DNA from: Desulfosporosinus nitroreducens
GTDB lineage: Bacteria; Bacillota; Desulfitobacteriia; Desulfitobacteriales; Desulfitobacteriaceae
DNA: 64,000 nucleotides
NCBI RefSeq assembly: GCF_023897015.1
Contig: NZ_JAMHFY010000010.1
Coordinates: 62,001-126,000 of the forward strand
Direction: 5' to 3'
This document shows positions 1 through 64,000 of the stretch, piece after piece; positions within the stretch are counted from its first letter, which is position 1, and every line of letters begins with the position of its first letter. The position numbers were made by a program, and so were the translations under genes. Below the pieces are notes generated by a model. That model was not told the DNA's origin. It saw nothing but the letters and a program-made list of their open reading frames with translations, and searched no databases.

Positions 1-38
1 CAACTCAACAGATGCCAGCGAGGAGGAATCAAATGTGA
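1..38 (+). CDS. aguA: Agmatine deiminase, C-terminal tail only (partial)
   Basis: One frame entering the window reads TQQMPARRNQM and stops at the TGA at 36-38. Agmatine deiminases typically end in an ITQQxP-like tail, and the gene overlaps the start of the carbamoylputrescine amidase gene (GTG at 35), the usual aguA-aguB partner. The enzyme would convert agmatine to N-carbamoylputrescine. Only 11 residues are visible, so the call rests on the short motif plus the neighbour. Confidence 0.6.
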   Translation, partial: TQQMPARRNQM

Positions 39-919
39 GAAACGTTAAAGTTGCGGCTACTCAGATGAGTTGTGCTGAGAGTATCGAAGAAAACATTGCT
101 AAGGCGGACGTCTTAGTGAGGGAAGCCGCTGCTAAGGGTGCTCAGATTATCTTGTTGCAAGAGTTGTTTGAAACCCCATATTTCTGTCAAAAAGAAAAAT
201 CTAAGTATTATACGTATGCCACAGAACTAGAGCAGAATCATGCGGTAAGGCACTTTAAAAAGGTAGCTGAAGAGCTTCAGGTAGTGTTGCCGATCAGCTT
301 CTATGAGAAAAAAAACTATGCCCGTTATAACTCTCTGGCCGTCATTGATGCTAATGGAGAGGTGCTGGGAAAGTATCGCAAGAGTCATATACCAGATGGC
401 CCGGGGTATGAAGAAAAGTTCTATTTTAATCCAGGAGATACAGGTTTTAAAGTCTGGAATACGCGTTTTGGCAAAATTGGTGTCGGAGTCTGCTGGGATC
501 AATGGTATCCCGAAGCTGCTCGATGTATGGCTCTGATGGGTGCTGAGTTGCTTTTTTATCCAACAGCTATTGGTTCAGAGCCCCAAGATGGATTGATTGA
601 CTCCAAAGAACATTGGCAGACTTGTATGCTTGGGCATGCGGCAGCAAACCTAATTCCCGTGATTGCTTCTAACAGAATCGGAGTTGAGGAGGACGATGAT
701 TCCAATATCACGTTCTATGGATCTTCCTTCATTGCGGGTCCGCAAGGGAATAAAGTTATTGAAGCTGGCCGTGCAGAAGAAACCGTGCTTGTTGCTGAAT
801 TTGACTTGGAGCAGCTAGAAACGCAGCGACTTGAGTGGGGAATTTTTCGAGATCGTCGACCTGATTTATACAGAATCATTTCAACGTCTGATGGGGAATT
901 AAACCCTAAATGGGACTAG
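35..919 (+). CDS. aguB: N-carbamoylputrescine amidase
   Basis: Cytoplasmic nitrilase-superfamily hydrolase that converts N-carbamoylputrescine to putrescine, CO2 and ammonia, the last step of the agmatine route to polyamines. The 294 residues match the family length. The Glu-Lys-Cys triad is visible: E43 in QELFE, K116 in KYRKSH and C153 in GVCWDQWYPE, the last being a signature of the AguB subgroup. It starts with GTG, preceded by AGGAGG at 21-26, and overlaps the stop of the preceding gene, so the two are translationally coupled. A strong terminator follows. Confidence 0.93.
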   Translation: MRNVKVAATQMSCAESIEENIAKADVLVREAAAKGAQIILLQELFETPYFCQKEKSKYYTYATELEQNHAVRHFKKVAEELQVVLPISFYEKKNYARYNSLAVIDANGEVLGKYRKSHIPDGPGYEEKFYFNPGDTGFKVWNTRFGKIGVGVCWDQWYPEAARCMALMGAELLFYPTAIGSEPQDGLIDSKEHWQTCMLGHAAANLIPVIASNRIGVEEDDDSNITFYGSSFIAGPQGNKVIEAGRAEETVLVAEFDLEQLETQRLEWGIFRDRRPDLYRIISTSDGELNPKWD

Positions 920-934
920 TCATGATATTGGAGG

Positions 935-960
935 CCCCGGTTAAAAAACCGGGGTTTTTT
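935..960 (+). terminator. Intrinsic terminator after aguB
   Basis: An 8-bp GC-rich stem (CCCCGGTT at 935-942, AACCGGGG at 947-954) with an AAAA loop is followed by six T. It ends the aguA-aguB transcript. Confidence 0.93.
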
Positions 961-1070
961 GTTTGCCAGTTAGAAAGTATAACCTATTGTCAGATACTTT
1001 CTGAAAGCATAAGCAGTAAAGTGGCTTCTTTTAAGATAATAAGAATTATGACAAAGGGAAGCATAGGTGC

Positions 1071-1409
1071 TCAAGCCGACTCACTGGTAGAAACGAAATA
1101 GGCCATAGCAACTTCATAGAGGAAATTAATTGATTTAGGATTTTTTCCAGCTAAGAGAGCATTGAGCTTTTCGAGTGTTGGGTCGGAATCCTCTGAAGCA
1201 GTATAGAGCAAAACGGTAGGTTCAACTTCTAGGGCGGTGCCTATTCTTGCTAATAGGTCTAGTGAAGGAGCCCTAAGGCCACGTTCCAGATAACCTATAT
1301 AGGAACTACTGACATTAACCAGTTCAGCAAGTTTTTCTTGTGTGAGGCCCCTTGTCTGGCGGAATAAGCGTATATTTTTTCCTGCAACCTCTTGTATGTT
1401 GTTAGACAC
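1071..1409 (-). CDS. XRE-family helix-turn-helix regulator
   Basis: A 112-residue DNA-binding protein. Residues about 10-64 form a classic HTH_3 domain (GLTQEKLAELVNVSSSYIGYLE). The remaining tail of about 45 residues has no recognisable ligand domain. The GTG start at 1409 is preceded on the minus strand by GAGGTGAT. It is convergent with aguB and divergent from the receiver gene at 1593, so it could act on that intergenic region. Target and effector are not visible. Confidence 0.85.
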   Translation of the reverse strand: MSNNIQEVAGKNIRLFRQTRGLTQEKLAELVNVSSSYIGYLERGLRAPSLDLLARIGTALEVEPTVLLYTASEDSDPTLEKLNALLAGKNPKSINFLYEVAMAYFVSTSESA

Positions 1410-1480
1410 ACTATCACCTCTCCATCCAATTTTATGTTAGTCATCAGAAACATCTTACCGACTGTGTGTGCTTAATTATG

Positions 1481-1509
1481 TTGAAAAAGGCGACATATAG
1501 TTATACAAT
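1481..1509 (+). promoter_or_regulatory. Sigma-A type promoter upstream of the Spo0F-like gene
   Basis: TTGAAA (1481-1486) and TACAAT (1504-1509) are separated by 17 bp, about 80 bp before the start codon of the receiver gene. Confidence 0.55.
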
Positions 1510-1592
1510 ATGAAATTAGTAGTCTGAAATATATAGCGATAATGAGTCTAGAAGTTAAATAATGTATATTTAATAGAAAGGAGGAAGCAAAA

Positions 1593-1970
1593 TTGTCGGG
1601 ATATATTTTAGTTGTCGATGACCAATTCGGGGTCAGACTTCTTATTCATAAGGTTTTAGAGGAATCAGGCTATAACGTAAAAGCAGTGGCAAGCGGGTCG
1701 GAATGTTTGAATCATGCCATCTCATTAAACCGCCCATCTCTTATTCTATTAGATCAAAGAATGCCGGCAATGACAGGGCTTCAAGTATTGTCTCGACTTA
1801 GTCAGGATGATCAGGCTAAGGATATTCCAGTAATTATGATAAGTGCAGAAACTGATTTGGAGGACCTTGCGCGATGTTTTGGTGTGCAAAATTTCTTAAG
1901 CAAACCTCTGGACTTAAATATTTTGCTTAAAACTGTTCAGGAAACTTTAGCAGGAGCGAGCTTGGGATAA
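1593..1970 (+). CDS. Single-domain response regulator, Spo0F-like
   Basis: A stand-alone receiver of 125 residues, almost exactly the length of Spo0F (124). The acidic pocket D9-D10, phospho-acceptor D54, switch S84 and K104 (in SKPLD) are all present. The N-terminus ILVVDDQFGVR strongly resembles Spo0F (ILIVDDQxGIR). The TTG start is set by AAAGGAGG at 1577-1584. With no output domain it must act by protein contact or phosphotransfer, for example from orphan PAS kinases in a sporulation phosphorelay. Orthology with Spo0F itself is not proven, because other CheY-like receivers share this layout. Confidence 0.85.
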   Translation: MSGYILVVDDQFGVRLLIHKVLEESGYNVKAVASGSECLNHAISLNRPSLILLDQRMPAMTGLQVLSRLSQDDQAKDIPVIMISAETDLEDLARCFGVQNFLSKPLDLNILLKTVQETLAGASLG

Positions 1971-2062
1971 AGCAACAATGCAGGGACTAATAGCTTGTTG
2001 TGGCAGAAAGTTAAAATTTTAAGTTTTTAATGTACAGCTTTGCATGGATCTGGAGGTATTCG

Positions 2063-3148
2063 ATGAATGTAGTTCTTGAAAAATTACCACCAGGATTGTT
2101 TTTACAAAAACTAGCCCCCGTGGACTTGTTTGATACCAGTGGTCTTCTTTTATTAACAAGAGGGCAGCTAATAACAGATAGGGTCAGGGAACGATTGGTA
2201 AGAAGCGAGGTTTACACTTTAATATCTGAGAAAGATCATGTCAATTCATCTGGTACTGAGTTAAAGACTTTTCCAAGAGATCTTTATTTGGACATTGTAG
2301 GTTCAATATGGAGTATTTATCATGATACAGGGCTAATTACATCGGAGCAAATAGCCCAAACGATGGTTCTTATAGAGTTGATTATTATGGAAATTAACGG
2401 TAAATGGATGTGCATAGATAATGATTCTCTGCGAGTGGATTTGGCTAGTTTAAAAGAACATGACTACTGTACTTTTGTACACGCAGTTAATGTTGCTATT
2501 CTCTCTACAATAATCGCAAGAGGATTAGGCTATCAGGGGCAACGTTTAAGGTATCTGACAATGGGGGCAATCCTCCATGATATTGGGAAGATTAAAGTAC
2601 CCTGTGAAATTTTAAATAAGCCTGGGTTATTAAGTGAAAAGGAATTAATAATTATTAAGCGGCACCCTATTGAGGGAGAGAAAATGCTGCATAATACAGA
2701 TGTTTCACCAATTATATTAAATTCGGTAAGACTGCATCATGAACGTTGGAGTGGTAATGGATATCCCGATGGACTTAGTGGATCCCGAATCCTCCTTGAT
2801 GCCCAAATTATTGCGATAGCAGATGTTTATGATGCCCTAACGGCAGATCGACCTTATCGTAAAGCACTTCCACCTTATCATGCTCTTGAAATGATTTTAA
2901 CCATGGAAAAGGATTTTAATCCAATAGTTGTCACTGCATTTCGTAATTCCTTAAATCTATATCCTAAAGATACCTTAGTAACTTTAAATACTGGGGAAAT
3001 AGGTGTAGTTGTTGCTGTGCCGACTAATTTCCCGACGCGTCCACTTGTGAGACTTATGTTTGATTGCAATGGGAAATATTCAGATAAAGAAATTTATATA
3101 GATTTAATGAATGAGTTGACGTATTTTATTAAGAGTCCTTCAGTATAA
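2063..3148 (+). CDS. HD-GYP domain protein, probable c-di-GMP phosphodiesterase
   Basis: A 361-residue soluble protein. Residues 1-130 form an unrecognised N-terminal region shared with the second HD-GYP gene at 58429. The HD-GYP domain covers about 135-300, with HDIGK at 172-176, HHERW at 225-229 and GYP at 233-235, so the metal ligands look intact. A C-terminal segment of about 60 residues contains LNTGEIGVV, also found in the paralogue. The family hydrolyses c-di-GMP. The chosen ATG has GGAGG six bases upstream; an ATG 33 bp earlier has no ribosome site. It follows the Spo0F-like receiver by about 90 bp. Unlike its paralogue it has no recognisable riboswitch leader. Confidence 0.88.
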   Translation: MNVVLEKLPPGLFLQKLAPVDLFDTSGLLLLTRGQLITDRVRERLVRSEVYTLISEKDHVNSSGTELKTFPRDLYLDIVGSIWSIYHDTGLITSEQIAQTMVLIELIIMEINGKWMCIDNDSLRVDLASLKEHDYCTFVHAVNVAILSTIIARGLGYQGQRLRYLTMGAILHDIGKIKVPCEILNKPGLLSEKELIIIKRHPIEGEKMLHNTDVSPIILNSVRLHHERWSGNGYPDGLSGSRILLDAQIIAIADVYDALTADRPYRKALPPYHALEMILTMEKDFNPIVVTAFRNSLNLYPKDTLVTLNTGEIGVVVAVPTNFPTRPLVRLMFDCNGKYSDKEIYIDLMNELTYFIKSPSV

Positions 3149-3159
3149 TTCGAGAACAA

Positions 3160-3189
3160 TTGATAATTTGGAGATGGTAAATTTATATA
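3160..3189 (+). promoter_or_regulatory. Possible sigma-A promoter for mch
   Basis: TTGATA (3160-3165) and TATATA (3184-3189) with an 18-bp spacer lie about 65 bp before the mch start. The match is moderate only. Confidence 0.4.
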
Positions 3190-3252
3190 AGACATACTAA
3201 AAATGGATAAGATAAAGACATGTTAAGAGAATGATAGAAAAGGAAGAATAGC

Positions 3253-4221
3253 ATGTCTTTTCCAAATACACAACAATCCAAACTAAGTCCAAATCGCCAA
3301 GCATTTCCTTTAGTTAACGAATTTATCCTGAAGAGCAAACTTCTGAGGGTTGGAGTGAAAAAACAAAATGAGGTAACTGTAATAGACTGCGGAGTTCAAG
3401 TACAAGGCAGCTGGGAAGCTGGCGTTTTGTTTGCTGCAGTCTGCCTCGGCGGGTTGGCACAGGTTAAAATACATTGGTTAGACTTTAGCGGGTTTCGCTG
3501 GCCCACGGTGGAGGTTGTTACTGCTCATCCGGTTCAAGCTTGCCTGGCGTCTCAATATGCTGGCTGGCCTATCAAAAATGGCGATTTAACCGCAATGGGT
3601 TCCGGACCAGGGCGTGCCATTATTCATCAGGGCAGTCTGTATGACAGGAATGGATACAAAGATTATTCGAAGACGGCCGTTATATGTCTGGAAAGTGAGG
3701 AGCTCCCAACTGCGGCCGCAGTCCAATACTTAGTAGAAGAATTAGGGTGTGAGCCTAAGGATCTCTATATTTTGGCAGCTCCAACCGCGTCTCTAGCGGG
3801 TTCAGTCCAGATAGCTGCACGGGCTTTGGAAACGGGTTTATCTAAGCTTGCTGTACTGGGGTATGATTTAGAAAGAATAGATTCTGGCTGGGGAACTTGT
3901 CCGCTTCCGCCTGTTGCAGGCAGTAACCTCAATGCTTTAGGAAGGTCAAATGATGGGATACTTTATGGTTCTACAGTACTTTATAATCTTAAAGATAATG
4001 ATAAAACCTTAGATTCGTTAGTAAATCAAATTCCGTTCTGTTTTTCTCGGGAATATGAACGGCCTTTTATAGAAATCTTTGAGGAATATGGGGATTTCTA
4101 TAACATTGATCCCATGGTATTTAGCCCTGCCGAGGTATGGTTATGTAACTTGAATAGCGGGCGTTCTTTTCATGCTGGGGGCTTACGTCCGGACCTTTTA
4201 CGCAATTCATTTGGGATATAA
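3253..4221 (+). CDS. mch: Methenyltetrahydromethanopterin cyclohydrolase, archaeal type
   Basis: The 322 residues match the length of Mch, which interconverts methenyl- and formyl-tetrahydromethanopterin in C1 metabolism of methanogens and some methylotrophs. Visible family signatures are IDCGVQVQGSWEAG (about 44-57), HPVQACLASQYAGW and AMGSGPGRA (about 115-123), plus a C-terminal NLNSGRSFHAGGL. The ATG follows GGAAG weakly. It appears monocistronic and no other methanopterin-pathway gene is visible in the window. In a Gram-positive anaerobe this is unexpected: it may use a different pterin such as tetrahydrofolate, or be a laterally acquired gene with a changed role. Confidence 0.85.
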   Translation: MSFPNTQQSKLSPNRQAFPLVNEFILKSKLLRVGVKKQNEVTVIDCGVQVQGSWEAGVLFAAVCLGGLAQVKIHWLDFSGFRWPTVEVVTAHPVQACLASQYAGWPIKNGDLTAMGSGPGRAIIHQGSLYDRNGYKDYSKTAVICLESEELPTAAAVQYLVEELGCEPKDLYILAAPTASLAGSVQIAARALETGLSKLAVLGYDLERIDSGWGTCPLPPVAGSNLNALGRSNDGILYGSTVLYNLKDNDKTLDSLVNQIPFCFSREYERPFIEIFEEYGDFYNIDPMVFSPAEVWLCNLNSGRSFHAGGLRPDLLRNSFGI

Positions 4222-4252
4222 GATCTTCTGCCTAAAGATAGACAGAAGATCT
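4221..4252 (+). terminator. Hairpin after mch, possible weak terminator
   Basis: A 10-bp inverted repeat, AGATCTTCTG (4221-4230, its first base the last base of the mch stop codon) and CAGAAGATCT (4243-4252), follows mch immediately. There is no clear T-run, so termination would be weak or factor-assisted. Confidence 0.4.
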
Positions 4253-4293
4253 ATATCTTGAAATTGACTAGATCGAATAAAGTATGGTAAGAT

Positions 4294-4590
4294 TTAATTT
4301 GTTCCGAGTAAATCAAAACTATATAGTTCTCTATCGCTTAATTCAATTTTTTGAAGCGGAGAAACCAATTTAGGGGTGAATCCTTCGCAGTATGTTTTCA
4401 GATTTGCGAGGGTAGGGTTACTTTTCAATCCGAATCCGTCAGCTAACTTCGTAAGCGTTGAAAGGGAGGAACCAATGGCATGATCTAGCTTTGCTTTGCA
4501 ATCTATAGGTCTTAATTGGCTGAACCTTTGACAATAGTCGGGGTTTTTCTTGATTTTAGGGTCACTTAAGTAAGTGGAGGTTATTTAAAT
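4294..4590 (-). pseudogene. Open frame without start, possible frameshifted tail of the gene at 4562-5137
   Basis: Ninety-eight codons on the minus strand are open from just after a stop at 4591-4593 down to TAA at 4294-4296. The product is protein-like, for example FGLKSNPTLANLKTYCEGF, but contains no ATG or GTG start and only late TTG codons. The frame begins right where the membrane-protein gene on the same strand stops (4562), offset by one frame. The simplest reading is a frameshift that cut off about 90 C-terminal residues. It could also be a chance open frame. The rest of the 340-bp gap (4222-4561) holds only the mch hairpin. Confidence 0.35.
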
Positions 4591-5137
4591 AGTTCAAAAT
4601 GTTCTCTTTCTCACTTATTTCGACGTGAATTAGTGGTTGTTGTTTTCCTGCAATGACCCCAGCCCATTTAAGATAAATTGTTTGGTTATAGGATTTATGA
4701 ACAATAGGATCAGCGTAGCTTAGGCTAATGATGATAAAATGGGGATGGATATTGGCTTCGTCTAATACTTTGTCTTTGAGGTTAAGAAGTAAACTTGTGG
4801 TTGTATCCCTGGGAATATCATTTACAACGGTATAATCGTCAATAAGAATGGGCTTTTCTAACAACTGTTGCTCAAAAACTATGATTCTACTTGAAAGAGT
4901 TGTTGCAGGATGGGTCCCAACGTTCTTGAATCTGAATTCAAATTCGAAACTTGATTCCTTTGTAAAATGGAGTGAAGGAGATTCGATAAAGGTCAAATAT
5001 GGGCGTGCCGCTTCACGCTGTATTTTCCAGGTAGTAACAGAAATATATACAGAAATTAGAGAAACGAGGGCAAAGATTAGAGTAGATATTGTGACGACGG
5101 AGCCTGACCAATTCCAATTTTTAAAGTTCCAAGACAT
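4562..5137 (-). CDS. Membrane-anchored protein of unknown function
   Basis: 191 residues with one N-terminal transmembrane segment (about 14-36, VVTISTLIFALVSLISVYIS), followed by a domain of about 150 residues that looks beta-rich (FEFEFRFKNVGTHPATTLSSRI). The pattern FKNVGTxPA is typical of small proteins with an immunoglobulin-like or DUF-type extracellular domain, but I do not recognise the family. The ATG at 5137 has only a weak purine-rich stretch upstream. The gene may originally have continued into the open frame at 4294-4590. Confidence 0.65.
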   Translation of the reverse strand: MSWNFKNWNWSGSVVTISTLIFALVSLISVYISVTTWKIQREAARPYLTFIESPSLHFTKESSFEFEFRFKNVGTHPATTLSSRIIVFEQQLLEKPILIDDYTVVNDIPRDTTTSLLLNLKDKVLDEANIHPHFIIISLSYADPIVHKSYNQTIYLKWAGVIAGKQQPLIHVEISEKENILNYLNNLHLLK

Positions 5138-5405
5138 GCTTGCCCCCTTATTTTGAACATCTTATTTTGTTAATATATATTAATTAATTAAGGGAAAAAT
5201 TCATTTGCTTTCCAAATTAAGAAAGCTGTCTTAACCTGAAGAGTTTACGCGGAAGTATAAGTCGATTATATTTCAAGCGGCACAGGGTATGATTTAAGAA
5301 TAGGCATTGCGAACAACCTTGTATACTATAATACAGAATCTACAATAACAATGACATATTACGATAGGCACTTAAGATATAAAAAAATTTAGAAAGGGAG
5401 ATTAT

Positions 5406-6773
5406 ATGAATTATGTTAATATGAATTTGTCTGAAGAGAATACATTGACCAAGTTGAGCAGAATGGCTGAAGAAAGTGGTTTTATTAAACCTGAATTATA
5501 TAGGAAATATGAAGTAAAGCGGGGGTTGCGTGATTTAGATGGAAAAGGGGTACTTGTTGGCTTAACAGAGATCGGTGAGGTCCATTCGTACATTATGGAT
5601 GAAGGGGAAAAGGTTTCTGTCCCAGGACGTTTAATATATCGAGGTATAGACATCAGAGATATCGTAATGGGTTTTATTGAAGATAATCGCTATGGGTTTG
5701 AAGAGACAGCCTACTTGCTGCTTTTTGGAAATCTACCAGATCTTAACGCACAAAAGGAATTTGAGCAACTTCTTTCACTTTATCAAAGACTCCCGGAAGA
5801 TTTCACTCGCGATGTTATCCTAAAGGCACCAAGCAAAGATATCATGAACACGCTAGCAAGAAGTGTTTTGGCATTATATTCCTTTGACGAAAATCCAGAT
5901 GATACATCTATGCAAAATGTTTTAAAACAATGTCTGAGGCTGGTTGCTTGTTTTCCATCCTTGGCAGTTTACGGATATCACGCCTTAAGCCATTACCATG
6001 GAAGCCAAAGTCTTTATATCCATAGTCCCCGGGCTGATTTAAGCATTGCTGAGAACATCTTAGCTATGTTGAGACCGGATAGTAGTTATACTCAGTTAGA
6101 GGCAACACTGCTGGATCTGGCTCTCGTTCTTCATGCCGAGCATGGTGGAGGGAATAACTCATCATTTGTCACTCATGTTGTTACTTCTACTGGTACGGAT
6201 ACCTATTCTGCTATGGCGGCAGCAATTGGAGCGCTTAAAGGGCCGCGACATGGAGGAGCCAATATTAAAGTTGTTCAAATGTTTGAAGATATGAAAGAAA
6301 AATTAAAGGATTGGGAGGATGACGAGGAGATAGAGCAATACCTTACGCGCATCCTCTCCAAGGACGCATTTGATCGTACTGGCTTAATCTATGGGATTGG
6401 GCATGCAGTATACTCAATATCGGATCCTAGGACAGTCATTCTTAAAGGTTATGTTTCTCAACTGGCTCAAGAAAAGGGACTGGAAGATGAATTTAATCTC
6501 TATGCTAAGGTTGAGACCTTAGCGCCTCAGGTTATTTCAAAGTTTAATACAATGTATAAGACTGTAAGTGCCAATGTCGATTTCTACTCAGGTTTTGTAT
6601 ATAAAATGCTTAATATCCCAATGGAAATGTTTACACCGATTTTTGCAATTTCTAGAATTGTTGGTTGGAGTGCTCATCGCATCGAAGAAATCGCTAACAG
6701 TGGAAAGATTATTAGACCGGCTTACAAAAGTGTAGCTCCGAGACGAAGTTACCTTAGGATGAATGAGAGATAG
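5406..6773 (+). CDS. gltA: Citrate synthase
   Basis: 455 residues. Condenses acetyl-CoA and oxaloacetate to citrate, the entry to the TCA cycle or to glutamate synthesis. The catalytic residues are in place: H282 in GPRHGGAN, H333 in GIGHAVY and D392 in NVDFYSG. R80-G-I-D is the conserved YRGxD site. A long N-terminal extension of about 70 residues is typical of the longer clostridial type. AAAGGGAG lies before the ATG. A 2-methylcitrate synthase role cannot be excluded from sequence, but no propionate genes are nearby. It has its own terminator and so is monocistronic. Confidence 0.92.
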   Translation: MNYVNMNLSEENTLTKLSRMAEESGFIKPELYRKYEVKRGLRDLDGKGVLVGLTEIGEVHSYIMDEGEKVSVPGRLIYRGIDIRDIVMGFIEDNRYGFEETAYLLLFGNLPDLNAQKEFEQLLSLYQRLPEDFTRDVILKAPSKDIMNTLARSVLALYSFDENPDDTSMQNVLKQCLRLVACFPSLAVYGYHALSHYHGSQSLYIHSPRADLSIAENILAMLRPDSSYTQLEATLLDLALVLHAEHGGGNNSSFVTHVVTSTGTDTYSAMAAAIGALKGPRHGGANIKVVQMFEDMKEKLKDWEDDEEIEQYLTRILSKDAFDRTGLIYGIGHAVYSISDPRTVILKGYVSQLAQEKGLEDEFNLYAKVETLAPQVISKFNTMYKTVSANVDFYSGFVYKMLNIPMEMFTPIFAISRIVGWSAHRIEEIANSGKIIRPAYKSVAPRRSYLRMNER

Positions 6774-6803
6774 AGGGATATGTAGCGACAATCATAATGT
6801 GGC

Positions 6804-6831
6804 AGGTGGTTCCCCAGGGAATCACCTTTTT
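6804..6831 (+). terminator. Terminator after citrate synthase
   Basis: AGGTGGTTCCC pairs with GGGAATCACCT (with G-U pairs) across a very short loop and is followed by TTTTT. Confidence 0.8.
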
Positions 6832-7012
6832 AATGTTAATGTACTAAGGCGAAAAAGAGACTATATCCCCAGTGCCCCAATTACCTTATCTGATTAAATA
6901 TTAATTTAGAAACTAAAAAAACTGTTTTTAACAAACTAAATAATAGAGGATATTACCCTTTTTTGTTGAAATGTAATGCAATCTAGAATTAAAAGGAAAA
7001 TGAGGCGATGAT

Positions 7013-8755
7013 ATGGAAACTAAGCTTGTGAAACAAAAGTCTAATATAAGCTATGGAGTCCGAATCAAATTATTGTCAGGTTTTTTTGCAGTCTTACTTT
7101 TAACCCTACTTGTAGGGGGCGTGGGTTACTATGGTGTTTATAAGATCAATCTTGAAGCAGAAGATTTAGGGGGGCACTGGCTGAAAGCAACTAGTGCCTT
7201 GGCAGTAGTGATAGAGGATACGGAAGATACTCGACGCTATCTTATGGGGGGATTTCTGATGCGTTCAGAAGCCCAAGCTTTTCTAGACTATAAAAATCAA
7301 TTTGTAATAGCAAAAGCGAAATGGGAGATGGATTTTGCTGAGTATAATAACTATGTGACATCTGCTGATGGAAAAGCAAGCAGTGAGGAAATGAGAAAAT
7401 CATTTAATGCTTACATAGAGGATGCTGAGAAGGTTTGGCTGTTAACTCAAGAAGGTAAAGATGTTGAGGCTAGACCCATATTGACTCAAACAAGCAAGGC
7501 TAGTTTTGATAAGTTGCTTAAAAATATGGAAGCTCAGATGGTCTATATGGAAGCTGGAGGGGCAGAAGCTACCCATCATGCTCAAACTACAAAAAACTCT
7601 GTAATAAAGCTTCTTATCATTTTCGTGATACTTGCTTTGATTGTTGGGGCAGTTTTAGCAATTATGCTTGCCCAACATATTAGCCGCCCTCTTGTTGCAG
7701 TGACACAGGTTGCACAATCTGTTGCAGATGGAGACTTGAACGTTAAAATACCAGAGATTAAGAATAAAGACGAAATCGGCATACTGTCTATAGCTGTCAG
7801 TGAGATGGTGCAATCCTTAAGAGGAGTCATTGGAGAAGTTCTAACTCAATCAGAGAGTGTGGCAGCAACCAGTCAGGAATTGTCGGCTGCCTCAGAGCAA
7901 GCAACTGCATCAAGTGAGCAAGTTGCTGAAACGCTTGGTCAAGTTGCAGCGGGTTCAACGAATACAGCGGTTTCGATAGGAGATATTGTAAAAGTCATTG
8001 ACCAATTGTCGGCTAATGCTCAACAAGTAGCAGAAAATGCTGAGACGGTTAGTCAAAGCAGTGAAAAGACAGCTCAGGCGGCAGACTTGGGAGCCCTTCA
8101 ATCGGAAAATGCAGTGCAAAAAATGGAAGCAGTACGAGAGGTTTCAGCTCAGTCAGCTGAAGTTATTTCTCGGTTAGGTGATGAATCAAAACAAATTGGG
8201 CAAATTGTTGATGTGATCAGAGGAATTGCTGATCAGACTAATTTATTAGCTCTTAATGCAGCAATTGAGGCCGCTAGGGCGGGAGAACAAGGACGAGGAT
8301 TTGCAGTTGTCGCTGAAGAGGTGCGTAAATTGGCGGAACAGTCCTCTGCTTCCACAGTTGAGATCGCAACTCTAATTGAAAATATCCAACGAGAGGCGGA
8401 ACATGCAGTTGGAGTAATGGAGAAAGGAAAGGTTGAAGTCGCTGCAGGAGTTGAAGCAGTTAATTTAGCCGGAAATTCCTTCCGAACCATTGTAGAAGAA
8501 GTTAACAAAGTCGTTGAGCAAATTCAGCTAATTACAGAAGCTTCACAGCAAATGGCTATTGGGACCTCTGCAGCGGCCAAATCAGCCGAAAACATTGGTG
8601 TTACTGCTCAGCAAGCCGCTGCCAGTACACAAGAGGTTGCTGCAACTTCTGAAGAACAAGCTGCCACAATGGTATCAGTAAGTCAATCTGCAGAAGCCTT
8701 AGCTCAGCTTGGAGAAAGACTGATGAGTGCTGTTGTGAAATTCAAGCTATATTAA
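7013..8755 (+). CDS. Methyl-accepting chemotaxis protein
   Basis: A 580-residue transmembrane chemoreceptor. TM1 lies at about 20-43, a helical periplasmic-type sensor (four-helix bundle, about 44-193) with no recognised ligand motif comes next, then TM2 at about 195-217, HAMP at about 218-270 and the long coiled-coil signalling domain. The hairpin tip that contacts CheA/CheW is perfect ([24 protein letters not shown], about 406-429). Q/E-rich methylation segments flank it. It would report a chemical signal to the flagellar motor. It is a single gene between terminators; no che genes are in the window. Confidence 0.95.
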
Positions 8756-8782
8756 GCTGTTATCAAAATAAACTTGGAAGCA

Positions 8783-8813
8783 AATCCGGCCTAAAATATG
8801 GGCCGGATTTTTT
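8783..8813 (+). terminator. Terminator after the chemoreceptor gene
   Basis: AATCCGGCC (8783-8791) pairs with GGCCGGATT (8801-8809), followed by a T-run. Confidence 0.92.
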
Positions 8814-8901
8814 AGCGTTTTGTTTACATTAATAACCAAACATTGTTTGTTTAATTAAGGCAATACTATATGAGGTTATTAAATTTTTAGGAGGAATTAA
8901 T

Positions 8902-9444
8902 ATGAGTAATGGTAAAGAAGGTATCAAAGAATTAAAATCTCTAGCCGCTGAAGATGTTCGGGCTGATATGGAGGTAGCCATGGAATTAGGGCAGTTGAAA
9001 GATCAATTTTATCGGATGGAGCAAGCCTTTTCCACCTTCAAGAATCAGACTCAACAGAGTTCCCAGGGTCAAACACAACAATCTCAGGATCAGGGGCAAC
9101 AACAATTAAATCAATTAGTACAACATATGACTCAATTTAAGACCCAGTCACAACAACAGCAACAACAAGCTTTTACTCAATTGCAACAAACCATACAACA
9201 AGGTATGCAAGCCTTGAACCAAGCAAATCAATATATTCAATCAACTCAAGTTCTAACTCAAATGAATAATTTTATTGAACAAGCTCAACAACAACTTCAA
9301 ACTATGACTCAAAATCCGCAGCAAGGTCAAGGGCAACAAGGGCAGGCTCAGGGTCAAGGTCAAGGTCAACAAATGTATGGTCAAGGCCAAGGTCAAGGCC
9401 AGCAAATGCAACAAGGACAACAGGGTCAAGGATGGTTTCAGTAG
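8902..9444 (+). CDS. Glutamine-rich low-complexity protein
   Basis: 180 residues, of which I count 64 glutamines (36 percent). Residues 1-45 are an ordinary charged helix (KELKSLAAEDVRADMEVAMELG). Residues 46-140 are Q-rich with probable coiled-coil propensity and a run of six Q (83-88). Residues 141-180 are repeats of GQ and GQQ. There is no signal peptide or TM. The ribosome site AGGAGG lies at 8890-8895. I do not recognise the family. Composition resembles prion-like or phase-separating domains, and small Q-rich proteins of spore-formers can be coat-associated; both are guesses. It is flanked by terminators on both sides. Confidence 0.8.
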   Translation: MSNGKEGIKELKSLAAEDVRADMEVAMELGQLKDQFYRMEQAFSTFKNQTQQSSQGQTQQSQDQGQQQLNQLVQHMTQFKTQSQQQQQQAFTQLQQTIQQGMQALNQANQYIQSTQVLTQMNNFIEQAQQQLQTMTQNPQQGQGQQGQAQGQGQGQQMYGQGQGQGQQMQQGQQGQGWFQ

Positions 9445-9499
9445 CAATCAGGAAACAGCCATTAAGAGCTTTCTAATAAGCGTTTTCGGTCAAATTATA

Positions 9500-9543
9500 A
9501 AGGTGCGACCCCAAAGCTTTTGCTTTGAGGTCGTACCTTTATT
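9500..9543 (+). terminator. Terminator after the Q-rich protein gene
   Basis: A long stem (AAGGTGCGACC plus CCAAAGC against GCTTTG plus AGGTCGTACCTT) with a TTTT loop, followed by TTTATTT. The rest of the 355-bp gap 9445-9799 holds only a Spo0A-box match (see 9717). Confidence 0.85.
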
Positions 9544-9716
9544 TACTCTGATGGAGTTTTGTGTCAAAAGTATGATTCATGAAAAAAACCTGTTTAAACA
9601 TTTCGGAATGGCTATTGGAGTTTTGAAAATATGAGGTTACCGTAGAATTGAGTAGAATAGCCTATTTTCAACCCATAATGTTAATTGTAAAACATGCTAG
9701 ACAAGATTTACGCGAA

Positions 9717-9723
9717 TTCGACA
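9717..9723 (-). promoter_or_regulatory. Candidate Spo0A box upstream of the agr-like cluster
   Basis: TTCGACA on the plus strand is an exact TGTCGAA on the minus strand, the Spo0A-box consensus (TGNCGAA), 77 bp before the first gene of the cluster. A 7-mer like this is expected several times by chance in 64 kb, so position and the sporulation-like kinase in the cluster are the only supporting context. Confidence 0.3.
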
Positions 9724-9799
9724 TTTAGAGTGTGCGATAATAACAATTAATATCTGGTAGTTAGGGTTATGGCGTTATATCAACTTCAGAGGGAGTTAG

Positions 9800-10249
9800 A
9801 TGAAGATTCCTATGATTATTTTACTCTTACAAGGAATACCTGAAGGAACTGCACTTACGGCTCTAGCTTTTGTGATTTCTAGAATTCCTCTAAAACTCAA
9901 ACAGATTCTATTGGTTGGGACTGCTTTAGCCGTTTGTGTGAATATAATAAGACTGTTTTCTATCCCTATGGGTCTTCATACTATTTTGGCAACCTTGATC
10001 TTGTTTTTAATTCTAACTAGATTAAGTAAGGGGGATGTCGGTCTATCCTTTATAGCAAGTATGTTGAGCTGCCTAACTCTAATAATATTTGAGACAGCTT
10101 GCTTACCTTTGTTAAAGCCTGTTTCTATTTTAGCACCAAAAACTTTATCAACTTATCATGCTGTTAGGATCATATTAGGAGATATTCATGTCCTTCTTTT
10201 ATTTATCTCAGCTTTTCTACTAAAAAAAATCATTTCTAACAAGAGTTAA
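9800..10249 (+). CDS. Small multi-TM protein A of the agr-like cluster
   Basis: 149 residues, nearly all hydrophobic, with about five TM segments (about 3-27, 33-53, 58-75, 79-104 and 125-145). A signature LLLQGIPEG sits in the first helix and GLHTIL before the third. It is a clear paralogue of the next gene (LLLQGIPE, A/S-RIPLK, GLHTIL, KGD, SLIAS). GAGGGAG precedes the ATG. The length and hydrophobic pattern resemble the N-terminal sensing part of AgrC-type peptide receptors without a kinase domain. That likeness is an inference; I cannot name a family. Confidence 0.75.
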   Translation: MKIPMIILLLQGIPEGTALTALAFVISRIPLKLKQILLVGTALAVCVNIIRLFSIPMGLHTILATLILFLILTRLSKGDVGLSFIASMLSCLTLIIFETACLPLLKPVSILAPKTLSTYHAVRIILGDIHVLLLFISAFLLKKIISNKS

Positions 10250-10311
10250 AGGTTCCCTATTCGTCAATTTCAATATTTAGGTCTTCTAATGTTGACGTTT
10301 AGTACGAGAGG

Positions 10312-10779
10312 TTGTGTGATATTATTAATATTCCTTTCATTGCTTTACTCTTACAAGGCATACCTGAACAAATTGCAGTTGTAACTTTAGCTTGTGTAAT
10401 TGCCAGAATACCTTTAAAGTGGGAAAAAATTATTATGTCTGGTATCATTTTAGCATTTGTTTCGTATGCAGTAAGAATGTTTATCATCTCCTTTGGTCTT
10501 CATACTATTTTATTAGTCGTTATATTATTTATAGCTTTAACTTGGCTAGGTAAGGGGGATTTTAGTTTATCTCTTATTGCAAGTTTATTAAGTTTCTTAG
10601 CTTTAGTAATCATTGAATTTGTTTGTCTATCGCTGTTAATGCCTGTTTTTGGAATCACACCTGAAAAGTTATTCCCCAACTTGGTTATAAGGATTGTGAT
10701 AACAGAACCGCAAGTATTTCTCATATTTATCTGTGCGTTTTTATTGAATAAGTTTATGAAAACGAGGTGGGAAGTATGA
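10312..10779 (+). CDS. Small multi-TM protein B, paralogue of protein A
   Basis: About 155 residues with five predicted TM segments, aligned throughout with the preceding protein (ALLLQGIPEQ, VIARIPLKW, FGLHTIL, GKGDFSLSLIAS). No ATG lies in a sensible position. The TTG at 10312 is only one base from the AGAGG at 10306-10310. Alignment with the paralogue would place the start at an ATT near 10321-10324, so initiation is unusual or inefficient. Its stop overlaps the agrB start (ATGA at 10776), which indicates coupling of this membrane protein to the peptide processing enzyme. Confidence 0.7.
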   Translation: MCDIINIPFIALLLQGIPEQIAVVTLACVIARIPLKWEKIIMSGIILAFVSYAVRMFIISFGLHTILLVVILFIALTWLGKGDFSLSLIASLLSFLALVIIEFVCLSLLMPVFGITPEKLFPNLVIRIVITEPQVFLIFICAFLLNKFMKTRWEV

Positions 10780-11369
10780 ATTTTTCTGAGAATATTAGCA
10801 ATAGACTTACTGAACTAATAACAAATGAACTAAATTATAACGAAGATAAGAAGGAGATTATAACATATGCCATTGAAACTGCACTATTATTTGCCTTAGG
10901 CTCATTATTCTTGATAGTTTTAGGATATTCTTTTAATGCGTTAATGCCAACTGTTAATGCTGCCGTTTTTGGAGGCTTATTAAGACGAGTATCAGGTGGG
11001 GCACATTTTAATACCCCTCTTAAATGTTTGGGTTTTGGTTCTATAGTATATATTTCTATAGGAATGCTTTCGAAAAAAATTGTTGATTATGACTTAACAA
11101 ATCAGTATGTTCTTATTAGTTGTTTGCTTGTTTCTCTTTTACTTGTAGCTTTCCTAGCTCCTGTAGACAGCGAAGCAAAACCAATCCATTCTAGTAGCCT
11201 GAAATTTAAACTCAAGATTGCATCAATGGTTTTTGTAATTATTTCGTTCTTATTAATTTCTTTTATTGATAATAAATTAGTAAATGTTAGTGTAGTTTTA
11301 GGTGTAGTTTACCAAAGCCTAACCCTTCTGCCTATTTTTAATAGGGAAGGAGGTGAGTATAGATTATGA
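10776..11369 (+). CDS. agrB: AgrB-like peptide processing membrane protease
   Basis: 197 residues, integral membrane. AgrB proteins cleave the C-terminal tail of the AgrD precursor and help form the thiolactone ring of the autoinducing peptide. The family core RRVSGGAHFNTPLKC places catalytic H77 and C84 at the same numbers as in Staphylococcus aureus AgrB (from memory). Several TM helices follow (about 35-65, 85-105, 112-132, 150-170). The ATG has GAGGTGG at 10764-10770; a GTG 9 bp earlier is less likely. Both ends overlap neighbours through ATGA junctions, giving a tight operon ending in agrD. Confidence 0.93.
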   Translation: MNFSENISNRLTELITNELNYNEDKKEIITYAIETALLFALGSLFLIVLGYSFNALMPTVNAAVFGGLLRRVSGGAHFNTPLKCLGFGSIVYISIGMLSKKIVDYDLTNQYVLISCLLVSLLLVAFLAPVDSEAKPIHSSSLKFKLKIASMVFVIISFLLISFIDNKLVNVSVVLGVVYQSLTLLPIFNREGGEYRL

Positions 11370-11488
11370 AAAGGTATTTGCTAGTTGCAGTTGCCTCCTT
11401 CCTTATGCTCCTAGCTAGTGCAACCTCTGTTTTTGCGTGTGGATTTTGGGCATATCAGCCTAAAACTCCGAAAGCATTGCAAAGATGA
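11366..11488 (+). CDS. agrD: AgrD-like cyclic autoinducer precursor peptide
   Basis: A 40-codon gene with AAGGAGGTGAG at 11347-11356 and an ATGA overlap with agrB. The N-terminus (1-24) is a hydrophobic amphipathic helix ending in VFA. Then come C25-G-F-W-A29 and a tail YQPKTPKALQR. The tail matches the AgrB-recognised motif of clostridial AgrD (HQPEEPKSL type, PKEL in staphylococci). By that alignment the mature signal is a five-residue thiolactone ring, C25 to A29, with AgrB cutting before Y30. Any N-terminal extension left on the ring cannot be predicted. Confidence 0.92.
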   Translation: MKRYLLVAVASFLMLLASATSVFACGFWAYQPKTPKALQR

Positions 11489-11519
11489 TTCGAGGGTCAT
11501 AAACACATTTCGTTGCCAA

Positions 11520-11560
11520 CAATATAAGGAGCTGGGTGGATATCCCAGCTTCTTATATTG
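11520..11560 (+). other. Long RNA hairpin between agrD and the kinase gene
   Basis: Seventeen paired bases (11520-11536 with 11544-11560; core AGCTGGG/CCCAGCT, one G-U pair) around a 7-nt loop. There is no T-run, so it is not a standard terminator. It separates the highly translated agrBD part from the kinase part and would hide an alternative GTG start at 11536 with its AAGGAG, which supports the ATG at 11620 as the real kinase start. Confidence 0.75.
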
Positions 11561-11619
11561 CAATAAGCTTTCATATGCCTACTTGTTTTTCTATTTTTGG
11601 ACAGCTGGAGGATAACTTG

Positions 11620-13404
11620 ATGGCTATTAATATCAAAGATATTTTCAAAAGACAATCTATTCTTCAATCTACTTTATTTAAAGTAATTTTTAGTATTTTT
11701 GCTTTTCTTATTTTATTTATACTTCTTTATGGACAGAATTTTTGGGAGAAACAAGCACTAAAATTTAATTACGATTTATTGTTAAATGCTTCAGGAGTTC
11801 AAACAAAAATACAATCTATGATTTTGGACATAAAAGAATTAAAAAGAGATAATAATTTAACGAAGGATAATAAAATTATAAAAATAAATGAAGTTATCCA
11901 GTTAATGCTTAATAAAAATGATAATTATATCATAGGTTATTATGATAATGAATTAGATTTAGTTGTTAAAGAACCAGAACCATATAGTGATGCTATTTCA
12001 TGTGAGGAAATTCGCTTTGAAATAGTATCATCACTAAGCGAACCTAATAACATATCAAATAATGACAGGGAAATTAGGGCTATCCTACCAATATATGATC
12101 AGGGAATAATAGTAGGTTATGTTTGGGCCTATGCTCAGGATGCTGATTTAGTATTAACGTCATTTAATGAATTGAGCGCAATAGTAATACTAGCTTTAAC
12201 TTTATCAGTATTAATTATAATTTCAATCAGAAATCATATGAAGCAGATTGAATTATATTTAGAAAGATTTTGCACAATTATAATGGATAATAATAGTGAT
12301 CATGAAAATATTTTAATTAAATTACCAGAATTGAAACCTGTTTTAAATAAGATCACTTGTTTTACAGATGATTTAAAACAAGTAAACGTAGCCTTGGAAG
12401 CCTCAAAACTTAACATAATTAAAATTATGGAAGGGATTTCAGACGGGTTTTATGCCTTAGACCGCAATGTGCAGTTTACCTTTATTAACAAGGAAACACA
12501 AAAGTTTATTGGCGGGAATAATGTTGAACTTATAGGAAAAAGCATATGGGAAGTATTTCCAAATATTAAAGGTTCTGTAACTTACGATAAGATATACGAA
12601 GCAATGTCTCAAAATGAATCAGTTCATTGGGAAGCAGAAGGCTTAGCAAACCCTGATCAAAACCATGAATTTCATGCTTACCCCTATAACGAAGGCTTGA
12701 CAGTATTTTTCAGAGATATAACGGAGTTGAAACGACAGCAACAAGAGCTTGATCGGTTAGAAAGGCTTAATCTGATCGGCCAATTAGCAGCTGGAATCAG
12801 CCATGAAATAAGAAATCCGCTAACGACTGTCAAAGGTTTTTTACAGTTTTTTGGTGCAAAATCTCAATACATAAATGATAAAGAATATCTGGATTTGATG
12901 ATTTCTGAGATTGACCGTGCCAATACAATAATAACTGACTTTTTATCTTTGGCGAAAGCAAACTCAGATAATATCATGCGCCAAAATATTAATGAAGTTA
13001 TTAATAAAGTTTTACCTATGATCCAAGCCGATGCTTATAACAATAACAAAGAAGTTATTGTAGATTTAAATCTGGTGCCGGATATTATGATCAATGAAAA
13101 TGAGATAAAACAACTTATTTTGAACTTAGTTCGTAATGGATTAGAGGCCACTGCGGAACGGGGATGTGTTAAAATTAGCACCTATCTAAAAGAGGATAAG
13201 GTTGTTTTAGAAATTAAGGATCAAGGAGATGGTATTCCTCAAGAAATACAAGGGAAAATGGGCACTCCATTTTTCACAACAAAAGACAGTGGTACAGGTC
13301 TCGGGCTAGCAATATCTATTGGAATTGCTCAAAGACATGGAGCTGGTTTCGAATTTAAAACAGGGAACAGCGGAACAGTTTTTTATACAACTTTTACTTC
13401 TTAG
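11620..13404 (+). CDS. Membrane PAS-domain histidine kinase of the agr-like cluster
   Basis: 594 residues: TM1 (about 19-37), an extracytoplasmic region of about 147 residues, TM2 (about 185-205), PAS (about 262-370), HisKA with H395 in AGISHEIRNPL, then HATPase with LNLVRNGLEA, DQGDGIP and GTGLGLAI. This is the NtrB/sporulation-kinase type, not the AgrC (HPK10) type usually found beside agrBD. No response regulator gene follows; the next gene is convergent. It may phosphorylate a distant partner such as the Spo0F-like receiver at 1593. The ATG has GGAGG about 8 bases upstream. Confidence 0.9.
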   Translation: MAINIKDIFKRQSILQSTLFKVIFSIFAFLILFILLYGQNFWEKQALKFNYDLLLNASGVQTKIQSMILDIKELKRDNNLTKDNKIIKINEVIQLMLNKNDNYIIGYYDNELDLVVKEPEPYSDAISCEEIRFEIVSSLSEPNNISNNDREIRAILPIYDQGIIVGYVWAYAQDADLVLTSFNELSAIVILALTLSVLIIISIRNHMKQIELYLERFCTIIMDNNSDHENILIKLPELKPVLNKITCFTDDLKQVNVALEASKLNIIKIMEGISDGFYALDRNVQFTFINKETQKFIGGNNVELIGKSIWEVFPNIKGSVTYDKIYEAMSQNESVHWEAEGLANPDQNHEFHAYPYNEGLTVFFRDITELKRQQQELDRLERLNLIGQLAAGISHEIRNPLTTVKGFLQFFGAKSQYINDKEYLDLMISEIDRANTIITDFLSLAKANSDNIMRQNINEVINKVLPMIQADAYNNNKEVIVDLNLVPDIMINENEIKQLILNLVRNGLEATAERGCVKISTYLKEDKVVLEIKDQGDGIPQEIQGKMGTPFFTTKDSGTGLGLAISIGIAQRHGAGFEFKTGNSGTVFYTTFTS

Positions 13405-13462
13405 AGAGTAGTTAGTTATGTTGAATAGTGATTTTATTATCAATTTTATTAACATTTGAGCA

Positions 13463-16400
13463 TCAAGGTATATCGAAGAGCTCTCTAAGCTCACTTTCGG
13501 TTAGCTTGGAGAGCATGGTTTCTCCAGGCTGAATAACTGAATCAACCAGCTTCTTTTTCCTTGCTTGTAAGACGTTGATTTTTTCTTCGATGGTTCCTTG
13601 GGTAATAAGTTTGATCACTTGAACAGCGTTATTTTGGCCGATGCGGTGAGCTCGATCTGTAGCTTGATCTTCAACAGCGGGATTCCACCATGGGTCGTAG
13701 TGAATAACCATGTCCGCCCCAGTCAGGTTTAATCCTGTGCCGCCAGCTTTTAAGGAAATCAGGAAGACCTTGCCTTGATTGGAATTGAATGAATTGGCCA
13801 TGTTCAAACGTTCAACTGCTTTAGTAGAACCCGAAAGATAGAAATGCTCGATATTCTCGGAAATGAGATGGCTTTGAATAATATCTAACATGGTTGTGAA
13901 CTGAGAGAATATTAAAATGCGGTGGCCGCTGTCTAGAGCATCCGTGAGGATTTCCTGCAAAAGTAGCATCTTACCGCTTTCACCAGTGTAATTTTCAATG
14001 AACATTGAAGGATGACAGCAAATTTGTCTAAGCCTGGTCAGGGCTGCCAGAATCTTCATGTGACTTTTGTTAAAACCCACTGTGGCAATTTCTTGGGCTA
14101 TTTTGCTTTTTGCTTCTTGCAAATAGGCGACATATAGCTTTTTTTGTTCTTCTGTCAAGGGAGCATTTAGTTGGGTTTCGATCTTGTCAGGGAGCTCTTT
14201 TAGCACGTCCTTTTTTAGACGTCGTAAAATAAAGGGATTAACATGCCGACTTAATTCTGTAATGACGGCAGGGTTCTCGCCTTTGATAATTGGAATTTCG
14301 TATTGCTTTCGAAATTCTTGGAGAGTAAGGAGATATCCCGGCATTACGAAATTGAAGAGGGACCAGAGTTCGGAAAGAGCGTTTTCAATGGGTGTTCCTG
14401 TTAAAGCGAAATACCCTTTCGCTTGAATTTGTTGAGTTGATTTAGCGTTAAGTGTTTGAGGATTTTTAGTATGTTGTGCCTCATCTAAGAAACAGTATGA
14501 AAACTCAACCTTGGCAAATTCATCAATGTCTCGCCGCAGTATGGGGTAGGAAGTAACCACCAAGTCCCAATGGGTTTCTAAATTCTTTAAAAGAGCCTGT
14601 CTTTCTTGGGGAGTACCTTCTACGACTAGCACTCGCAGGGCGGGAGTGAATTTCTTTGCTTCTTCTTGCCAATTATAGATCAAAGAGGTAGGGGCGATGA
14701 CGAGAGCCGGTCCTTTGGCGGTTGGTTTTTCTGACAAAATAAAAGAGAGGACTTGCAGGGTCTTTCCTAACCCCATATCATCGGCCAGGATACCGCCTAA
14801 TCCAAAGGCGGCTAAAGTCTTCAACCACTTAAAACCGGTCTTCTGATAATCTCTTAAGATATTTTGTAGTTCTGCAGGGATTTCAAACTCTCCATCTTGG
14901 GGTTCGAGAATGCTTTGCACCAATTGCTTAAAGGCCTTATTCCGCTGTACTCCCGGGAGGTTAGCCTGACGTAAAAAACTGTCTATGTACATTGCTCTGT
15001 ATTTGGGTAAATTGAGCAGTTTCTTGTTTAGATCATCGGCACCAAGGTTTAAGTTATCTAAGAGTTCAGCAACTGTTGTTAATTCGGGCTGATTCAGGTC
15101 GAGGAATGAACCGTCACGAAGGCGATGATATTTTTTCTTTAAATGGAGAGAATCGAAAATACTGGCCAATTCGTCTTGGGGGATATCATTATATTGGAAG
15201 GAGATTTCCAATATGTCTAAAGTTTCATCTAACCGAACATGACCGGAAAAAGTGGTTGCAGTACGTATTTTCAGCTTAAATTGATCAGAATAGTACAGTT
15301 CAGCCAGGTCCCGAAGTTGGGGAAGCCAGTTGACGGTAAATTCAAAGATTTTTTCATCCTCTTCAAGGTGGATGCTTCCTTTAGAGACTGTAAAATCAGC
15401 ATGTTCGAGAATACTTATAATTCTGCGTTCTTTTTCTGCAGAACGAATAAGAATTACATCATTGGCATCGAAATCATTGACGGTTTCTCGAGTTGAGGCA
15501 AATGGGTTTATGATGGTATTCCCATAGTGAAATTCTAAGCGGGCTGTAATACCGATATCTGATGCGCGATCAAGATAGATCTTGGCTTGTAAATCCTGAT
15601 AGGCGAATTTGTCTTCAAGGAGGGGATCGATTGAAACTTGCCCCAGTTTTCCAATCAAGGGTAAGGCTTCTGAGGCGAAAAACTCCTTCTGTGCTGAAGG
15701 AATAACAATATGGGTTTTAGCCCCTTCACGAAGTGCAGTTATAATTGGAGGGAGCAGGTCCTTCTGAGTAAGAGAGGCTTGGTAAATTTTATTTTGGTAG
15801 GCGTAATAATTGCCATCTCGCGTAAGTAGAAGGGGCACCTCATCCGTTTCTAGGGCTAAAGCGAGATCTTGACCTTGTAACTGTAAAGAGAATTCCATGG
15901 GTAACCCATCCCGAACAATCTGGGTGGGCTCTAGAGGACTGGATCCGATTCCCCAAAGAAACATTTTGTCCCCCAGGGCGTCTAAAAATTTGGTTAGGTA
16001 ATAACCAGTTAAAGGCAATGCTTTTTGGTTTAACACCGCTGTGGAATAATACGGGCCCTGCATTTCAGTTAAGGCTGTATGCTGGTCGAACATTTCCTGC
16101 AGCATAGTAATCACAGCGCGGTCTTCTTCTTTGAAGGTCTGCCTTGCAGGTTCAAAAGTAAATTGCTTGCCAAATTCCAGTGATTGTCCTGTTTTAATAG
16201 CCTTAAGTAATTGTCCTATGTCTTTAACAACATAGAGGCGTTGAAGACCCAATTTCAGTTGCAGATGAGTAGAAAGCCTGTGGTTCGGCATGGTTTGAAG
16301 TTCCACGTTCATAGTTAACTTATCCAAGAGGGTCTCCTGGGGATGATTGGCGAAGGCAGCAAGAAGGTCGTTAACAACGTGGTTCAGGGCGATGGGAGCC

Positions 16401-16708
16401 GGCCAGGCAACGGGTAATTTTGCTTGGGAAGCCTTCAGTACAGCTATAACATGTTTGCATGCTCCTGGATAGTCTGTGAAGGCGGGGCAGGTGCAACGGT
16501 AAGAGCGAATCGAGCCCTCACGTTCAAAGGCAAGTTGTACTACGTACCGTAAACCGCCTACGACTGAAGCATTAACAAGCCCTTTATCGGGTGAAAAGGT
16601 GAAATTTATCACTCTGCCTGCCATGTAATAAGACAGGCCCTTTCTATATACACGATCATTATCTGCAAGATCTAGAATTATTTGTTCAGTGAGAATAAAA
16701 CGAGACAT
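13463..16708 (-). CDS. SWIM-SNF2 family helicase
   Basis: 1081 residues. A SWIM zinc motif near the N-terminus (C72-x-C74 ... C84-x-H86) is followed by a long bacterial SNF2-associated region (about 100-600). Then come the SNF2 ATPase with DDMGLGKT (about 640), DEAQ (about 743) and SALTGTPIEN-type motif III, and the helicase C-terminal half with DRAHRIGQ (about 1020). These proteins are ATP-dependent nucleic-acid translocases of uncertain role in bacteria. The ATG is preceded by AAAGGAG on the minus strand. Monocistronic, with no nearby nuclease or defence partner. Confidence 0.93.
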   Translation of the reverse strand: MSRFILTEQIILDLADNDRVYRKGLSYYMAGRVINFTFSPDKGLVNASVVGGLRYVVQLAFEREGSIRSYRCTCPAFTDYPGACKHVIAVLKASQAKLPVAWPAPIALNHVVNDLLAAFANHPQETLLDKLTMNVELQTMPNHRLSTHLQLKLGLQRLYVVKDIGQLLKAIKTGQSLEFGKQFTFEPARQTFKEEDRAVITMLQEMFDQHTALTEMQGPYYSTAVLNQKALPLTGYYLTKFLDALGDKMFLWGIGSSPLEPTQIVRDGLPMEFSLQLQGQDLALALETDEVPLLLTRDGNYYAYQNKIYQASLTQKDLLPPIITALREGAKTHIVIPSAQKEFFASEALPLIGKLGQVSIDPLLEDKFAYQDLQAKIYLDRASDIGITARLEFHYGNTIINPFASTRETVNDFDANDVILIRSAEKERRIISILEHADFTVSKGSIHLEEDEKIFEFTVNWLPQLRDLAELYYSDQFKLKIRTATTFSGHVRLDETLDILEISFQYNDIPQDELASIFDSLHLKKKYHRLRDGSFLDLNQPELTTVAELLDNLNLGADDLNKKLLNLPKYRAMYIDSFLRQANLPGVQRNKAFKQLVQSILEPQDGEFEIPAELQNILRDYQKTGFKWLKTLAAFGLGGILADDMGLGKTLQVLSFILSEKPTAKGPALVIAPTSLIYNWQEEAKKFTPALRVLVVEGTPQERQALLKNLETHWDLVVTSYPILRRDIDEFAKVEFSYCFLDEAQHTKNPQTLNAKSTQQIQAKGYFALTGTPIENALSELWSLFNFVMPGYLLTLQEFRKQYEIPIIKGENPAVITELSRHVNPFILRRLKKDVLKELPDKIETQLNAPLTEEQKKLYVAYLQEAKSKIAQEIATVGFNKSHMKILAALTRLRQICCHPSMFIENYTGESGKMLLLQEILTDALDSGHRILIFSQFTTMLDIIQSHLISENIEHFYLSGSTKAVERLNMANSFNSNQGKVFLISLKAGGTGLNLTGADMVIHYDPWWNPAVEDQATDRAHRIGQNNAVQVIKLITQGTIEEKINVLQARKKKLVDSVIQPGETMLSKLTESELRELFDIP

Positions 16709-16877
16709 ACAATACTCCTTTGACAGTATATTTCCGTGTGTGGAGATTAACTAAGAATATCATAGTTGATAGCTGCTCGTCTAATAAGAGGGAGTTCTCA
16801 TTTGGGCGGTTCAATAACCCAATTTCAGTCCTGTTATGATTACGCTGTTATGACTCTAGTTACTGTAAACTGCCGAG

Positions 16878-16906
16878 TTGTAAAGGTATGTCGAATATTG
16901 TATCAT
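16878..16906 (+). promoter_or_regulatory. Sigma-A promoter with a Spo0A box in the spacer
   Basis: TTGTAA (16878-16883) and TATCAT (16901-16906) with a 17-bp spacer; the spacer contains an exact TGTCGAA (16889-16895). A regulator bound there would block RNA polymerase, as Spo0A does at repressed promoters. It is upstream of the unknown gene at 16992. Confidence 0.4.
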
Positions 16907-16991
16907 TGAAGATAGAGGAAAAAGGTACAACTGCGCAGAATCAATATAAGAATAATGAGACTGGAATTCGAAGCTTAGGGGGGGATGTTCC

Positions 16992-17588
16992 TTGCTTATT
17001 ACCTGCGATAATAACATGCAAATGGGCTATATCTACCTAATGCCTAATGAAACTGTTGACGACTATACCCTCGAAAAAAGTGATATCGGTCTTTACTATG
17101 ATGTGAACACTCTTAACATTCCAAGAATTAAATGGCTCAGCATGGGCCAAAGTTTGAGTCAAATGCGTTTGGCCACGAAGACATATAGAGAGGCTGTTGA
17201 TAAGGCGTTTCATTGTGAATATTGGAATGATCTAGATGGTGAAGGTTATATGATGGGAATCGAACTATCTTTGACCGAGGACATCTTTTTAACTCTGGTT
17301 GCACATCAGGCTTTTAAACTTTATGATACTCGTTGGCGTAATTGTGATTTTAGAGTTCTTACCTTGGATGCACACCATGATGTTTTTAATAAAAACAATG
17401 TTATTTATCCTTTATCTGCAAAAAAAGATGCCTTTGTCATTTTAATGATTGATCCGTCAACAAAGGTTGCTAAGATTATGGCACTCATTTCTGCAAGAGA
17501 TGATTTGTACCCAATTGATTACTTGCGGAATCCACTTTTTATTTTAGCAAATTCAAGTCGCTATTTTAATGAAGTTAGTATGAAGTGA
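16992..17588 (+). CDS. Protein of unknown function
   Basis: 198 residues, soluble, no signal peptide. I do not recognise it. It begins with a beta-strand-rich segment (MQMGYIYLMP), has a central helical part (SQMRLATKTYREAVDKAFHCEYW) and ends in mixed alpha/beta sequence (FVILMIDPSTKVAKIMALIS). A TTG start at 16992 follows a G-rich AGGGGGGGA; an ATG 24 bp later is the alternative. It stands alone between the helicase gene (divergent) and the amidohydrolase gene (convergent). A promoter carrying a Spo0A-box match precedes it. Confidence 0.7.
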   Translation: MLITCDNNMQMGYIYLMPNETVDDYTLEKSDIGLYYDVNTLNIPRIKWLSMGQSLSQMRLATKTYREAVDKAFHCEYWNDLDGEGYMMGIELSLTEDIFLTLVAHQAFKLYDTRWRNCDFRVLTLDAHHDVFNKNNVIYPLSAKKDAFVILMIDPSTKVAKIMALISARDDLYPIDYLRNPLFILANSSRYFNEVSMK

Positions 17589-17647
17589 TCCACAAAAAAA
17601 TCTAAGAAGGTTTGAACGATCCTCTTGTTATACAACTCGAATAAAAT

Positions 17648-17683
17648 GGGGCTGAAATGAACTGAATGGTTTGTTTCAGCCCC
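17648..17683 (-). terminator. Terminator for the amidohydrolase gene, possibly bidirectional
   Basis: A 10-bp stem, GGGGCTGAAA (17648-17657) and TTTCAGCCCC (17674-17683). On the minus strand it is followed by ATTTTATT, so it best serves the amidohydrolase gene; it also lies just past the convergent gene. Confidence 0.75.
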
Positions 17684-17699
17684 TCACTTATTTAATATA

Positions 17700-18857
17700 T
17701 TAGTCCTTTTGATAGACTATTTTTCCACTGGCTAAGGTCATCATAACTTTGGACATGGTGTTGAAGGGGTCACCAGTATAGATGGCGATATCAGCATCAA
17801 ACCCTTCTTGAAGCTTCCCTATTCGATTGTCGCAATCCAGCAATTCAGCTGGATGGACTGTCAGGCATCTTAACGCGTCCAGTTCGGAAAGACCTTCGGA
17901 GATAGCAAGTCCTGCCACTGTCCTTAGTTGATCGATGGAATTGTACGGATGATCTGAGATTAAGGAAACTTTAACACCCGCTTCGGTTAGTTTCAACACT
18001 GAATTGTAATTTCTAGCCTTCAGCTCCATCTTGATCCGAGGTGTAAGCATAGGGCCAAATGCAACGGGGATATTTCTTTCAACTAAGTAATCAGCGACTA
18101 AATGGGCCTCTGTACCATGCTCAACCACAAGCTTTTTAATCTTAAACTCTTCGGCAATCCTCACAGCAGTAACAATATCGTCTGCTCTGTGAGCGTGAGC
18201 CCGCAATGAAATATCGCCACTTAATACAGAGATTACTGCTTCTAAGCGGATATCCCTGTAATCTATCTTGCCCGATCTCTTTAATTCTAAATAATCCTGA
18301 GCTCTCATAAATAAATCTCTTATTAATCCAGTGATGCCCATTCTCGTGACAGGGCACTTACCATGTGCTCCATAAGTAGCCATAGGGTTTTCACCGAGCG
18401 AGATTTTAAGACCAGCCGGACTTCTAACAATCATCTGGTCAATAATGTTACCATGGGTTTTAATAACTAAGTTTAATCCACCTATAGCGTTATTACTTCC
18501 TGGACCAGTCATCACCGTTGTGACTCCTGCTCGAATAGCATCCCTAAAAGCTATGTCCTGCGGGTTAATGGCATCTAGACCTCGTAAATGTGGGGTAACA
18601 GAGTCAGATGTCTCATTGTTATCGACCCCTATATTACCAATAGCCTCCTCAATGATGCCTAAATGTGTATGGCAATCGATTAATCCCGGCAGTACATAAC
18701 GTTCTCCAATCTCGTATGTTTTACAAGTTGAAGGAGGATTCTCGATAGTTTGAGAGATTTGGCTAATGATTCCATTTTCAATTAAAATGTCACGAACTAT
18801 TTTTTCACCGGTTTCTGGGTTGATGGTCAGACAATTCTTTAATAAAAGGGTATCCAT
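17700..18857 (-). CDS. Amidohydrolase (imidazolonepropionase/dihydroorotase-like)
   Basis: 385 residues of the metal-dependent amidohydrolase superfamily. Ligands are visible: H63-x-H65 in DCHTHLG, K151, H221/H223 in RAHAHRADD, H247 in VEHGTEAH and D302 in SDHPYN. N- and C-terminal strands form the composite sandwich domain (SGKIVYQKD end). The substrate cannot be assigned. The pattern resembles the imidazolonepropionase/cyclic-imide branch that includes many uncharacterised clostridial enzymes. The ATG lies after a weak GAGGTG. Monocistronic, with its own terminator. Confidence 0.85.
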   Translation of the reverse strand: MDTLLLKNCLTINPETGEKIVRDILIENGIISQISQTIENPPSTCKTYEIGERYVLPGLIDCHTHLGIIEEAIGNIGVDNNETSDSVTPHLRGLDAINPQDIAFRDAIRAGVTTVMTGPGSNNAIGGLNLVIKTHGNIIDQMIVRSPAGLKISLGENPMATYGAHGKCPVTRMGITGLIRDLFMRAQDYLELKRSGKIDYRDIRLEAVISVLSGDISLRAHAHRADDIVTAVRIAEEFKIKKLVVEHGTEAHLVADYLVERNIPVAFGPMLTPRIKMELKARNYNSVLKLTEAGVKVSLISDHPYNSIDQLRTVAGLAISEGLSELDALRCLTVHPAELLDCDNRIGKLQEGFDADIAIYTGDPFNTMSKVMMTLASGKIVYQKD

Positions 18858-19103
18858 TTAACACCTCACTGTTCTTTAGCTATAAGTAGAAAATAATCAA
18901 TTTACATACTTAAACACTAACATAATAGTTATATCCAAATAGGAGATAAAAATTAACAATTAAAACAAATGCCAACATATATTTAGTCTAAATCCTTAAC
19001 CCAAACTTTACCTAGCGATAATTCCTTTTTAACAATCAGCCTATATAATAAGTTATACGGAGATTTAAGAGACTAATTTTAGAAAAGTGATGAGGTGTAA
19101 AAA

Positions 19104-19874
19104 ATGGAACTGTTAGTTGATTTGCATACCCATACCATTGCCAGCGGACATGCGTACAGTACTGTAACAGAAAATGCACTGGCAGCTTCTCGCCGAGGAA
19201 TTAAATTATTGGGAATGACAGACCACGGCCCCAAAATGCCAGGTGCTCCTCACCTTTTTCATTTTGACAACTTATCAATCCTTCCAGATGAGCTATTCGG
19301 GGTTAAAATTTTACCTGGTGTTGAAGCTAATATCACGAACTATGAAGGCGATTTAGATATGCCGATGAGATATTTAGAGCAACTGAAGCTTATCCTCGCA
19401 GGGTTGCATCCCATTTGTTATCCAGGTGGGACATGCGAACAAAATACTCAAGCTTATCTCAAGGCAATGTTAAATCCCTATATAGATATAATGGTTCATC
19501 CAGGTCGACCTGATTTTGAGATGGATCTCGAAAAGATCGCACACGCTTCTGCCCTTTTGAACGTCCCTATGGAGGTCAATAACAGTTCACTTGCAACGAT
19601 TAGTGGAAAGGACAGAGCAAGGAATAATTGCAATTCTATTGCCCGCTACATGTCAAAGTATAAAAGCCCGGTAATTTTGGGAAGCGATGCTCACTTTTGG
19701 GACCGAGTCGGCGAGTTTAACGAAGCGTTAGAGTTGGTGAGGGAGACCGGGATTTCTGAACAGCAGATTCTTAACACTTCGCCCGAGCGAGTTCTTGATT
19801 ATTTAGTTGAACGACGTAAACGTCGTACAGAATTCAACCCAATATCGCTCAAGTACAGGCTGAGTATTGCCTAA
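19104..19874 (+). CDS. PHP-domain metal-dependent hydrolase, YcdX-like
   Basis: 256 residues. The PHP fold is marked by H8-x-H10 (DLHTHT), H16, D40-H41 (MTDHGP), an H in MVHPGRP and the terminal GSDAHFWD, the trinuclear metal site of the YcdX/phosphatase type. The substrate is unknown, probably a phosphate ester. GATGAGGTG precedes the ATG. It is divergent from the amidohydrolase gene across 246 bp in which I see no clear signals. Confidence 0.88.
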   Translation: MELLVDLHTHTIASGHAYSTVTENALAASRRGIKLLGMTDHGPKMPGAPHLFHFDNLSILPDELFGVKILPGVEANITNYEGDLDMPMRYLEQLKLILAGLHPICYPGGTCEQNTQAYLKAMLNPYIDIMVHPGRPDFEMDLEKIAHASALLNVPMEVNNSSLATISGKDRARNNCNSIARYMSKYKSPVILGSDAHFWDRVGEFNEALELVRETGISEQQILNTSPERVLDYLVERRKRRTEFNPISLKYRLSIA

Positions 19875-20062
19875 GGTTAATTCACTAAGGGGTGTAGCCC
19901 TTTAACAAGAGAGAATTTGTTTTAAGATAGCAATTAACTGCAAAGTGGAGAAGTCATCGATGTTATTATACATCTGATGGCTTTCTTTGGTTTATGTCGG
20001 GATATTTGCAGGAATACTTGAGCCTAACATTGTATCGCAAATATGTTCAAATATCCTTAAAA

Positions 20063-20092
20063 TTGGATCATAGGCTAGTTTTAGCGTATAAT
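20063..20092 (+). promoter_or_regulatory. Possible sigma-A promoter for the aspartokinase-ybaK pair
   Basis: TTGGAT (20063-20068) and TATAAT (20087-20092) with an 18-bp spacer in the 346-bp gap 19875-20220. No lysine riboswitch or T-box signature is visible in the leader. Confidence 0.45.
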
Positions 20093-20220
20093 TGGTACAA
20101 TCGGTGCAGGGGATTTATTGGATTGCATTAAATTCTAAGCGTTTGAAGGAATGTGCTGAGTTTCGACGAATTATGATAGTGCAGAAATAAGAAATACAGA
20201 AGAGAGGTTCGAATAATTTT

Positions 20221-21612
20221 ATGTTAACTGTGGAGAAAATCGGTGGAACATCTATGTTGCAATTTCAAAATGTACTCAAGGATATAATCGGCTTTCCAAG
20301 TTCAGAAGGTTTTCGTTATGGAAGAGTATTCGTTGTCTCGGCATATGCAGGGGTAACCAATATGCTTCTCGAAGATAAAAAGACCAAAGCTCCGGGAGTT
20401 TATCAACGATTTATCAAAGGCGAAGATTATGAATCAGCTATGGATGACTTGTTAGGTATGGCCTTGGATATCAATGAAACTTTTACTAAACTTGGCCTGG
20501 ATTCTAAAGTGTGTCGAGATTTTTTAGTAGAACGAGTTGTGCAAACGAAGGCATATCTTAATAGTATGGAAGATATTGTTGCTTCCGGTTATGTGGGACG
20601 AGACAGTATCTATTCTGCCGCGAGAGAGTTACTGGCATCGATAGGAGAGGCGCATTCCGCTTTCAATACGGTGAATATTCTTCGTAATAATGGAATTCTC
20701 GCCGAGTTGGTTGACCTAACGGGTTTCCGAGATTCTAAACAACTCTCAATTAGTGAACGTATTGAAAAGTCTTTCAAGAACATAAATCCTCATGAAGCGA
20801 TCATTGTGGCAACTGGTTATACAAAAGGGATCGAGGGAATTATGCGAGAATACGAAAGGGGATACTCTGAAATAACCTTTTCAAAGATCGCAACCCATCT
20901 TCATGCAGATGAAGCAATTATCCATAAAGAATATCATTTGTCATCAGCTGATCCCAAAATTGTGGGTGTAGATAAGGCAATTCCAGTGGGCAGGACAAAT
21001 TACGATGTTGCAGACCAACTTGCTGATATAGGCATGGAAGCAATTCATCCAAATGCGTCTAAACCATTAGAAATGGCTGAAATAAACCTTCGAATTAAGA
21101 ACACCTTTGAACCTAACCACCCTGGAACAGTTATTTCAAACGATTATATTGGTCCCCAGGCGAAGATCGAAATTATCGCCGGTTCGGATAAAATAATTAT
21201 CTTAGAAATTCACGATACATCTATGGTAGGTGAAACAGGATTCGATCTGGAAATTATGAAGAAGTTTAAAAAGTATAATATTAGCTATATCATGAAAACC
21301 ACAAATGCTAATAGCATTTCCCTCGTAATATGGCAGGCAGATCTTGCTGAATCCTTGGTAGCTGAATTAGAAGCTGAGTATCGAACGGTTACAGTCCAGG
21401 AAGCTGCGATTGTTTGTTGTATCGGCTCAAATATTGCTATGCCTCGGATTCTAGCCAGAGCCGCTAATGCCTTGGCTAAAAATGATATTAACATTAAATG
21501 TGTGTCGCAGTCTCTTCGCCAGGTTAACATGCAATTTGTCATTGATCGGGTAATGTATTCAAAAGCAATAATCTGTCTAAATGAAGATTTATGTTGGGCG
21601 AATCATAAATAA
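20221..21612 (+). CDS. Aspartate kinase
   Basis: 463 residues. Phosphorylates aspartate at the head of the lysine, methionine, threonine and dipicolinate pathways. The N-terminus VEKIGGTSM is the nucleotide/aspartate-binding motif. THLHADEAIIHKEYHLSSADP and NYDVADQLADIGMEAIHPNA are the conserved kinase segments, and two ACT domains occupy about 320-460. The sequence is divergent from the main LysC type and resembles the minor aspartokinases kept as stand-alone genes. The ribosome site is weak (GAGAGGTT, 12 bp away). It is followed closely by the YbaK gene. Confidence 0.9.
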   Translation: MLTVEKIGGTSMLQFQNVLKDIIGFPSSEGFRYGRVFVVSAYAGVTNMLLEDKKTKAPGVYQRFIKGEDYESAMDDLLGMALDINETFTKLGLDSKVCRDFLVERVVQTKAYLNSMEDIVASGYVGRDSIYSAARELLASIGEAHSAFNTVNILRNNGILAELVDLTGFRDSKQLSISERIEKSFKNINPHEAIIVATGYTKGIEGIMREYERGYSEITFSKIATHLHADEAIIHKEYHLSSADPKIVGVDKAIPVGRTNYDVADQLADIGMEAIHPNASKPLEMAEINLRIKNTFEPNHPGTVISNDYIGPQAKIEIIAGSDKIIILEIHDTSMVGETGFDLEIMKKFKKYNISYIMKTTNANSISLVIWQADLAESLVAELEAEYRTVTVQEAAIVCCIGSNIAMPRILARAANALAKNDINIKCVSQSLRQVNMQFVIDRVMYSKAIICLNEDLCWANHK

Positions 21613-21628
21613 TTGGAGGATTCGGGTT

Positions 21629-22087
21629 ATGTCTGTGGAGTCAGTAGCTGCTTTTTTAGAGCAGAACAAAAAAGATATTAAGATATTAAAGTTTCAGGAT
21701 ACAAGTACTGTAGCAAAGGCAGCGGATGCTTTGGGAGTAACCCCGGGAGAAATCGCTAAGTCATTGCTATTTAAAGTGAAAGACGATTTTATCATGATCC
21801 TAATGGCCGGTGATAAGCGGCTTGATAATAGAAAGTTCAAAGAAATTTTCCATACTAAGGCAAAGATGCCTGAAGCGGAGGAAGTATCTGAGGCAACAGG
21901 GCATCCGGTAGGCGGGGTTTGTCCGTTTGGATTGAAGCATCCGATACCTATTTATCTGGATCATTCACTGAAATCTTATACCCAAGTTTTTCCGGCTGCC
22001 GGTGCTTCAAATACTGCTATAAAGTTAACCGTGGAAGAATTAGAAGAATTGACAAAGGCTCAATGGGTGGATGTAATTCAATCTTAA
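21629..22087 (+). CDS. YbaK/EbsC-type aminoacyl-tRNA deacylase
   Basis: 152 residues of the YbaK fold, which removes mischarged amino acids from tRNA, typically Cys from Cys-tRNA(Pro). The catalytic lysine K44 in IAKSLLF and the GGVCPFG loop are present, as is the C-terminal FPAAGASNTAIKL. The ATG has GGAGG at 21614-21618; an upstream ATG lies inside the aspartokinase gene and lacks a site. Only 16 bp separate it from the aspartokinase stop, so the two are co-transcribed. A terminator follows. Confidence 0.9.
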   Translation: MSVESVAAFLEQNKKDIKILKFQDTSTVAKAADALGVTPGEIAKSLLFKVKDDFIMILMAGDKRLDNRKFKEIFHTKAKMPEAEEVSEATGHPVGGVCPFGLKHPIPIYLDHSLKSYTQVFPAAGASNTAIKLTVEELEELTKAQWVDVIQS

Positions 22088-22153
22088 GAGTTAGCGTTGT
22101 TTAAAGATAACTAAGTGGGCTAAAGGATATGGCAGTAAGGGGTTTATACAGCA

Positions 22154-22178
22154 GAGAACCTAACGTTAGGTTCTTTTT
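22154..22178 (+). terminator. Terminator after ybaK
   Basis: AGAACCTAAC and GTTAGGTTCT form a perfect 20-bp palindrome (22154-22173), followed by TTTT. Confidence 0.85.
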
Positions 22179-22234
22179 GCGTTTTATGATGAGACTGCTG
22201 TATGGTTCAAAGTGGCATGGTAAAGCAATGTAAT

Positions 22235-22263
22235 TTGACCATTTCTACGATAAGGACTATTAT
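22235..22263 (+). promoter_or_regulatory. Sigma-A promoter for the DMT transporter
   Basis: TTGACC (22235-22240) and TATTAT (22258-22263) with a 17-bp spacer, about 43 bp before the start codon. Confidence 0.6.
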
Positions 22264-22305
22264 TTAAAGATGGAAAAGTAGAATTGATAATCGGAAGGAC
22301 AAAAA

Positions 22306-23289
22306 ATGAACTTGATTTTACCAAGAAAAGAACATGGTCTAAGACATTACTTAACTAATAGATATTGGGTCATCGTTATTGCCCTTTTTTGCGCTGTTCT
22401 TTGGGGGAGTGCCTTTCCAGTCTTAAAAGTAAGCTATTTAGAACTCGGTATACTGCCGGACGATCGTTCCGCGATTATAGTATTCGCTGGAATACGCTTC
22501 TTTTTGGCCGCAATTTTGATTTTTCTTTTAACTGTGGTGGGATTTCAGCAGTCGCTAAAGGTAAGAGGAACTATCTTACCTCAACTTTTTTTACTGGGTT
22601 TACTGCAAATCAGTTTGCAATACTTTTTTTTCTATAATGGATTAGCTCACACCTCCGGGATGAAAGCCGCAATTTTATCTTCGGCAAGTACTTTTTTTGT
22701 TGTGGTCTTAGCCCACTTCGTTTATTGCGATGATCGATTAGATTTTCGCAAAGTATTGGGTTTAATTGCTGGTTTAGTGGGGATTATCTTGATTAATTCA
22801 GGTCAAGACTTTACTCTGGATTTCTCATGGCAAGGCGAAGGATTCATGATCTTATCCGGCCTTGTGAGCGCTTTAGGGACAATCTTAGCAAAACGGATTT
22901 CGAAAGAGGTTCATCCCTTTGTTCTGACGGGGTGGCAAATGTTATTAGGATCTCTGCTTCTTATTGCGGTCGGAATACCGGGGTTGAAACCTCACACTTT
23001 GGTTTTTTCGAATAAAGCTGTTCTGCTCCTAGTTTATTCCGCCTTTCTTTCTGCTGCCGCTTTTTCTTTATGGTATGCAATTTTAAAATACAATAAGGCG
23101 GGAGAAATTAGTGTTTACAAGTTTATGACACCTGTCTCCGGAGCTATTTTGTCTGCTTTAATAATTCCAGGGGAACGTTTAACAGTCAATATGTTCATGG
23201 CCTTAGCCTTAGTCGCACTTGGCCTAATCATTGTCAACTATCAGAGAAGTGTCCCAAAAGAAACACTTCTCCGTCAAGGCCCGTATTAA
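22306..23289 (+). CDS. EamA/DMT-family transporter
   Basis: 327 residues with about ten TM helices arranged as two EamA repeats (about 20-160 and 175-315). The repeat signatures CAVLWGSAFPVLK near the start and the GEISVYKFMTPVSGAILSAL region are typical of drug/metabolite exporters. Substrate unknown, possibly an amino acid or metabolite. The ATG follows GAAGGAC, a modest ribosome site. Monocistronic. Confidence 0.9.
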   Translation: MNLILPRKEHGLRHYLTNRYWVIVIALFCAVLWGSAFPVLKVSYLELGILPDDRSAIIVFAGIRFFLAAILIFLLTVVGFQQSLKVRGTILPQLFLLGLLQISLQYFFFYNGLAHTSGMKAAILSSASTFFVVVLAHFVYCDDRLDFRKVLGLIAGLVGIILINSGQDFTLDFSWQGEGFMILSGLVSALGTILAKRISKEVHPFVLTGWQMLLGSLLLIAVGIPGLKPHTLVFSNKAVLLLVYSAFLSAAAFSLWYAILKYNKAGEISVYKFMTPVSGAILSALIIPGERLTVNMFMALALVALGLIIVNYQRSVPKETLLRQGPY

Positions 23290-23504
23290 TCGAAATTCGA
23301 GATTCGAAGCAGATTTAAGTCCAAATAAAAAAGGATTCTGTATATAGACGGAGCAGTTAGCTGTGTTGTTGCTAAATATGTAAAACAAGAACAAAGTGAT
23401 TGTCCGAAAAGTCAATATAATATTCTATTTAGGATTTAAGTGAATTAAGGTTAAGAGAAAACCTGAGAATATGTTGTTAAGACAAAAAGATGAGGAGCTA
23501 TGAC

Positions 23505-25685
23505 ATGGGAAAGACACTAATATTAACGGAAAAACCGTCAGTTGGTCGTGAAATCGCGAGAATCCTCAATTGCAATCAAAAGGGCAACGGATGCTTCATC
23601 GGCGCAAAATACGTGGTAGTATGGGCTCTAGGGCATTTAGTGACTTTAGCTGACCCGGAAATGTACGACGAAAAATATAAGTCCTGGAAGATAGAGGATT
23701 TGCCGATGTTGCCTGCTAAGATGGAATTAGTCGTTATGAAAGAAACCTCTAAGCAATTTGGCGTGGTTAAAAACCTTATGAAGAGCGCGGAATTTGTGGA
23801 CCTGATTATCGCGACAGATGCGGGCAGGGAAGGGGAATTGGTAGCACGCTGGATAATAAAAAAAGCCGGATGGAGAAAGCCTATCAAAAGACTGTGGATT
23901 TCTTCCTTAACTGAGCGGGCCATCAAAGAGGGGTTTAACAATTTAAAACCAGGTAAAGAGTACGAGTCTTTATACGCCGCCGCAGAATGTCGTGCGGAAG
24001 CAGATTGGTTAGTCGGGTTAAACGTTACTAGAGCGTTGACCTGTAAATACAATGCCCAGCTTTCCGCGGGGAGGGTGCAAACTCCTACCTTGGCGATGAT
24101 AGTTGAACGAGAGACTGAAATTAAACAATTTGTTCCTAAAGATTTTTGGTCGATTAACGTTTTGACAAATGGCTTTACACTCCGCTGGCAAGATCAAAGT
24201 GGTCAAACCCGGATCTTTGATAAGAATAAAGCGGAGGCGTTGCTAGCTAAAGTGTCTGGAAAAACCGGAGAAGTGGTCGAGGTTAAAAAAGAAGGGAAAA
24301 AAGAACTTCCTCCCCTGGCCTATGATCTAACGGAGCTTCAACGGGATGCTAATCGCAAATATGGTTTTTCAGCCAAGACTACGTCCTCAGTGATGCAACA
24401 ATTATACGAGAATCATAAACTAGTGACCTATCCACGCACAGATTCTCGTCATATTAGTGAAGATATCGTATCCACCTTACCCGAACGCCTAAAAAGCGTT
24501 GCTTTGGGACCTTATGTAGATTTAGCTCGAAGCATTTTACGAAACAAACTTATCATCACAAAACGCTTTGTTGATGGATCGAAGGTTTCCGATCACCACG
24601 CAATTATCCCGACAGAACAGCCCCCAACGCTGTCTAGGCTTAGTTCGGAGGAACTGAAAATTTATGATTTGATTGTTAAACGGTTTCTTGCCGTTCTTTC
24701 ACCAGCGTTTGAATATGAACAAACCTTCGTTAAGGTAGCTATTAACGGGGAGCTCTTTAGCGCCAAAGGAAAAATAGTGAAGCTTAAAGGGTGGCGAAAG
24801 GTATACGAAGGTCAGGGTCACTTTGATGATGAGTCAGCAAATGGAGAAGGGGAGGAAGAACAAACTCTCCCAGAAATTCGCAAGGGGGATATGTTCAAAA
24901 ACCCCTCTGTTAAGTTGATGTCCGGTAAAACTAAACCGCCCGCAAGACACACTGAGGCTACATTGCTGTCAGCGATGGAACATCCGGGGAAATTAATTGG
25001 AGATTTGAAATTGCGGGAAGCGATGGACCAAAGTCATGGACTGGGAACCCCTGCAACACGTGCAGAGATCATAGAGAAACTCTTCAATTCCTTCTATATG
25101 AGCCGACAGGGCAAAGAGATCATTCCTACATCAAAAGGGATCCAGCTCATCGGTTTGGTTCCTTCAGAACTAAAGTCCCCGGTCCTGACCGCTAAGTGGG
25201 AACAGCAGTTGACTGAAATAAGTAAAGGGCGGGCTAAAAGTCAATCCTTTCTGACGGGAATAAGAGGATATGCGACACAACTCGTATCAACGGTGACAGG
25301 CAGTTCTCAAACGTTCAAGCATGATAACTTGACAAGGAACAAGTGCCCAGAGTGTGGAAAATACCTTTTGCAAGTAAAAGGTAAAAAGGGTGAGATGCTT
25401 GTCTGTCAAGATCGAGAATGCGGTTACCGAAAAGGGCTCTCTCAAGTTTCAAATGCAAGGTGTCCGGAATGCCATAAAAAGATGGAGATCAAAGGCGACG
25501 GGGACAACAAACTATTCTCCTGTGTTTGTGGGTATCGTGAAAAACTTTCTGCCTTTACAAAACGAAAAGAAGGTGAGAAGGGGAATCTAAATAAGCGAGA
25601 TGTCAGTAAATATTTACAGAACCAACAGGATAGTGGTCCGATAAATACAGCCTTGGCAGATGCCTTAGCTAAGCTAAAGAAATAG
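23505..25685 (+). CDS. topB: DNA topoisomerase III
   Basis: 726 residues of type IA topoisomerase, which decatenates DNA by single-strand passage. Toprim motifs are TEKPSVGREIA (about 8-18) and DAGREGELVAR (about 105). The catalytic tyrosine is in TYPRTDSRH (about Y308). Two C-terminal zinc-ribbon units (CPECGK about 613, CPECHKK about 656) are present, the longer Firmicute form. The chosen ATG has GAGGAG upstream; another ATG 15 bp earlier overlaps that site. The gap before it (23290-23504) shows no clear signals. Confidence 0.95.
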   Translation: MGKTLILTEKPSVGREIARILNCNQKGNGCFIGAKYVVVWALGHLVTLADPEMYDEKYKSWKIEDLPMLPAKMELVVMKETSKQFGVVKNLMKSAEFVDLIIATDAGREGELVARWIIKKAGWRKPIKRLWISSLTERAIKEGFNNLKPGKEYESLYAAAECRAEADWLVGLNVTRALTCKYNAQLSAGRVQTPTLAMIVERETEIKQFVPKDFWSINVLTNGFTLRWQDQSGQTRIFDKNKAEALLAKVSGKTGEVVEVKKEGKKELPPLAYDLTELQRDANRKYGFSAKTTSSVMQQLYENHKLVTYPRTDSRHISEDIVSTLPERLKSVALGPYVDLARSILRNKLIITKRFVDGSKVSDHHAIIPTEQPPTLSRLSSEELKIYDLIVKRFLAVLSPAFEYEQTFVKVAINGELFSAKGKIVKLKGWRKVYEGQGHFDDESANGEGEEEQTLPEIRKGDMFKNPSVKLMSGKTKPPARHTEATLLSAMEHPGKLIGDLKLREAMDQSHGLGTPATRAEIIEKLFNSFYMSRQGKEIIPTSKGIQLIGLVPSELKSPVLTAKWEQQLTEISKGRAKSQSFLTGIRGYATQLVSTVTGSSQTFKHDNLTRNKCPECGKYLLQVKGKKGEMLVCQDRECGYRKGLSQVSNARCPECHKKMEIKGDGDNKLFSCVCGYREKLSAFTKRKEGEKGNLNKRDVSKYLQNQQDSGPINTALADALAKLKK

Positions 25686-25688
25686 TTG

Positions 25689-25735
25689 TTGAAGCCGATA
25701 ATTCTCAATTAAGTGGATTATCGGCTTCAATATTT
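25689..25735. terminator. Bidirectional terminator between topB and the sigma54 activator gene
   Basis: A 14-bp perfect stem, TTGAAGCCGATAAT (25689-25702) and ATTATCGGCTTCAA (25717-25730), sits between two convergent genes. T-rich flanks are short. Confidence 0.75.
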
Positions 25736-25758
25736 ATGTATATTATTAGGATTTCTCC

Positions 25759-27489
25759 TCAGGCTAAGCCATATTGTTTGAGTTTATAATAAAGGGTGCC
25801 ACGCGATATGCCGAGAAGTTTTGCAGCGGCTGTTTTGTTGCCGTTTGTTTTTTCCAAGGTGAATGCAATGTGTTTTACTTCCCCCGAATTTTCCCCTGTG
25901 TGGAGATTTCGTCGCATAATTTGGGATGTTAAGGGGGAGGGTGATGATGGGATGCCAGTGTTATAGGGCGATAGATTAGAAGGAAGATACTGAGCATTCA
26001 GTATCGTGCCCTCGGCCAGTATAGCCAGCCGTTCAATTACATTACGTAATTCACGGATGTTACCAGGCCAATCATACCTTAAGAAATTAAGCATTATCTC
26101 GGGGTCGAGAGTTGGTATTGGTTTATTGTATTTAATCGTAAATTCTTGGAGAAAGGTTTGTATCAAATCTGGAATATCTTCTGTTCGAGCTCGCAGAGGC
26201 GGTATTTCGAGGGCGATTACATTTAAACGGTAGTACAGATCTTCGCGAAATTCTCCGCTTTTAATCATCTTATCTAAGTCACGGTTGGTTGCTGCGACAA
26301 TCCGAGTATCTACAGTCAGAGGCTCTGTACCTCCTACACGGTAGAAGCACTTATCTTGCAAAACCCGCAACAATTTTACCTGAAGCTGAGTTGGCAACTC
26401 TCCGATTTCATCTAAGAAGAGGGTGCCGCCGTTGGCTAATTCCAATTTACCCGGTTTACCTTTGCGTTCAGCTCCTGTGAAGGCCCCACCCCTATATCCA
26501 AATAATTCGCTTTCAAAGAGGGCCATTGGTATAGCCCCACAATTGACAGCAATAAAAGGTTTAGAAGCCCGTAGACTGTCTTTATGGATTGCTTGGGCAA
26601 AGAGCTCTTTTCCTACACCGCTTTCTCCCGTGATAAGAATAGTAGCTTCGCTGTTAGCAACTTTACGCGCGATAGATATCGTATGTTGGATTGAAGGGCC
26701 TTTGCCAATAATTCTGCCGAAGGGGTCATTGGAAGGGGCTGTTTTCTGTTTGAGGTCTAGCAATTGAGAACTTGCATAGGATAATTCTTCGTTGAGGCGA
26801 ACCACTTGGGTTATGTCTTGTTCTGTTGATATTGCACCAACAATCTTACCCTCTACGATTACAGGGGAGGCATTAATTTGAACATGTGTTTCTGGACGAG
26901 GTCTGTGGTAAGCTTGGCGAATAGGCCGTCCTTCGTCAAGAATTGCCAGTGTTGCTAAGGCTGTTGGTTCAAAGAAATCAGAAATAGGTTTCCCAATGAT
27001 AGAGTACTCGGGTATGGAGTACATAGTTTGGGCGTTGGAATTCCAATGGCTTACAATCCCTTCTTGAGTAACCACGGCGACTGCTTCATTAACAGTATCA
27101 AGCAGGGTATTGAAAAAAGTATTTAAAGTGTTCCAGGAGCCGAACAAACTTTTAACTAAAAGGGAGGGAGTGACTACTCCTAATAGCTCTCCATTGGCAC
27201 TCATTATGACAACAGGACGTAAGTCGTTAAGGTGTTCTTGGCAAAAAACGAGGGTATCCATTTCTGGTTCAATGATTAATGGAGGTACCCAGTGGAGTTC
27301 ATTTAACAACTGGTTTGTTGGAGTGAGTATACCAGCTTGTTCTATGGTAAGGACCCCAATCAACTGGGTTTCAGCTTTGATGACTAGATGATGGGTAATC
27401 GCCTTTTCTAAAGCTTCACGAAGACTTTGATTGGCCTGAATGACCGAGACGTTTTGATCCATTAGTAATGAAAGGGTTTGAGATTTCAT
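25759..27489 (-). CDS. Sigma54-dependent activator with CBS and PAS domains
   Basis: 576 residues: a CBS pair (about 1-118), PAS (about 122-230), AAA+ domain (about 262-485) with Walker A GESGVGKE, the sigma54-contacting GAFTGA loop and Walker B GGTLFLDEIGEL, and a Fis-type HTH at the end (NKTAAAKLLGISRGTLYYKL). It would turn on sigma54 promoters in response to a ligand or energy signal. It is divergent from the Liv transporter and dehydrogenase genes, so these are its likely targets. The architecture resembles the proline-reductase regulator PrdR of clostridia, which fits the neighbourhood; the resemblance is from memory. Confidence 0.92.
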   Translation of the reverse strand: MKSQTLSLLMDQNVSVIQANQSLREALEKAITHHLVIKAETQLIGVLTIEQAGILTPTNQLLNELHWVPPLIIEPEMDTLVFCQEHLNDLRPVVIMSANGELLGVVTPSLLVKSLFGSWNTLNTFFNTLLDTVNEAVAVVTQEGIVSHWNSNAQTMYSIPEYSIIGKPISDFFEPTALATLAILDEGRPIRQAYHRPRPETHVQINASPVIVEGKIVGAISTEQDITQVVRLNEELSYASSQLLDLKQKTAPSNDPFGRIIGKGPSIQHTISIARKVANSEATILITGESGVGKELFAQAIHKDSLRASKPFIAVNCGAIPMALFESELFGYRGGAFTGAERKGKPGKLELANGGTLFLDEIGELPTQLQVKLLRVLQDKCFYRVGGTEPLTVDTRIVAATNRDLDKMIKSGEFREDLYYRLNVIALEIPPLRARTEDIPDLIQTFLQEFTIKYNKPIPTLDPEIMLNFLRYDWPGNIRELRNVIERLAILAEGTILNAQYLPSNLSPYNTGIPSSPSPLTSQIMRRNLHTGENSGEVKHIAFTLEKTNGNKTAAAKLLGISRGTLYYKLKQYGLA

Positions 27490-27544
27490 ATTACCACTCC
27501 TCGTATATTAAATGTACCCTAAGAAGTGTTATTTGCCTAGAGGG

Positions 27545-27586
27545 TGTTTAAACACTTTAAACAAAAGTGTTTAAAGTGTTTAAACA
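27545..27586. promoter_or_regulatory. Large inverted repeat, probable activator binding site
   Basis: TGTTTAAACACTTTAAACA (27545-27563) and its exact reverse complement (27568-27586) flank AAAG. Each outer half is itself a palindrome (TGTTTAAACA). It sits 56 bp upstream of the sigma54 activator gene in the divergent gap. It is best read as an upstream activator or autoregulatory site. No sigma54 promoter is visible between it and the transporter gene. Confidence 0.7.
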
Positions 27587-27762
27587 TATTGCCCGTTGTG
27601 TGTATGTACAAAAGGCTTTTTAAGATAATTTATTGTATTAAAAGGACCATATCCCCACTAAACACATAAAAATACAATATTTCTTTTAAAGTACTGCAGG
27701 GATTTCTAAAATTCTGTCAAATAGTACATATCAGTATATCTATAAAAAGAAGGAGGAAAAAA

Positions 27763-28956
27763 ATGTTTCACAAGAAGAGAAAATCCCTGGTTGTTATGAG
27801 TGTAATTATGTCCGCTTTGATCATGGTGAGTGGTTGCGGGGCCAGTAAGCCAGCGGCAACACCAACTGCACCGACTGCAGACAGCAAAGAGCCTATTAAG
27901 ATTGGTTTCCTGGGTGCTAAGACTGGGGACGTGGCAATGTATGGCCTAAATACGTTGAAGGGTCTTAACATGGCAGTAGAAGAACTTAATAAAGAGGGTG
28001 TTCTCGGACGTCAGGTCAAATTGGTGGAAGAGGATAATGCGGGACAAAAGGATCAGGCGATTAACATTACCAATAAGTTGATCACTCAAGACAAGGTTGC
28101 GGCTATTATCGGGGATCCAACAACGGGTATCACTCGTGTGGCCGGACAGATTGCCAATAGCAAAAAGACAGTTATCTTGTCTGCAGGTTCGACAGGTATG
28201 AATGTTGTAGAAATCGGACCATACGTTTTCCGGGATACGTTGCTTGATACAATTGCTGCTCCTGCAACTATGAAGTACGTTATTCAAGAAAAAGGCTGGA
28301 AGAACGTGGCTTTGATTACTTCTAAGAACAATGATTACAGCGTATCGTTATCTAAAATCTTTAGCGATGCTATTGATGCAAATGGCGGTAAGGTTGTAAT
28401 AGAAGAATTTATCCAAGATAAAGATACGGATTTTAGTGGACAGATCACCAAAATAAAGTCGGCTAACCCAGATGTTATCGTTTTTTCCGGTTACTATACC
28501 GAGGGAGCCCTGATCATGAAGAAAGCTCGTGAAGTAGGGATTAAGGCAATAATGGTTGGAGGAGACGGCCTTCAAGGGGACGATCTCATGAAAATCGGAG
28601 GAGCTGCTGTAGAAGGCTCAATCTCTTATGCTGGATTCTCCCCTGAGCAACCAACACCTAATACCGAAAAGTTCATTAACGCTTATAAAGCAAAATACAA
28701 CAACGAATTGCCAGATCTATTTGCTGCCCAAGGGTATGATGCTTTAATGCTCATAGCTACGGCTATCAAGGATGCTAATAGTGCTGATTCTGAGAAATTT
28801 AAAGACTCCCTTGCGAAAACTAAGAATTATGATGGTGTCTCTGGATCTATTACCTTCCAAGAAAACCGTGAGCCAATTAAGAGTCCAGTGTATCTATTAG
28901 AAGTTAAAGATGGCAAGTTTGCCTTATTGAAGAAGGTTCCTGTAGAAATAAAATAA
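27763..28956 (+). CDS. livK: Liv-type ABC transporter substrate-binding lipoprotein
   Basis: 397 residues. Lipoprotein signal peptide with lipobox VSGC at about 23-26, a short A/P/T-rich linker, then a type I periplasmic-binding fold (PF13458-like: IKIGFLGAKTGDVAMYG, GDPTTGITRVAGQIA, GYYTEGALIMKKAREVG, AQGYDALML). It would capture a hydrophobic or polar amino acid outside the membrane. Given the genes downstream, proline or hydroxyproline is a reasonable guess. AAGGAGG precedes the ATG. First gene of livKHMGF. Confidence 0.92.
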   Translation: MFHKKRKSLVVMSVIMSALIMVSGCGASKPAATPTAPTADSKEPIKIGFLGAKTGDVAMYGLNTLKGLNMAVEELNKEGVLGRQVKLVEEDNAGQKDQAINITNKLITQDKVAAIIGDPTTGITRVAGQIANSKKTVILSAGSTGMNVVEIGPYVFRDTLLDTIAAPATMKYVIQEKGWKNVALITSKNNDYSVSLSKIFSDAIDANGGKVVIEEFIQDKDTDFSGQITKIKSANPDVIVFSGYYTEGALIMKKAREVGIKAIMVGGDGLQGDDLMKIGGAAVEGSISYAGFSPEQPTPNTEKFINAYKAKYNNELPDLFAAQGYDALMLIATAIKDANSADSEKFKDSLAKTKNYDGVSGSITFQENREPIKSPVYLLEVKDGKFALLKKVPVEIK

Positions 28957-28989
28957 CCTGTCCTCGAATTCGTTTCCTTAACTAATAGC

Positions 28990-29026
28990 TGTAGCAGCAC
29001 CAGGTCCTAGGACCAGTGCTGCTACA
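28990..29026 (+). other. Intercistronic hairpin between livK and livH
   Basis: A near-perfect inverted repeat (TGTAGCAGCAC to GTGCTGCTACA around GGTCCTAGGACC) of about 17 bp with one bulge and no T-run. Hairpins of this kind after a binding-protein gene often stabilise its mRNA or reduce read-through to the membrane genes. Confidence 0.7.
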
Positions 29027-29087
29027 AAACATTAAGACAAATTCAGAATAGTCCAATTAATTTTTCTATTTAAGGAGGGCGCCGAAT

Positions 29088-29975
29088 TTGCCGATTTTGA
29101 ACAATTTGATGCAGCAGCTGGTCAACGGACTTGCCCTAGGTAGTATATATGCCCTGATTGCCTTAGGCTACACCATGGTGTACGGTATCATAGGTATGAT
29201 TAATTTCGCTTATGGCGAAATCTTTATGTTTGGCGCATATGCTGGACTAGTTTTAGCATTGACAAATTATGTTAATGTTTACGTCGCGTTATTAGGTGCA
29301 ACGTTTATAACTATGGTGCTTGGGGTTGTTATCGAACGGGTCGCTTATAGACCCTTGCGTCGATCATCAAGACTTTCTGCGCTAATTAGTGCTATTGGAG
29401 TATCGTTCTTTCTGTCGTCTTTAATGGTTCGGGTTAAGGGACCTAATACTAGGGGGTTTCCTACCCTTTTTGAAAATCGAATTTTTGAAATCGGTGATTT
29501 CCAGATTACTATTTACCAGATTGTAATTATCGGAGTAGCCGGTCTCTTGATGCTTAGCTTACATCTTTTTGTAACGTACTCTAAAATGGGGAGAGCTATG
29601 CGTGCTTGTGCTCAGGACCAGGATGCAGCCAGCCTTATGGGGGTTAATATTGACCGAGTAATATCTGTAACCTTTGCCATAGGATCCGGCTTAGCAGGGG
29701 CCGCAGGAGTATTAGCTGGTATTTATTTTAACGCAGTTCAACCTTACATGGGGCTTTTAGCGGGTCTTAAAGCATTTGCAGCAGCTGTCCTTGGAGGAAT
29801 CGGAAGCATTCCAGGAGCAATGATCGGTGGACTAGTGATTGGTTTAACTGAAATACTGGGCGTGACCGTGAATTTGTCTGAGTACAAGGATGCCTTCGCC
29901 TTTGCCATCCTAATATTGGTGCTCCTGTTTAAACCAGCCGGAATCATGGGGCGAAAAGCCAATAAGAAGGTGTAA
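29088..29975 (+). CDS. livH: Liv-type ABC permease subunit 1
   Basis: 295 residues, about eight TM helices, of the branched-chain amino-acid permease family (ALGYTMVYGIIGMINFAYGEIFMFGAY, GGIGSIPGAMIGG near the end). It forms the membrane channel with LivM. TTG start with AAGGAGGG at the right distance. Confidence 0.93.
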   Translation: MPILNNLMQQLVNGLALGSIYALIALGYTMVYGIIGMINFAYGEIFMFGAYAGLVLALTNYVNVYVALLGATFITMVLGVVIERVAYRPLRRSSRLSALISAIGVSFFLSSLMVRVKGPNTRGFPTLFENRIFEIGDFQITIYQIVIIGVAGLLMLSLHLFVTYSKMGRAMRACAQDQDAASLMGVNIDRVISVTFAIGSGLAGAAGVLAGIYFNAVQPYMGLLAGLKAFAAAVLGGIGSIPGAMIGGLVIGLTEILGVTVNLSEYKDAFAFAILILVLLFKPAGIMGRKANKKV

Positions 29976-29988
29976 GGAGGGGATGGCA

Positions 29989-30957
29989 ATGAAGAAATTA
30001 CTCAACAATTGGCTTATTCAAGTTCTGCTGTTCCTCAGTTTGCTTGGCTTAACTGCGTACGGCTCACAAATCATTAACGACATTACGTCCCCGTATGTTC
30101 TCACGATTGGGTTGTTTATAGGGATAAATCTAATCATGGCTCTGGGCTTAAATCTGATCACGGGGGTAACAGGTCAGCTCTCCCTGGGTCATGCGGCTTT
30201 CATGAGCATTGGGGCTTATGCTTCAGCAATTGCTACCGTGAATTATCACTTGCCTTTTCTGGTTGGAGTACTAATTGGCGGTCTGATAGCATGTTTCTTT
30301 GGAATTATTATTGGCTTTCCGACCTTGCGTCTAACTGGGGATTATCTAGCTATTGCAACACTGGGTTTTGCAGAAATCGTACGAGTCCAATTCACGAATA
30401 TGAAAATTACCAATGGTGCTATTGGTTTCCTAGGAATTGAGGGATCGACGACCTTCCCCATCGTTATGACTATTGCAGTTCAAACCATATGCGCCATGGT
30501 CTGGTTAGAAAATTCTCGGAATGGCCGGGCTATGCTTGCTATTCGGGAGGATGAGGTTGCCTCCTCAGCAGTTGGGATTAACACCACACTATATAAAATT
30601 CAGGCCTTTGCCATTGGCGCTTTCTGCGCAGGGGTGGGGGGCGCTTTGTTTGCTCATACGACAACGTTTATACAACCCACTGATTTTGGTTTTCAAAAGT
30701 CCGTTGATATTTTAAGTATTATTGTTCTAGGTGGTTTAGGGAGTATTCCCGGAACGATAATTGGTGCTATAGTTCTTACCGCCGCTCCGGAAATTTTGAG
30801 ACCTCTCGCTAACTATAGAATGATCGTTTACGGGTTACTGCTCGTCGTGATCATGATCTTTCGTCCCTATGGTTTAATGGGCGGAGTAAACTTAAGGCAG
30901 GCCGTTCGCCGTGCAATGATGTTTCCTAAGAAAAAACAGGCCGGACGGGAGGAATAG
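29989..30957 (+). CDS. livM: Liv-type ABC permease subunit 2
   Basis: 322 residues with about nine TM helices and the LivM signatures GLNLITGVTGQLSLGHAAFM and LGGLGSIPGTIIGA. The start is placed at the ATG at 29989, eight bases after AAGGAGG; an in-frame ATG at 29983 is only two bases from that site. It lies 13 bp after livH and touches livG. Confidence 0.93.
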   Translation: MKKLLNNWLIQVLLFLSLLGLTAYGSQIINDITSPYVLTIGLFIGINLIMALGLNLITGVTGQLSLGHAAFMSIGAYASAIATVNYHLPFLVGVLIGGLIACFFGIIIGFPTLRLTGDYLAIATLGFAEIVRVQFTNMKITNGAIGFLGIEGSTTFPIVMTIAVQTICAMVWLENSRNGRAMLAIREDEVASSAVGINTTLYKIQAFAIGAFCAGVGGALFAHTTTFIQPTDFGFQKSVDILSIIVLGGLGSIPGTIIGAIVLTAAPEILRPLANYRMIVYGLLLVVIMIFRPYGLMGGVNLRQAVRRAMMFPKKKQAGREE

Positions 30958-30959
30958 GG

Positions 30960-31742
30960 ATGAGTTTATTAACATTAGACAACGTAACCATCCGCTTTGG
31001 CGGTCTGACTGCGGTAGATACTGTAAATCTAGAAATTAAGCAGGGCGAAATATTGGCTTTGATTGGGCCTAATGGAGCGGGTAAAAGCACGGTGTTTAAC
31101 TTGATCACAAGTATCTATAAACCCACAGAAGGTACAATTTCATTAGCTGGCAAACCTTTAGTTGGTATCCCTACTCACAAGATTGCAGAAATGGGTGTCA
31201 CTAGAACTTTTCAGACTATCCGTCTGTTCAGTGAACTTTCCGTGTTAGATAATGTAAAGATTGGTGCCCACTGTCGAGGAAAAGCGGGCTTGTTTCAAGC
31301 ATTTACTCGCTTGCCAGGCATGAAACGAGAAGAGGCAGAAATAGAAGAGAAAGCAATTAAAGCGCTGAAATTCCTTGACTTGGAAACAAAATGTGAGGAA
31401 ATGGCAAAAAACCTCTCGTATGGAGAACAGAGACGTTTAGAGATTGCAAGAGCCTTAGTATCCAAACCGAAGTTACTCCTTTTAGATGAGCCTGCTGCAG
31501 GAATGAACCCCCAGGAAAAGGTAGTTTTAATGGAAATGATTCGAAGAATTCGTGATACCGGTATTACAATTTTTCTGGTTGAGCACGATATGAAGCTGGT
31601 CATGGGTATTTCTGAGAGAATAGCCGTGCTGGACTATGGTAAATTGATTGCTGAGGGGACGCCTTTAGAGGTTCGAAGCAACAACGCCGTTATCGAGGCA
31701 TACTTGGGCTCCGGTAAATTTAAAAGCAGAATTCGTCGCTAG
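30960..31742 (+). CDS. livG: Liv-type ABC ATP-binding subunit 1
   Basis: 260 residues of ABC ATPase: Walker A GPNGAGKS, signature LSYGEQRRLEIARAL, Walker B LLLLDEPAAGMNP and H-loop VEHD. The LivG subfamily tail is present. GGGAGG precedes the ATG, two bases after the livM stop. Confidence 0.94.
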   Translation: MSLLTLDNVTIRFGGLTAVDTVNLEIKQGEILALIGPNGAGKSTVFNLITSIYKPTEGTISLAGKPLVGIPTHKIAEMGVTRTFQTIRLFSELSVLDNVKIGAHCRGKAGLFQAFTRLPGMKREEAEIEEKAIKALKFLDLETKCEEMAKNLSYGEQRRLEIARALVSKPKLLLLDEPAAGMNPQEKVVLMEMIRRIRDTGITIFLVEHDMKLVMGISERIAVLDYGKLIAEGTPLEVRSNNAVIEAYLGSGKFKSRIRR

Positions 31743-31755
31743 GGAGGGCCAAGAC

Positions 31756-32463
31756 ATGTTGACGTTAGAAAAGATAAATGTAAGCTATGGCTCAATTAGG
31801 GCGTTACACGGCATTTCCTTAGAAGTAAAAAAAGGAGAGATCGTCGCCTTAATCGGGGCCAATGGAGCAGGGAAGAGCACAACTTTACGCACAATCTCTG
31901 GACTTCTGAAACCATCCAATAAAGACAGCAGGATAACCTTTAAAGATGTCCAAATTCAGGGCATGCTTCCTCATAAAATTGTGGAGATGGGTCTGTCTCA
32001 CGTACCGGAAGGGCGTCGAGTATTTCCAGAGATGTCTGTCTATGAGAACCTTCTAATGGGTGCGCATACCAGGAAGGGCAAGCCGGGACAGGCAGATTTT
32101 GATCGTGTATATCATCATTTTCCCAGACTAAAGGAGAGAATTAAGCAGTTAGCGGGTACCTTATCCGGAGGAGAACAACAGATGCTTGCTATGGGCAGGG
32201 CCCTGATGGCCAGGCCTGACCTTCTGATCCTTGATGAACCTAGTATGGGTCTTGCCCCAATGTTGGTGGAAGAGATTTTTCACATCATTGAGGATATTAA
32301 TGTAGCTGGAACGACAATTCTTTTAGTAGAGCAGAATGCTCACTTAGCCTTGGAAATTTCTAATCGGGCTTATGTCCTAGAGACCGGGGAAATCGTACTG
32401 GAAGGTCTGGCCCAAGATTTAGCAACCAATGAGGATATACGTAAGTCTTATCTCGGAGAATAG
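31756..32463 (+). CDS. livF: Liv-type ABC ATP-binding subunit 2
   Basis: 235 residues: Walker A GANGAGKS, signature LSGGEQQMLAMGRAL, Walker B LLILDEPSMGLAP and EQNAHLALEISNRAYVLETG, typical of LivF. AGGGAGGGCC precedes the ATG. Last gene of the transporter operon. Confidence 0.94.
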   Translation: MLTLEKINVSYGSIRALHGISLEVKKGEIVALIGANGAGKSTTLRTISGLLKPSNKDSRITFKDVQIQGMLPHKIVEMGLSHVPEGRRVFPEMSVYENLLMGAHTRKGKPGQADFDRVYHHFPRLKERIKQLAGTLSGGEQQMLAMGRALMARPDLLILDEPSMGLAPMLVEEIFHIIEDINVAGTTILLVEQNAHLALEISNRAYVLETGEIVLEGLAQDLATNEDIRKSYLGE

Positions 32464-32577
32464 TTATTCAACCTAAGTAACATTATCCCCATTGATTGGG
32501 AGGGCCAAAGAATGGAATATTGGGGGTTCTTCTTTCAATCTTGATGGTGTTCGGAATCACTGACACTTACAAGATTT

Positions 32578-32599
32578 GAGAGAAGGACTCTCTTTTTTT
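32578..32599 (+). terminator. Probable terminator of the liv operon
   Basis: A short stem, GAGAG and CTCTC, with a 5-nt loop and seven T following. Modest stem, good T-run. Confidence 0.55.
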
Positions 32600-32658
32600 C
32601 CTTAGTCTTCTTATATATAAAGCTAATAAATTGTGGATTATCTTAACCACTAAAATCA

Positions 32659-32674
32659 TGGCACAGGAATTGCA
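32659..32674 (+). promoter_or_regulatory. Sigma54 promoter of the dehydrogenase operon
   Basis: TGGCAC-AGGAA-TTGC with exactly ten bases between the GG and the GC matches the -24/-12 consensus. It lies about 65 bp before the first gene of the operon. The nearest candidate activator is the CBS-PAS-AAA protein encoded at 25759-27489. Confidence 0.85.
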
Positions 32675-32736
32675 TGCTAATATGACATGAAAGGACATTC
32701 TTTCAACTATTTATAAATAGGGGAGTGAGTTTTTTT

Positions 32737-33042
32737 ATGCGTATCACCGAGCATCCGATTTTAGAATTTCTGCGTGGAGAAGAGATCTCTTTCTTCTTCA
32801 ATGGGCAGGAACTTAAGGGCTTTGAGGGTGAAACTATTGCTGCTGCACTTCATGCGGCTGGAGTTAGAGTTTTGGGCCACAGCCACGCAATGCATCGTCC
32901 CCGGGGTCTCTTTTGTGCGATTGGAAATTGTTCGTCCTGTCTAATGGATGTCGACGGAGAACCTAATATTAGAATTTGTGTGGAAAAGTTGAAACCCGGA
33001 ATGAGGGTAGAGACTCAGCAGGGAAAGGGGTGCCTAAGGTGA
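32737..33042 (+). CDS. Small [2Fe-2S] subunit of a multi-subunit amino-acid dehydrogenase
   Basis: 101 residues with a plant-type ferredoxin pattern C60-x4-C65-x2-C68 and C81. Homologues are the small subunits of HcnABC, opine and D-hydroxyproline/proline dehydrogenases that pass electrons between flavin subunits. The start is put at the ATG at 32737, since the GTG at 32725 abuts the AGGGGA. It ends in a GTGA overlap with the next gene. First gene after the sigma54 promoter. Confidence 0.88.
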   Translation: MRITEHPILEFLRGEEISFFFNGQELKGFEGETIAAALHAAGVRVLGHSHAMHRPRGLFCAIGNCSSCLMDVDGEPNIRICVEKLKPGMRVETQQGKGCLR

Positions 33043-34133
33043 AAGAGACTGAGATCCTTATTGTTGGTGGCGGACCAGCAGGCCTAAGTGCTGCTTCTGC
33101 TGCGGCTAATCTGGGTGCCAGCGTCCTAGTCTTGGAACGGGACGGAAAACCCGGCGGTCAATTGATCAAACAAACACATAAATTCTTCGGTTCTAAGAAG
33201 CAATATGCTGGTGATCGAGGTTACCAGATTGGCGATTTACTTATAGAGCAGTGCGGAAATAATCCTAACGTTGAAGTTTGGACTGACACTACTGCACTTG
33301 GAATTTACGAAGATGGAGTGGTAACTGCTGAAGGTCAAGCCAAACATCTAAAAATAAATCCCAAAAAGATCATTGTAGCCACTGGCGCTTCTGAAAAAAT
33401 GATTGCCTTCCCCAATAATGACCTCCCGGGCATTTACGGGGCAGGAGCAGTACAAACCTTAATGAATGTTCATGGCATTGTCCCCGGAAAACGAGTCTTA
33501 ATGATCGGAGCGGGCAATATTGGACTAATTGTCTCCTACCAATTAATGCAGGCAGGTGTGGAGATAGCGGCGATTATTGAGGCTGCACCAACCATCGGTG
33601 GTTATCTCGTTCATGCCTCTAAGATTCAACGGGCTGGGGTGCCAATTTTAACTTCGCATACTATTACTGAAGCTTATGGTGATGAAAGTGTTGCGGGTGC
33701 GATTATCTGCAAGCTCGACGAGAGCTGGCAACCGGTTTCAGGGAGTGAGCAAGATCTGAAAGTCGATGTGATTTGTCTGGCGGTTGGGTTGAGCCCATTA
33801 ACTGAACTATGCTTTCAAGCAGATTGCCAGATGAAATACGTCTCAGAGCTTTCCGGACATGTCCCTGTTAGAAATGAATATTTAGAAACCACTCGCCCAG
33901 GACTTTACGTTGCGGGGGATGTCAGCGGGGTGGAAGAAGCAAGTTCGGCTATGGTAGAAGGTCGTTTGGCAGGTATAAGTGCTGCTTGCAGTTTGGGGTA
34001 TGGAGAGGATATTGCTCCAAAGCTTCAAGCGGAAGCCCTGGCCGAATTAAGCGAACTTCGTGCTGGTCCCGCCGGTCAAAAGACGCTGAGGGGAATAATG
34101 AACCTAATGGACAAGGGGGGAGCGGTATGCTAA
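33039..34133 (+). CDS. FAD/NAD(P)-binding subunit (alpha type) of the dehydrogenase
   Basis: 364 residues of a pyridine-nucleotide-disulfide-type flavoprotein: FAD motif GGGPAGLSAASAAANLGA (about 10-27), second dinucleotide motif GAGNIGLIVS (about 158-167), and YVAGDVSGVEEASSAMVEG at the end. It matches the alpha subunits of HcnB/OoxA/PDH1-alpha-like enzymes. The GTG start overlaps the previous stop by four bases, with AAAGGGG about 8 bp before it. It is probably the electron-exit module. The substrate is not defined by this subunit. Confidence 0.88.
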   Translation: MKETEILIVGGGPAGLSAASAAANLGASVLVLERDGKPGGQLIKQTHKFFGSKKQYAGDRGYQIGDLLIEQCGNNPNVEVWTDTTALGIYEDGVVTAEGQAKHLKINPKKIIVATGASEKMIAFPNNDLPGIYGAGAVQTLMNVHGIVPGKRVLMIGAGNIGLIVSYQLMQAGVEIAAIIEAAPTIGGYLVHASKIQRAGVPILTSHTITEAYGDESVAGAIICKLDESWQPVSGSEQDLKVDVICLAVGLSPLTELCFQADCQMKYVSELSGHVPVRNEYLETTRPGLYVAGDVSGVEEASSAMVEGRLAGISAACSLGYGEDIAPKLQAEALAELSELRAGPAGQKTLRGIMNLMDKGGAVC

Positions 34134-34630
34134 ACAAAACGGGTATTCCAACAGCTGAAGATGTTAAAAAGGTTTCCCCTTCCGAAGACAGGCTAAAAAA
34201 AGGGCCTGTAGCCATCATCGAATGTTTTCAGGAGATTCCCTGCAATCCTTGCACAGAAGCCTGTAAGCAAGGTGCAATTCAGCCGATGGAGGATATTAAT
34301 AATCTGCCGAAACTTGATTTTGATAAATGTAATGGATGCGGTGTCTGCCTTAGCCGTTGCCCTGGGTTAGCCATATTCATTGTGGATGCCTCTTATAGCG
34401 ATACGGAAGCGGTTGTCAGGATTCCTTTTGAATATCTTCCTGTCCCTCAAGTAAGCGATAAAGTAGTTGGCTTGAGCAGAGCCGGCGAAGAACTTGGCGT
34501 TTTTGAAGTGATTAAAGTTCAGTCAGGCGGCCAGAAAAACAAGACATACACACTATGGCTAGTCGTACCTAATGATCTGGCCATGGACGTTCGCAGTATT
34601 CGTTTGGGAGGGGTTAGGCATGCAAACTAA
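34127..34630 (+). CDS. 4Fe-4S ferredoxin-like subunit of the dehydrogenase
   Basis: 167 residues. Cysteines C39, C42, C46 with C33, and C68-xx-C71-xx-C74-xxx-C78 give a pattern for up to two 4Fe-4S clusters. The C-terminal 90 residues have no named domain (SGGQKNKTYTLWLVVP). This subunit is absent from simple HcnABC enzymes, so this complex has an extra iron-sulfur relay. The ATG has AAGGGGGGAG upstream and overlaps the previous gene by 7 bases. Confidence 0.82.
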   Translation: MLNKTGIPTAEDVKKVSPSEDRLKKGPVAIIECFQEIPCNPCTEACKQGAIQPMEDINNLPKLDFDKCNGCGVCLSRCPGLAIFIVDASYSDTEAVVRIPFEYLPVPQVSDKVVGLSRAGEELGVFEVIKVQSGGQKNKTYTLWLVVPNDLAMDVRSIRLGGVRHAN

Positions 34631-34889
34631 GGAAACGATAGTCTGCCGATGTGAGGATATCACTCTGGAGGAAATAAAGTCGTTGATTGATCAAGGTTAC
34701 CGTACTATTGATGAAATTAAACGTGTCATTCGCGCCGGAATGGGTCCTTGCCAAGGACGTACTTGTCGGATGCTGATCGCGCAGGAATTGGCAAAATATT
34801 ACGGGATCCCTGTTGGTGAAGTTTTGATGCCTACCTTTCGGCCAACAGTGAGGCCGGTGAAACTGGGAACGTTTGCGGGGGGTGAATAA
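34620..34889 (+). CDS. BFD-like [2Fe-2S] subunit of the dehydrogenase
   Basis: 89 residues with C9-x-C11 and C44-x4-C49 (GPCQGRTC), the bacterioferritin-associated-ferredoxin fold. In related dehydrogenases this domain is fused to the C-terminus of the alpha subunit; here it is a separate gene. The ATG lies after GGGAGGGG and overlaps the previous gene by 11 bases. Confidence 0.88.
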   Translation: MQTKETIVCRCEDITLEEIKSLIDQGYRTIDEIKRVIRAGMGPCQGRTCRMLIAQELAKYYGIPVGEVLMPTFRPTVRPVKLGTFAGGE

Positions 34890-34890
34890 A

Positions 34891-36039
34891 TTGCAAAAAT
34901 CAGCTAACGTTGTGATTATCGGCGGTGGGATTACAGGGTGCGCCACTGCGTATGAATTGGCCGTGCGTGGAGTTAAGGATATCGTAGTTATCGAAAAGCA
35001 ATACCTGTCATCGGGAGCAACGGGACGATGCGGTGCCGGTGTTCGCCAACAATGGGGAACGGAAACCAACGCTATTCTTGCTCGTGACAGTGTGAAGCGT
35101 TTTGAGGGTATGAATGAAGAACTGGAATATGATAGAGACATCGAGTTTAAGCAAGGCGGTTACCTGATGGTTTCCTACACTCAAAACGAATGGAACCAGT
35201 ACAAAAAGAATGTCGCCATTCAGCATAGTCTGGGGATACCTACTAAAATGATCACTCCTCAGGAAGCTCAAGAAATCGTACCCCATCTGAATATTAATGG
35301 ACTAATCGGTGCTACCTTCTGTCAGTCGGACGGTCATGCTAACCCGTTTCACGTTGTGGATGCCTACTATAAAGCTGCCAGTCGGCTGGGGGTTAAATTT
35401 GAGACCTACACTTCCGTCACTGGAATCACGCGGGAAAATGGTAAGGTGACATCTGTTCAGACCTCTAAAGGTGATATCGCGGCTTCGATCGTGATTAACG
35501 CCTGCGGGTATGCGGCGGGTACGATCTGTAAAATGGTCGGTTTTGAACTGCCCCTTTATCCCCAGCGGCATCAGGCGCTGGTTACCGAACCGGTTGAACC
35601 ATGCCAGGGGCCGATGGTTATCTCTCTTCACCATCGTTTATACTGTCAGCAGACCCCACACGGCAGTTTTATTATGGGAGTAGGTGACCCTAATGAACCC
35701 AAGGACTTTAACATTAATTCCAGCTGGGAGTTCTTAGAGGATGTGGCTCGTCAAGCGACCACAGTCTTGCCTCTTTTAAAGAACCTGCGGGTTGTTCGTC
35801 AATGGTCTGGTCTCTATGATATGAGCCCTGATGCTAATCCAATTTTAGATGAAGTACCGGACGCTAAAGGAATGTGGGTGGCTGCAGGGTTTAGCGGTCA
35901 TGGTTTTATGGTTGCTCCTCAAACAGCGGTTCTTCTGGCTCAGAAGATTCTAGGCCAAAATTGTTTTATGCCCATTGAACGATTTGGTTTGGAACGCTTC
36001 AGCGGGGGAGAATTGTTACTTGAATCAGCAGTGGTATGA
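34891..36039 (+). CDS. FAD-dependent amino-acid dehydrogenase (beta subunit), probable proline type
   Basis: 382 residues of the DAO/sarcosine-oxidase-beta family: GGGITGCATAYELA near the N-terminus, the ATGRCGAGVRQQW motif, and a C-terminal GLYDMSPDANPILDEVPDAKGMWVAAGFSGHGF. This is the catalytic subunit that oxidises a secondary or primary amine. The P5C dehydrogenase immediately downstream makes L-proline the most likely substrate; D-hydroxyproline or an opine are alternatives. A TTG start follows GGGGGGTGA by about 8 bases. Confidence 0.87.
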   Translation: MQKSANVVIIGGGITGCATAYELAVRGVKDIVVIEKQYLSSGATGRCGAGVRQQWGTETNAILARDSVKRFEGMNEELEYDRDIEFKQGGYLMVSYTQNEWNQYKKNVAIQHSLGIPTKMITPQEAQEIVPHLNINGLIGATFCQSDGHANPFHVVDAYYKAASRLGVKFETYTSVTGITRENGKVTSVQTSKGDIAASIVINACGYAAGTICKMVGFELPLYPQRHQALVTEPVEPCQGPMVISLHHRLYCQQTPHGSFIMGVGDPNEPKDFNINSSWEFLEDVARQATTVLPLLKNLRVVRQWSGLYDMSPDANPILDEVPDAKGMWVAAGFSGHGFMVAPQTAVLLAQKILGQNCFMPIERFGLERFSGGELLLESAVV

Positions 36040-36068
36040 TGTGAAAAAAACTAGGAGGAATGTTAAAA

Positions 36069-37700
36069 ATGAACAATGCATATTTTCAACTTAAACTTCC
36101 GGAAAATGAACCAATTAAAGGTTATATGCCGGGATCACCTGAGCGGGTTGCTTTAAAAGCAGAACTTGAAAGACAATTAGTTAACCCAGTCGAAGTACCG
36201 ATTATTATTGGTGGAAAAGAAATTCGTACAGAGAATAAAGAAAAAATGATTTGCCCTCATGATCATCAGAAAGTACTTGGCCAATACTATGTAGCTGGTG
36301 AAAAAGAACTCCTTATGGCAATCGACGCAGCAGAAGCGGCCAAAGAAGAATGGGAAAACATGCCTTGGGAACATAGGGCTACTATTTTCTTAAAAGCAGC
36401 AGATTTGTTGACTGGAAAATACAGAGCAAAATTATCGGCTTCTTGTATGCTTGGTCAAAGCAAGAATCCTTTTCAAGCAGAAATCGATGTAATCTGTGAA
36501 TTAGCAGATTTCCTTCGCTTTAATACTTACTATGTACAAGAGATATACAAACAACAACCCAACAACTCAAGTGGTATTTGGAACCGCGTAGAATATCGTG
36601 CGCTTGACGGTTTTGTTGCAGCGATCACACCTTTTAACTTTACTGCAATCGGTGGTAACCTTGCTACTGCTCCAGCTATGGCCGGTAACACTGTTTTATG
36701 GAAGCCCTCATCGACATCTGTACTTTCAAACTACTATGTCATGCAAATTCTTATAGAAGCTGGTTTGCCTGCAGGGGTTATCAACTTCGTACCTTGCCGA
36801 GGGGTTGACTTTGGTAAAGTTGTAGTCAGTCATCCTAAAATGGCAGGCTTCCACTTTACAGGATCGACAAGTGTATTTAACAACATTTGGAATCAAGTAG
36901 GTGGAAATATTGATAAGTATGTTACTTATCCTCGTCTTGTTGGTGAAACAGGTGGTAAAGACTTTATCTTTGCTCATGAATCGGCAGATATTGAAGCACT
37001 TACCTGTGCAATCGTTCTTGGTTCTTTCGAATATCAAGGGCAAAAGTGTTCTGCTGCGTCCCGCGCTTATATCCCTGAAAGTTTATGGAGCGATTTAAAA
37101 AGACGTCTTGAAAAAGAAATTGGCAAGATCAAGATGGGTGACGTACGTGATTTTAAAAACCTTGTGAATGCTGTTATTGATCAAAAATCGTTTAGAAATA
37201 TTCAAAGTTATCTTGATTATGTGAGGGAATCTAAAGATGCTGACATTATCATTGGTGGGGGAAGCGATGATAGTGTAGGATACTTTGTAGAGCCCACAAT
37301 AATCTTAGCAAAGACGCCGACATTCAAGACAATGGTAGAAGAAATCTTTGGGCCGGTTATGACCATTTATGTATATCCAAATGACAAATTAGAAGAAACT
37401 TTAAAAGAATGTGATACAGCAACCACTTATGGATTGACAGGTTCTGTATTTGCACAAGACAGAGCTGCAATTATCAAGATGGCAAAAGCCTTGGATCATG
37501 CAGCAGGTAACTTCTATATCAATGACAAACCTACTGGTGCGGTTGTTGGACAACAACCATTCGGCGGCAGTCGTGGATCAGGTACAAATGATAAAGCTGG
37601 CAGTGCAATCAACTTATATCGTTGGATGAGTCAACGTACAATTAAAGAGACATTTGTGCCGCGTACAGTAGTTAACTATCCTTACATGGAAGAGGAATAA
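36069..37700 (+). CDS. pruA: 1-Pyrroline-5-carboxylate dehydrogenase
   Basis: 543 residues, the long single-function P5C dehydrogenase type. NAD-dependent oxidation of glutamate semialdehyde (from P5C) to glutamate. Catalytic C327 in GQKCSAASR and E293 in VGETGGKDF are present. AITPFNFTAIGGNL and QQPFGGSRGSGTNDKAG are P5CDH signatures. The ATG at 36069 is ten bases from AGGAGG; the ATG at 36060 is too close. It is the last gene of the sigma54 operon and links proline and hydroxyproline breakdown to glutamate. Confidence 0.93.
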   Translation: MNNAYFQLKLPENEPIKGYMPGSPERVALKAELERQLVNPVEVPIIIGGKEIRTENKEKMICPHDHQKVLGQYYVAGEKELLMAIDAAEAAKEEWENMPWEHRATIFLKAADLLTGKYRAKLSASCMLGQSKNPFQAEIDVICELADFLRFNTYYVQEIYKQQPNNSSGIWNRVEYRALDGFVAAITPFNFTAIGGNLATAPAMAGNTVLWKPSSTSVLSNYYVMQILIEAGLPAGVINFVPCRGVDFGKVVVSHPKMAGFHFTGSTSVFNNIWNQVGGNIDKYVTYPRLVGETGGKDFIFAHESADIEALTCAIVLGSFEYQGQKCSAASRAYIPESLWSDLKRRLEKEIGKIKMGDVRDFKNLVNAVIDQKSFRNIQSYLDYVRESKDADIIIGGGSDDSVGYFVEPTIILAKTPTFKTMVEEIFGPVMTIYVYPNDKLEETLKECDTATTYGLTGSVFAQDRAAIIKMAKALDHAAGNFYINDKPTGAVVGQQPFGGSRGSGTNDKAGSAINLYRWMSQRTIKETFVPRTVVNYPYMEEE

Positions 37701-37820
37701 AATAATTTGTTGCTTATTGTATTCTGACTAGTGTAGTTTGAATTCCTCTGCAATGGGAGAATACTCTGATAAATCGTAAACAATCTGGATTATCCCAAGA
37801 ACAGAATGCGTAAAACAAGG

Positions 37821-37862
37821 GGTCTGTTCAAAACTGTAATGAGTTTTGGACAGACCTTCCTC
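37821..37862 (+). terminator. Terminator after the dehydrogenase/P5CDH operon
   Basis: A 15-bp near-perfect stem, GGTCTGTTCAAAACT (37821-37835) and AGTTTTGGACAGACC (37842-37856), then a T-rich stretch. Confidence 0.8.
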
Positions 37863-37888
37863 TTAATTTTATCCCTAAATTTCCATCA

Positions 37889-37948
37889 ATTGATTTATTC
37901 AAAATATAAATATAGAGATATTGATATTTATATTTTGAATAAATCAAT
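37889..37948. repeat. Perfect 25-bp AT-rich inverted repeat
   Basis: Arms 37889-37913 and 37924-37948 are exact reverse complements (inner part ATAAATAT/ATATTTAT, outer part ATTGATTTATTC), separated by AGAGATATTG. It lies in the 447-bp gap (37701-38147) between the P5CDH terminator and hypE. It could be a regulator site, a transcript-processing hairpin or the remnant of a miniature element. The rest of the gap shows nothing I can name. Confidence 0.9.
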
Positions 37949-38147
37949 ATTAATAGGATAACCGCTAAGCAATGTTAAACACTAAAAAGAAAAGGTTATT
38001 ATCTGTGTAGAGGAACTAAACGGTTCGTGGAGAATTAAAAGATCTATACCCTATTAAATTCATCTTCGAGTATAACGATCTGCTAGGGAAAGGGAACGTT
38101 AATCTTTAGCACTGAATTAGTTCTAAAAAAGCAGGAGTGGTGGAATT

Positions 38148-39053
38148 TTGCTTAAGGCCAAGATTTTTAACATTATGAAGTACTCCATCCATGATGGGCC
38201 GGGCATTCGGACGACAATATTTTTTAAAGGTTGTCTTCTCTGCTGTCCCTGGTGTCATAACCCAGAGGGCCAGAGATTCGATCAGGAGTTAATGTATCGG
38301 CAGGACAGGTGTATTAGTTGCGGGCAGTGTATAAAAGTCTGCCCAAGCAAAGCGATTGTTTCTATTGAGGGACAACTGGTTTATTTAAGAGAAAAGTGTC
38401 TGGCCTGTGGAGAATGCAGCAGGATTTGCCATGCCGGGGTGAGAGAGCTCGTTGCTAAGGAGATGTCCTTGAAAGAAGTCATGGCTGAGATCGAGAAAGA
38501 TTTAATATTCTATGACGAATCCGGAGGAGGAGTAACTTTTTCCGGTGGAGAAGCGCTTGGGCAACCGGACTTTCTGCTGGAGATACTTAAGGAGTGCCGA
38601 AGAAAGGAAATTCACACTGCGGTAGAGACAGCTGGATTTGTGAGATTAGATTCCTTGCAAATGATCAGCCCCTATGTGGATCTCTTCTTATATGATTTGA
38701 AACTTATGGATAGCAGGAAGCACCAAGATGTAACTGGGGTTCCTAATGAACTAATTAAAGCAAACCTTCGTTGGCTTGCCGAGAACCATCCACAAGTTAT
38801 TGTCCGTGTAGCAATCATTCCTGGGATCAATGATGATAAAGATAATCTTCGACAAATGGGTGAATTTGTTTCGGCGTTAAAATGTATAGCAGAAATTCAT
38901 TGTTTGCCATACCACAAAGCGGGAGTGGATAAGTATCTGCGGCTTGGTCTGGAGTATAGTCTGGCGGATATACAGTCCCCTGTCGATGAACGCATGGTAC
39001 AGATAGCAAAGAGGTTGGAGCAGTTTGGGTTGAAGGTGAAAATTGGGGGATAA
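38148..39053 (+). CDS. hypE: Glycyl-radical enzyme activase, HypE type
   Basis: 301 residues. A radical-SAM enzyme that installs the glycyl radical on its partner using S-adenosylmethionine. The radical-SAM cysteines are C29-xxx-C33-xx-C36. An inserted ferredoxin domain follows with C55-xx-C58-xx-C61-xxx-C65 and C84-xx-C87-xx-C90-xxx-C94. GGGVTFSGGEAL binds SAM. TTG start with AGGAG. The partner is almost certainly the glycyl-radical enzyme at 39676, one small gene away. Confidence 0.9.
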   Translation: MLKAKIFNIMKYSIHDGPGIRTTIFFKGCLLCCPWCHNPEGQRFDQELMYRQDRCISCGQCIKVCPSKAIVSIEGQLVYLREKCLACGECSRICHAGVRELVAKEMSLKEVMAEIEKDLIFYDESGGGVTFSGGEALGQPDFLLEILKECRRKEIHTAVETAGFVRLDSLQMISPYVDLFLYDLKLMDSRKHQDVTGVPNELIKANLRWLAENHPQVIVRVAIIPGINDDKDNLRQMGEFVSALKCIAEIHCLPYHKAGVDKYLRLGLEYSLADIQSPVDERMVQIAKRLEQFGLKVKIGG

Positions 39054-39118
39054 TATACGGCCAATGACATAGTGCAGCAATGGATGATTAGGGTGAAGAT
39101 TCAAAGGAGGAGTATTTT

Positions 39119-39595
39119 ATGCCTAAAAAATCTTTTAACGAGAAACTTAACAATTCAGGAGATTTGCCGAAGCTTGAATTCATAGGGTATGACAATAATA
39201 TGGCCAAGCGCTTTGGGTGCGGCAATATGCTTATAGCAGCCCCTATTGAATATGATGAGGCAATGAAAAGAATTCCCGCAGGGAAAATAATTACTTCGGG
39301 CGAAATTAGAGAATACCTTGCCAAAAAACATAATGCCGACTTCACTTGCCACCTTACCGCGGGGATTTTTATCAATATTGCCGCGAATGCGTCCCAAGAA
39401 CGTGAAAATTTGGGAAGCAGAGATATAACCCCTTACTGGCGTACTTTGAAAAAAGGTGGAGAGTTAAATGAAAAGTACCCAGGGGGTATAGAACAACAAA
39501 GAATGTTGTTGGAGATGGAAGGCCATGAAGTGATAAAGAAAGGTAAGCGTTACTTTGTAAAAGACTATGAAAAGGCATTATATCAATTGCAATAA
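39119..39595 (+). CDS. MGMT-like winged-helix protein
   Basis: 158 residues. The segment IPAGKIITSGEIREYLAKKHNADFTCHLTAGIFINIAANA (in parts, about 52-91) resembles the DNA-binding winged helix of O6-methylguanine methyltransferases (MGMT/ATL family), without the PCHR active-site motif. A family of small clostridial proteins annotated as MGMT-family is similar. The ATG follows AAAGGAGG. Its position between the activase and HypD suggests co-transcription, but a role in hydroxyproline metabolism is not evident. Confidence 0.75.
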   Translation: MPKKSFNEKLNNSGDLPKLEFIGYDNNMAKRFGCGNMLIAAPIEYDEAMKRIPAGKIITSGEIREYLAKKHNADFTCHLTAGIFINIAANASQERENLGSRDITPYWRTLKKGGELNEKYPGGIEQQRMLLEMEGHEVIKKGKRYFVKDYEKALYQLQ

Positions 39596-39675
39596 TAGCA
39601 AATTGCCTAGTTGGCTTATATAGTGCTATAAAGCGAGGGTAAGGTAAATCTACAAGCAAAGGAAGTGACCTAAGA

Positions 39676-42033
39676 ATGAATAAACGAGTGACTATGCTCA
39701 GACAACGTAGCCTTGAGGCTGAAGCTTATATATCCGCAGAAAGAGCGGAGTTGATCACAGAATTCTATCGTTCGGCAGGAAATACTTCCGTTCCTGTCCA
39801 ACGGGCTTTAGCGTTTAAATATTTGTTGGAGCACAAGGAGATTTGCATTAATGAGGACGAATTGATCGTAGGAGAAAGAGGGCCGGCTCCAAAGGCTACA
39901 TATACATACCCCGAACTGTGTTGTCATAGTCTGAAGGATCTGGATATCCTGAATTCGCGTCCGAAAATATCGTTCAAAGTCAGTCCAGAAGTGCGTCAAG
40001 CTTATGACGAACGAATCATCCCCTATTGGCAAGGCAATTCTATGCGGGATTTGATTTTTGCGGAAATGTCCGAGGAATGGAAGAATTCTTATGATGCAGG
40101 CATCTTTACAGAGTTTATGGAGCAGAGAGCCCCTGGGCACACCGTACTCGATGATAAAATTTATCGCTTAGGTTTTCACGACTTTATCGCAAAGATCGAT
40201 GCGCATTTGAACAAATTGGACTACTTTAACGATGCGGAAGCATACTACAAGCAAGAACAACTAAAAGCTATGCGGATCAGTGCAGAAGCCATCATTAGGT
40301 TTGCTGAACGTCACGCTGAAAAGGCCCAAGAACTAGCCCAAGTTGAAACAGACTGTATTCGTAAGGCAGAATTGGAGAGGATTGCCGAGGTTTGTTCTTA
40401 TGTTCCAGCCCATGCCCCGCGGAATTTCTGGGAGGCTTTGCAAGCCTATTGGTTTGTGCATTTAGGGGTCATCACAGAACTTAATACCTGGGATGCCTTT
40501 AGTCCGGGACGACTGGATCAACATTTGTATCCCTTCTATAAGAATGGTTTAGATGAGGGAACGTTGATTGAGGAACAAGCTAGAGAACTCCTTCAGTGTT
40601 TTTGGGTAAAGTTTAATAATCAACCAGCGCCTCCTAAAGTGGGGGTAACTGCTGCTGAAAGCGGAACGTATACGGATTTCGCGAATATCAACAGCGGCGG
40701 ACTTAAGGCGGATGGCTCAGACGGGGTCAATGACGTCACTTACCTGGTCTTAGATGTAATCGATGAAATGCGCCTCTTACAGCCAAGCTCAAACATTCAG
40801 TTAAGCAAGAAAAACCCGGATCGTTTCTTGAAACGTGCGGCACGGATCATCCGCAAGGGCTGGGGTCAACCTTCAGTATTTAATGCAGATACGGTTGTCG
40901 AGGAGCTTCTGCGCCAGGGTAAACTGATCGAGGATGCCCGGCAAGGGGGAACGAGCGGCTGTGTGGAGACTGGGGCCTTTGGCAAGGAAAGTTATATTTT
41001 AACAGGGTATTTTAATCTGTCGAAAGTTTTTGAATTAGTCTTGCATAATGGGCTAGACCCCAAAACAGGCCGGCAACTGGGCTTGGAAACTGGAGATCCC
41101 AGGAGTTTTGAGTCCTTTAATGAGTTGTTTGAAGCTTTTAAGAAACAACTTCACTATTTTATGGATATTAAGGTTAAAGGGAGTAATATCATTGAACGTC
41201 TTTATGCAACCTATATGCCGTCTCCGTTTCTTTCTTTGCTAATTGATGACTGTATTGCTGAGGGCAAGGATTATAATGATGGTGGTGCTCGATATAACAC
41301 CAACTATGTGCAAGGGGTTGGCCTTGGAAGTCTGACAGACACATTATCTGGAGTAAAATACCATATATTTGAGCAGAAGAATCTTGCCATAGATCAGTTG
41401 CTCGATGCGTTAAACGCTAATTTCTCGGGACATGAGGCGGTGCGCCAGTTGCTGATAAACAAGACACCCCACTTTGGAAATGATCATGACTATGCTGACG
41501 AAGTAATGGTGGATATTTTTAATACTTACTATAGTGAAGTTAATGACAGGCCTAATACTAAGGGCGGAGTTTATCGGATCAATATGTTGCCGACGACTTG
41601 CCACGTTTATTTTGGTTCCGTCATTGGTGCTTCTGCGGAAGGGCGGAAAGCTTGGGAACCGCTTTCGGAAGGGATTTCTCCAGTTCAGGGAATGGACCTT
41701 TTGGGCCCAACTGCGGTCATTAAATCAGCTTCCAAACTCGATCATGCACGGACTGGAGGGACCTTGTTAAATCTGAAGTTTACACCTCAAGTCTTAGAGG
41801 GAGAAGAGGGAATTGATAAATTGGCTCATTTGGTGCGCTCGTATTTCAAATTAGGGGGACACCATATTCAATTTAACGTGGTCAGTGCCAAGACCTTGCG
41901 AGCAGCCCAAGCTGAACCGGAAAAATATCGTGACCTAATCGTACGAGTGGCAGGGTATAGTGACTATTTCTGTGATCTAAGTGAGGCGTTGCAGGAGGAG
42001 ATTATCACCCGGACGGAACATACAACCTTCTAG
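39676..42033 (+). CDS. hypD: Glycyl-radical trans-4-hydroxy-L-proline dehydratase
   Basis: 785 residues of a pyruvate-formate-lyase-like glycyl-radical enzyme. The thiyl C429 and base E431 lie in GGTSGCVET, and the radical glycine G760 in RVAGYSDYF. F147, H155, D273, S329, D334, F335, Y445 and T640 all fall exactly five positions before the residues I recall as the HypD active site in Clostridioides difficile (F152, H160, D278, S334, D339, F340, Y450, T645; C434, E436, G765). HypD dehydrates hydroxyproline to P5C. The neighbouring P5C dehydrogenase supports the assignment. Confidence 0.9.
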   Translation: MNKRVTMLRQRSLEAEAYISAERAELITEFYRSAGNTSVPVQRALAFKYLLEHKEICINEDELIVGERGPAPKATYTYPELCCHSLKDLDILNSRPKISFKVSPEVRQAYDERIIPYWQGNSMRDLIFAEMSEEWKNSYDAGIFTEFMEQRAPGHTVLDDKIYRLGFHDFIAKIDAHLNKLDYFNDAEAYYKQEQLKAMRISAEAIIRFAERHAEKAQELAQVETDCIRKAELERIAEVCSYVPAHAPRNFWEALQAYWFVHLGVITELNTWDAFSPGRLDQHLYPFYKNGLDEGTLIEEQARELLQCFWVKFNNQPAPPKVGVTAAESGTYTDFANINSGGLKADGSDGVNDVTYLVLDVIDEMRLLQPSSNIQLSKKNPDRFLKRAARIIRKGWGQPSVFNADTVVEELLRQGKLIEDARQGGTSGCVETGAFGKESYILTGYFNLSKVFELVLHNGLDPKTGRQLGLETGDPRSFESFNELFEAFKKQLHYFMDIKVKGSNIIERLYATYMPSPFLSLLIDDCIAEGKDYNDGGARYNTNYVQGVGLGSLTDTLSGVKYHIFEQKNLAIDQLLDALNANFSGHEAVRQLLINKTPHFGNDHDYADEVMVDIFNTYYSEVNDRPNTKGGVYRINMLPTTCHVYFGSVIGASAEGRKAWEPLSEGISPVQGMDLLGPTAVIKSASKLDHARTGGTLLNLKFTPQVLEGEEGIDKLAHLVRSYFKLGGHHIQFNVVSAKTLRAAQAEPEKYRDLIVRVAGYSDYFCDLSEALQEEIITRTEHTTF

Positions 42034-42209
42034 GCTGAAGCTGTTTTGATCTAATGGTCTGATAAGGCCGATTATTATTAACAGATCCTTATATTTATAG
42101 AAGGAAAAGGGTATAAAGAAGTTTGGGGAATTTTAGTTAAAGGAAGGGGAGGGGAAAAACGAACACCCGAAAAATTGGTGCAATTATCACTGGAACTGCT
42201 ACGTTAATC

Positions 42210-42401
42210 ATGATATGTTTTACAATTCATAGAATTATCGTCGGAAAAGATGTTGGATTTAATGAAATATCATCAATTGCTATAGGGTTGATGATGTTTT
42301 TCCAAACTATTACTTGGGGGACTAGGAGAGAAAAAGATGGAATATTGCAGAAGGAAGAGTTTGGAAAGAAAATTACGGAAAAGAGCTTAAAGAGATCATA
42401 A
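42210..42401 (+). CDS. Small two-TM membrane protein, start uncertain
   Basis: The frame is open from 42141 to the stop at 42399-42401. It encodes two hydrophobic helices (GAIITGTATLIMICF and EISSIAIGLMMFFQTIT) and a charged tail rich in K and E. The first ATG is at 42210, in the middle of the first helix and without a ribosome site. A good GGAGGGG lies at 42148-42154, upstream of only ACG/ATT/AAA codons, so the true start may be non-standard or lost by mutation. I do not recognise the protein. Confidence 0.45.
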   Translation: MICFTIHRIIVGKDVGFNEISSIAIGLMMFFQTITWGTRREKDGILQKEEFGKKITEKSLKRS

Positions 42402-42432
42402 TAGTACAAAAGCATTGAACCTTGGCCATTGG

Positions 42433-42470
42433 AAAAATCTCCCGTGTGATGATCACACGGGAGATTTTTA
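42433..42470 (+). terminator. Strong terminator
   Basis: An 18-bp perfect stem (AAAAATCTCCCGTGTGAT and its complement around one G) ends in TTTTTATTTT. It ends the small membrane gene and perhaps hypD read-through. Confidence 0.9.
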
Positions 42471-42658
42471 TTTTAAAACTAAGAGGAGATTTCTTTCAAT
42501 GCAGCTCAAATGAATTTAGCTTATTCTTTAACCAATTTGTAACTATTATTAAGATCTCTGTAAAAAACAATTTAGGGATTAGGTGTATTGTAGAAGTATG
42601 GCGAAAAGAGTGTTTTTTTTGAGACAGAGACAAGATGTAGAGAGAGGAAGAGAGAACT

Positions 42659-43876
42659 ATGTCCAAAATGAAAATCGCAGGTCTGGTTTTTATGGCGAGC
42701 TTTTTAAGTATTAGCGTTTTTTGGGTGGGGGTATTTCCTCACTGGAGTATCGCTACTCAATCAATTGCTCGACTGCACGATTCGCCGAAGCTGAAAGAGG
42801 ATTTAGCGCCTTTACCTAACAGTATGGCAGAGGTGGATGAAACGAGTGAAATTGACAGTAAAGAAGATCAATTGGCGACATCTCCAAGTTCTGCACTGCT
42901 CGCTCAGGGGAAATATCCGGAAGAATCGTCCTTGTCCCAACCCGATCAAAGCAAGTTGCTAACAGAGAAGGCCCCATCTCAATCAGAGGCAATTAACACC
43001 CGGTACGAAGATTCTCAGTCTTCAGATCAAAAAGCTGAGTCGTTATCTGAGTCGTCATCCGGGACGTCACTGCAAGAACCCTCCCATTCTAATGTAAAAC
43101 CAAATATAATCATCTCGGGCACAGCGGAAGATTTATCCCCGACTCCACTACCTGGGCCACCAGGCACGCCCATTCGACCATACTATGATGAGGCGGGCAA
43201 CCCGCCAACAGCTCCGGGTTTAGCTATGCGCCAGCGTAAATTCCAGTCGGAAAGTGAAAAAATGGCGTATTTGACGTTTGATGATGGTCCGTATCCTAGT
43301 ACCACGCCAAAAATTCTTGATATATTGGCCAAAGAAAATGTCCGCGCCACCTTTTTTAATATCGGGCAACAGGTGGAGCTTTATCCGGATTTACTAAAGG
43401 CTGTGTATGAGCAGGATCATGTGATCGGCAACCATACATATTCTCATAATATGGCTGAGGTGTATAAGAGACCTAAGAATTTCCTGGATGACGTAAGGAA
43501 AGCAGAAGAGATCATTTATCATACCATTGGTATACGCCCCCAAATAGTTCGTGCCCCTGGAGGGACGGTAGGTCATTTTAATATTGACTATTTTAATACT
43601 ATAGACGCCGCAGGTTATTTAATGGAAGACTGGAATGTTGATCCGGGAGACACAGATGCTCGATTATTCTCTGAGGACCAGTTAATTAGGAATGTTGAAG
43701 AGCAGATTCAGGGTAAGACTCGAGTTGTTATATTGTTACATGATCTAGTAGGTAAAAATACAACGATTGATGCGTTGCCAGAGATTATTGAGCTGTTAAA
43801 AAAACAAGGATTTTCGTTTGGGGTGTTAGGTCCTGATGTTTTGCCAATAGTATTTTCTGGAGGTTTGCAAAACTAA
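42659..43876 (+). CDS. Secreted/anchored polysaccharide deacetylase
   Basis: 405 residues. An N-terminal hydrophobic anchor (about 6-26), then a low-complexity S/E/Q-rich linker (about 45-150) and a proline-rich joint (PTPLPGPPGTPIRPYY). The NodB deacetylase domain (about 195-395) carries TFDDGP with its catalytic Asp, metal-binding GNHTYSHN and RAPGG. It would remove N-acetyl groups from cell-wall or spore-cortex peptidoglycan. The ATG follows GAGAGGAAGAGAG. Monocistronic. Confidence 0.92.
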   Translation: MSKMKIAGLVFMASFLSISVFWVGVFPHWSIATQSIARLHDSPKLKEDLAPLPNSMAEVDETSEIDSKEDQLATSPSSALLAQGKYPEESSLSQPDQSKLLTEKAPSQSEAINTRYEDSQSSDQKAESLSESSSGTSLQEPSHSNVKPNIIISGTAEDLSPTPLPGPPGTPIRPYYDEAGNPPTAPGLAMRQRKFQSESEKMAYLTFDDGPYPSTTPKILDILAKENVRATFFNIGQQVELYPDLLKAVYEQDHVIGNHTYSHNMAEVYKRPKNFLDDVRKAEEIIYHTIGIRPQIVRAPGGTVGHFNIDYFNTIDAAGYLMEDWNVDPGDTDARLFSEDQLIRNVEEQIQGKTRVVILLHDLVGKNTTIDALPEIIELLKKQGFSFGVLGPDVLPIVFSGGLQN

Positions 43877-43975
43877 GACAATTCCTGTAAAAAAATCCCC
43901 TTAGCTGTGCTAAATGGTTTAGAATAAAGGTACAGGGTTCAAAACCCTGCAATAACAGATACGCGGAGTGGTCAG

Positions 43976-44674
43976 ATGAAGGATGTAAAAGTAAAAGTAC
44001 TAGTTGTTGAAGATGAAGAGCCTATCCGACGCTTTATTACACTTAACCTTAGCGCGGCAGGGTATTTAGTGGGTGATGCTGCGTCTGGAGAGGAAGCCCT
44101 GGAGATGTTGAAATCGTTTGTCCCTAAGGTAGTTGTGTTAGATCTCATGTTGCCGGGTATCAGCGGATTGGAAGTTTGTCAAAAAATCAGGGAGACTATG
44201 CAAGAAACATTCGTGATTATGCTTACCGCCAAGGGCCAAGACACAGATAAAATTCTTGGCTTGGAACTGGGCGCAGATGATTATATGGTAAAACCGTTTA
44301 ACCCTTTAGAATTGATTGCTCGTGTAAAGGCTGTTTTGCGAAGAGGCAATGGGTGTAAAGACCCAAAAGAGGTTTATAGTTGCAGGGACTTATGCTTGAA
44401 TGTTACTGCTAACAAATTATTCAAGAGTGATCAGGAGATTGATTTAACCCCTATCGAATTTGCTTTGATACAAGTATTTATGAAAAACCCTGGTAGGGCA
44501 CTTAAGCGGGAAGAGATGCTGAATACTGTCTGGGGTGATGATTATTTTGGGGATACAAAAACATTGGATGTCCATATTAGGCGCTTGCGGGAAAAGATTG
44601 AGGATAATCCTTCGCAACCGGAATATATTAAAACGGTTTGGGGTTCCGGTTACCGATGGCAACAGGAACCTTAA
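43976..44674 (+). CDS. OmpR/PhoB-family response regulator
   Basis: 232 residues. Receiver with E12-D13-E14 and D56 (VVVLDLMLP), and K in MVKPFNP. Winged-helix DNA-binding domain (about 135-230: LTPIEFALIQVF, DVHIRRLREKI, YIKTVWGSGYRW). GGAG precedes the ATG. Its kinase gene begins one base after its stop. Confidence 0.95.
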   Translation: MKDVKVKVLVVEDEEPIRRFITLNLSAAGYLVGDAASGEEALEMLKSFVPKVVVLDLMLPGISGLEVCQKIRETMQETFVIMLTAKGQDTDKILGLELGADDYMVKPFNPLELIARVKAVLRRGNGCKDPKEVYSCRDLCLNVTANKLFKSDQEIDLTPIEFALIQVFMKNPGRALKREEMLNTVWGDDYFGDTKTLDVHIRRLREKIEDNPSQPEYIKTVWGSGYRWQQEP

Positions 44675-44675
44675 A

Positions 44676-46070
44676 ATGACAGGAATTAGAGCCAGGCTGA
44701 CAGCCAATTTTATGATCATCATCATTATCACTGTGACGATTCTCGAAGTGCTTCTTATCTATACAGTACGCCAAAACTACTATGGAAGCTTAGAAGGAAG
44801 TCTCACTAACCAGATTAAGATTTCTGCTGATTTGTATGCTAAGTATTTTTCTGACACCTCACTTCAGGAAAATGTCTTATATAATGTAGACGCTTTCTGG
44901 AACCAAAGTAACGCTGAAGTGGAAATTGTGGATAAGGATGGCAGTATTGTAATGGATTCTCTGGGTGTGATTCCCACAGGGAATGTAGCAATAAACGATA
45001 TCAAGGAAGCCTTAGACGGAAACACTGGGAAATGGATTGGGAGATTAAATGGACAAAAAGTAATGGCTGTGGCCTACCCTTTAAAGGCTAACAATGAAGT
45101 AGTGGGGGCCTTACGCTTTATAACTTCCTTAAGCGCTGTTGATAAGGATATTCAAAACACAGCTTATATCTTTATCTCAATCGGTCTGGCAGTAGTTTTT
45201 ATCGCCGGGATGATCAGTGTTTTTTTAGCCAATACAATTATCGTGCCTTTAAAAGAAGTTACAAAAGCAGCTCAAGAAATGGCTTCTGGCAATTTTCAAG
45301 CTCGCAGTAAGAAAACAAATGAAGATGAGATCGGTAAGCTCTCAGATACTTTGAATTATATGGCGGATGAGATTGTGAAAAAGGAACAGCTTAAGAATGA
45401 TTTTATCTCATCGGTTTCCCATGAACTGCGCACACCCCTAACTTCGATCATGGGCTGGGCAATTACTTTACAGAATGAACAATTCCAACAAAAGGATATG
45501 TTAGCAGACGGTCTGGGGATTATTGCCAAGGAGAGTGAACGACTAACTTTGATGGTTGAAGAACTGCTGGATTTTTCTAAGTTCGTCTCCAGCCGAGTGA
45601 AATTGCAAAAGGCTGAGGTTGATTTAGCCTCGCTTATCGAGCACATCCAAAAACAATTAACTCCAAGGGCAGTGCGGGAAAATATCAACTTCACCGTTCA
45701 ATGTCCTAAAGATTTACCCGATTTTTTCTCGGATGCCAATAGGCTTAAACAGTTGTTTATAAACGTTTTAGATAATGCCTTTAATTTCACGACTGCAGGC
45801 GGAGTAGTTAGTTTCGATATAGAGATGCAAAACAAGGAATTGTTATTCACTATTTCGGATACTGGGTGTGGAATAGCCGTTGATGAACTCCCCATGGTCA
45901 AAGAGAAATTCTATAAGGGAAAAACTTCACGCTCCCAAAATGGAATAGGGCTGTCAATATGCGAAGAAATTGTGAACCTAATGGGTGGTAAGTTAGAGAT
46001 CACAAGTATACTTAATCAAGGGACAAAGGTATTTATCACCCTGCCTAAAGGGGAGAGTTTCTATGCATAG
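44676..46070 (+). CDS. Sensor histidine kinase with HAMP domain
   Basis: 464 residues: TM1 (about 11-31), an extracellular sensor of about 140 residues (YSDTSLQENVLYNVDAFW region), TM2 (about 165-190), HAMP (about 190-243), HisKA with H249 in SVSHELRTPL, and HATPase ending GIGLSICEEIV. PhoR/ResE-like. It pairs with the preceding regulator. The ATG at 44676 has AGGAA just upstream; earlier ATG codons lie inside the regulator gene. Confidence 0.93.
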   Translation: MTGIRARLTANFMIIIIITVTILEVLLIYTVRQNYYGSLEGSLTNQIKISADLYAKYFSDTSLQENVLYNVDAFWNQSNAEVEIVDKDGSIVMDSLGVIPTGNVAINDIKEALDGNTGKWIGRLNGQKVMAVAYPLKANNEVVGALRFITSLSAVDKDIQNTAYIFISIGLAVVFIAGMISVFLANTIIVPLKEVTKAAQEMASGNFQARSKKTNEDEIGKLSDTLNYMADEIVKKEQLKNDFISSVSHELRTPLTSIMGWAITLQNEQFQQKDMLADGLGIIAKESERLTLMVEELLDFSKFVSSRVKLQKAEVDLASLIEHIQKQLTPRAVRENINFTVQCPKDLPDFFSDANRLKQLFINVLDNAFNFTTAGGVVSFDIEMQNKELLFTISDTGCGIAVDELPMVKEKFYKGKTSRSQNGIGLSICEEIVNLMGGKLEITSILNQGTKVFITLPKGESFYA

Positions 46071-47550
46071 AGCGTTTAGTGTGTTGATTATAAGTTTTTC
46101 CCTCCTCTTGCTCGGCGGTTGTGCCAACCTTTCTTGGACAACGGCGGGTAAGATTATTCCACCCGTACATGATCTTTGCCCATTGGAAGGTCAATGGCAA
46201 GTGATTCAGGAGATGCAACCCAACGGGAATTCCGGAGCAGATAATTCGAGTTGGGAAGGTAAGATTCAATTTACGGCGGAAGTTGCCATGCTCGGTGAGT
46301 ATGTTTGGAGCAAACCGATGTTTAAGATAAAAAAAGTAAACTCTTCAAACTATTTAATGACTAAATATTTAAGTTTAGCAAATACTTTAATGCCAGACAG
46401 TAAAGAAGTTGAAGTCATTACTGTATCCTCAGAGGAGAATTTTCTAGGCGAATTTATGAGAATCGATGATGCAAAGCTCGTAGCTTTTGTTCAAAATAAA
46501 GTGTTATATCTCGAGAAGGTCTCTGATCAAGCAGACAGTTCTTTAGCGTCCGCTAACCTTAATGACTTCAAAACCAACGAACATAGCAATTCTGGAGCAT
46601 CCGGTGTTTTGGTGGGTCTAAAGATACCGAAGGGATCGGATGTTAACGATAATGCAGATAATTTTGGCTTCACGTACCAGACTTTATGGCTGGCTATAGA
46701 TAATAAGAAACTGCATCCGGTTTTAATAGGTGACAATATCTTTTTCCCGCGCAGCAGTGGCTTTTGGGAGTTGCAGATACGCCAACTTAAGGAAGGACCA
46801 TACATGCAGGATATATATTCAGCTCATGATGTTTCTACTAAAGTGCAGGAGCCGCAACTGAGGACCATGACAATTAGCCGAGGGGAAGTTAAGACAGGAG
46901 CTGGTCAAAAGATCATTGATTATGTTGGTAATGACTTTGTTGCTGTGGAGACCGACCAGGTTGAAAATCGTTTACAGGTCCTGCCGGTGGATAAAATCTC
47001 TGCTTTAGAGGGGATTAAGCTGTCTGACCTGTTAGGAAACAACGGGTTGGTTGCTTTTAGCAACGCTAGGGCTCAGGCACTCCGGTCTTTAAACAACAAT
47101 ATTAATGTTACATCCATAAATAATGACGGCTATGAGCAAAATTTCGGTCTGATCCGTAAAAATGGACATTGGTATCTTAGAGGCAGAATAAATTACTATT
47201 TTCAAGATGCTAATGACCCCAGCTATACGGATTTTAATGTTAATTTAGTTCCCCCGGCTAAATTGATTTTCTATGATACGTTGTGTCTTAGCTGGCAATA
47301 CATTAAGGATCGCGTTCCAGATGCCGTGGATGCCTTCACCTCTCCTAATCAAGATATGGCTCTTGTCATAACCAAGACCAAACTTCAGGTTTACTCAATC
47401 AGTGCAGGTCAATTAGGAAGTGAACCATTGGCAAAAATAGACTTGCAGACCGGAACATCAATTATTATGGCTGAGTGGGCCACAGGATCTTATGTTGATA
47501 ATTGGGAAAAAGCGTTTCTCGCCAACGGTGCAGATGCAGTAGTTAAGTGA
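46063..47550 (+). CDS. Lipoprotein co-expressed with the two-component system
   Basis: 495 residues. Lipoprotein signal peptide with lipobox LGGC (C20). The long extracellular part contains repeated beta-type motifs (for example LCPLEGQWQVIQE and TYQTLWLAI) but no domain I can name. It overlaps the kinase gene by 8 bases, so the three genes form one operon and the lipoprotein may be the signal-sensing partner or a target of the kinase. Similar lipoproteins follow PhoR-like pairs in related clostridia. Confidence 0.85.
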   Translation: MHRAFSVLIISFSLLLLGGCANLSWTTAGKIIPPVHDLCPLEGQWQVIQEMQPNGNSGADNSSWEGKIQFTAEVAMLGEYVWSKPMFKIKKVNSSNYLMTKYLSLANTLMPDSKEVEVITVSSEENFLGEFMRIDDAKLVAFVQNKVLYLEKVSDQADSSLASANLNDFKTNEHSNSGASGVLVGLKIPKGSDVNDNADNFGFTYQTLWLAIDNKKLHPVLIGDNIFFPRSSGFWELQIRQLKEGPYMQDIYSAHDVSTKVQEPQLRTMTISRGEVKTGAGQKIIDYVGNDFVAVETDQVENRLQVLPVDKISALEGIKLSDLLGNNGLVAFSNARAQALRSLNNNINVTSINNDGYEQNFGLIRKNGHWYLRGRINYYFQDANDPSYTDFNVNLVPPAKLIFYDTLCLSWQYIKDRVPDAVDAFTSPNQDMALVITKTKLQVYSISAGQLGSEPLAKIDLQTGTSIIMAEWATGSYVDNWEKAFLANGADAVVK

Positions 47551-47710
47551 AAAGGGAATCTTTATTAAAGAATAAATATCATTGTAAAATAATTATTAAT
47601 AGAGTAGAATATTAAATAGGAAATATTCTAGAAACATACCGGGTCATGATTGATAATAGTTATATATCAATGATACTTAGGTATTGGAGAGAAAGAGGGT
47701 CATAAAGTTT

Positions 47711-48319
47711 ATGAGAGAGACCTTTCACCCCCCTACGGATTATTATTGTGAATCATTAGCACCAATTGATGAGGAGATCTGTGCTCTCATTGCCAAGCGG
47801 AAAGTGCTTTCTGAAAACAATCCGGGATTTCCGAGTCTCAATTTAATAACAACATGGTGTAACCGACATGAACTGAACGAAAAAATGATCAAGAGCCTTT
47901 TTGGAACCATATATAATGAGAACAACTTTTTAGACCATTTCCAAGTAGAACCCACAAGATTTCTAAAGTACGTATCGATATTAAAATGGGTAGAAATTGA
48001 AAGTGTGTTGTATTCGGTTACGCACATGAAACAATACAACAACGCCAGTGTAGTTTATATTGAATATGAAGTTAATAACTCTGAGCCACATGTAAAGCTT
48101 GGGCATGCCCGAGTAGAATTGTTTATCTCACCTGACTATCAATGTCAACAATATCGCGGTAACGGGCAAGACAAAGGGATGCAGTATTCATTTAAGGTGA
48201 TACCACCGTTGCCTGACGATGTAACGGGTCTTGAGTTTCGTCTTAGTATAAAACCATTCCCTGAAATTCCAGAGATGCAAACAGTTAACTTATCAGAATC
48301 TACTGTGATCATTAAGTGA
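47711..48319 (+). CDS. Protein of unknown function with helical N-terminal domain
   Basis: 202 residues. The N-terminal part (PIDEEICALIAKRKVLSENN) has the short-helix pattern seen in chorismate-mutase-like or AroQ-type segments, but no catalytic set is evident. The C-terminal half is beta-rich (VEIESVLYSVTHMKQ, VVYIEYEV, HARVELFIS). I do not recognise a family. The chosen ATG has GAGGG 11 bp before it; a TTG 27 bp earlier is possible. It stands alone after the lipoprotein operon. Confidence 0.7.
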   Translation: MRETFHPPTDYYCESLAPIDEEICALIAKRKVLSENNPGFPSLNLITTWCNRHELNEKMIKSLFGTIYNENNFLDHFQVEPTRFLKYVSILKWVEIESVLYSVTHMKQYNNASVVYIEYEVNNSEPHVKLGHARVELFISPDYQCQQYRGNGQDKGMQYSFKVIPPLPDDVTGLEFRLSIKPFPEIPEMQTVNLSESTVIIK

Positions 48320-48421
48320 AAAAAATATAAAGTTTAATGCTTTTAGTCTGTGGTAGAAATAACCGTTAGATAGATGGTATAGACTAAGCTTTGATTAGGC
48401 CTGAAAAAGGAGGGGAAATCC

Positions 48422-49486
48422 TTGAAACGTCAAATAACTAAAGTTAACTTCTCCTTAGTCAACAAAGAACTGAACTACTTTGAAAGCTCCGGTCTTATCA
48501 CAGGGGAGCAAAAGATTGGAATATTGGAGACTTACGAAATTAAGGGTGGTCTAAACTTTATTCAGGTTGTTGTTACGATTGGTGCTATTCTCGTAGGTCT
48601 CGGGGTTTTAAGTTTTATAGCTAGCAACTGGGACGGGATCAGTCATTTTATTAAGCTCCTTATTATCTTTTGCGCATTCGGCGGAGTAAACCTTGCAGGA
48701 TATATGTTGACGGAAAATAATCCGAGGACAGGTCGGAGTTTAATCTATTTAGGGACTCTGGTTTATGGAGCAGGTATTTTTCTCATTGGACAGATGTACA
48801 ATTTTGGAGGAGACTTTCCTACCGCATTTCTGCTCTGGTCCATAGGTGTGCTTCCGTTGGCATTTCAGCTTAAGGAAAAATATTTAATGCTTTTTGCTAA
48901 TTGCCTGTTTGGAGTCTACCTCTTAGGCTCGTTTGATCAAGGGTTTCCTTATGCAGGGTGGGCAGGGGTTCCCATCACATACCTTGCTTTTAACTACTTC
49001 AATAAATCAAGGCTCCTCTTGTTTTTTGCTAACTTGACAAGTTTGAGCTTTATCTTTCAAATCGCTTTAAGATCTGAAGCTGAGGGATTATATGTCGCTT
49101 TGCTCTTTTTCTTCATAGGACTTGTTATGTATGGAGCAAAACATAACTTTGAGCAGGACATTTTTCGAGTTCAGGGTAACATCCTGTTTGGGGTAACCGG
49201 TGTGATTTTGACCTTCCCCGATATATGGGATGTCTTGGTTAATGTTCAATCGACACGTTTGGTGAGTATCCTCTTTGCCCTTGCTTTTGTCGCTGTTCTA
49301 TTTTTCCTAATCAGAAAGGGCAACCTCATAAGCCTAATCTTTGTTTGTCTAACTATCTTCCGATATTACACGGATACCATTGCGTTTTTGCCTAAATCCC
49401 TGTTCTTTATTGTAGGGGGACTGCTCTTATTAGCCTTTGGTTTTTACTTCGAACGCATGAAAACAAAAGGGGGGACATTGGCATGA
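48422..49486 (+). CDS. DUF2157 membrane protein
   Basis: 354 residues. A soluble N-terminal segment (about 1-45) with DUF2157-like ESSGLITGEQKIGILE is followed by about eight TM helices. DUF2157 proteins typically sit next to GDYXXLXY-domain proteins, as here. Function unknown, perhaps envelope stress or transport. TTG start with AAGGAGGGG. Confidence 0.88.
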   Translation: MKRQITKVNFSLVNKELNYFESSGLITGEQKIGILETYEIKGGLNFIQVVVTIGAILVGLGVLSFIASNWDGISHFIKLLIIFCAFGGVNLAGYMLTENNPRTGRSLIYLGTLVYGAGIFLIGQMYNFGGDFPTAFLLWSIGVLPLAFQLKEKYLMLFANCLFGVYLLGSFDQGFPYAGWAGVPITYLAFNYFNKSRLLLFFANLTSLSFIFQIALRSEAEGLYVALLFFFIGLVMYGAKHNFEQDIFRVQGNILFGVTGVILTFPDIWDVLVNVQSTRLVSILFALAFVAVLFFLIRKGNLISLIFVCLTIFRYYTDTIAFLPKSLFFIVGGLLLLAFGFYFERMKTKGGTLA

Positions 49487-49986
49487 CTAAGAAAAAATCC
49501 TTCTTTCTTGCCATGGCGATTCCCTTGCTCATTCTCCTGGCTATGACCATCAAACCACAAGCAACCGTTCTCTTTGGAAAAGAGGTCGTTCTCGAAACGA
49601 AGGCTTATGACCCGACAGATCTTTTCAGGGGAGACTATGTTGCCATCAATTTTGCAATTTCAGATGTTCCAAAGTCTAAAGTTCCCCTATCCATAGACGA
49701 AGTATACAATAAGAACCTTTATGTCAGTCTTAAACAAGAGGGCAAGTATTATGTCGTCGATCAAGTCAGCGAAACGAAACCTAAGCAAGGGCTCTATCTA
49801 AAAGGAAAGTTCCAAAATTCATTTAATGAAACTAATACGTATCGTGTAGACTACAGCTTGGACAAATATTTCGTTGAACAAGGCAGCGGTAAGGAGCTCG
49901 AACAGGAATCTTTCCAGGGGGGTCTTGTGGGAACGGTTAAAGTCCTTGGCGGGTATGGAGTTCTGACCGGAATCACACCACGTTAG
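49483..49986 (+). CDS. GDYXXLXY-domain membrane protein
   Basis: 167 residues. One N-terminal TM helix (about 8-25), then an extracellular beta domain containing the family motif in LFRGDYVAINF (about 47-57) and GKELEQESFQGGL. It overlaps the DUF2157 gene by four bases (ATGA). Known only as a partner of DUF2157/DUF4401 proteins. Confidence 0.9.
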   Translation: MTKKKSFFLAMAIPLLILLAMTIKPQATVLFGKEVVLETKAYDPTDLFRGDYVAINFAISDVPKSKVPLSIDEVYNKNLYVSLKQEGKYYVVDQVSETKPKQGLYLKGKFQNSFNETNTYRVDYSLDKYFVEQGSGKELEQESFQGGLVGTVKVLGGYGVLTGITPR

Positions 49987-50019
49987 GGAGTAACTAGTTA
50001 ACTAAAAGTGAATAATAAC

Positions 50020-50068
50020 AATAACAAAAGCAAACTGTATCAGTGCGATACAGTTTGCTTTTGTTATT
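50020..50068 (+). terminator. Terminator after the DUF2157/GDYXXLXY pair
   Basis: A 22-bp perfect stem (arms 50020-50041 and 50047-50068) with loop AGTGC. The 3' arm ends in a T-rich stretch. Confidence 0.88.
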
Positions 50069-50194
50069 CTCTAAGGAAGGTTCAGCTTGGCACTAACCAA
50101 GTTTCATAAATATAAGCTTGGCTTGTATTAATGAGTAGGGAGAGGAGGCTAATATCTGCCTTAGTAAAATACTGTATTATTGTCGCAAAAGTCT

Positions 50195-50217
50195 GGACTT
50201 TTTAGTCCTACTATAAT
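50195..50217 (+). promoter_or_regulatory. Candidate operator and -10 box for the cupin regulator gene
   Basis: GGACT-TTTT-AGTCC (50195-50208) lies just before TATAAT (50212-50217), about 45 bp from the start codon. A regulator bound there would cover the promoter; autoregulation is plausible. Confidence 0.4.
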
Positions 50218-50262
50218 ATATTTCATATAACTATAATCGATAAAAGAAATTAGAGGTATTTC

Positions 50263-50811
50263 ATGGAAAATATATACGAACGAATTCGGAGTCTTCGTGT
50301 CAGCATGAACATGACGCTTAAAGAATTGAGTGAAAAAACTGGGTTATCTATCAGTTTCCTTTCCCAAGTAGAACGGGGTAACAGCTCCTTGGCTATCACT
50401 TCTCTTCAAAAGATTGCAGACGTATTTAATGTTTCGATGTCCTCCTTTTTTGAAAGCACAGTAAGCAACAGTTTCTTTACCCCAGTTGTTGATCGTAAGC
50501 CTTTTCAAATTGAGAGATCCAATTCGGTATTTACACGCTTGGGAGGTGACTTTTCAGGAAAGGTATTGGAACCGATTCACATAGTATTAGCGCCGCGGCA
50601 AGGGCAGGATGTTGTGTTTAATCATCCGGGTGAGGAGTTCTACTATATATTAAAGGGCAAGGTCTTAATGATGGTCGGGGACAAAGAATATGAAATGAAC
50701 GAGGGTGACACGATTCATTTTCCCTCTATGTTAGATCATACCTGGCATAACATGACAGATGAACCAGTCCACATGATAGCAGTACTTACCCCAATAATAT
50801 TTCATGAATAA
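50263..50811 (+). CDS. XRE-cupin transcription regulator
   Basis: 182 residues. HTH_3 at about 5-62 (MTLKELSEKTGLSISFLSQVERG) and a cupin domain at about 105-175 (HPGEEFYYILKGKVLMMVG, HFPSMLDHTWHN). This class (PuuR/SutR-like) responds to small ligands such as amino acids or polyamines. It starts at the ATG after a weak AGAGG. It probably controls the cupin, peptidase and dipeptide-transport genes that follow. Confidence 0.9.
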   Translation: MENIYERIRSLRVSMNMTLKELSEKTGLSISFLSQVERGNSSLAITSLQKIADVFNVSMSSFFESTVSNSFFTPVVDRKPFQIERSNSVFTRLGGDFSGKVLEPIHIVLAPRQGQDVVFNHPGEEFYYILKGKVLMMVGDKEYEMNEGDTIHFPSMLDHTWHNMTDEPVHMIAVLTPIIFHE

Positions 50812-50909
50812 TCTCATTCCTTAATTTATGTGTTTCCCTCAGTCTAAGAGAATCCTATTGTCAAAATAACTCCAGCTCAAAAGGAAGAAGATAAAGGAGA
50901 AAACACTTA

Positions 50910-51242
50910 ATGAAAATTGTAACAAACAAAGATGTTAAAGCAGCAAATCGTTGTGATGTGATCATGAAAACCCTTTTTGGTGAGGATGCAGTAAAGAATG
51001 CCAAAGTGACCATGGGGACAGTGGTGTTTCCCCCGGGAGCAAGAGTTCCGGCAGAAGGAGCTGGAGTTCATACTGAACATGAATACTCGTTTATAATGAG
51101 CGGATCAATTCTAACCATGAGTGGAGGAACAGAATGTCGAATATCCGCAGGTCAAGCATCTATAATTCCTGCCGGTGAAGAACACTGGGCCTTCAACGAT
51201 GGAACAGAGAATTGCGAAATAATTTGGTTTTTGGTGAAATAG
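50910..51242 (+). CDS. Small cupin protein
   Basis: 110 residues with a single cupin barrel (VVFPPGARVPAEGAGVHTEHEYSFIMSG and IPAGEEHWAFND). Putative metal ligands are H in VHTEHEY and H in EEHW. A ligand-binding or small-molecule-modifying role is likely but undefined. AAAGGAG precedes the ATG at a slightly long distance. Confidence 0.82.
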   Translation: MKIVTNKDVKAANRCDVIMKTLFGEDAVKNAKVTMGTVVFPPGARVPAEGAGVHTEHEYSFIMSGSILTMSGGTECRISAGQASIIPAGEEHWAFNDGTENCEIIWFLVK

Positions 51243-51318
51243 TTAACATTATCATTACGGTTATGGAAATTCGAAGTCTGGGAAAATGCCTAAGACTCAC
51301 AAGGAGGATATTGAATCT

Positions 51319-52413
51319 ATGGTTGGATATATTGCGAGAATCAAGAAAATCCAAGCAATTATGAAAGAGCAAAGCACGGATTATCTGGTATTGGCTCCTT
51401 CCTCTAACTTGTTTTATCTCACCGGATTAAAGACCGTAGCAGATGAGAGGCTGCAGGCCTTTCTGGTACCGGCAGAGGGCAAGCCAGTTATGATTCTGCC
51501 TGAGATGTATCGGGAAGTGGCTGAAAATCTTGGACAGAATAGTTTTGAATTACTTACCTGGGCTGATGGGACCGATCCGGTGGATTTATTAATTCCGTTG
51601 ATAAACAAGCATTCAGCAATAGCGGCGATCGACGAAAGAATGTGGGCAGGGCATTTTTTAAGTGTAAGAAAGGCCTTTCCAGGGTACGAGTTTATTGGTG
51701 CTTCAGTCTTGATGCGGCAAGTGCGAATGATAAAGGACCAAAATGAGATGAATCTTTTAGAAAAGGCCGGAGGATTAACAGATAAGGTTATGGGAGAAGT
51801 GCTTATGGTGATTCAACCAGGTATTTCTGAAAAGGAATTGGCTTTTTTTGTGGAAAGTAAACTCAAGGAATATGGAGCAGAGGAGCTTTCTTTCAAACCT
51901 ATTATAGCCTCAGGACCTAACACCTCCTCGCCTCACCACAATACGGGTGAAAGAAAGTTAATGCTCGGTGATTTGGTTGTATTAGATTTCGGGGGACTCT
52001 TTCAAGGGTATTGTTCTGACATGACTCGAACCTTTTCTATTGGTAAAGCATCAGTGGACGTCAAGAAGATATACAATGCCGTAAGAGAAGCCAACGAAGC
52101 TGGCTTCCAAGCAGTTCAAGAAGGGACTTCTTGTGAAAAAGTGGATGAGGCCGCCCGTAATGCCATTTCCCGAGCGGGATATGGACAGCATTTTGTCCAT
52201 CGGACAGGTCATGGTATAGGGCTGGATATCCATGAAGATCCATTTATAGTTTTCGGTAACCAAGAAACTTTGAAGACTGGAATGACGTTCAGTATTGAAC
52301 CAGGAATATATTTACCGGGGCAATATGGGGTTCGCATTGAAGATATTGTCGGACTATCTGAAAAAGGGCCGGTTCGTTTTAATAATTTTTCAAGAGAATT
52401 AATCGAGGTCTAA
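51319..52413 (+). CDS. M24-family aminopeptidase, Xaa-Pro type
   Basis: 364 residues of the pita-bread fold. The N-terminal creatinase domain (about 1-130) and the catalytic domain have metal ligands visible in VLDFGGLFQGYCSDMTRTF (two D), HRTGHGIGLDIHEDP (H), SIEPGIYLPGQYGVRIED (E, E). Such enzymes cut X-Pro bonds, releasing proline from peptides. The start is at the ATG 11 bp after AAGGAGG. The neighbouring dipeptide importer and the proline island support a role in using proline-rich peptides. Confidence 0.92.
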   Translation: MVGYIARIKKIQAIMKEQSTDYLVLAPSSNLFYLTGLKTVADERLQAFLVPAEGKPVMILPEMYREVAENLGQNSFELLTWADGTDPVDLLIPLINKHSAIAAIDERMWAGHFLSVRKAFPGYEFIGASVLMRQVRMIKDQNEMNLLEKAGGLTDKVMGEVLMVIQPGISEKELAFFVESKLKEYGAEELSFKPIIASGPNTSSPHHNTGERKLMLGDLVVLDFGGLFQGYCSDMTRTFSIGKASVDVKKIYNAVREANEAGFQAVQEGTSCEKVDEAARNAISRAGYGQHFVHRTGHGIGLDIHEDPFIVFGNQETLKTGMTFSIEPGIYLPGQYGVRIEDIVGLSEKGPVRFNNFSRELIEV

Positions 52414-52458
52414 ATTCTCTTGTTCTAAACTGATAAATATTATGAATGATTGTGAGAC

Positions 52459-53484
52459 ATGTCGATGAGTGATGATTTATTAGATAAGGATTTACTTAGA
52501 ATAAGCAACCTAAATGTTCAATTCAGGACTTCCGAAGGAGTTTTTAAGGCTGTTCGAGATGTAAGTATATCAATACGTTCCGGGGAGACGCTCGGCATTG
52601 TAGGGGAAAGCGGCAGTGGTAAAAGTGTTACTGCGCTCTCAATTATGAACTTGATTCCTAATCCCCCTGGAGAAATTAAGGGAGATATCTTTTTTAATGG
52701 TCAAAATCTCAGGGAAATGTCCCTGGAAGAAGTACGAAAGGTTCGAGGCAATGAAATATCGATGATCTTTCAGGAGCCAATGACCTCGTTAAATCCGATT
52801 CATACTTGTGGCAAACAAATCATGGAACCACTTTTGTTACATAAAGGCTTCACCAAACATGAGGCAAAAGCACGTACTATAGAACTCTTAAAGATGGTTG
52901 GCATTCCTCTTCCTGAGCAAAGATTCAAGGAGTATCCGCATCAATTATCCGGTGGAATGCGGCAGAGGATTATGATTGCCATGGCCTTGGCTTGTCGTCC
53001 TAAACTGCTTTTGGCTGATGAACCGACAACAGCTCTGGATGTCACAATACAGGCGCAGATATTAGAACTAATGAAGAATCTGCGCAATGAAATAGACTCT
53101 GCCATTATCATGATTACCCATGATTTGGGAATAATTACTGAAATGTGTCATTCCGTGGCAGTAATGTATGCCGGACAGGTAGTCGAGTCCAGTCCGCTTA
53201 AAGAATTGATAAGAGAGCCGTTGCACCCTTACACGGAAGGACTGTTAAGGTCAATTCCTACAATAACAAAAGAAAAGCAACGCTTGTATACGATTGATGG
53301 CACGGTTCCAAGCCCCTTTAACATGCCTCCAGGTTGCAGCTTCCAACCTCGGTGTAAATACTCAAACGCTATTTGTTCCGAGCAGACTCCAGATTTGATC
53401 CATGTCTCAGAAGAACGTGCTGTCAGATGCTGGCGCCATGCGGAAAATATAGGCATAGGCAATAGGAGTGTGTTACATGGATGA
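52459..53484 (+). CDS. dppD: Dipeptide ABC transporter ATPase 1
   Basis: 341 residues. Walker A GESGSGKS, signature LSGGMRQRIMIAMAL, Walker B LLLADEPTTALD, and the oligopeptide-specific C-terminal CSFQPRCKYSNAIC that can bind an iron-sulfur cluster. The ATG at 52459 and one 6 bp later both have only weak ribosome sites (GTGAG). Part of a five-gene Dpp/Opp operon. Confidence 0.92.
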   Translation: MSMSDDLLDKDLLRISNLNVQFRTSEGVFKAVRDVSISIRSGETLGIVGESGSGKSVTALSIMNLIPNPPGEIKGDIFFNGQNLREMSLEEVRKVRGNEISMIFQEPMTSLNPIHTCGKQIMEPLLLHKGFTKHEAKARTIELLKMVGIPLPEQRFKEYPHQLSGGMRQRIMIAMALACRPKLLLADEPTTALDVTIQAQILELMKNLRNEIDSAIIMITHDLGIITEMCHSVAVMYAGQVVESSPLKELIREPLHPYTEGLLRSIPTITKEKQRLYTIDGTVPSPFNMPPGCSFQPRCKYSNAICSEQTPDLIHVSEERAVRCWRHAENIGIGNRSVLHG

Positions 53485-54442
53485 CAGTGTGCTTGTTCAG
53501 GTACAAAACCTTAAAATGTATTTTCAGACGGAAGGGAGCTTCTCGTTTTCGAAAAAGTACATTAAAGCTGTGGATGATGTCTCCTTTAATCTTTTTAAAG
53601 GAGAAACCTTTGGTTTGGTAGGTGAGTCAGGGTGTGGCAAAAGCACACTGGGGCGCACTGTTCTCGGACTCTATAAGCCCAATGCCGGGAAGGTGATTTT
53701 TGAGGGGGAGAATATATTTTCCCTCAAAAATAAGAGAATGAAGGAAATGCGCAAAAAAATGCAGCTTATTTTTCAGGATCCCAGCGCCTCTTTAAACCCT
53801 CGAAAGACGATTGCGGATATTCTAAATGAACCTTTTCACATCCACCAAGTTGGAACGAAGACCGAGCGTAAAGCGAAAATTAAGGATTTAATGGATCGGG
53901 TGGGCCTTTCTGAGTACCATTTGAGTCGTTATCCCCATGAAATGTCGGGAGGGCAAAAGCAACGGGTTGGTATAGCCCGTGCCCTGGCCTTGAATCCTAA
54001 GCTGATCATCTGCGATGAGCCAGTTTCTGCTTTAGATGTTTCGATTCAGGCGCAGGTCATTAATTTATTGGAAGACCTGCAAAAAGAGTATGATTTGACC
54101 TACTTATTTATCTCCCATAACTTAAGCGTGGTACATCATATCTGTAACCGTGTCGGTGTAATGTACCTGGGAAAACTTGTGGAAACCGGCAATCATGAGG
54201 ATATCTATCGCAATACTCTTCATCCTTATGCCAAGGCCTTGATTTCAGCTATTCCTCATACTGATCCGGATAACCCAAAAGACCGGATCCTGCTTAAGGG
54301 GGATGTGCCGAGTCCTGCTAATCCTCCGTCCGGGTGCCGCTTTCATACTAGGTGCCCTGAGAGGACAGACCTATGCAGTCAAGCGGAGCCTCAACTAAAG
54401 GAGGTGTTTCCGGGGCATTTTGCAGCTTGTCATCTGTGTTAA
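53477..54442 (+). CDS. dppF: Dipeptide ABC transporter ATPase 2
   Basis: 321 residues: Walker A GESGCGKS, signature [15 protein letters not shown], Walker [15 protein letters not shown], and C-terminal [14 protein letters not shown]. The ATG is preceded by AGGAG and overlaps dppD by 8 bases. Confidence 0.93.
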
Positions 54443-54542
54443 ACAGCTGTGGAGAAGGAGGGATCTTTGAAACTAATACTTAGAGTTATGATGCTTGGGC
54501 TGAGAGTAAAACCAAAATATATTTTGAAGGGAGAAAGAAATT

Positions 54543-56150
54543 GTGAGAAAGAACTATGGAATTCTGCTGGCATTACTGACAGTTGTGTTGCTCTTCGCGG
54601 CAGGGTGTGGCGGCAGTAAGGATGCCGGTACTAAGCCGGAAGCCGCGGACGGTACAAAACAGTTGATTATGGCGCTTGATCCGGATTATGAGACATTTGA
54701 CCCGGGTCTTGCTTATGAGGTTTATGCTTTGCTGGTCTTGCATCCGGTTTATGATACCTTGATGCAGTTCGAAGATAATCTGGATGCGCCAATCTACGGT
54801 ATAGCCGAGAGTCATGAGCTCAGTAAGGATGGACTTAGTTATACCTTTAAGCTTCGCAAGGGAATAAAATTTGCTGGTGGTAATGCGCTTACCTCGCAGG
54901 ATGTTAAATGGAGTGCCGAGCGGTCCATGAACTTAAAAGGGAATGGAGCTTTTTTGGCAGATGGTATCAAATCAATTGAAACACCTGACTCGGATACCGT
55001 TGTTTTTAACCTGAAAGGGCAAGATGCTTCTTTCTTGACCAAGCTTACCTATAATGCCTTTGGTGTTATTGACAGTAAAGTGGCAATGGAGAATGAGGCA
55101 ACCAATGCCGTTGATGCAAATACTGCGGATAAGGCCAAATTGTGGTTTGATACACACTCTGCAGGATCCGGTCCTTACGTGATTGAATCATATACCCCTA
55201 AAGTGGAAGTAGTTTTAGCCCGCAATAAAAATTATTGGGGTAAAGCTCCCTACTACGACAAAGTGGTTTTAAAAGCAATCTCTGATCCTGGAACCCAATT
55301 AATGATGCTCGAAAAAGGGGATATTGACATAGCGTTCAACTTAGGACCTGAACATGTTAAACAAATCCAAGATAAGCCGGGCATTGAAATCAAGAAGGCC
55401 CAATCAATGACGCTGACATTTTTGTTGATGAACCGTGACCCTAAAATTGGCGGACCTATTGCTAATCCGGATGTTCAGAAAGCGATTCGTTTAGTATTAG
55501 ACTATCAAGGGATGCAGACAATTGCTGGGGAAGGGTCCATCACACCTGTTGCACCTTTTCAAGTGGGATTCTTAGGGACTTTGCCTCCACGTGATCCCAA
55601 AACTGCCCAAAATATCGAAAAGGCTAAAGAGTTAATGAAAAAAGCCGGTTATGAGAAAGGTTTTAAGACCACCCTTGAAGTAGCCACCTTGGCTGTTGAA
55701 GGTATGGATTTGCCCACACTTGCCCAAAAGATTCAAAACGATCTGCTCCAAATCGGCATTGAAACTGAGATTAAAACTTCGGATATCATGGTTGCTCTGG
55801 ATCCTTATCGAAAAGGCACTCAAGCTCTGTCCCTTTGGTATTGGGGTCCAGACTATCCCGATCCGAATACCCAATTAGCATTTTTGCCTGGCAATCCTGT
55901 GGGTCTTCGTGCCAATTGGACGGCTGATATGAATCCTGAATTAGCAGAGTTAGGTAAAAAAGCTGCTGTTGAAGTTGACAAAGCTACCCGGGTCAAAAAC
56001 CTCGAAGAAATTCAAAAGATGATGGATGAAGACAGTGCGTTTGATGTCTTATTACAGCATGCTCGTCATTACGCTACACGTGATAACATTCAAGGCACAG
56101 ACTATATCGATCTTTATAAAATCGATCTCAAAGATGTTTCTGCAAAATAG
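54543..56150 (+). CDS. dppA: Dipeptide-binding lipoprotein
   Basis: 535 residues. Lipoprotein signal ending AAGC (C about 22), then the SBP_bac_5 fold (YETFDPGLAYEVYALLVLHPVYDTL, FKLRKGIKFAGG, GSGPYVIESYTP, YWGKAPYYDKVVLK). It captures peptides outside the membrane. GTG start with GGGAG. It lies between the ATPase and permease genes, an unusual but known order. Confidence 0.93.
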   Translation: MRKNYGILLALLTVVLLFAAGCGGSKDAGTKPEAADGTKQLIMALDPDYETFDPGLAYEVYALLVLHPVYDTLMQFEDNLDAPIYGIAESHELSKDGLSYTFKLRKGIKFAGGNALTSQDVKWSAERSMNLKGNGAFLADGIKSIETPDSDTVVFNLKGQDASFLTKLTYNAFGVIDSKVAMENEATNAVDANTADKAKLWFDTHSAGSGPYVIESYTPKVEVVLARNKNYWGKAPYYDKVVLKAISDPGTQLMMLEKGDIDIAFNLGPEHVKQIQDKPGIEIKKAQSMTLTFLLMNRDPKIGGPIANPDVQKAIRLVLDYQGMQTIAGEGSITPVAPFQVGFLGTLPPRDPKTAQNIEKAKELMKKAGYEKGFKTTLEVATLAVEGMDLPTLAQKIQNDLLQIGIETEIKTSDIMVALDPYRKGTQALSLWYWGPDYPDPNTQLAFLPGNPVGLRANWTADMNPELAELGKKAAVEVDKATRVKNLEEIQKMMDEDSAFDVLLQHARHYATRDNIQGTDYIDLYKIDLKDVSAK

Positions 56151-56220
56151 TAAGCAAAATGGGCAGATGCATCTGCATCTGCCCACCATTGAAGGCTCTG
56201 TAATGGCCTAAAGGAGGTGG

Positions 56221-57246
56221 ATGACGTTGGGACTTCTAAAATATACAGCCAGAAGATTGGTATTCTTAGCGTTCCTTGTTATTGGAGTTTCGTTAGTTGT
56301 CTTTGTTATTTCCCACTCTGTGCCCAGTGACCCTGTTTTGGCCAATCTAAGCCAGAGGAATATCGATAACCAGGAGATGGTAGATTCTTTTAAAGCTAAG
56401 TGGGGCTTGGATAAACCTATGTACACGCAATACTTTATTTATGTCGGTAATTTAGTGAAAGGAGATATGGGCACATCTATCAGAACCCAGCGACCTGTGA
56501 TGGATGACCTAAAAAAATATTTTCCAGCGACGATAGAGTTAGCAATCTTTTCGATAATAATTGCGGTTTTTTTTGGAATGCTCTTCGGTATAATTTCTGC
56601 CATCAAACGTAACAGCGCCATTGATCAGATAATAAGGGGAATCTCTGTTGTGGGGGTATCTGTGCCTAGTTTCTGGTTGGGACTGATGTTTTTGTTGCTT
56701 TTCTATGTAAATTTGGGGATAGCGCCTGGACCAGGGAGAATAAGCCCTTATTTAGCACCACCGGTAGCTGTAACCAATTTATACGTTATTGATGCACTAT
56801 TAGCAGGTGATTGGAGCCTTGCAGTGGATGCACTGCAACATTTGCTTTTACCGGGTCTAGTGTTAGGTTCTTTTACCATGGGTTTGATTACCCGTACTAC
56901 TCGTTCAAGTTTATTAGAAGTAATGTCGTTGGATTTCATCCGTACTGCAAGGGCGAAAGGTCTGACCGAAAAAATGATTATTATGCGTCATGCCTTGGGA
57001 AATGCCTTGATACCCGTCGTGACTGTTATTGGCATAGGATTTGGTAATCTTTTGGGTGGAATGGTTTTAGTCGAAACAATATTTGCTTGGCCTGGGATCG
57101 GGCAATATGCCTATAAGGCAGCCGGAAATTTAGATTTTCCTGCTATCATCGGGGTTTCCATCTTGATTTCCATTAACTATGTTGTTATTAATCTAATAGT
57201 AGACCTTCTATATGGAATTCTTGACCCCAGAGTGAGGTATAATTAA
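56221..57246 (+). CDS. dppB: Dipeptide ABC permease 1
   Basis: 341 residues, six TM helices, with the DppB signature (GLDKPMYTQYFIYVGNLVKGDMG, RTARAKGL and GGMVLVETIFAWPGIG). AAGGAGGTGG abuts the ATG at 56221; a TTG at 56227 is better spaced, so the start may be six bases later. Confidence 0.92.
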   Translation: MTLGLLKYTARRLVFLAFLVIGVSLVVFVISHSVPSDPVLANLSQRNIDNQEMVDSFKAKWGLDKPMYTQYFIYVGNLVKGDMGTSIRTQRPVMDDLKKYFPATIELAIFSIIIAVFFGMLFGIISAIKRNSAIDQIIRGISVVGVSVPSFWLGLMFLLLFYVNLGIAPGPGRISPYLAPPVAVTNLYVIDALLAGDWSLAVDALQHLLLPGLVLGSFTMGLITRTTRSSLLEVMSLDFIRTARAKGLTEKMIIMRHALGNALIPVVTVIGIGFGNLLGGMVLVETIFAWPGIGQYAYKAAGNLDFPAIIGVSILISINYVVINLIVDLLYGILDPRVRYN

Positions 57247-57247
57247 T

Positions 57248-58084
57248 ATGCTGCTGCGAATCATGAAAAACAACTTGTTATTCTCGATAGGAATAATTGT
57301 TTGTGCCCTGTGGATTCTAATTGCTATAGTTACAGTACTTGTTCCTTCAATTACCCCTTATAGTTATTTAGCACAAGACTTAGCAAACCGCTTTCAAGCG
57401 CCGAGCAGTGCACATTGGTTTGGTACTGACAGCATTGGGCGAGATGTTTTCAGCAGGGTGCTTGTAGGCAGCCGGATCTCGCTTATCGCCGGACTAATTA
57501 CCATTGCTTTAGCGTCTTTAATGGGAATGATTTATGGCGGTATTGCTGGCTATATTGGTGGTCTAACCGATGAAATCATGATGCGAATCTCAGAAATGGT
57601 AATGGCTTTCCCTGGGATTATCTTAGCTATGACCATTGCCGCGGCCTTAGGCCCAAGTCTTCACAATACCTTACTGGCTATGGTAATTATTTGGTGGCCC
57701 AACTATGCTCGAGTTATGCGCAGTATGGTAATTGCCAACAAAGAGAATGAATATGTGGAAGCAGCCAAATCGCTGGGTGCCTCCCATTTTAGAATATTCT
57801 TCAATGAAATTATGCCTAATAGCCTTGGGCCAGTGTTGGTCTTGGCTACTCTGGATTTTGGCAATGCGATTCTTCTTTTCTCAGGCTTGAGCTTTTTGGG
57901 TCTAGGCTCTCCTCCGCCGACACCGGAATGGGGAGCAATGGTGGCAGATGGTGTTTTGAATTTTAACTATTGGTGGATTGGTACCTTTCCTGGTTTGGCT
58001 ATTCTCACCATGTCAGTAGGCACTAACTTTATTGGTGACAGTTTGAGGGACTTTCTTGATCCTAGGCTGAGAAAGGAGATCTAA
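57248..58084 (+). CDS. dppC: Dipeptide ABC permease 2
   Basis: 278 residues with six TM helices. HWFGTDSIGRDVFSRVLVGSRISL and EYVEAAKSLGAS are DppC signatures, and the end GTNFIGDSLRDFLDPRLRK is typical. It starts two bases after the dppB stop. Terminator downstream. Confidence 0.93.
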   Translation: MLLRIMKNNLLFSIGIIVCALWILIAIVTVLVPSITPYSYLAQDLANRFQAPSSAHWFGTDSIGRDVFSRVLVGSRISLIAGLITIALASLMGMIYGGIAGYIGGLTDEIMMRISEMVMAFPGIILAMTIAAALGPSLHNTLLAMVIIWWPNYARVMRSMVIANKENEYVEAAKSLGASHFRIFFNEIMPNSLGPVLVLATLDFGNAILLFSGLSFLGLGSPPPTPEWGAMVADGVLNFNYWWIGTFPGLAILTMSVGTNFIGDSLRDFLDPRLRKEI

Positions 58085-58106
58085 ATCTCTCCCCTCTAAT
58101 TGGCAT

Positions 58107-58154
58107 AAAAGTATAACATTAACGATTAAACTTGTCAATGTTACACTTTTTTTT
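58107..58154 (+). terminator. Terminator after the dipeptide transporter operon
   Basis: A stem of AAAAGT/ACTTTT and TAACATT/AATGTTA (58107-58120 with 58137-58150) is followed by TTTTTTTT. Together with the riboswitch it accounts for the 344-bp gap 58085-58428. Confidence 0.85.
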
Positions 58155-58280
58155 CATAAATAGAAATAGCACTTAAAAGGGGAAATTTGAGAGAAATTTC
58201 TAGAATCGTATATTATTTGGGCATAGTGTATGATATATTAGGTACAATGGCCTGTTGGGCATAATAATTTAAAATAGTAA

Positions 58281-58371
58281 TTCTGCGATAATGGCAAACT
58301 CAGTAAGAACTGAGGACGCAAAGCTGCGGGTCTTACATGTTATGTGAAGATAGCCGGGTTGTCGAATAGAT
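58281..58371 (+). promoter_or_regulatory. c-di-GMP-I riboswitch (GEMM aptamer)
   Basis: The conserved elements appear in order: GGCAAAC (58293-58299), a six-bp hairpin CTCAGT-AAGA-ACTGAG, the core GACGCAAAGC (58315-58324), a second hairpin region and the receptor-type segment TAGCCGGGTTG (58351-58361). P1 can form between 58280-58288 and 58359-58367. It sits directly upstream of an HD-GYP gene, so the sensed ligand and the enzyme substrate would be the same. Confidence 0.9.
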
Positions 58372-58381
58372 AGGATGTTTT

Positions 58382-58412
58382 CGCTGAATAATTATTCGGC
58401 GTCTTTTGTTTT
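58382..58412 (+). terminator. Riboswitch expression-platform terminator
   Basis: CGCTGAATAA (58382-58391) pairs with TTATTCGGCG (58392-58401), then TCTTTTGTTTT. The 3' arm bases 58393-58400 can instead pair with GTCGAATA at 58361-58368 of the aptamer P1 (eight pairs, one G-U), giving a mutually exclusive antiterminator. Confidence 0.8.
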
Positions 58413-58428
58413 AGGAGGGAATTTTAGT

Positions 58429-59508
58429 TTGATAATTCATTTAGAACCCTTATCAACTGTCGTATTTAAAATTGGCGAATTCTCGACACTTGACTTGTTT
58501 GATAAACAGGGAATCCTTTTGTTGTCCAAAGGTAAGCCGATCACACCAAACATTCAAGAGCTTCTTCAAGGACGTCAGATTTATACCTTAAAATATGAGT
58601 TAGATAAATCCCAAGCCCCTAAAACGCACAAATTCTCCGAATCAGAATACCAAGATATTGTAGGCTATGTCCGAGAAGTTTTTGAGGATACGTGTTTTAT
58701 TAGCATCGAGCGTTTAGAAAAGACTTTTTCTGTGGTGGATAAGATTATCCACGAGCTAGAAGGAACTTACCAAGTTTATCTGGATTTAAACAAATTTCGA
58801 AAATTTGACAACTATACTTACATTCACTCAGTCAACGTTGCTATTTTAGCTACATTGATTGGTTTACAAATTGGGTTTTCCGGACAGACACTAAGAGACT
58901 TAACAATAGGGGCTTTGTTGCATGATATTGGCAAACGTGCTATACCCAGTAACATCCTTAATAAGCCTTCAAACTTAACGGACGACGAATTGGAAATCAT
59001 AAAAAAGCATCCGGTGCTCGGTGAGGAAATGCTTAAAAATACTAATATATCCGGTAAGGTGCTCGCAATTATCCGCCATCATCATGAGCGCTGGAACGGC
59101 AAAGGCTATCCGGATGCTCTTCGACAAAGCTCAATTGAGTTAAATGCTCAAATAGTTGCTATTTCAGATGTCTTTGATGCTCTTGTGAGTGATCGGCCTT
59201 ATCGAAGAGGTTTACCGCCATATCACGCTCTAGAATTAGTTATTGCTGGATCAAGTGAAGAATTCAATGAGGGAATTGTTCAAAATTTCCTTCAATGTTT
59301 AGTACTCTATCCGCAAGGGTCAATCGTTACTTTAAATACAGGGGAAGTTGGTAAAGTAATTGGAGTTCAGAAGGATTACCCGAGCCGACCATTAATCAGA
59401 ATTTTATTCGACAAATATGGGAATTATCTACAGGATGATCAGATATGTGATTTATCCCTTGATTTGACGAAGTTTGTCAAGTCCATTGATTTTAGGTCTG
59501 TACCATAG
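58429..59508 (+). CDS. HD-GYP protein under riboswitch control, probable c-di-GMP phosphodiesterase
   Basis: 359 residues, a full-length paralogue of the protein encoded at 2063. HDIGK at 165-169, HHHERW about 217-222 and GYP at 226-228 (followed by DAL). The TTG start has AGGAGG at 58413-58418, just after the terminator; an ATG at 58375 lies inside the terminator and is rejected. N-terminal and C-terminal regions (TLNTGEVGKVIG) match the paralogue. Confidence 0.88.
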   Translation: MIIHLEPLSTVVFKIGEFSTLDLFDKQGILLLSKGKPITPNIQELLQGRQIYTLKYELDKSQAPKTHKFSESEYQDIVGYVREVFEDTCFISIERLEKTFSVVDKIIHELEGTYQVYLDLNKFRKFDNYTYIHSVNVAILATLIGLQIGFSGQTLRDLTIGALLHDIGKRAIPSNILNKPSNLTDDELEIIKKHPVLGEEMLKNTNISGKVLAIIRHHHERWNGKGYPDALRQSSIELNAQIVAISDVFDALVSDRPYRRGLPPYHALELVIAGSSEEFNEGIVQNFLQCLVLYPQGSIVTLNTGEVGKVIGVQKDYPSRPLIRILFDKYGNYLQDDQICDLSLDLTKFVKSIDFRSVP

Positions 59509-59565
59509 AATGTCAGGAGTATAAGGCGTTGCCTGGTTTTTATAGGGATTATTATGCAAAATTAT

Positions 59566-59615
59566 AAGTGAGGCTAATGTGTAAATTTCACAATAGCCTC
59601 ACTTGTAATTTTTTT
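59566..59615. terminator. Terminator after the second HD-GYP gene
   Basis: A stem of AAGTGAGGCTA and TAGCCTCACTT with ATGTG/CACA extension (59566-59604), then TTTTTTT. It also faces the convergent acyl-CoA dehydrogenase gene. Confidence 0.88.
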
Positions 59616-59653
59616 GGACTTCTCTAACTGTTGCTACTAGATGGTTTAGCTTA

Positions 59654-60793
59654 CTAAAATAGACGCTTAGCGATGGTTATCTTCTCAATTTCTTTAGCCC
59701 CTTCATAAATCTCCAAAATCTTGGCATCGCGATAAAAGCGTTGGATGTCATACTCATCGATATAGCCATATCCGCCGTGCATTTGCAAAGCTTTGTCGGT
59801 CACCCAGACCGCTGTTTCTCCGGCGTAAAATTTTGCCATGGCATTAAGAGAGGGATCTAACTGGCCGTTGTCGGCCTTCCAAGCTGCCTTGTAGATTATG
59901 TTGCGAGCTAATTCTATACGGGTCGCCATCTCGGCCAATTGGAACTGAATGGCTTGGTTGGCGGCTAAGGGAACGCCAAAGGTTTTGCGTTCTTGAACGT
60001 ATTTGAGAGCCAAATCTAATGCTCCTTGGGCTAGACCAAGTCCTTGTGAGGCTACCATAATCCGAGTTTGATCAAAGAAATGCATGAGTTGGTAGAAGCC
60101 ATTGCCTTCTTTGCCAACAAGATTTTTTTGAGGCACTCTTACATCTTCGAAGGTGATTTCTGCCGTATCCGAGGCCCGAATACCCATCTTGCCGTGGATC
60201 TTCATCCTGGTGATTCCGGGACTGTTTGCATCAACGATGATTAAGCTGTGCCGTTGTGTTTTTTTAGGGGACTCCGGGTTGGTGACGCATAGTGCGACCA
60301 TATAGTCACAGATTGTGCCGTTCGTGATAAATGTCTTACTTCCATTGATAACATAGTCTGAACCATCTTTGGTAGCTCGAGTCGTTGTTCCGGCTACATC
60401 GCTTCCAGCGTTTGGCTCAGTATAAGCCCCGGCAAAGATTGCTTTACCTGCAGGCAGTAAGGGAAGATAGGTTTTCTTTTGTTCTTCACTGCCATAGTTA
60501 ATGATATTTTCAGCACCAAAGGTTGCAGCGACGGCAGCTAAGCCGAGACCCAAGTCTATTCGGGACAGTTGCTCGGTAATTAAGGCAGTTTCCATCCAAC
60601 CAGCGCCAGGGCCTCCGTATTCCTCAGGAATGGCTATTCCAACCAGTCCTGCTTCGCAGGCCTTTTGCCAGATTTCACGCGGGTATCTTTCCTGCCGATC
60701 ACATTCTTGGGCGAAAGGGGGGAATTCTTTGAGTGCAAATTTGTAGGCTAGGCTCTGAAAGGCTTTTTGTTCTTCTGATAACTCGAAATCCAA
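59654..60793 (-). CDS. Acyl-CoA dehydrogenase
   Basis: 379 residues, the standard length. FAD-dependent first step of beta-oxidation. AYTEPNAGSDVAG and FITNG motifs, R-rich QRFYRDAKILEIYEGAKEI at the end with the catalytic Glu in YEGA. It starts with ATG and a GGAGG-type site upstream on the minus strand. A sigma54 promoter lies about 95 bp upstream and it is divergent from the thiolase operon. Confidence 0.93.
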   Translation of the reverse strand: MDFELSEEQKAFQSLAYKFALKEFPPFAQECDRQERYPREIWQKACEAGLVGIAIPEEYGGPGAGWMETALITEQLSRIDLGLGLAAVAATFGAENIINYGSEEQKKTYLPLLPAGKAIFAGAYTEPNAGSDVAGTTTRATKDGSDYVINGSKTFITNGTICDYMVALCVTNPESPKKTQRHSLIIVDANSPGITRMKIHGKMGIRASDTAEITFEDVRVPQKNLVGKEGNGFYQLMHFFDQTRIMVASQGLGLAQGALDLALKYVQERKTFGVPLAANQAIQFQLAEMATRIELARNIIYKAAWKADNGQLDPSLNAMAKFYAGETAVWVTDKALQMHGGYGYIDEYDIQRFYRDAKILEIYEGAKEIEKITIAKRLF

Positions 60794-60890
60794 AACAGTT
60801 CCTCCTTCTTTTTAAAAAACGGGTTATTATTAAATTCCGCTCTTGTATCGTTCTAGTTTGGGGATAGGTTGCCGGGTTTAACAATTATAT

Positions 60891-60907
60891 TTGCAATTTC
60901 AATGCCA
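60891..60907 (-). promoter_or_regulatory. Sigma54 promoter of the acyl-CoA dehydrogenase gene
   Basis: On the minus strand TGGCAT-TGAAA-TTGC (60907 down to about 60892) has exactly ten bases between GG and GC, the -24/-12 pattern. Confidence 0.75.
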
Positions 60908-60977
60908 GTCCGAAGAAGCGTTTTTTCAAGGTCCTTAGGTATAAAAGCAGAGTATGTGTGTGCATTGTGTTGTCAAC

Positions 60978-60995
60978 TGTCCGTCATCAAGGACA
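60978..60995. promoter_or_regulatory. Central inverted repeat, candidate shared activator site
   Basis: TGTCC-N8-GGACA, with outer GTCA and TGAC elements, lies almost midway between two divergent sigma54 promoters (about 71 and 76 bp from them). The match is short, but the position fits a shared enhancer-type site. The rest of the 416-bp gap 60794-61209 shows nothing else I can name. Confidence 0.4.
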
Positions 60996-61070
60996 ATAAT
61001 GACTAAGAAGGGGAGGGGAGTTTTTCGGTTTCTTTGTAGGAGACGCAGCGGGGAAGCGGCCTAAACCAAG

Positions 61071-61086
61071 TGGCATAGGATTTGCA
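61071..61086 (+). promoter_or_regulatory. Sigma54 promoter of the thiolase operon
   Basis: TGGCAT-AGGAT-TTGCA with ten bases between GG and GC. It is about 125 bp before the thiolase start. Confidence 0.78.
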
Positions 61087-61209
61087 TTCTAAAGTAAAAA
61101 GCAGATATGTATCAATTATTATCCGAATATTATGAATAATATAGGGGAGATTCTCTGCGCCTAAGGGCAGTGATCAAAAACATTAAGACGAGAAAGAGTG
61201 GTTAAAACA

Positions 61210-62361
61210 ATGAGAGAAGCTGTGATAGTACAAGCGGTAAGAACTCCGGTTGGAAAGAAAAACGGATCACTGAGCGGTCTTCGTTCTGAGGATTTAGCGG
61301 GACTAGTTTTGAGAGAATTGGTCAAACGGGCGGGCGTTGACCCAGCCGTGATCGAGGATGTTCTGATGGGTTGCGTTTCCCAAGTGGGAGAGCAGGCGTT
61401 CTGTATCGGAAGGCAGGCAGCCTTGATTGCGGATTATCCGCAGCATGTCCCTGGGTTGACGATTGATCGTCAGTGCGGATCCAGCCAGCAGGCCGTCCAT
61501 TTTGCTGCTCAGGCAATTTTAGCGGGGGACATGGATGTCATCGTGGCGGCGGGCATAGAAAACATGTCCCGGATTCCAATGGGTTCAACTTTTAAGGGGA
61601 CTGAGCTTTCGAAGGAACTGACCTCCCGTTATGAGATCATTAATCAGGGACTCTCGGCTGAGCGAATCGCCAAAAAATGGAGCCTCAGCCGTCAACAGAT
61701 GGATGAATTCTCCCTGGAAAGCCATAAGAAGGCACATAGGGCCCAGGAGGAAGGACGTTTCGAACGGGAGATTATGCCTGTCAGCGTGGTCCTTCCGGAA
61801 GGCAGCCAGGTAATTATGAAAATAGACGAGGGTCCCAGACGAGACACAAGTTTAGAGAAACTCTCAGGTTTAAAAACTCCCTTTATGGAGAATGGCCAAG
61901 TTACTGCTGGTAATTCAAGCCAGATTTCGGATGGAGCAGCTGCAATGCTCATCATGTCTCGGGAGAAAGCAGAAGAGCTGGGGCTTAAGCCCCGCTTCCG
62001 TATTGTGGCTAGGACTGTTATAGGTTCAGATCCAACTCTAATGCTTACGGGTCCCATTCCTGCTACAGCTAAGGTGTTAGGTAAAGCAGGTCTGAGCCTC
62101 GCGGATATTGATATCTTTGAGGTGAATGAAGCATTTGCTGCAGTAACGTTAGCTTGGCTGATAGAGACGGGTGCCGATCCCAAAAAGCTTAATCCTAACG
62201 GCGGAGCTATTGCCCTTGGTCATCCTCTTGGAGCCAGTGGGGCTCGCTTGATGACCACCATGATGTATGAATTAGAACGAACTGGCGGTCGTTATGGATT
62301 GCAAACTATGTGCGAGGGACATGGCATGGCTAATGCGACAATTATTGAGCGATTAGATTGA
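61210..62361 (+). CDS. Acetyl-CoA acetyltransferase (thiolase)
   Basis: 383 residues. Catalytic C89 in DRQCGSS, the GGAIALGHPLGASGAR histidine loop and the C-terminal CEGHGMANA cysteine are in place. Final thiolytic step of beta-oxidation or acetoacetyl-CoA synthesis. The ATG at 61210 is chosen over a GTG 12 bp earlier. It heads an operon with the SDR gene and the broken gene at 63208. Confidence 0.93.
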   Translation: MREAVIVQAVRTPVGKKNGSLSGLRSEDLAGLVLRELVKRAGVDPAVIEDVLMGCVSQVGEQAFCIGRQAALIADYPQHVPGLTIDRQCGSSQQAVHFAAQAILAGDMDVIVAAGIENMSRIPMGSTFKGTELSKELTSRYEIINQGLSAERIAKKWSLSRQQMDEFSLESHKKAHRAQEEGRFEREIMPVSVVLPEGSQVIMKIDEGPRRDTSLEKLSGLKTPFMENGQVTAGNSSQISDGAAAMLIMSREKAEELGLKPRFRIVARTVIGSDPTLMLTGPIPATAKVLGKAGLSLADIDIFEVNEAFAAVTLAWLIETGADPKKLNPNGGAIALGHPLGASGARLMTTMMYELERTGGRYGLQTMCEGHGMANATIIERLD

Positions 62362-62397
62362 GAGAACAATAAGATATTGAGGAAGGAGAAATTTAAA

Positions 62398-63165
62398 ATG
62401 GATTTAAAAAAAGTGGTTGCGTTTGTTACGGGAGGGGCCTCAGGTTTGGGTGAAGCGACTGTACGGCGGATAATTAATGATGGAGGTAAGGCAATGATTC
62501 TCGATCTGGCCGTGGAACGAGGAGAGAAGTTGGCGGCTGAATTGGGTGGCAGTGCCCTGTTTCACGAGACCAACGTTTGCAGCGCGGAGAGCGTACAAGC
62601 GGCTCTGGAACATGCAGTAAAGAAATTTGGATTGGTGAATACAGTTGTAAATTGCGCTGGGATTGGGGTAGCGGAAAAGATCCTTGGTAAGAAAGGGACT
62701 CATTCCCTAGAGAATTTTTCTAAAGTCATTCAAGTGAATCTTATCGGCACTTTTAACGTCATACGCCTAGCTGCGGCACATATGGCGGGCAATGAGCCCA
62801 ATGTAGGGGATGAACGGGGCGTGATTATTAGCACTGCTTCAGTGGCCGCCTATGAAGGACAAATTGGGCAGGCAGCCTACAGCGCTTCTAAAGCAGGGAT
62901 TGTAGGAATGACTCTGCCTGTTGCTCGAGAAATGGCGACTCATGGTATTCGCGTGATGACGATTGCCCCGGGTCTCTTTGAAACGCCGATGTTTGATTCT
63001 TTGCCAGAGGAGGCTCGCAAGTCACTGGGCGCTATGACTCCGTTTCCCTCTCGACTGGGATATCCGGAGGAGTTTGCCCTTTTAGTGAAGAGTATCGTGG
63101 AGAATCCAATGCTCAATGGTACTGCGATTCGCTTGGACGGAGCAATCCGAATGCAACCAAGGTAA
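62398..63165 (+). CDS. Short-chain dehydrogenase, 3-hydroxyacyl-CoA dehydrogenase type II-like
   Basis: 255 residues. Rossmann motif [21 protein letters not shown], catalytic S and Y-xxx-K in [21 protein letters not shown]. The closest match is the HSD10/type II 3-hydroxyacyl-CoA dehydrogenase group, which fits a place between thiolase and acyl-CoA dehydrogenase in beta-oxidation. AAGGAG precedes the ATG. Confidence 0.88.
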
Positions 63166-63207
63166 ACGGCGGTTGTCTTCAGGAAGCTGTAAGAAAGGAA
63201 GACGAAG

Positions 63208-63953
63208 ATGGATTTCTATTCAGAAGACCACAAAATGTTTCGTCGAGCCTTCATAAAGTTTGTGGAGAATGAGCTCTCTCCTCATAGGCGGCGGGGCATT
63301 AATGGCAGTGACTGGAATTCTGAGTGCCTATATTGCCCGTCAGCAAACGGGTAAAGGAGAATATATAGACGTTTCTATGCTCGATGGAGCAGTTTCCTGG
63401 ATGGCAATGCTCTATGCCCAGCAAGCACAAGAAGATTCCGCTGTGAAGCGTGGGAAAGGGATGTTAAACGGCGGGGAAGTTTGCTACGGGGTCTATGAGA
63501 CCTCGAGATGCTCGTTTTATGAGCCTTGGGGCCTTAGAACCAAAATTTTGGCAAGCTTTTTGTCGGGCTGTAGGGCGTGATGATCTAGCAGACAAGCAGT
63601 TTGCTCACGACCAGAACGTTTTTAATGAGATAGAGAAGATCTTTAAAACAAAGACCCAGGTGGAATGGACGGAATTATTTAAAGATCAAGATGTCTGCTG
63701 TGAGCCAATCTTAGAACTTTCGGAAGCGCGAAAGCATCCCCAGGTTCGGGCTCGGCACCTGTTTACTTCTCTTAGGCATCCGGATGGCAAGGTTGTGGAG
63801 GTTGTGGGCAATCCCCTCAAATTCTCGGAAGCAGAGGAACTTCCGAATGGAATTCCTCCAGGCTTGGGAGAACAGACGAGGGAGGTTTTACAGGAGGCTG
63901 GGTTCGCTGATGAGGAGATTAAGGTGTATGAACAGGCTGGGCCAGGGGAGTAA
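63208..63953 (+). pseudogene. Chimeric, frameshifted remnant: acyl-CoA dehydrogenase start joined to CoA-transferase end
   Basis: The first 26-28 codons (MDFYSEDHKMFRRAFIKFVE) are a typical acyl-CoA dehydrogenase N-terminus with its own ribosome site. At about 63285 the similarity switches, in another frame, to the middle of a CaiB/BaiF type III CoA-transferase (GGGALMAVTGILSAYIARQQTG). That part shifts frame again at 63503-63506, where TCGA replaces a three-base codon, and continues as RFMSLGALEPKFWQAF to the stop at 63953. A deletion probably fused two adjacent genes. Neither product would be functional. The last 47 bases show no further gene. Confidence 0.85.
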
Positions 63954-64000
63954 GGCCTTAGACAATGCAACTCGGATATATTTATCTAAATGAGAGTGAA

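Follow-up and report, generated by a model that had tools for sequence, protein, structure and literature searches.

The window analyzed here, a 64,000-nucleotide stretch of the Desulfosporosinus nitroreducens genome, carries an agr-type gene cluster without an AgrC receptor, which raises the question of how its peptide signal would be read. Five genes on the + strand lie in the order TM1, TM2, agrB, agrD, kinase (Table 1), with gaps of 62 bp between TM1 and TM2 and 131 bp between agrD and the kinase, and with ATGA overlaps at the TM2/agrB and agrB/agrD junctions. A preliminary description had recognized two related five-TM proteins, AgrB (H77, C84), AgrD and a PAS-HisKA kinase, with TM2, agrB and agrD chained by those overlaps and with AgrC and a LytTR regulator both missing. 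Domain searches of the cluster and the ORF coordinates bear this out, and TM1 and TM2 are indeed related (49% identity, E 6e-36). In place of AgrC, in which a sensor region and a GHKL/HPK10 kinase form one chain, the cluster has stand-alone modules plus a HisKA kinase and contains neither a LytTR regulator (AgrA) gene nor a GHKL kinase gene. We consider it likely, with a probability of roughly 0.7, that the cluster encodes agr-type quorum sensing with a split receptor, rewired to an orphan kinase.

Table 1. Features of the cluster, in positions of the window.
Feature	Position	Strand	Details
TM1: stand-alone membrane protein, AgrC sensor-region homologue by sequence	9800-10249	+	149 aa
TM2: second stand-alone five-helix module	10312-10779	+	155 aa; start is TTG in the ORF list
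agrB: membrane protease processing the peptide (predicted)	10776-11369	+	PF04647; H77, C84
agrD: precursor	11366-11488	+	40 aa; TIGR04223
agrD-kinase spacer with hairpin	11489-11619	+	17 pairs
Orphan sensor histidine kinase	11620-13404	+	594 aa; PAS_4, HisKA, HATPase_c

AgrB matches its family at 122.8 bits (cut-off 23; E 1.4e-35), and an alignment places its catalytic His and Cys at H77 and C84, which we take to correspond to His77 and Cys84 in S. aureus numbering. The AgrD precursor, encoded directly beside agrB, scores 33.1 bits (cut-off 19); its ring is predicted to be C-G-F-W-A, preceding YQP, with the boundary set by analogy. The spacer hairpin stands out from shuffled sequences (z -3.1) and has no T-run on the + strand. 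A promoter scan returned 19 sites against a mean of 19.0 in shuffles, that is, no excess.

A normal AgrC elsewhere in the genome seems unlikely from searches for further sensor modules. Genome searches recovered one agrB match and two sensor-module matches (TM2 query at E ≤ 10; profile at E ≤ 1e-5), and neither the query nor the profile found a third module copy. The three LytTR genes all lie on contigs other than that of the cluster: one, on C95, adjoins a GHKL kinase without agrB, and this pair was examined; one, on C11, sits between PAS proteins; and one, on C2, neighbors what is presumably a LytS-like protein. A search for an agr-type GGDEF-HD-GYP partner with a six-helix profile gave a single weak match (E 1e-6), to a HisKA kinase whose neighbor is a REC protein. 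The genome also has five Spo0A_C matches, two of them strong (148 bits).

What, then, are TM1 and TM2? A single-chain AlphaFold2 model of TM2 (mean pLDDT 93.9) consists of five long helices (9-30, 37-55, 61-79, 84-113 and 124-154). In the sequences tried, such proteins fall below every Pfam and NCBIfam cut-off. A single sensor-module profile (A2; 31 rows, one of them TM1, which scores 153.3 bits) picks up both stand-alone frames of ~150-215 aa and fused frames of ~440-496 aa, the latter scoring, for example, 137.1 bits in L059, itself a profile row, and 123.5 bits in G185:C3, which is not a row. Six fused receptors are collinear end to end with the two proteins of 11 split loci, in which the module and a GHKL kinase are encoded separately, and the gene boundary in the split loci maps just past the five-helix part of the fused receptors. 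Judged by these alignments, the five-helix proteins and the sensor region at the N-terminus of AgrC-type receptors in clostridia are homologous and collinear, which supports the earlier suggestion that they are receptor modules split from a kinase. The staphylococcal AgrC model (NF046015) gives a marginal match, with E ≤ 0.1 for 3 of the 31 module sequences and 0.033 as the lowest value. Against the PDB, the TM2 model has no match at E ≤ 0.001, and the best match of the module sequence profile reaches E 0.19. Of 398 genomes from the phylum, 150 have an A2 match, fused receptors included; surveys with A2 and with A6 (20 rows) are biased toward agr-linked members, because all rows of both profiles came from loci fetched around such clusters.

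Examining relatives showed that the five-TM proteins do not occur mostly away from agrBD. In a set of 40 genomes that includes our own, TM and AgrB occur together in 29 and are both missing from 10; the single TM-only genome is 67% complete, with its TM at a contig end. For the phylum at large, we took 76 stand-alone loci (L126-L201; one from each of 71 genomes, and five second loci) in rank order among the matches listed, hence not at random, omitting matches in genomes already fetched and two matching L120 and L122; L176, for which the module call was lost, is not counted, which leaves 75. Within these best-ranked matches, AgrB is close to the module in 61 loci, while in the other 14 a same-strand search over 3 kb found none. 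A signalling enzyme lies within 1.5 kb of the module or AgrB in 72 of the 75, and 13 of the 14 loci without an AgrB match are among them. By comparison, only 4 of 268 flanking genes have such an enzyme within 1.5 kb, a null that is somewhat stricter because it is measured from one gene. The enzymes are GHKL kinases, GGDEF(-HD-GYP) proteins and HisKA kinases, classes set by home-made profiles from few sequences, with six proteins checked against Pfam. Beyond this sample, L123 is an example of a GGDEF-HD-GYP locus. In a quick AgrB tree with many weak branches, the window type is nested among GGDEF-type loci.

The cluster is also far more variable than its surroundings. Between the window and a near relative (G019), protein identity is 53.1% for TM1, 70.5% for TM2, 72.1% for AgrB and 75.0% for AgrD, against a median of 98.2% for 41 downstream ORFs (called mechanically, at least 100 aa, with matches spanning >70% of length). 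Within the kinase, identity to G019 (and to a second relative, G018) is 68.8% (65.6%) in the ectodomain, 92.9% (98.2%) in PAS, 95.5% (94.3%) in HisKA and 90.3% (88.8%) in HATPase. TM1, TM2 and AgrB are 98-99% identical between G018 and G019, which thus share a second allele; that allele carries TFWA where the window has GFWA, and the hypervariability is based on these three genomes. The block resembles the S. aureus agr hypervariable block, which falls within agrB, agrD and agrC according to the accessible text of PMC12312760. Such variation would tie TM1, TM2 and the outer half of the kinase to signal specificity. Across 12 loci, partial Mantel tests that controlled for kinase-core distance gave no significant correlation of ring sequence with the distances of TM1, TM2, AgrB or the ectodomain (p 0.10 to 0.50); the set comprised the window and those of L033-L050 with two TM rows >100 aa, AgrD and a kinase of at least 550 aa, leaving out L046, a near-copy of L044. 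Because kinase sensor domains often evolve faster than cores, ectodomain variation by itself is weak evidence.

The kinase is laid out as TM, extracytoplasmic PAS/Cache-like domain, TM, PAS_4, HisKA and HATPase_c. It shares the PAS-HisKA-HATPase_c architecture of sporulation kinases (KinA-E type) and falls short of the KinD equivalog NF053867 (162.1 bits; threshold 775). It adjoins the TM/agr cluster in 22 of 26 loci, the remaining four ending at a contig break, and in relatives it accompanies the cluster either upstream or downstream, giving two gene orders. Distant relatives of its outer part do lie away from agr (G011:C41, G006:C81, G015:C11 and G036:C186; 27-35% identity). The ectodomain model (pLDDT 77.9) has a WalK-YycH model as its top PDB match (E 7.4e-6), followed by other sensor domains with E values no better than 1e-3; WalK is likewise a TM-outer-domain-TM-PAS-HisKA kinase. 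WalK (by YycH/YycI) and other kinases are steered by separate membrane partners; YycH and YycI are not known to be peptide-receptor modules.

The ectodomain might itself sense the peptide, leaving TM1 and TM2 as AgrB processing or export partners or as protection for the producer. Its membership of the hypervariable block (65.6-68.8% identity, where PAS keeps 92.9-98.2%) would fit this, as would the best full-length kinase matches, which adjoin agr wherever the contig permits. However, AgrC-type receptors carry this five-helix module in fusion with GHKL kinases, and the module also lies near signalling enzymes with quite different outer parts, also where no AgrB was found, so that the constant element is the module and not the ectodomain; we regard direct sensing as unlikely. 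The immunity or export role that the preliminary description had offered for the two proteins is unsupported, because the module forms the N-terminal part of fused receptors and has signalling enzymes nearby even in loci where the search saw no AgrB, and we consider it unlikely. The peptide might also be read by the C95 GHKL/LytTR pair, the kinase being a neighbor without an agr role. Such a pair does exist in the genome, and VirS has been proposed as the Agr peptide receptor in C. perfringens (accessible text of PMC7492741), but our kinase stays with the cluster in both gene orders, its outer half varies with the allele, and A2 gave no module match in the C95 kinase. This reading strikes us as very improbable.

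Another arrangement would make one module, most likely the faster-changing TM1, a decoy or dampener, sequestering the peptide or entering silent complexes, with the other alone as receptor. Two copies are present in many Desulfosporosinus loci, and TM1, the least conserved protein (53%), falls in a starred clade of Desulfosporosinus first copies (12 rows, eight labelled first and four labelled single because a length filter removed their partner). Single-copy loci exist, however (e.g., L041, L052), and L106, L110, L112 and L117 have two modules with two output enzymes, which could mean that modules pair with outputs; we find a decoy quite doubtful. Neither module-output rule holds throughout: one module goes with two outputs in L105 and L134, and two modules go with a single output in L127, L137 and L171. 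These five loci also contradict a rule of one module per output enzyme.

Comparison with known systems sets the locus apart in its receptor. It shares with S. aureus agrBDCA the AgrB His/Cys pair, an AgrD-family precursor and a hypervariable block, but it has no AgrC polypeptide or LytTR, its sensor region is two free-standing proteins, and its kinase is a PAS-HisKA protein with an outer domain. Fused AgrC-type receptors with a LytTR regulator in related clostridia (L059, L065, L202-L205) carry the same module N-terminally beside AgrB, and L059 and L065 also have AgrD, as the window does; there, however, module and GHKL kinase form one chain. Split loci with TM and GHKL kinase, with or without LytTR (e.g., L061-L064, L066, L146), likewise place a stand-alone module beside AgrB and a kinase. 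The kinase in those loci is what one expects to remain of AgrC (SPOB_a/GHKL in L061), whereas the window kinase is unrelated. C. perfringens and C. difficile agr1 also have agrBD without adjacent agrC/agrA, and the accessible part of PMC10602386 reports sporulation effects for these loci. Unlike in the window, the receptor there lies elsewhere (VirS proposed) or, for AgrD1, is termed elusive in that same text.

We return to the split receptor, which is further supported by the signalling enzymes near the module and by its variation as one allele with AgrB, AgrD and the outer half of the kinase. AgrD would be trimmed and cyclised by AgrB to give the predicted CGFWA ring peptide. The peptide-sensing part, normally the AgrC N-terminus, would be made as two separate five-helix proteins; we infer that TM1 and TM2 recognize the peptide and relay their state across the membrane to the neighboring kinase, whose outer half would belong to the same recognition unit. 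The kinase, which has no adjacent regulator gene, probably feeds an orphan-kinase pathway, plausibly Spo0A.

Some clostridial agr loci are described as lacking agrC and agrA (accessible text of PMC12312760). We found no description of this split-receptor arrangement in the literature searched. Our analysis names a candidate receptor class that lies below current domain cut-offs, and it points to two ways in which agr signals could act directly, through an orphan PAS-HisKA kinase (perhaps in sporulation) and through cyclic-di-GMP. We lean toward the broader view that the five-helix module serves generally as a detachable receptor for cyclic peptides and, as a separate protein, docks with the membrane regions of enzymes from several unrelated classes, which would include GHKL, Cache-PAS-HisKA and six-helix PAS-HisKA kinases and six-helix GGDEF-HD-GYP proteins. 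If so, agr signals could drive phosphorelays or cyclic-di-GMP directly, and evolution would rewire output by swapping the partner while keeping receptor and signal. A receptor movable between output enzymes would also serve as a part for synthetic biology.

AgrB in the window's agr-like cluster matches PF04647 at 122.8 bits and carries His77 and Cys84, and AgrD matches TIGR04223 at 33.1 bits, with a predicted ring of CGFWA followed by YQP, the boundary being placed from known precursors. The two membrane proteins, TM1 and TM2, share 49% identity, and neither reaches the cut-off of any curated family. For TM2, an AlphaFold2 model built from an alignment of 50 sequences has five helices (mean pLDDT 93.9) and no PDB match at E <= 0.001. 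The kinase contains PAS_4, HisKA and HATPase_c domains. Its outer region was modeled with a pLDDT of 77.9, and a WalK-YycH model is its sole PDB match at E <= 0.001; weaker matches are to kinase and chemoreceptor sensor domains, including the B. subtilis KinD sensor (E 0.035). The spacer that separates the agrD and kinase genes holds a 17-pair hairpin (z -3.1) with no T-run on the plus strand and a terminator-like form on the minus strand only; it is possibly an attenuation or processing site. The upstream neighbor of the cluster is a 180-aa glutamine/glycine-rich protein with only a sub-threshold EzrA match; of the relatives tried, few carry it beside the cluster.

Features of the window discussed in the text
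Feature	Position	Strand
agr-like cluster, order TM1, TM2, agrB, agrD, kinase	9800-13404	+
Glutamine/glycine-rich protein	8902-9444	
Hairpin, agrD to kinase gene	11520-11560	
Divergent 211-aa ORF	47684-48319	

We searched the phylum with A2, a profile of 31 sequences of the five-helix module, each curated family being matched by at most three of them. A2 finds a match at E <= 1e-5 in 150 of 398 genomes, either as stand-alone frames of ~150-215 aa or at the N-terminus of frames of ~440-496 aa. Six examples of the fused form (L202-L205, L059 and L065) carry the GHKL kinase in the same chain, with AgrB and a LytTR regulator adjacent. When the module and the separate GHKL kinase from 11 split loci were aligned end to end with the six fused receptors, the split loci proved collinear with them, the gene boundary falling directly after the five-helix part. 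This alignment identifies the module as the part of clostridial AgrC-type receptors that forms their sensor region; its resemblance to the AgrC of staphylococci is marginal (E 0.033).

Of 76 stand-alone loci fetched from the matches listed, 75 gave the module again, and these 75 are the basis of our counts. The preliminary description proposed looking for the five-TM proteins beside agrBD elsewhere, and the association holds: 61 loci have AgrB on the module's strand and no more than 3 kb away. A signaling enzyme is encoded within 1.5 kb of the module or AgrB, on the same strand, in 72 loci and in none of the other 3, compared with 4 of 268 control genes in the flanks (at least 2.5 kb away). 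The enzyme is a GHKL kinase in 33 loci (17 with LytTR), a GGDEF or GGDEF-HD-GYP protein in 20 and, together with a six-helix HisKA kinase, in 2 more, and a HisKA kinase without GGDEF in 17, two of them of the window's type. Pfam recognizes GGDEF and HD domains in L123 and L125, PAS-HisKA in L121 and L122, and SPOB_a/GHKL in L061 and L065. The GGDEF proteins and one HisKA kinase group share a six-helix membrane region. Of 60 matches to this region (398 genomes, E <= 1e-20), 53 adjoin a module or AgrB (43 from the listed module matches and 10 added by fetching the remaining 17), 3 lie at contig ends, and 4 have neither gene. Six-helix GGDEF or GGDEF-HD-GYP proteins occur downstream of stand-alone modules in agr loci L121, L123, L124, L125, L127-L129, L134, L136-L139 and others. 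Four loci (L106, L110, L112 and L117, the same locus as L054) have two modules and two output enzymes, a Cache-PAS-HisKA kinase and a GGDEF-HD-GYP protein; L105 and L134 have two outputs and one module.

In a set of 40 genomes made up of the window's own and its relatives, module and AgrB occur together in 29 and are both absent from 10; the one with a module alone is a 67%-complete assembly in which the module sits at a contig end. The kinase adjoins the cluster in 22 of 26 loci (L033-L058), counting L033 and L055, where a contig end cuts it, and L050, where it is in two pieces; the remaining four end at a contig break. In L050 (G016, 2942-6407) a gap of ~1.6 kb separates the pieces, as though an insertion had split the gene. 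The order is TM-agrB-agrD-kinase within the genus and kinase-TM-agrB-agrD in another family belonging to the same taxonomic order. A collection scan gave 30 named loci with the same arrangement wherever the contig suffices, except L120-L125, in which other kinases or GGDEF proteins replace the kinase. With the sensor-to-PAS part as query against the 40 genomes, the best full-length kinase matches adjoin agr, and four fragmented assemblies (G001, G005, G021 and G022) have the match on a different contig. Distant matches away from agr are G015:C11 and G036:C186 (27%) and two longer relatives of 872 and 881 aa, L086 (G011:C41) and L087 (G006:C81), 35% identical over the sensor-PAS part and with no agr genes within the stretch fetched. 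No agr genes occur in G008 or G015, and G008 has no full-length kinase among the matches listed.

In a phylogeny of 103 AgrB proteins, eight output labels require 17 changes, versus a shuffled mean of 61.9. The window's type (27 loci) is nested in larger sets with GGDEF-type loci, as is the mixed type, whose 5 loci have a GGDEF protein as well as the kinase; the starred sets holding the two have 34, 36 and 39 rows. This nesting, on an unrooted tree with many weak branches, suggests that the kinase was gained beside a GGDEF protein that was later lost.

Compared with its near relative G019, the window has protein identities of 53.1% (TM1), 70.5% (TM2), 72.1% (AgrB) and 75.0% (AgrD), against a median of 98.2% for 41 downstream ORFs (5th percentile 93.2%, lowest 56.4%). 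For a second relative, G018, the values are 52.4, 71.2, 70.6 and 75.0%, against a median of 97.1% for 24 ORFs, two low matches of 23-26% being paralogue-like. Within the kinase, identity to G019 (G018) is 68.8% (65.6%) in the outer domain, 92.9% (98.2%) in PAS, 95.5% (94.3%) in HisKA and 90.3% (88.8%) in HATPase. Divergence extends to the DNA immediately preceding TM1 (64-72% identity), and 13.3 kb of downstream DNA is 96% and 94% identical. G018 and G019 both have the ring TFWA, and their identities to each other are 98.7% (TM1), 98.0% (TM2), 98.4% (AgrB), 92.2% (kinase ectodomain) and 93.7% (kinase core). By these comparisons, whole blocks differ as alleles. The block spans TM1, TM2, agrB, agrD and the outer half of the kinase, whereas in S. 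aureus the hypervariable region is placed, in the available text of PMC12312760, within agrB, agrD and agrC. It is this pattern that argues most strongly for a role of both modules, and of the kinase's outer half, in signal recognition. Distances of TM1, TM2, AgrB and the ectodomain remain correlated with one another once the kinase core is accounted for (partial r 0.61-0.75, p 0.0005, n = 12); those of the ring's four residues show no significant correlation with them (n = 12). Elsewhere in the window, a 211-aa ORF without a Pfam match is 56% identical to its G019 counterpart, its neighbors being 96-98% identical.

Taken together, sequence comparisons establish the signal-production genes, the split sensor region, the differing outputs and the allele block. 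We infer that TM1 and TM2 would bind the ring peptide and act on the kinase via its membrane segments and outer domain, and that the kinase would feed an orphan pathway, plausibly Spo0A. The window genome has one agrB match, two sensor modules, five Spo0A_C matches (two strong) and three LytTR genes, of which the copy on contig C95 adjoins a GHKL kinase without agrB. The available text of PMC10602386 reports links between agrBD and sporulation in other clostridia and terms the AgrD1 receptor of C. difficile elusive. Our literature search, which covered the listed titles and the openings of their abstracts and had most subscription papers and preprints outside its coverage, found no description of such agr loci. 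Where GGDEF proteins lie downstream of the modules, a direct route from agr to cyclic-di-GMP is possible.
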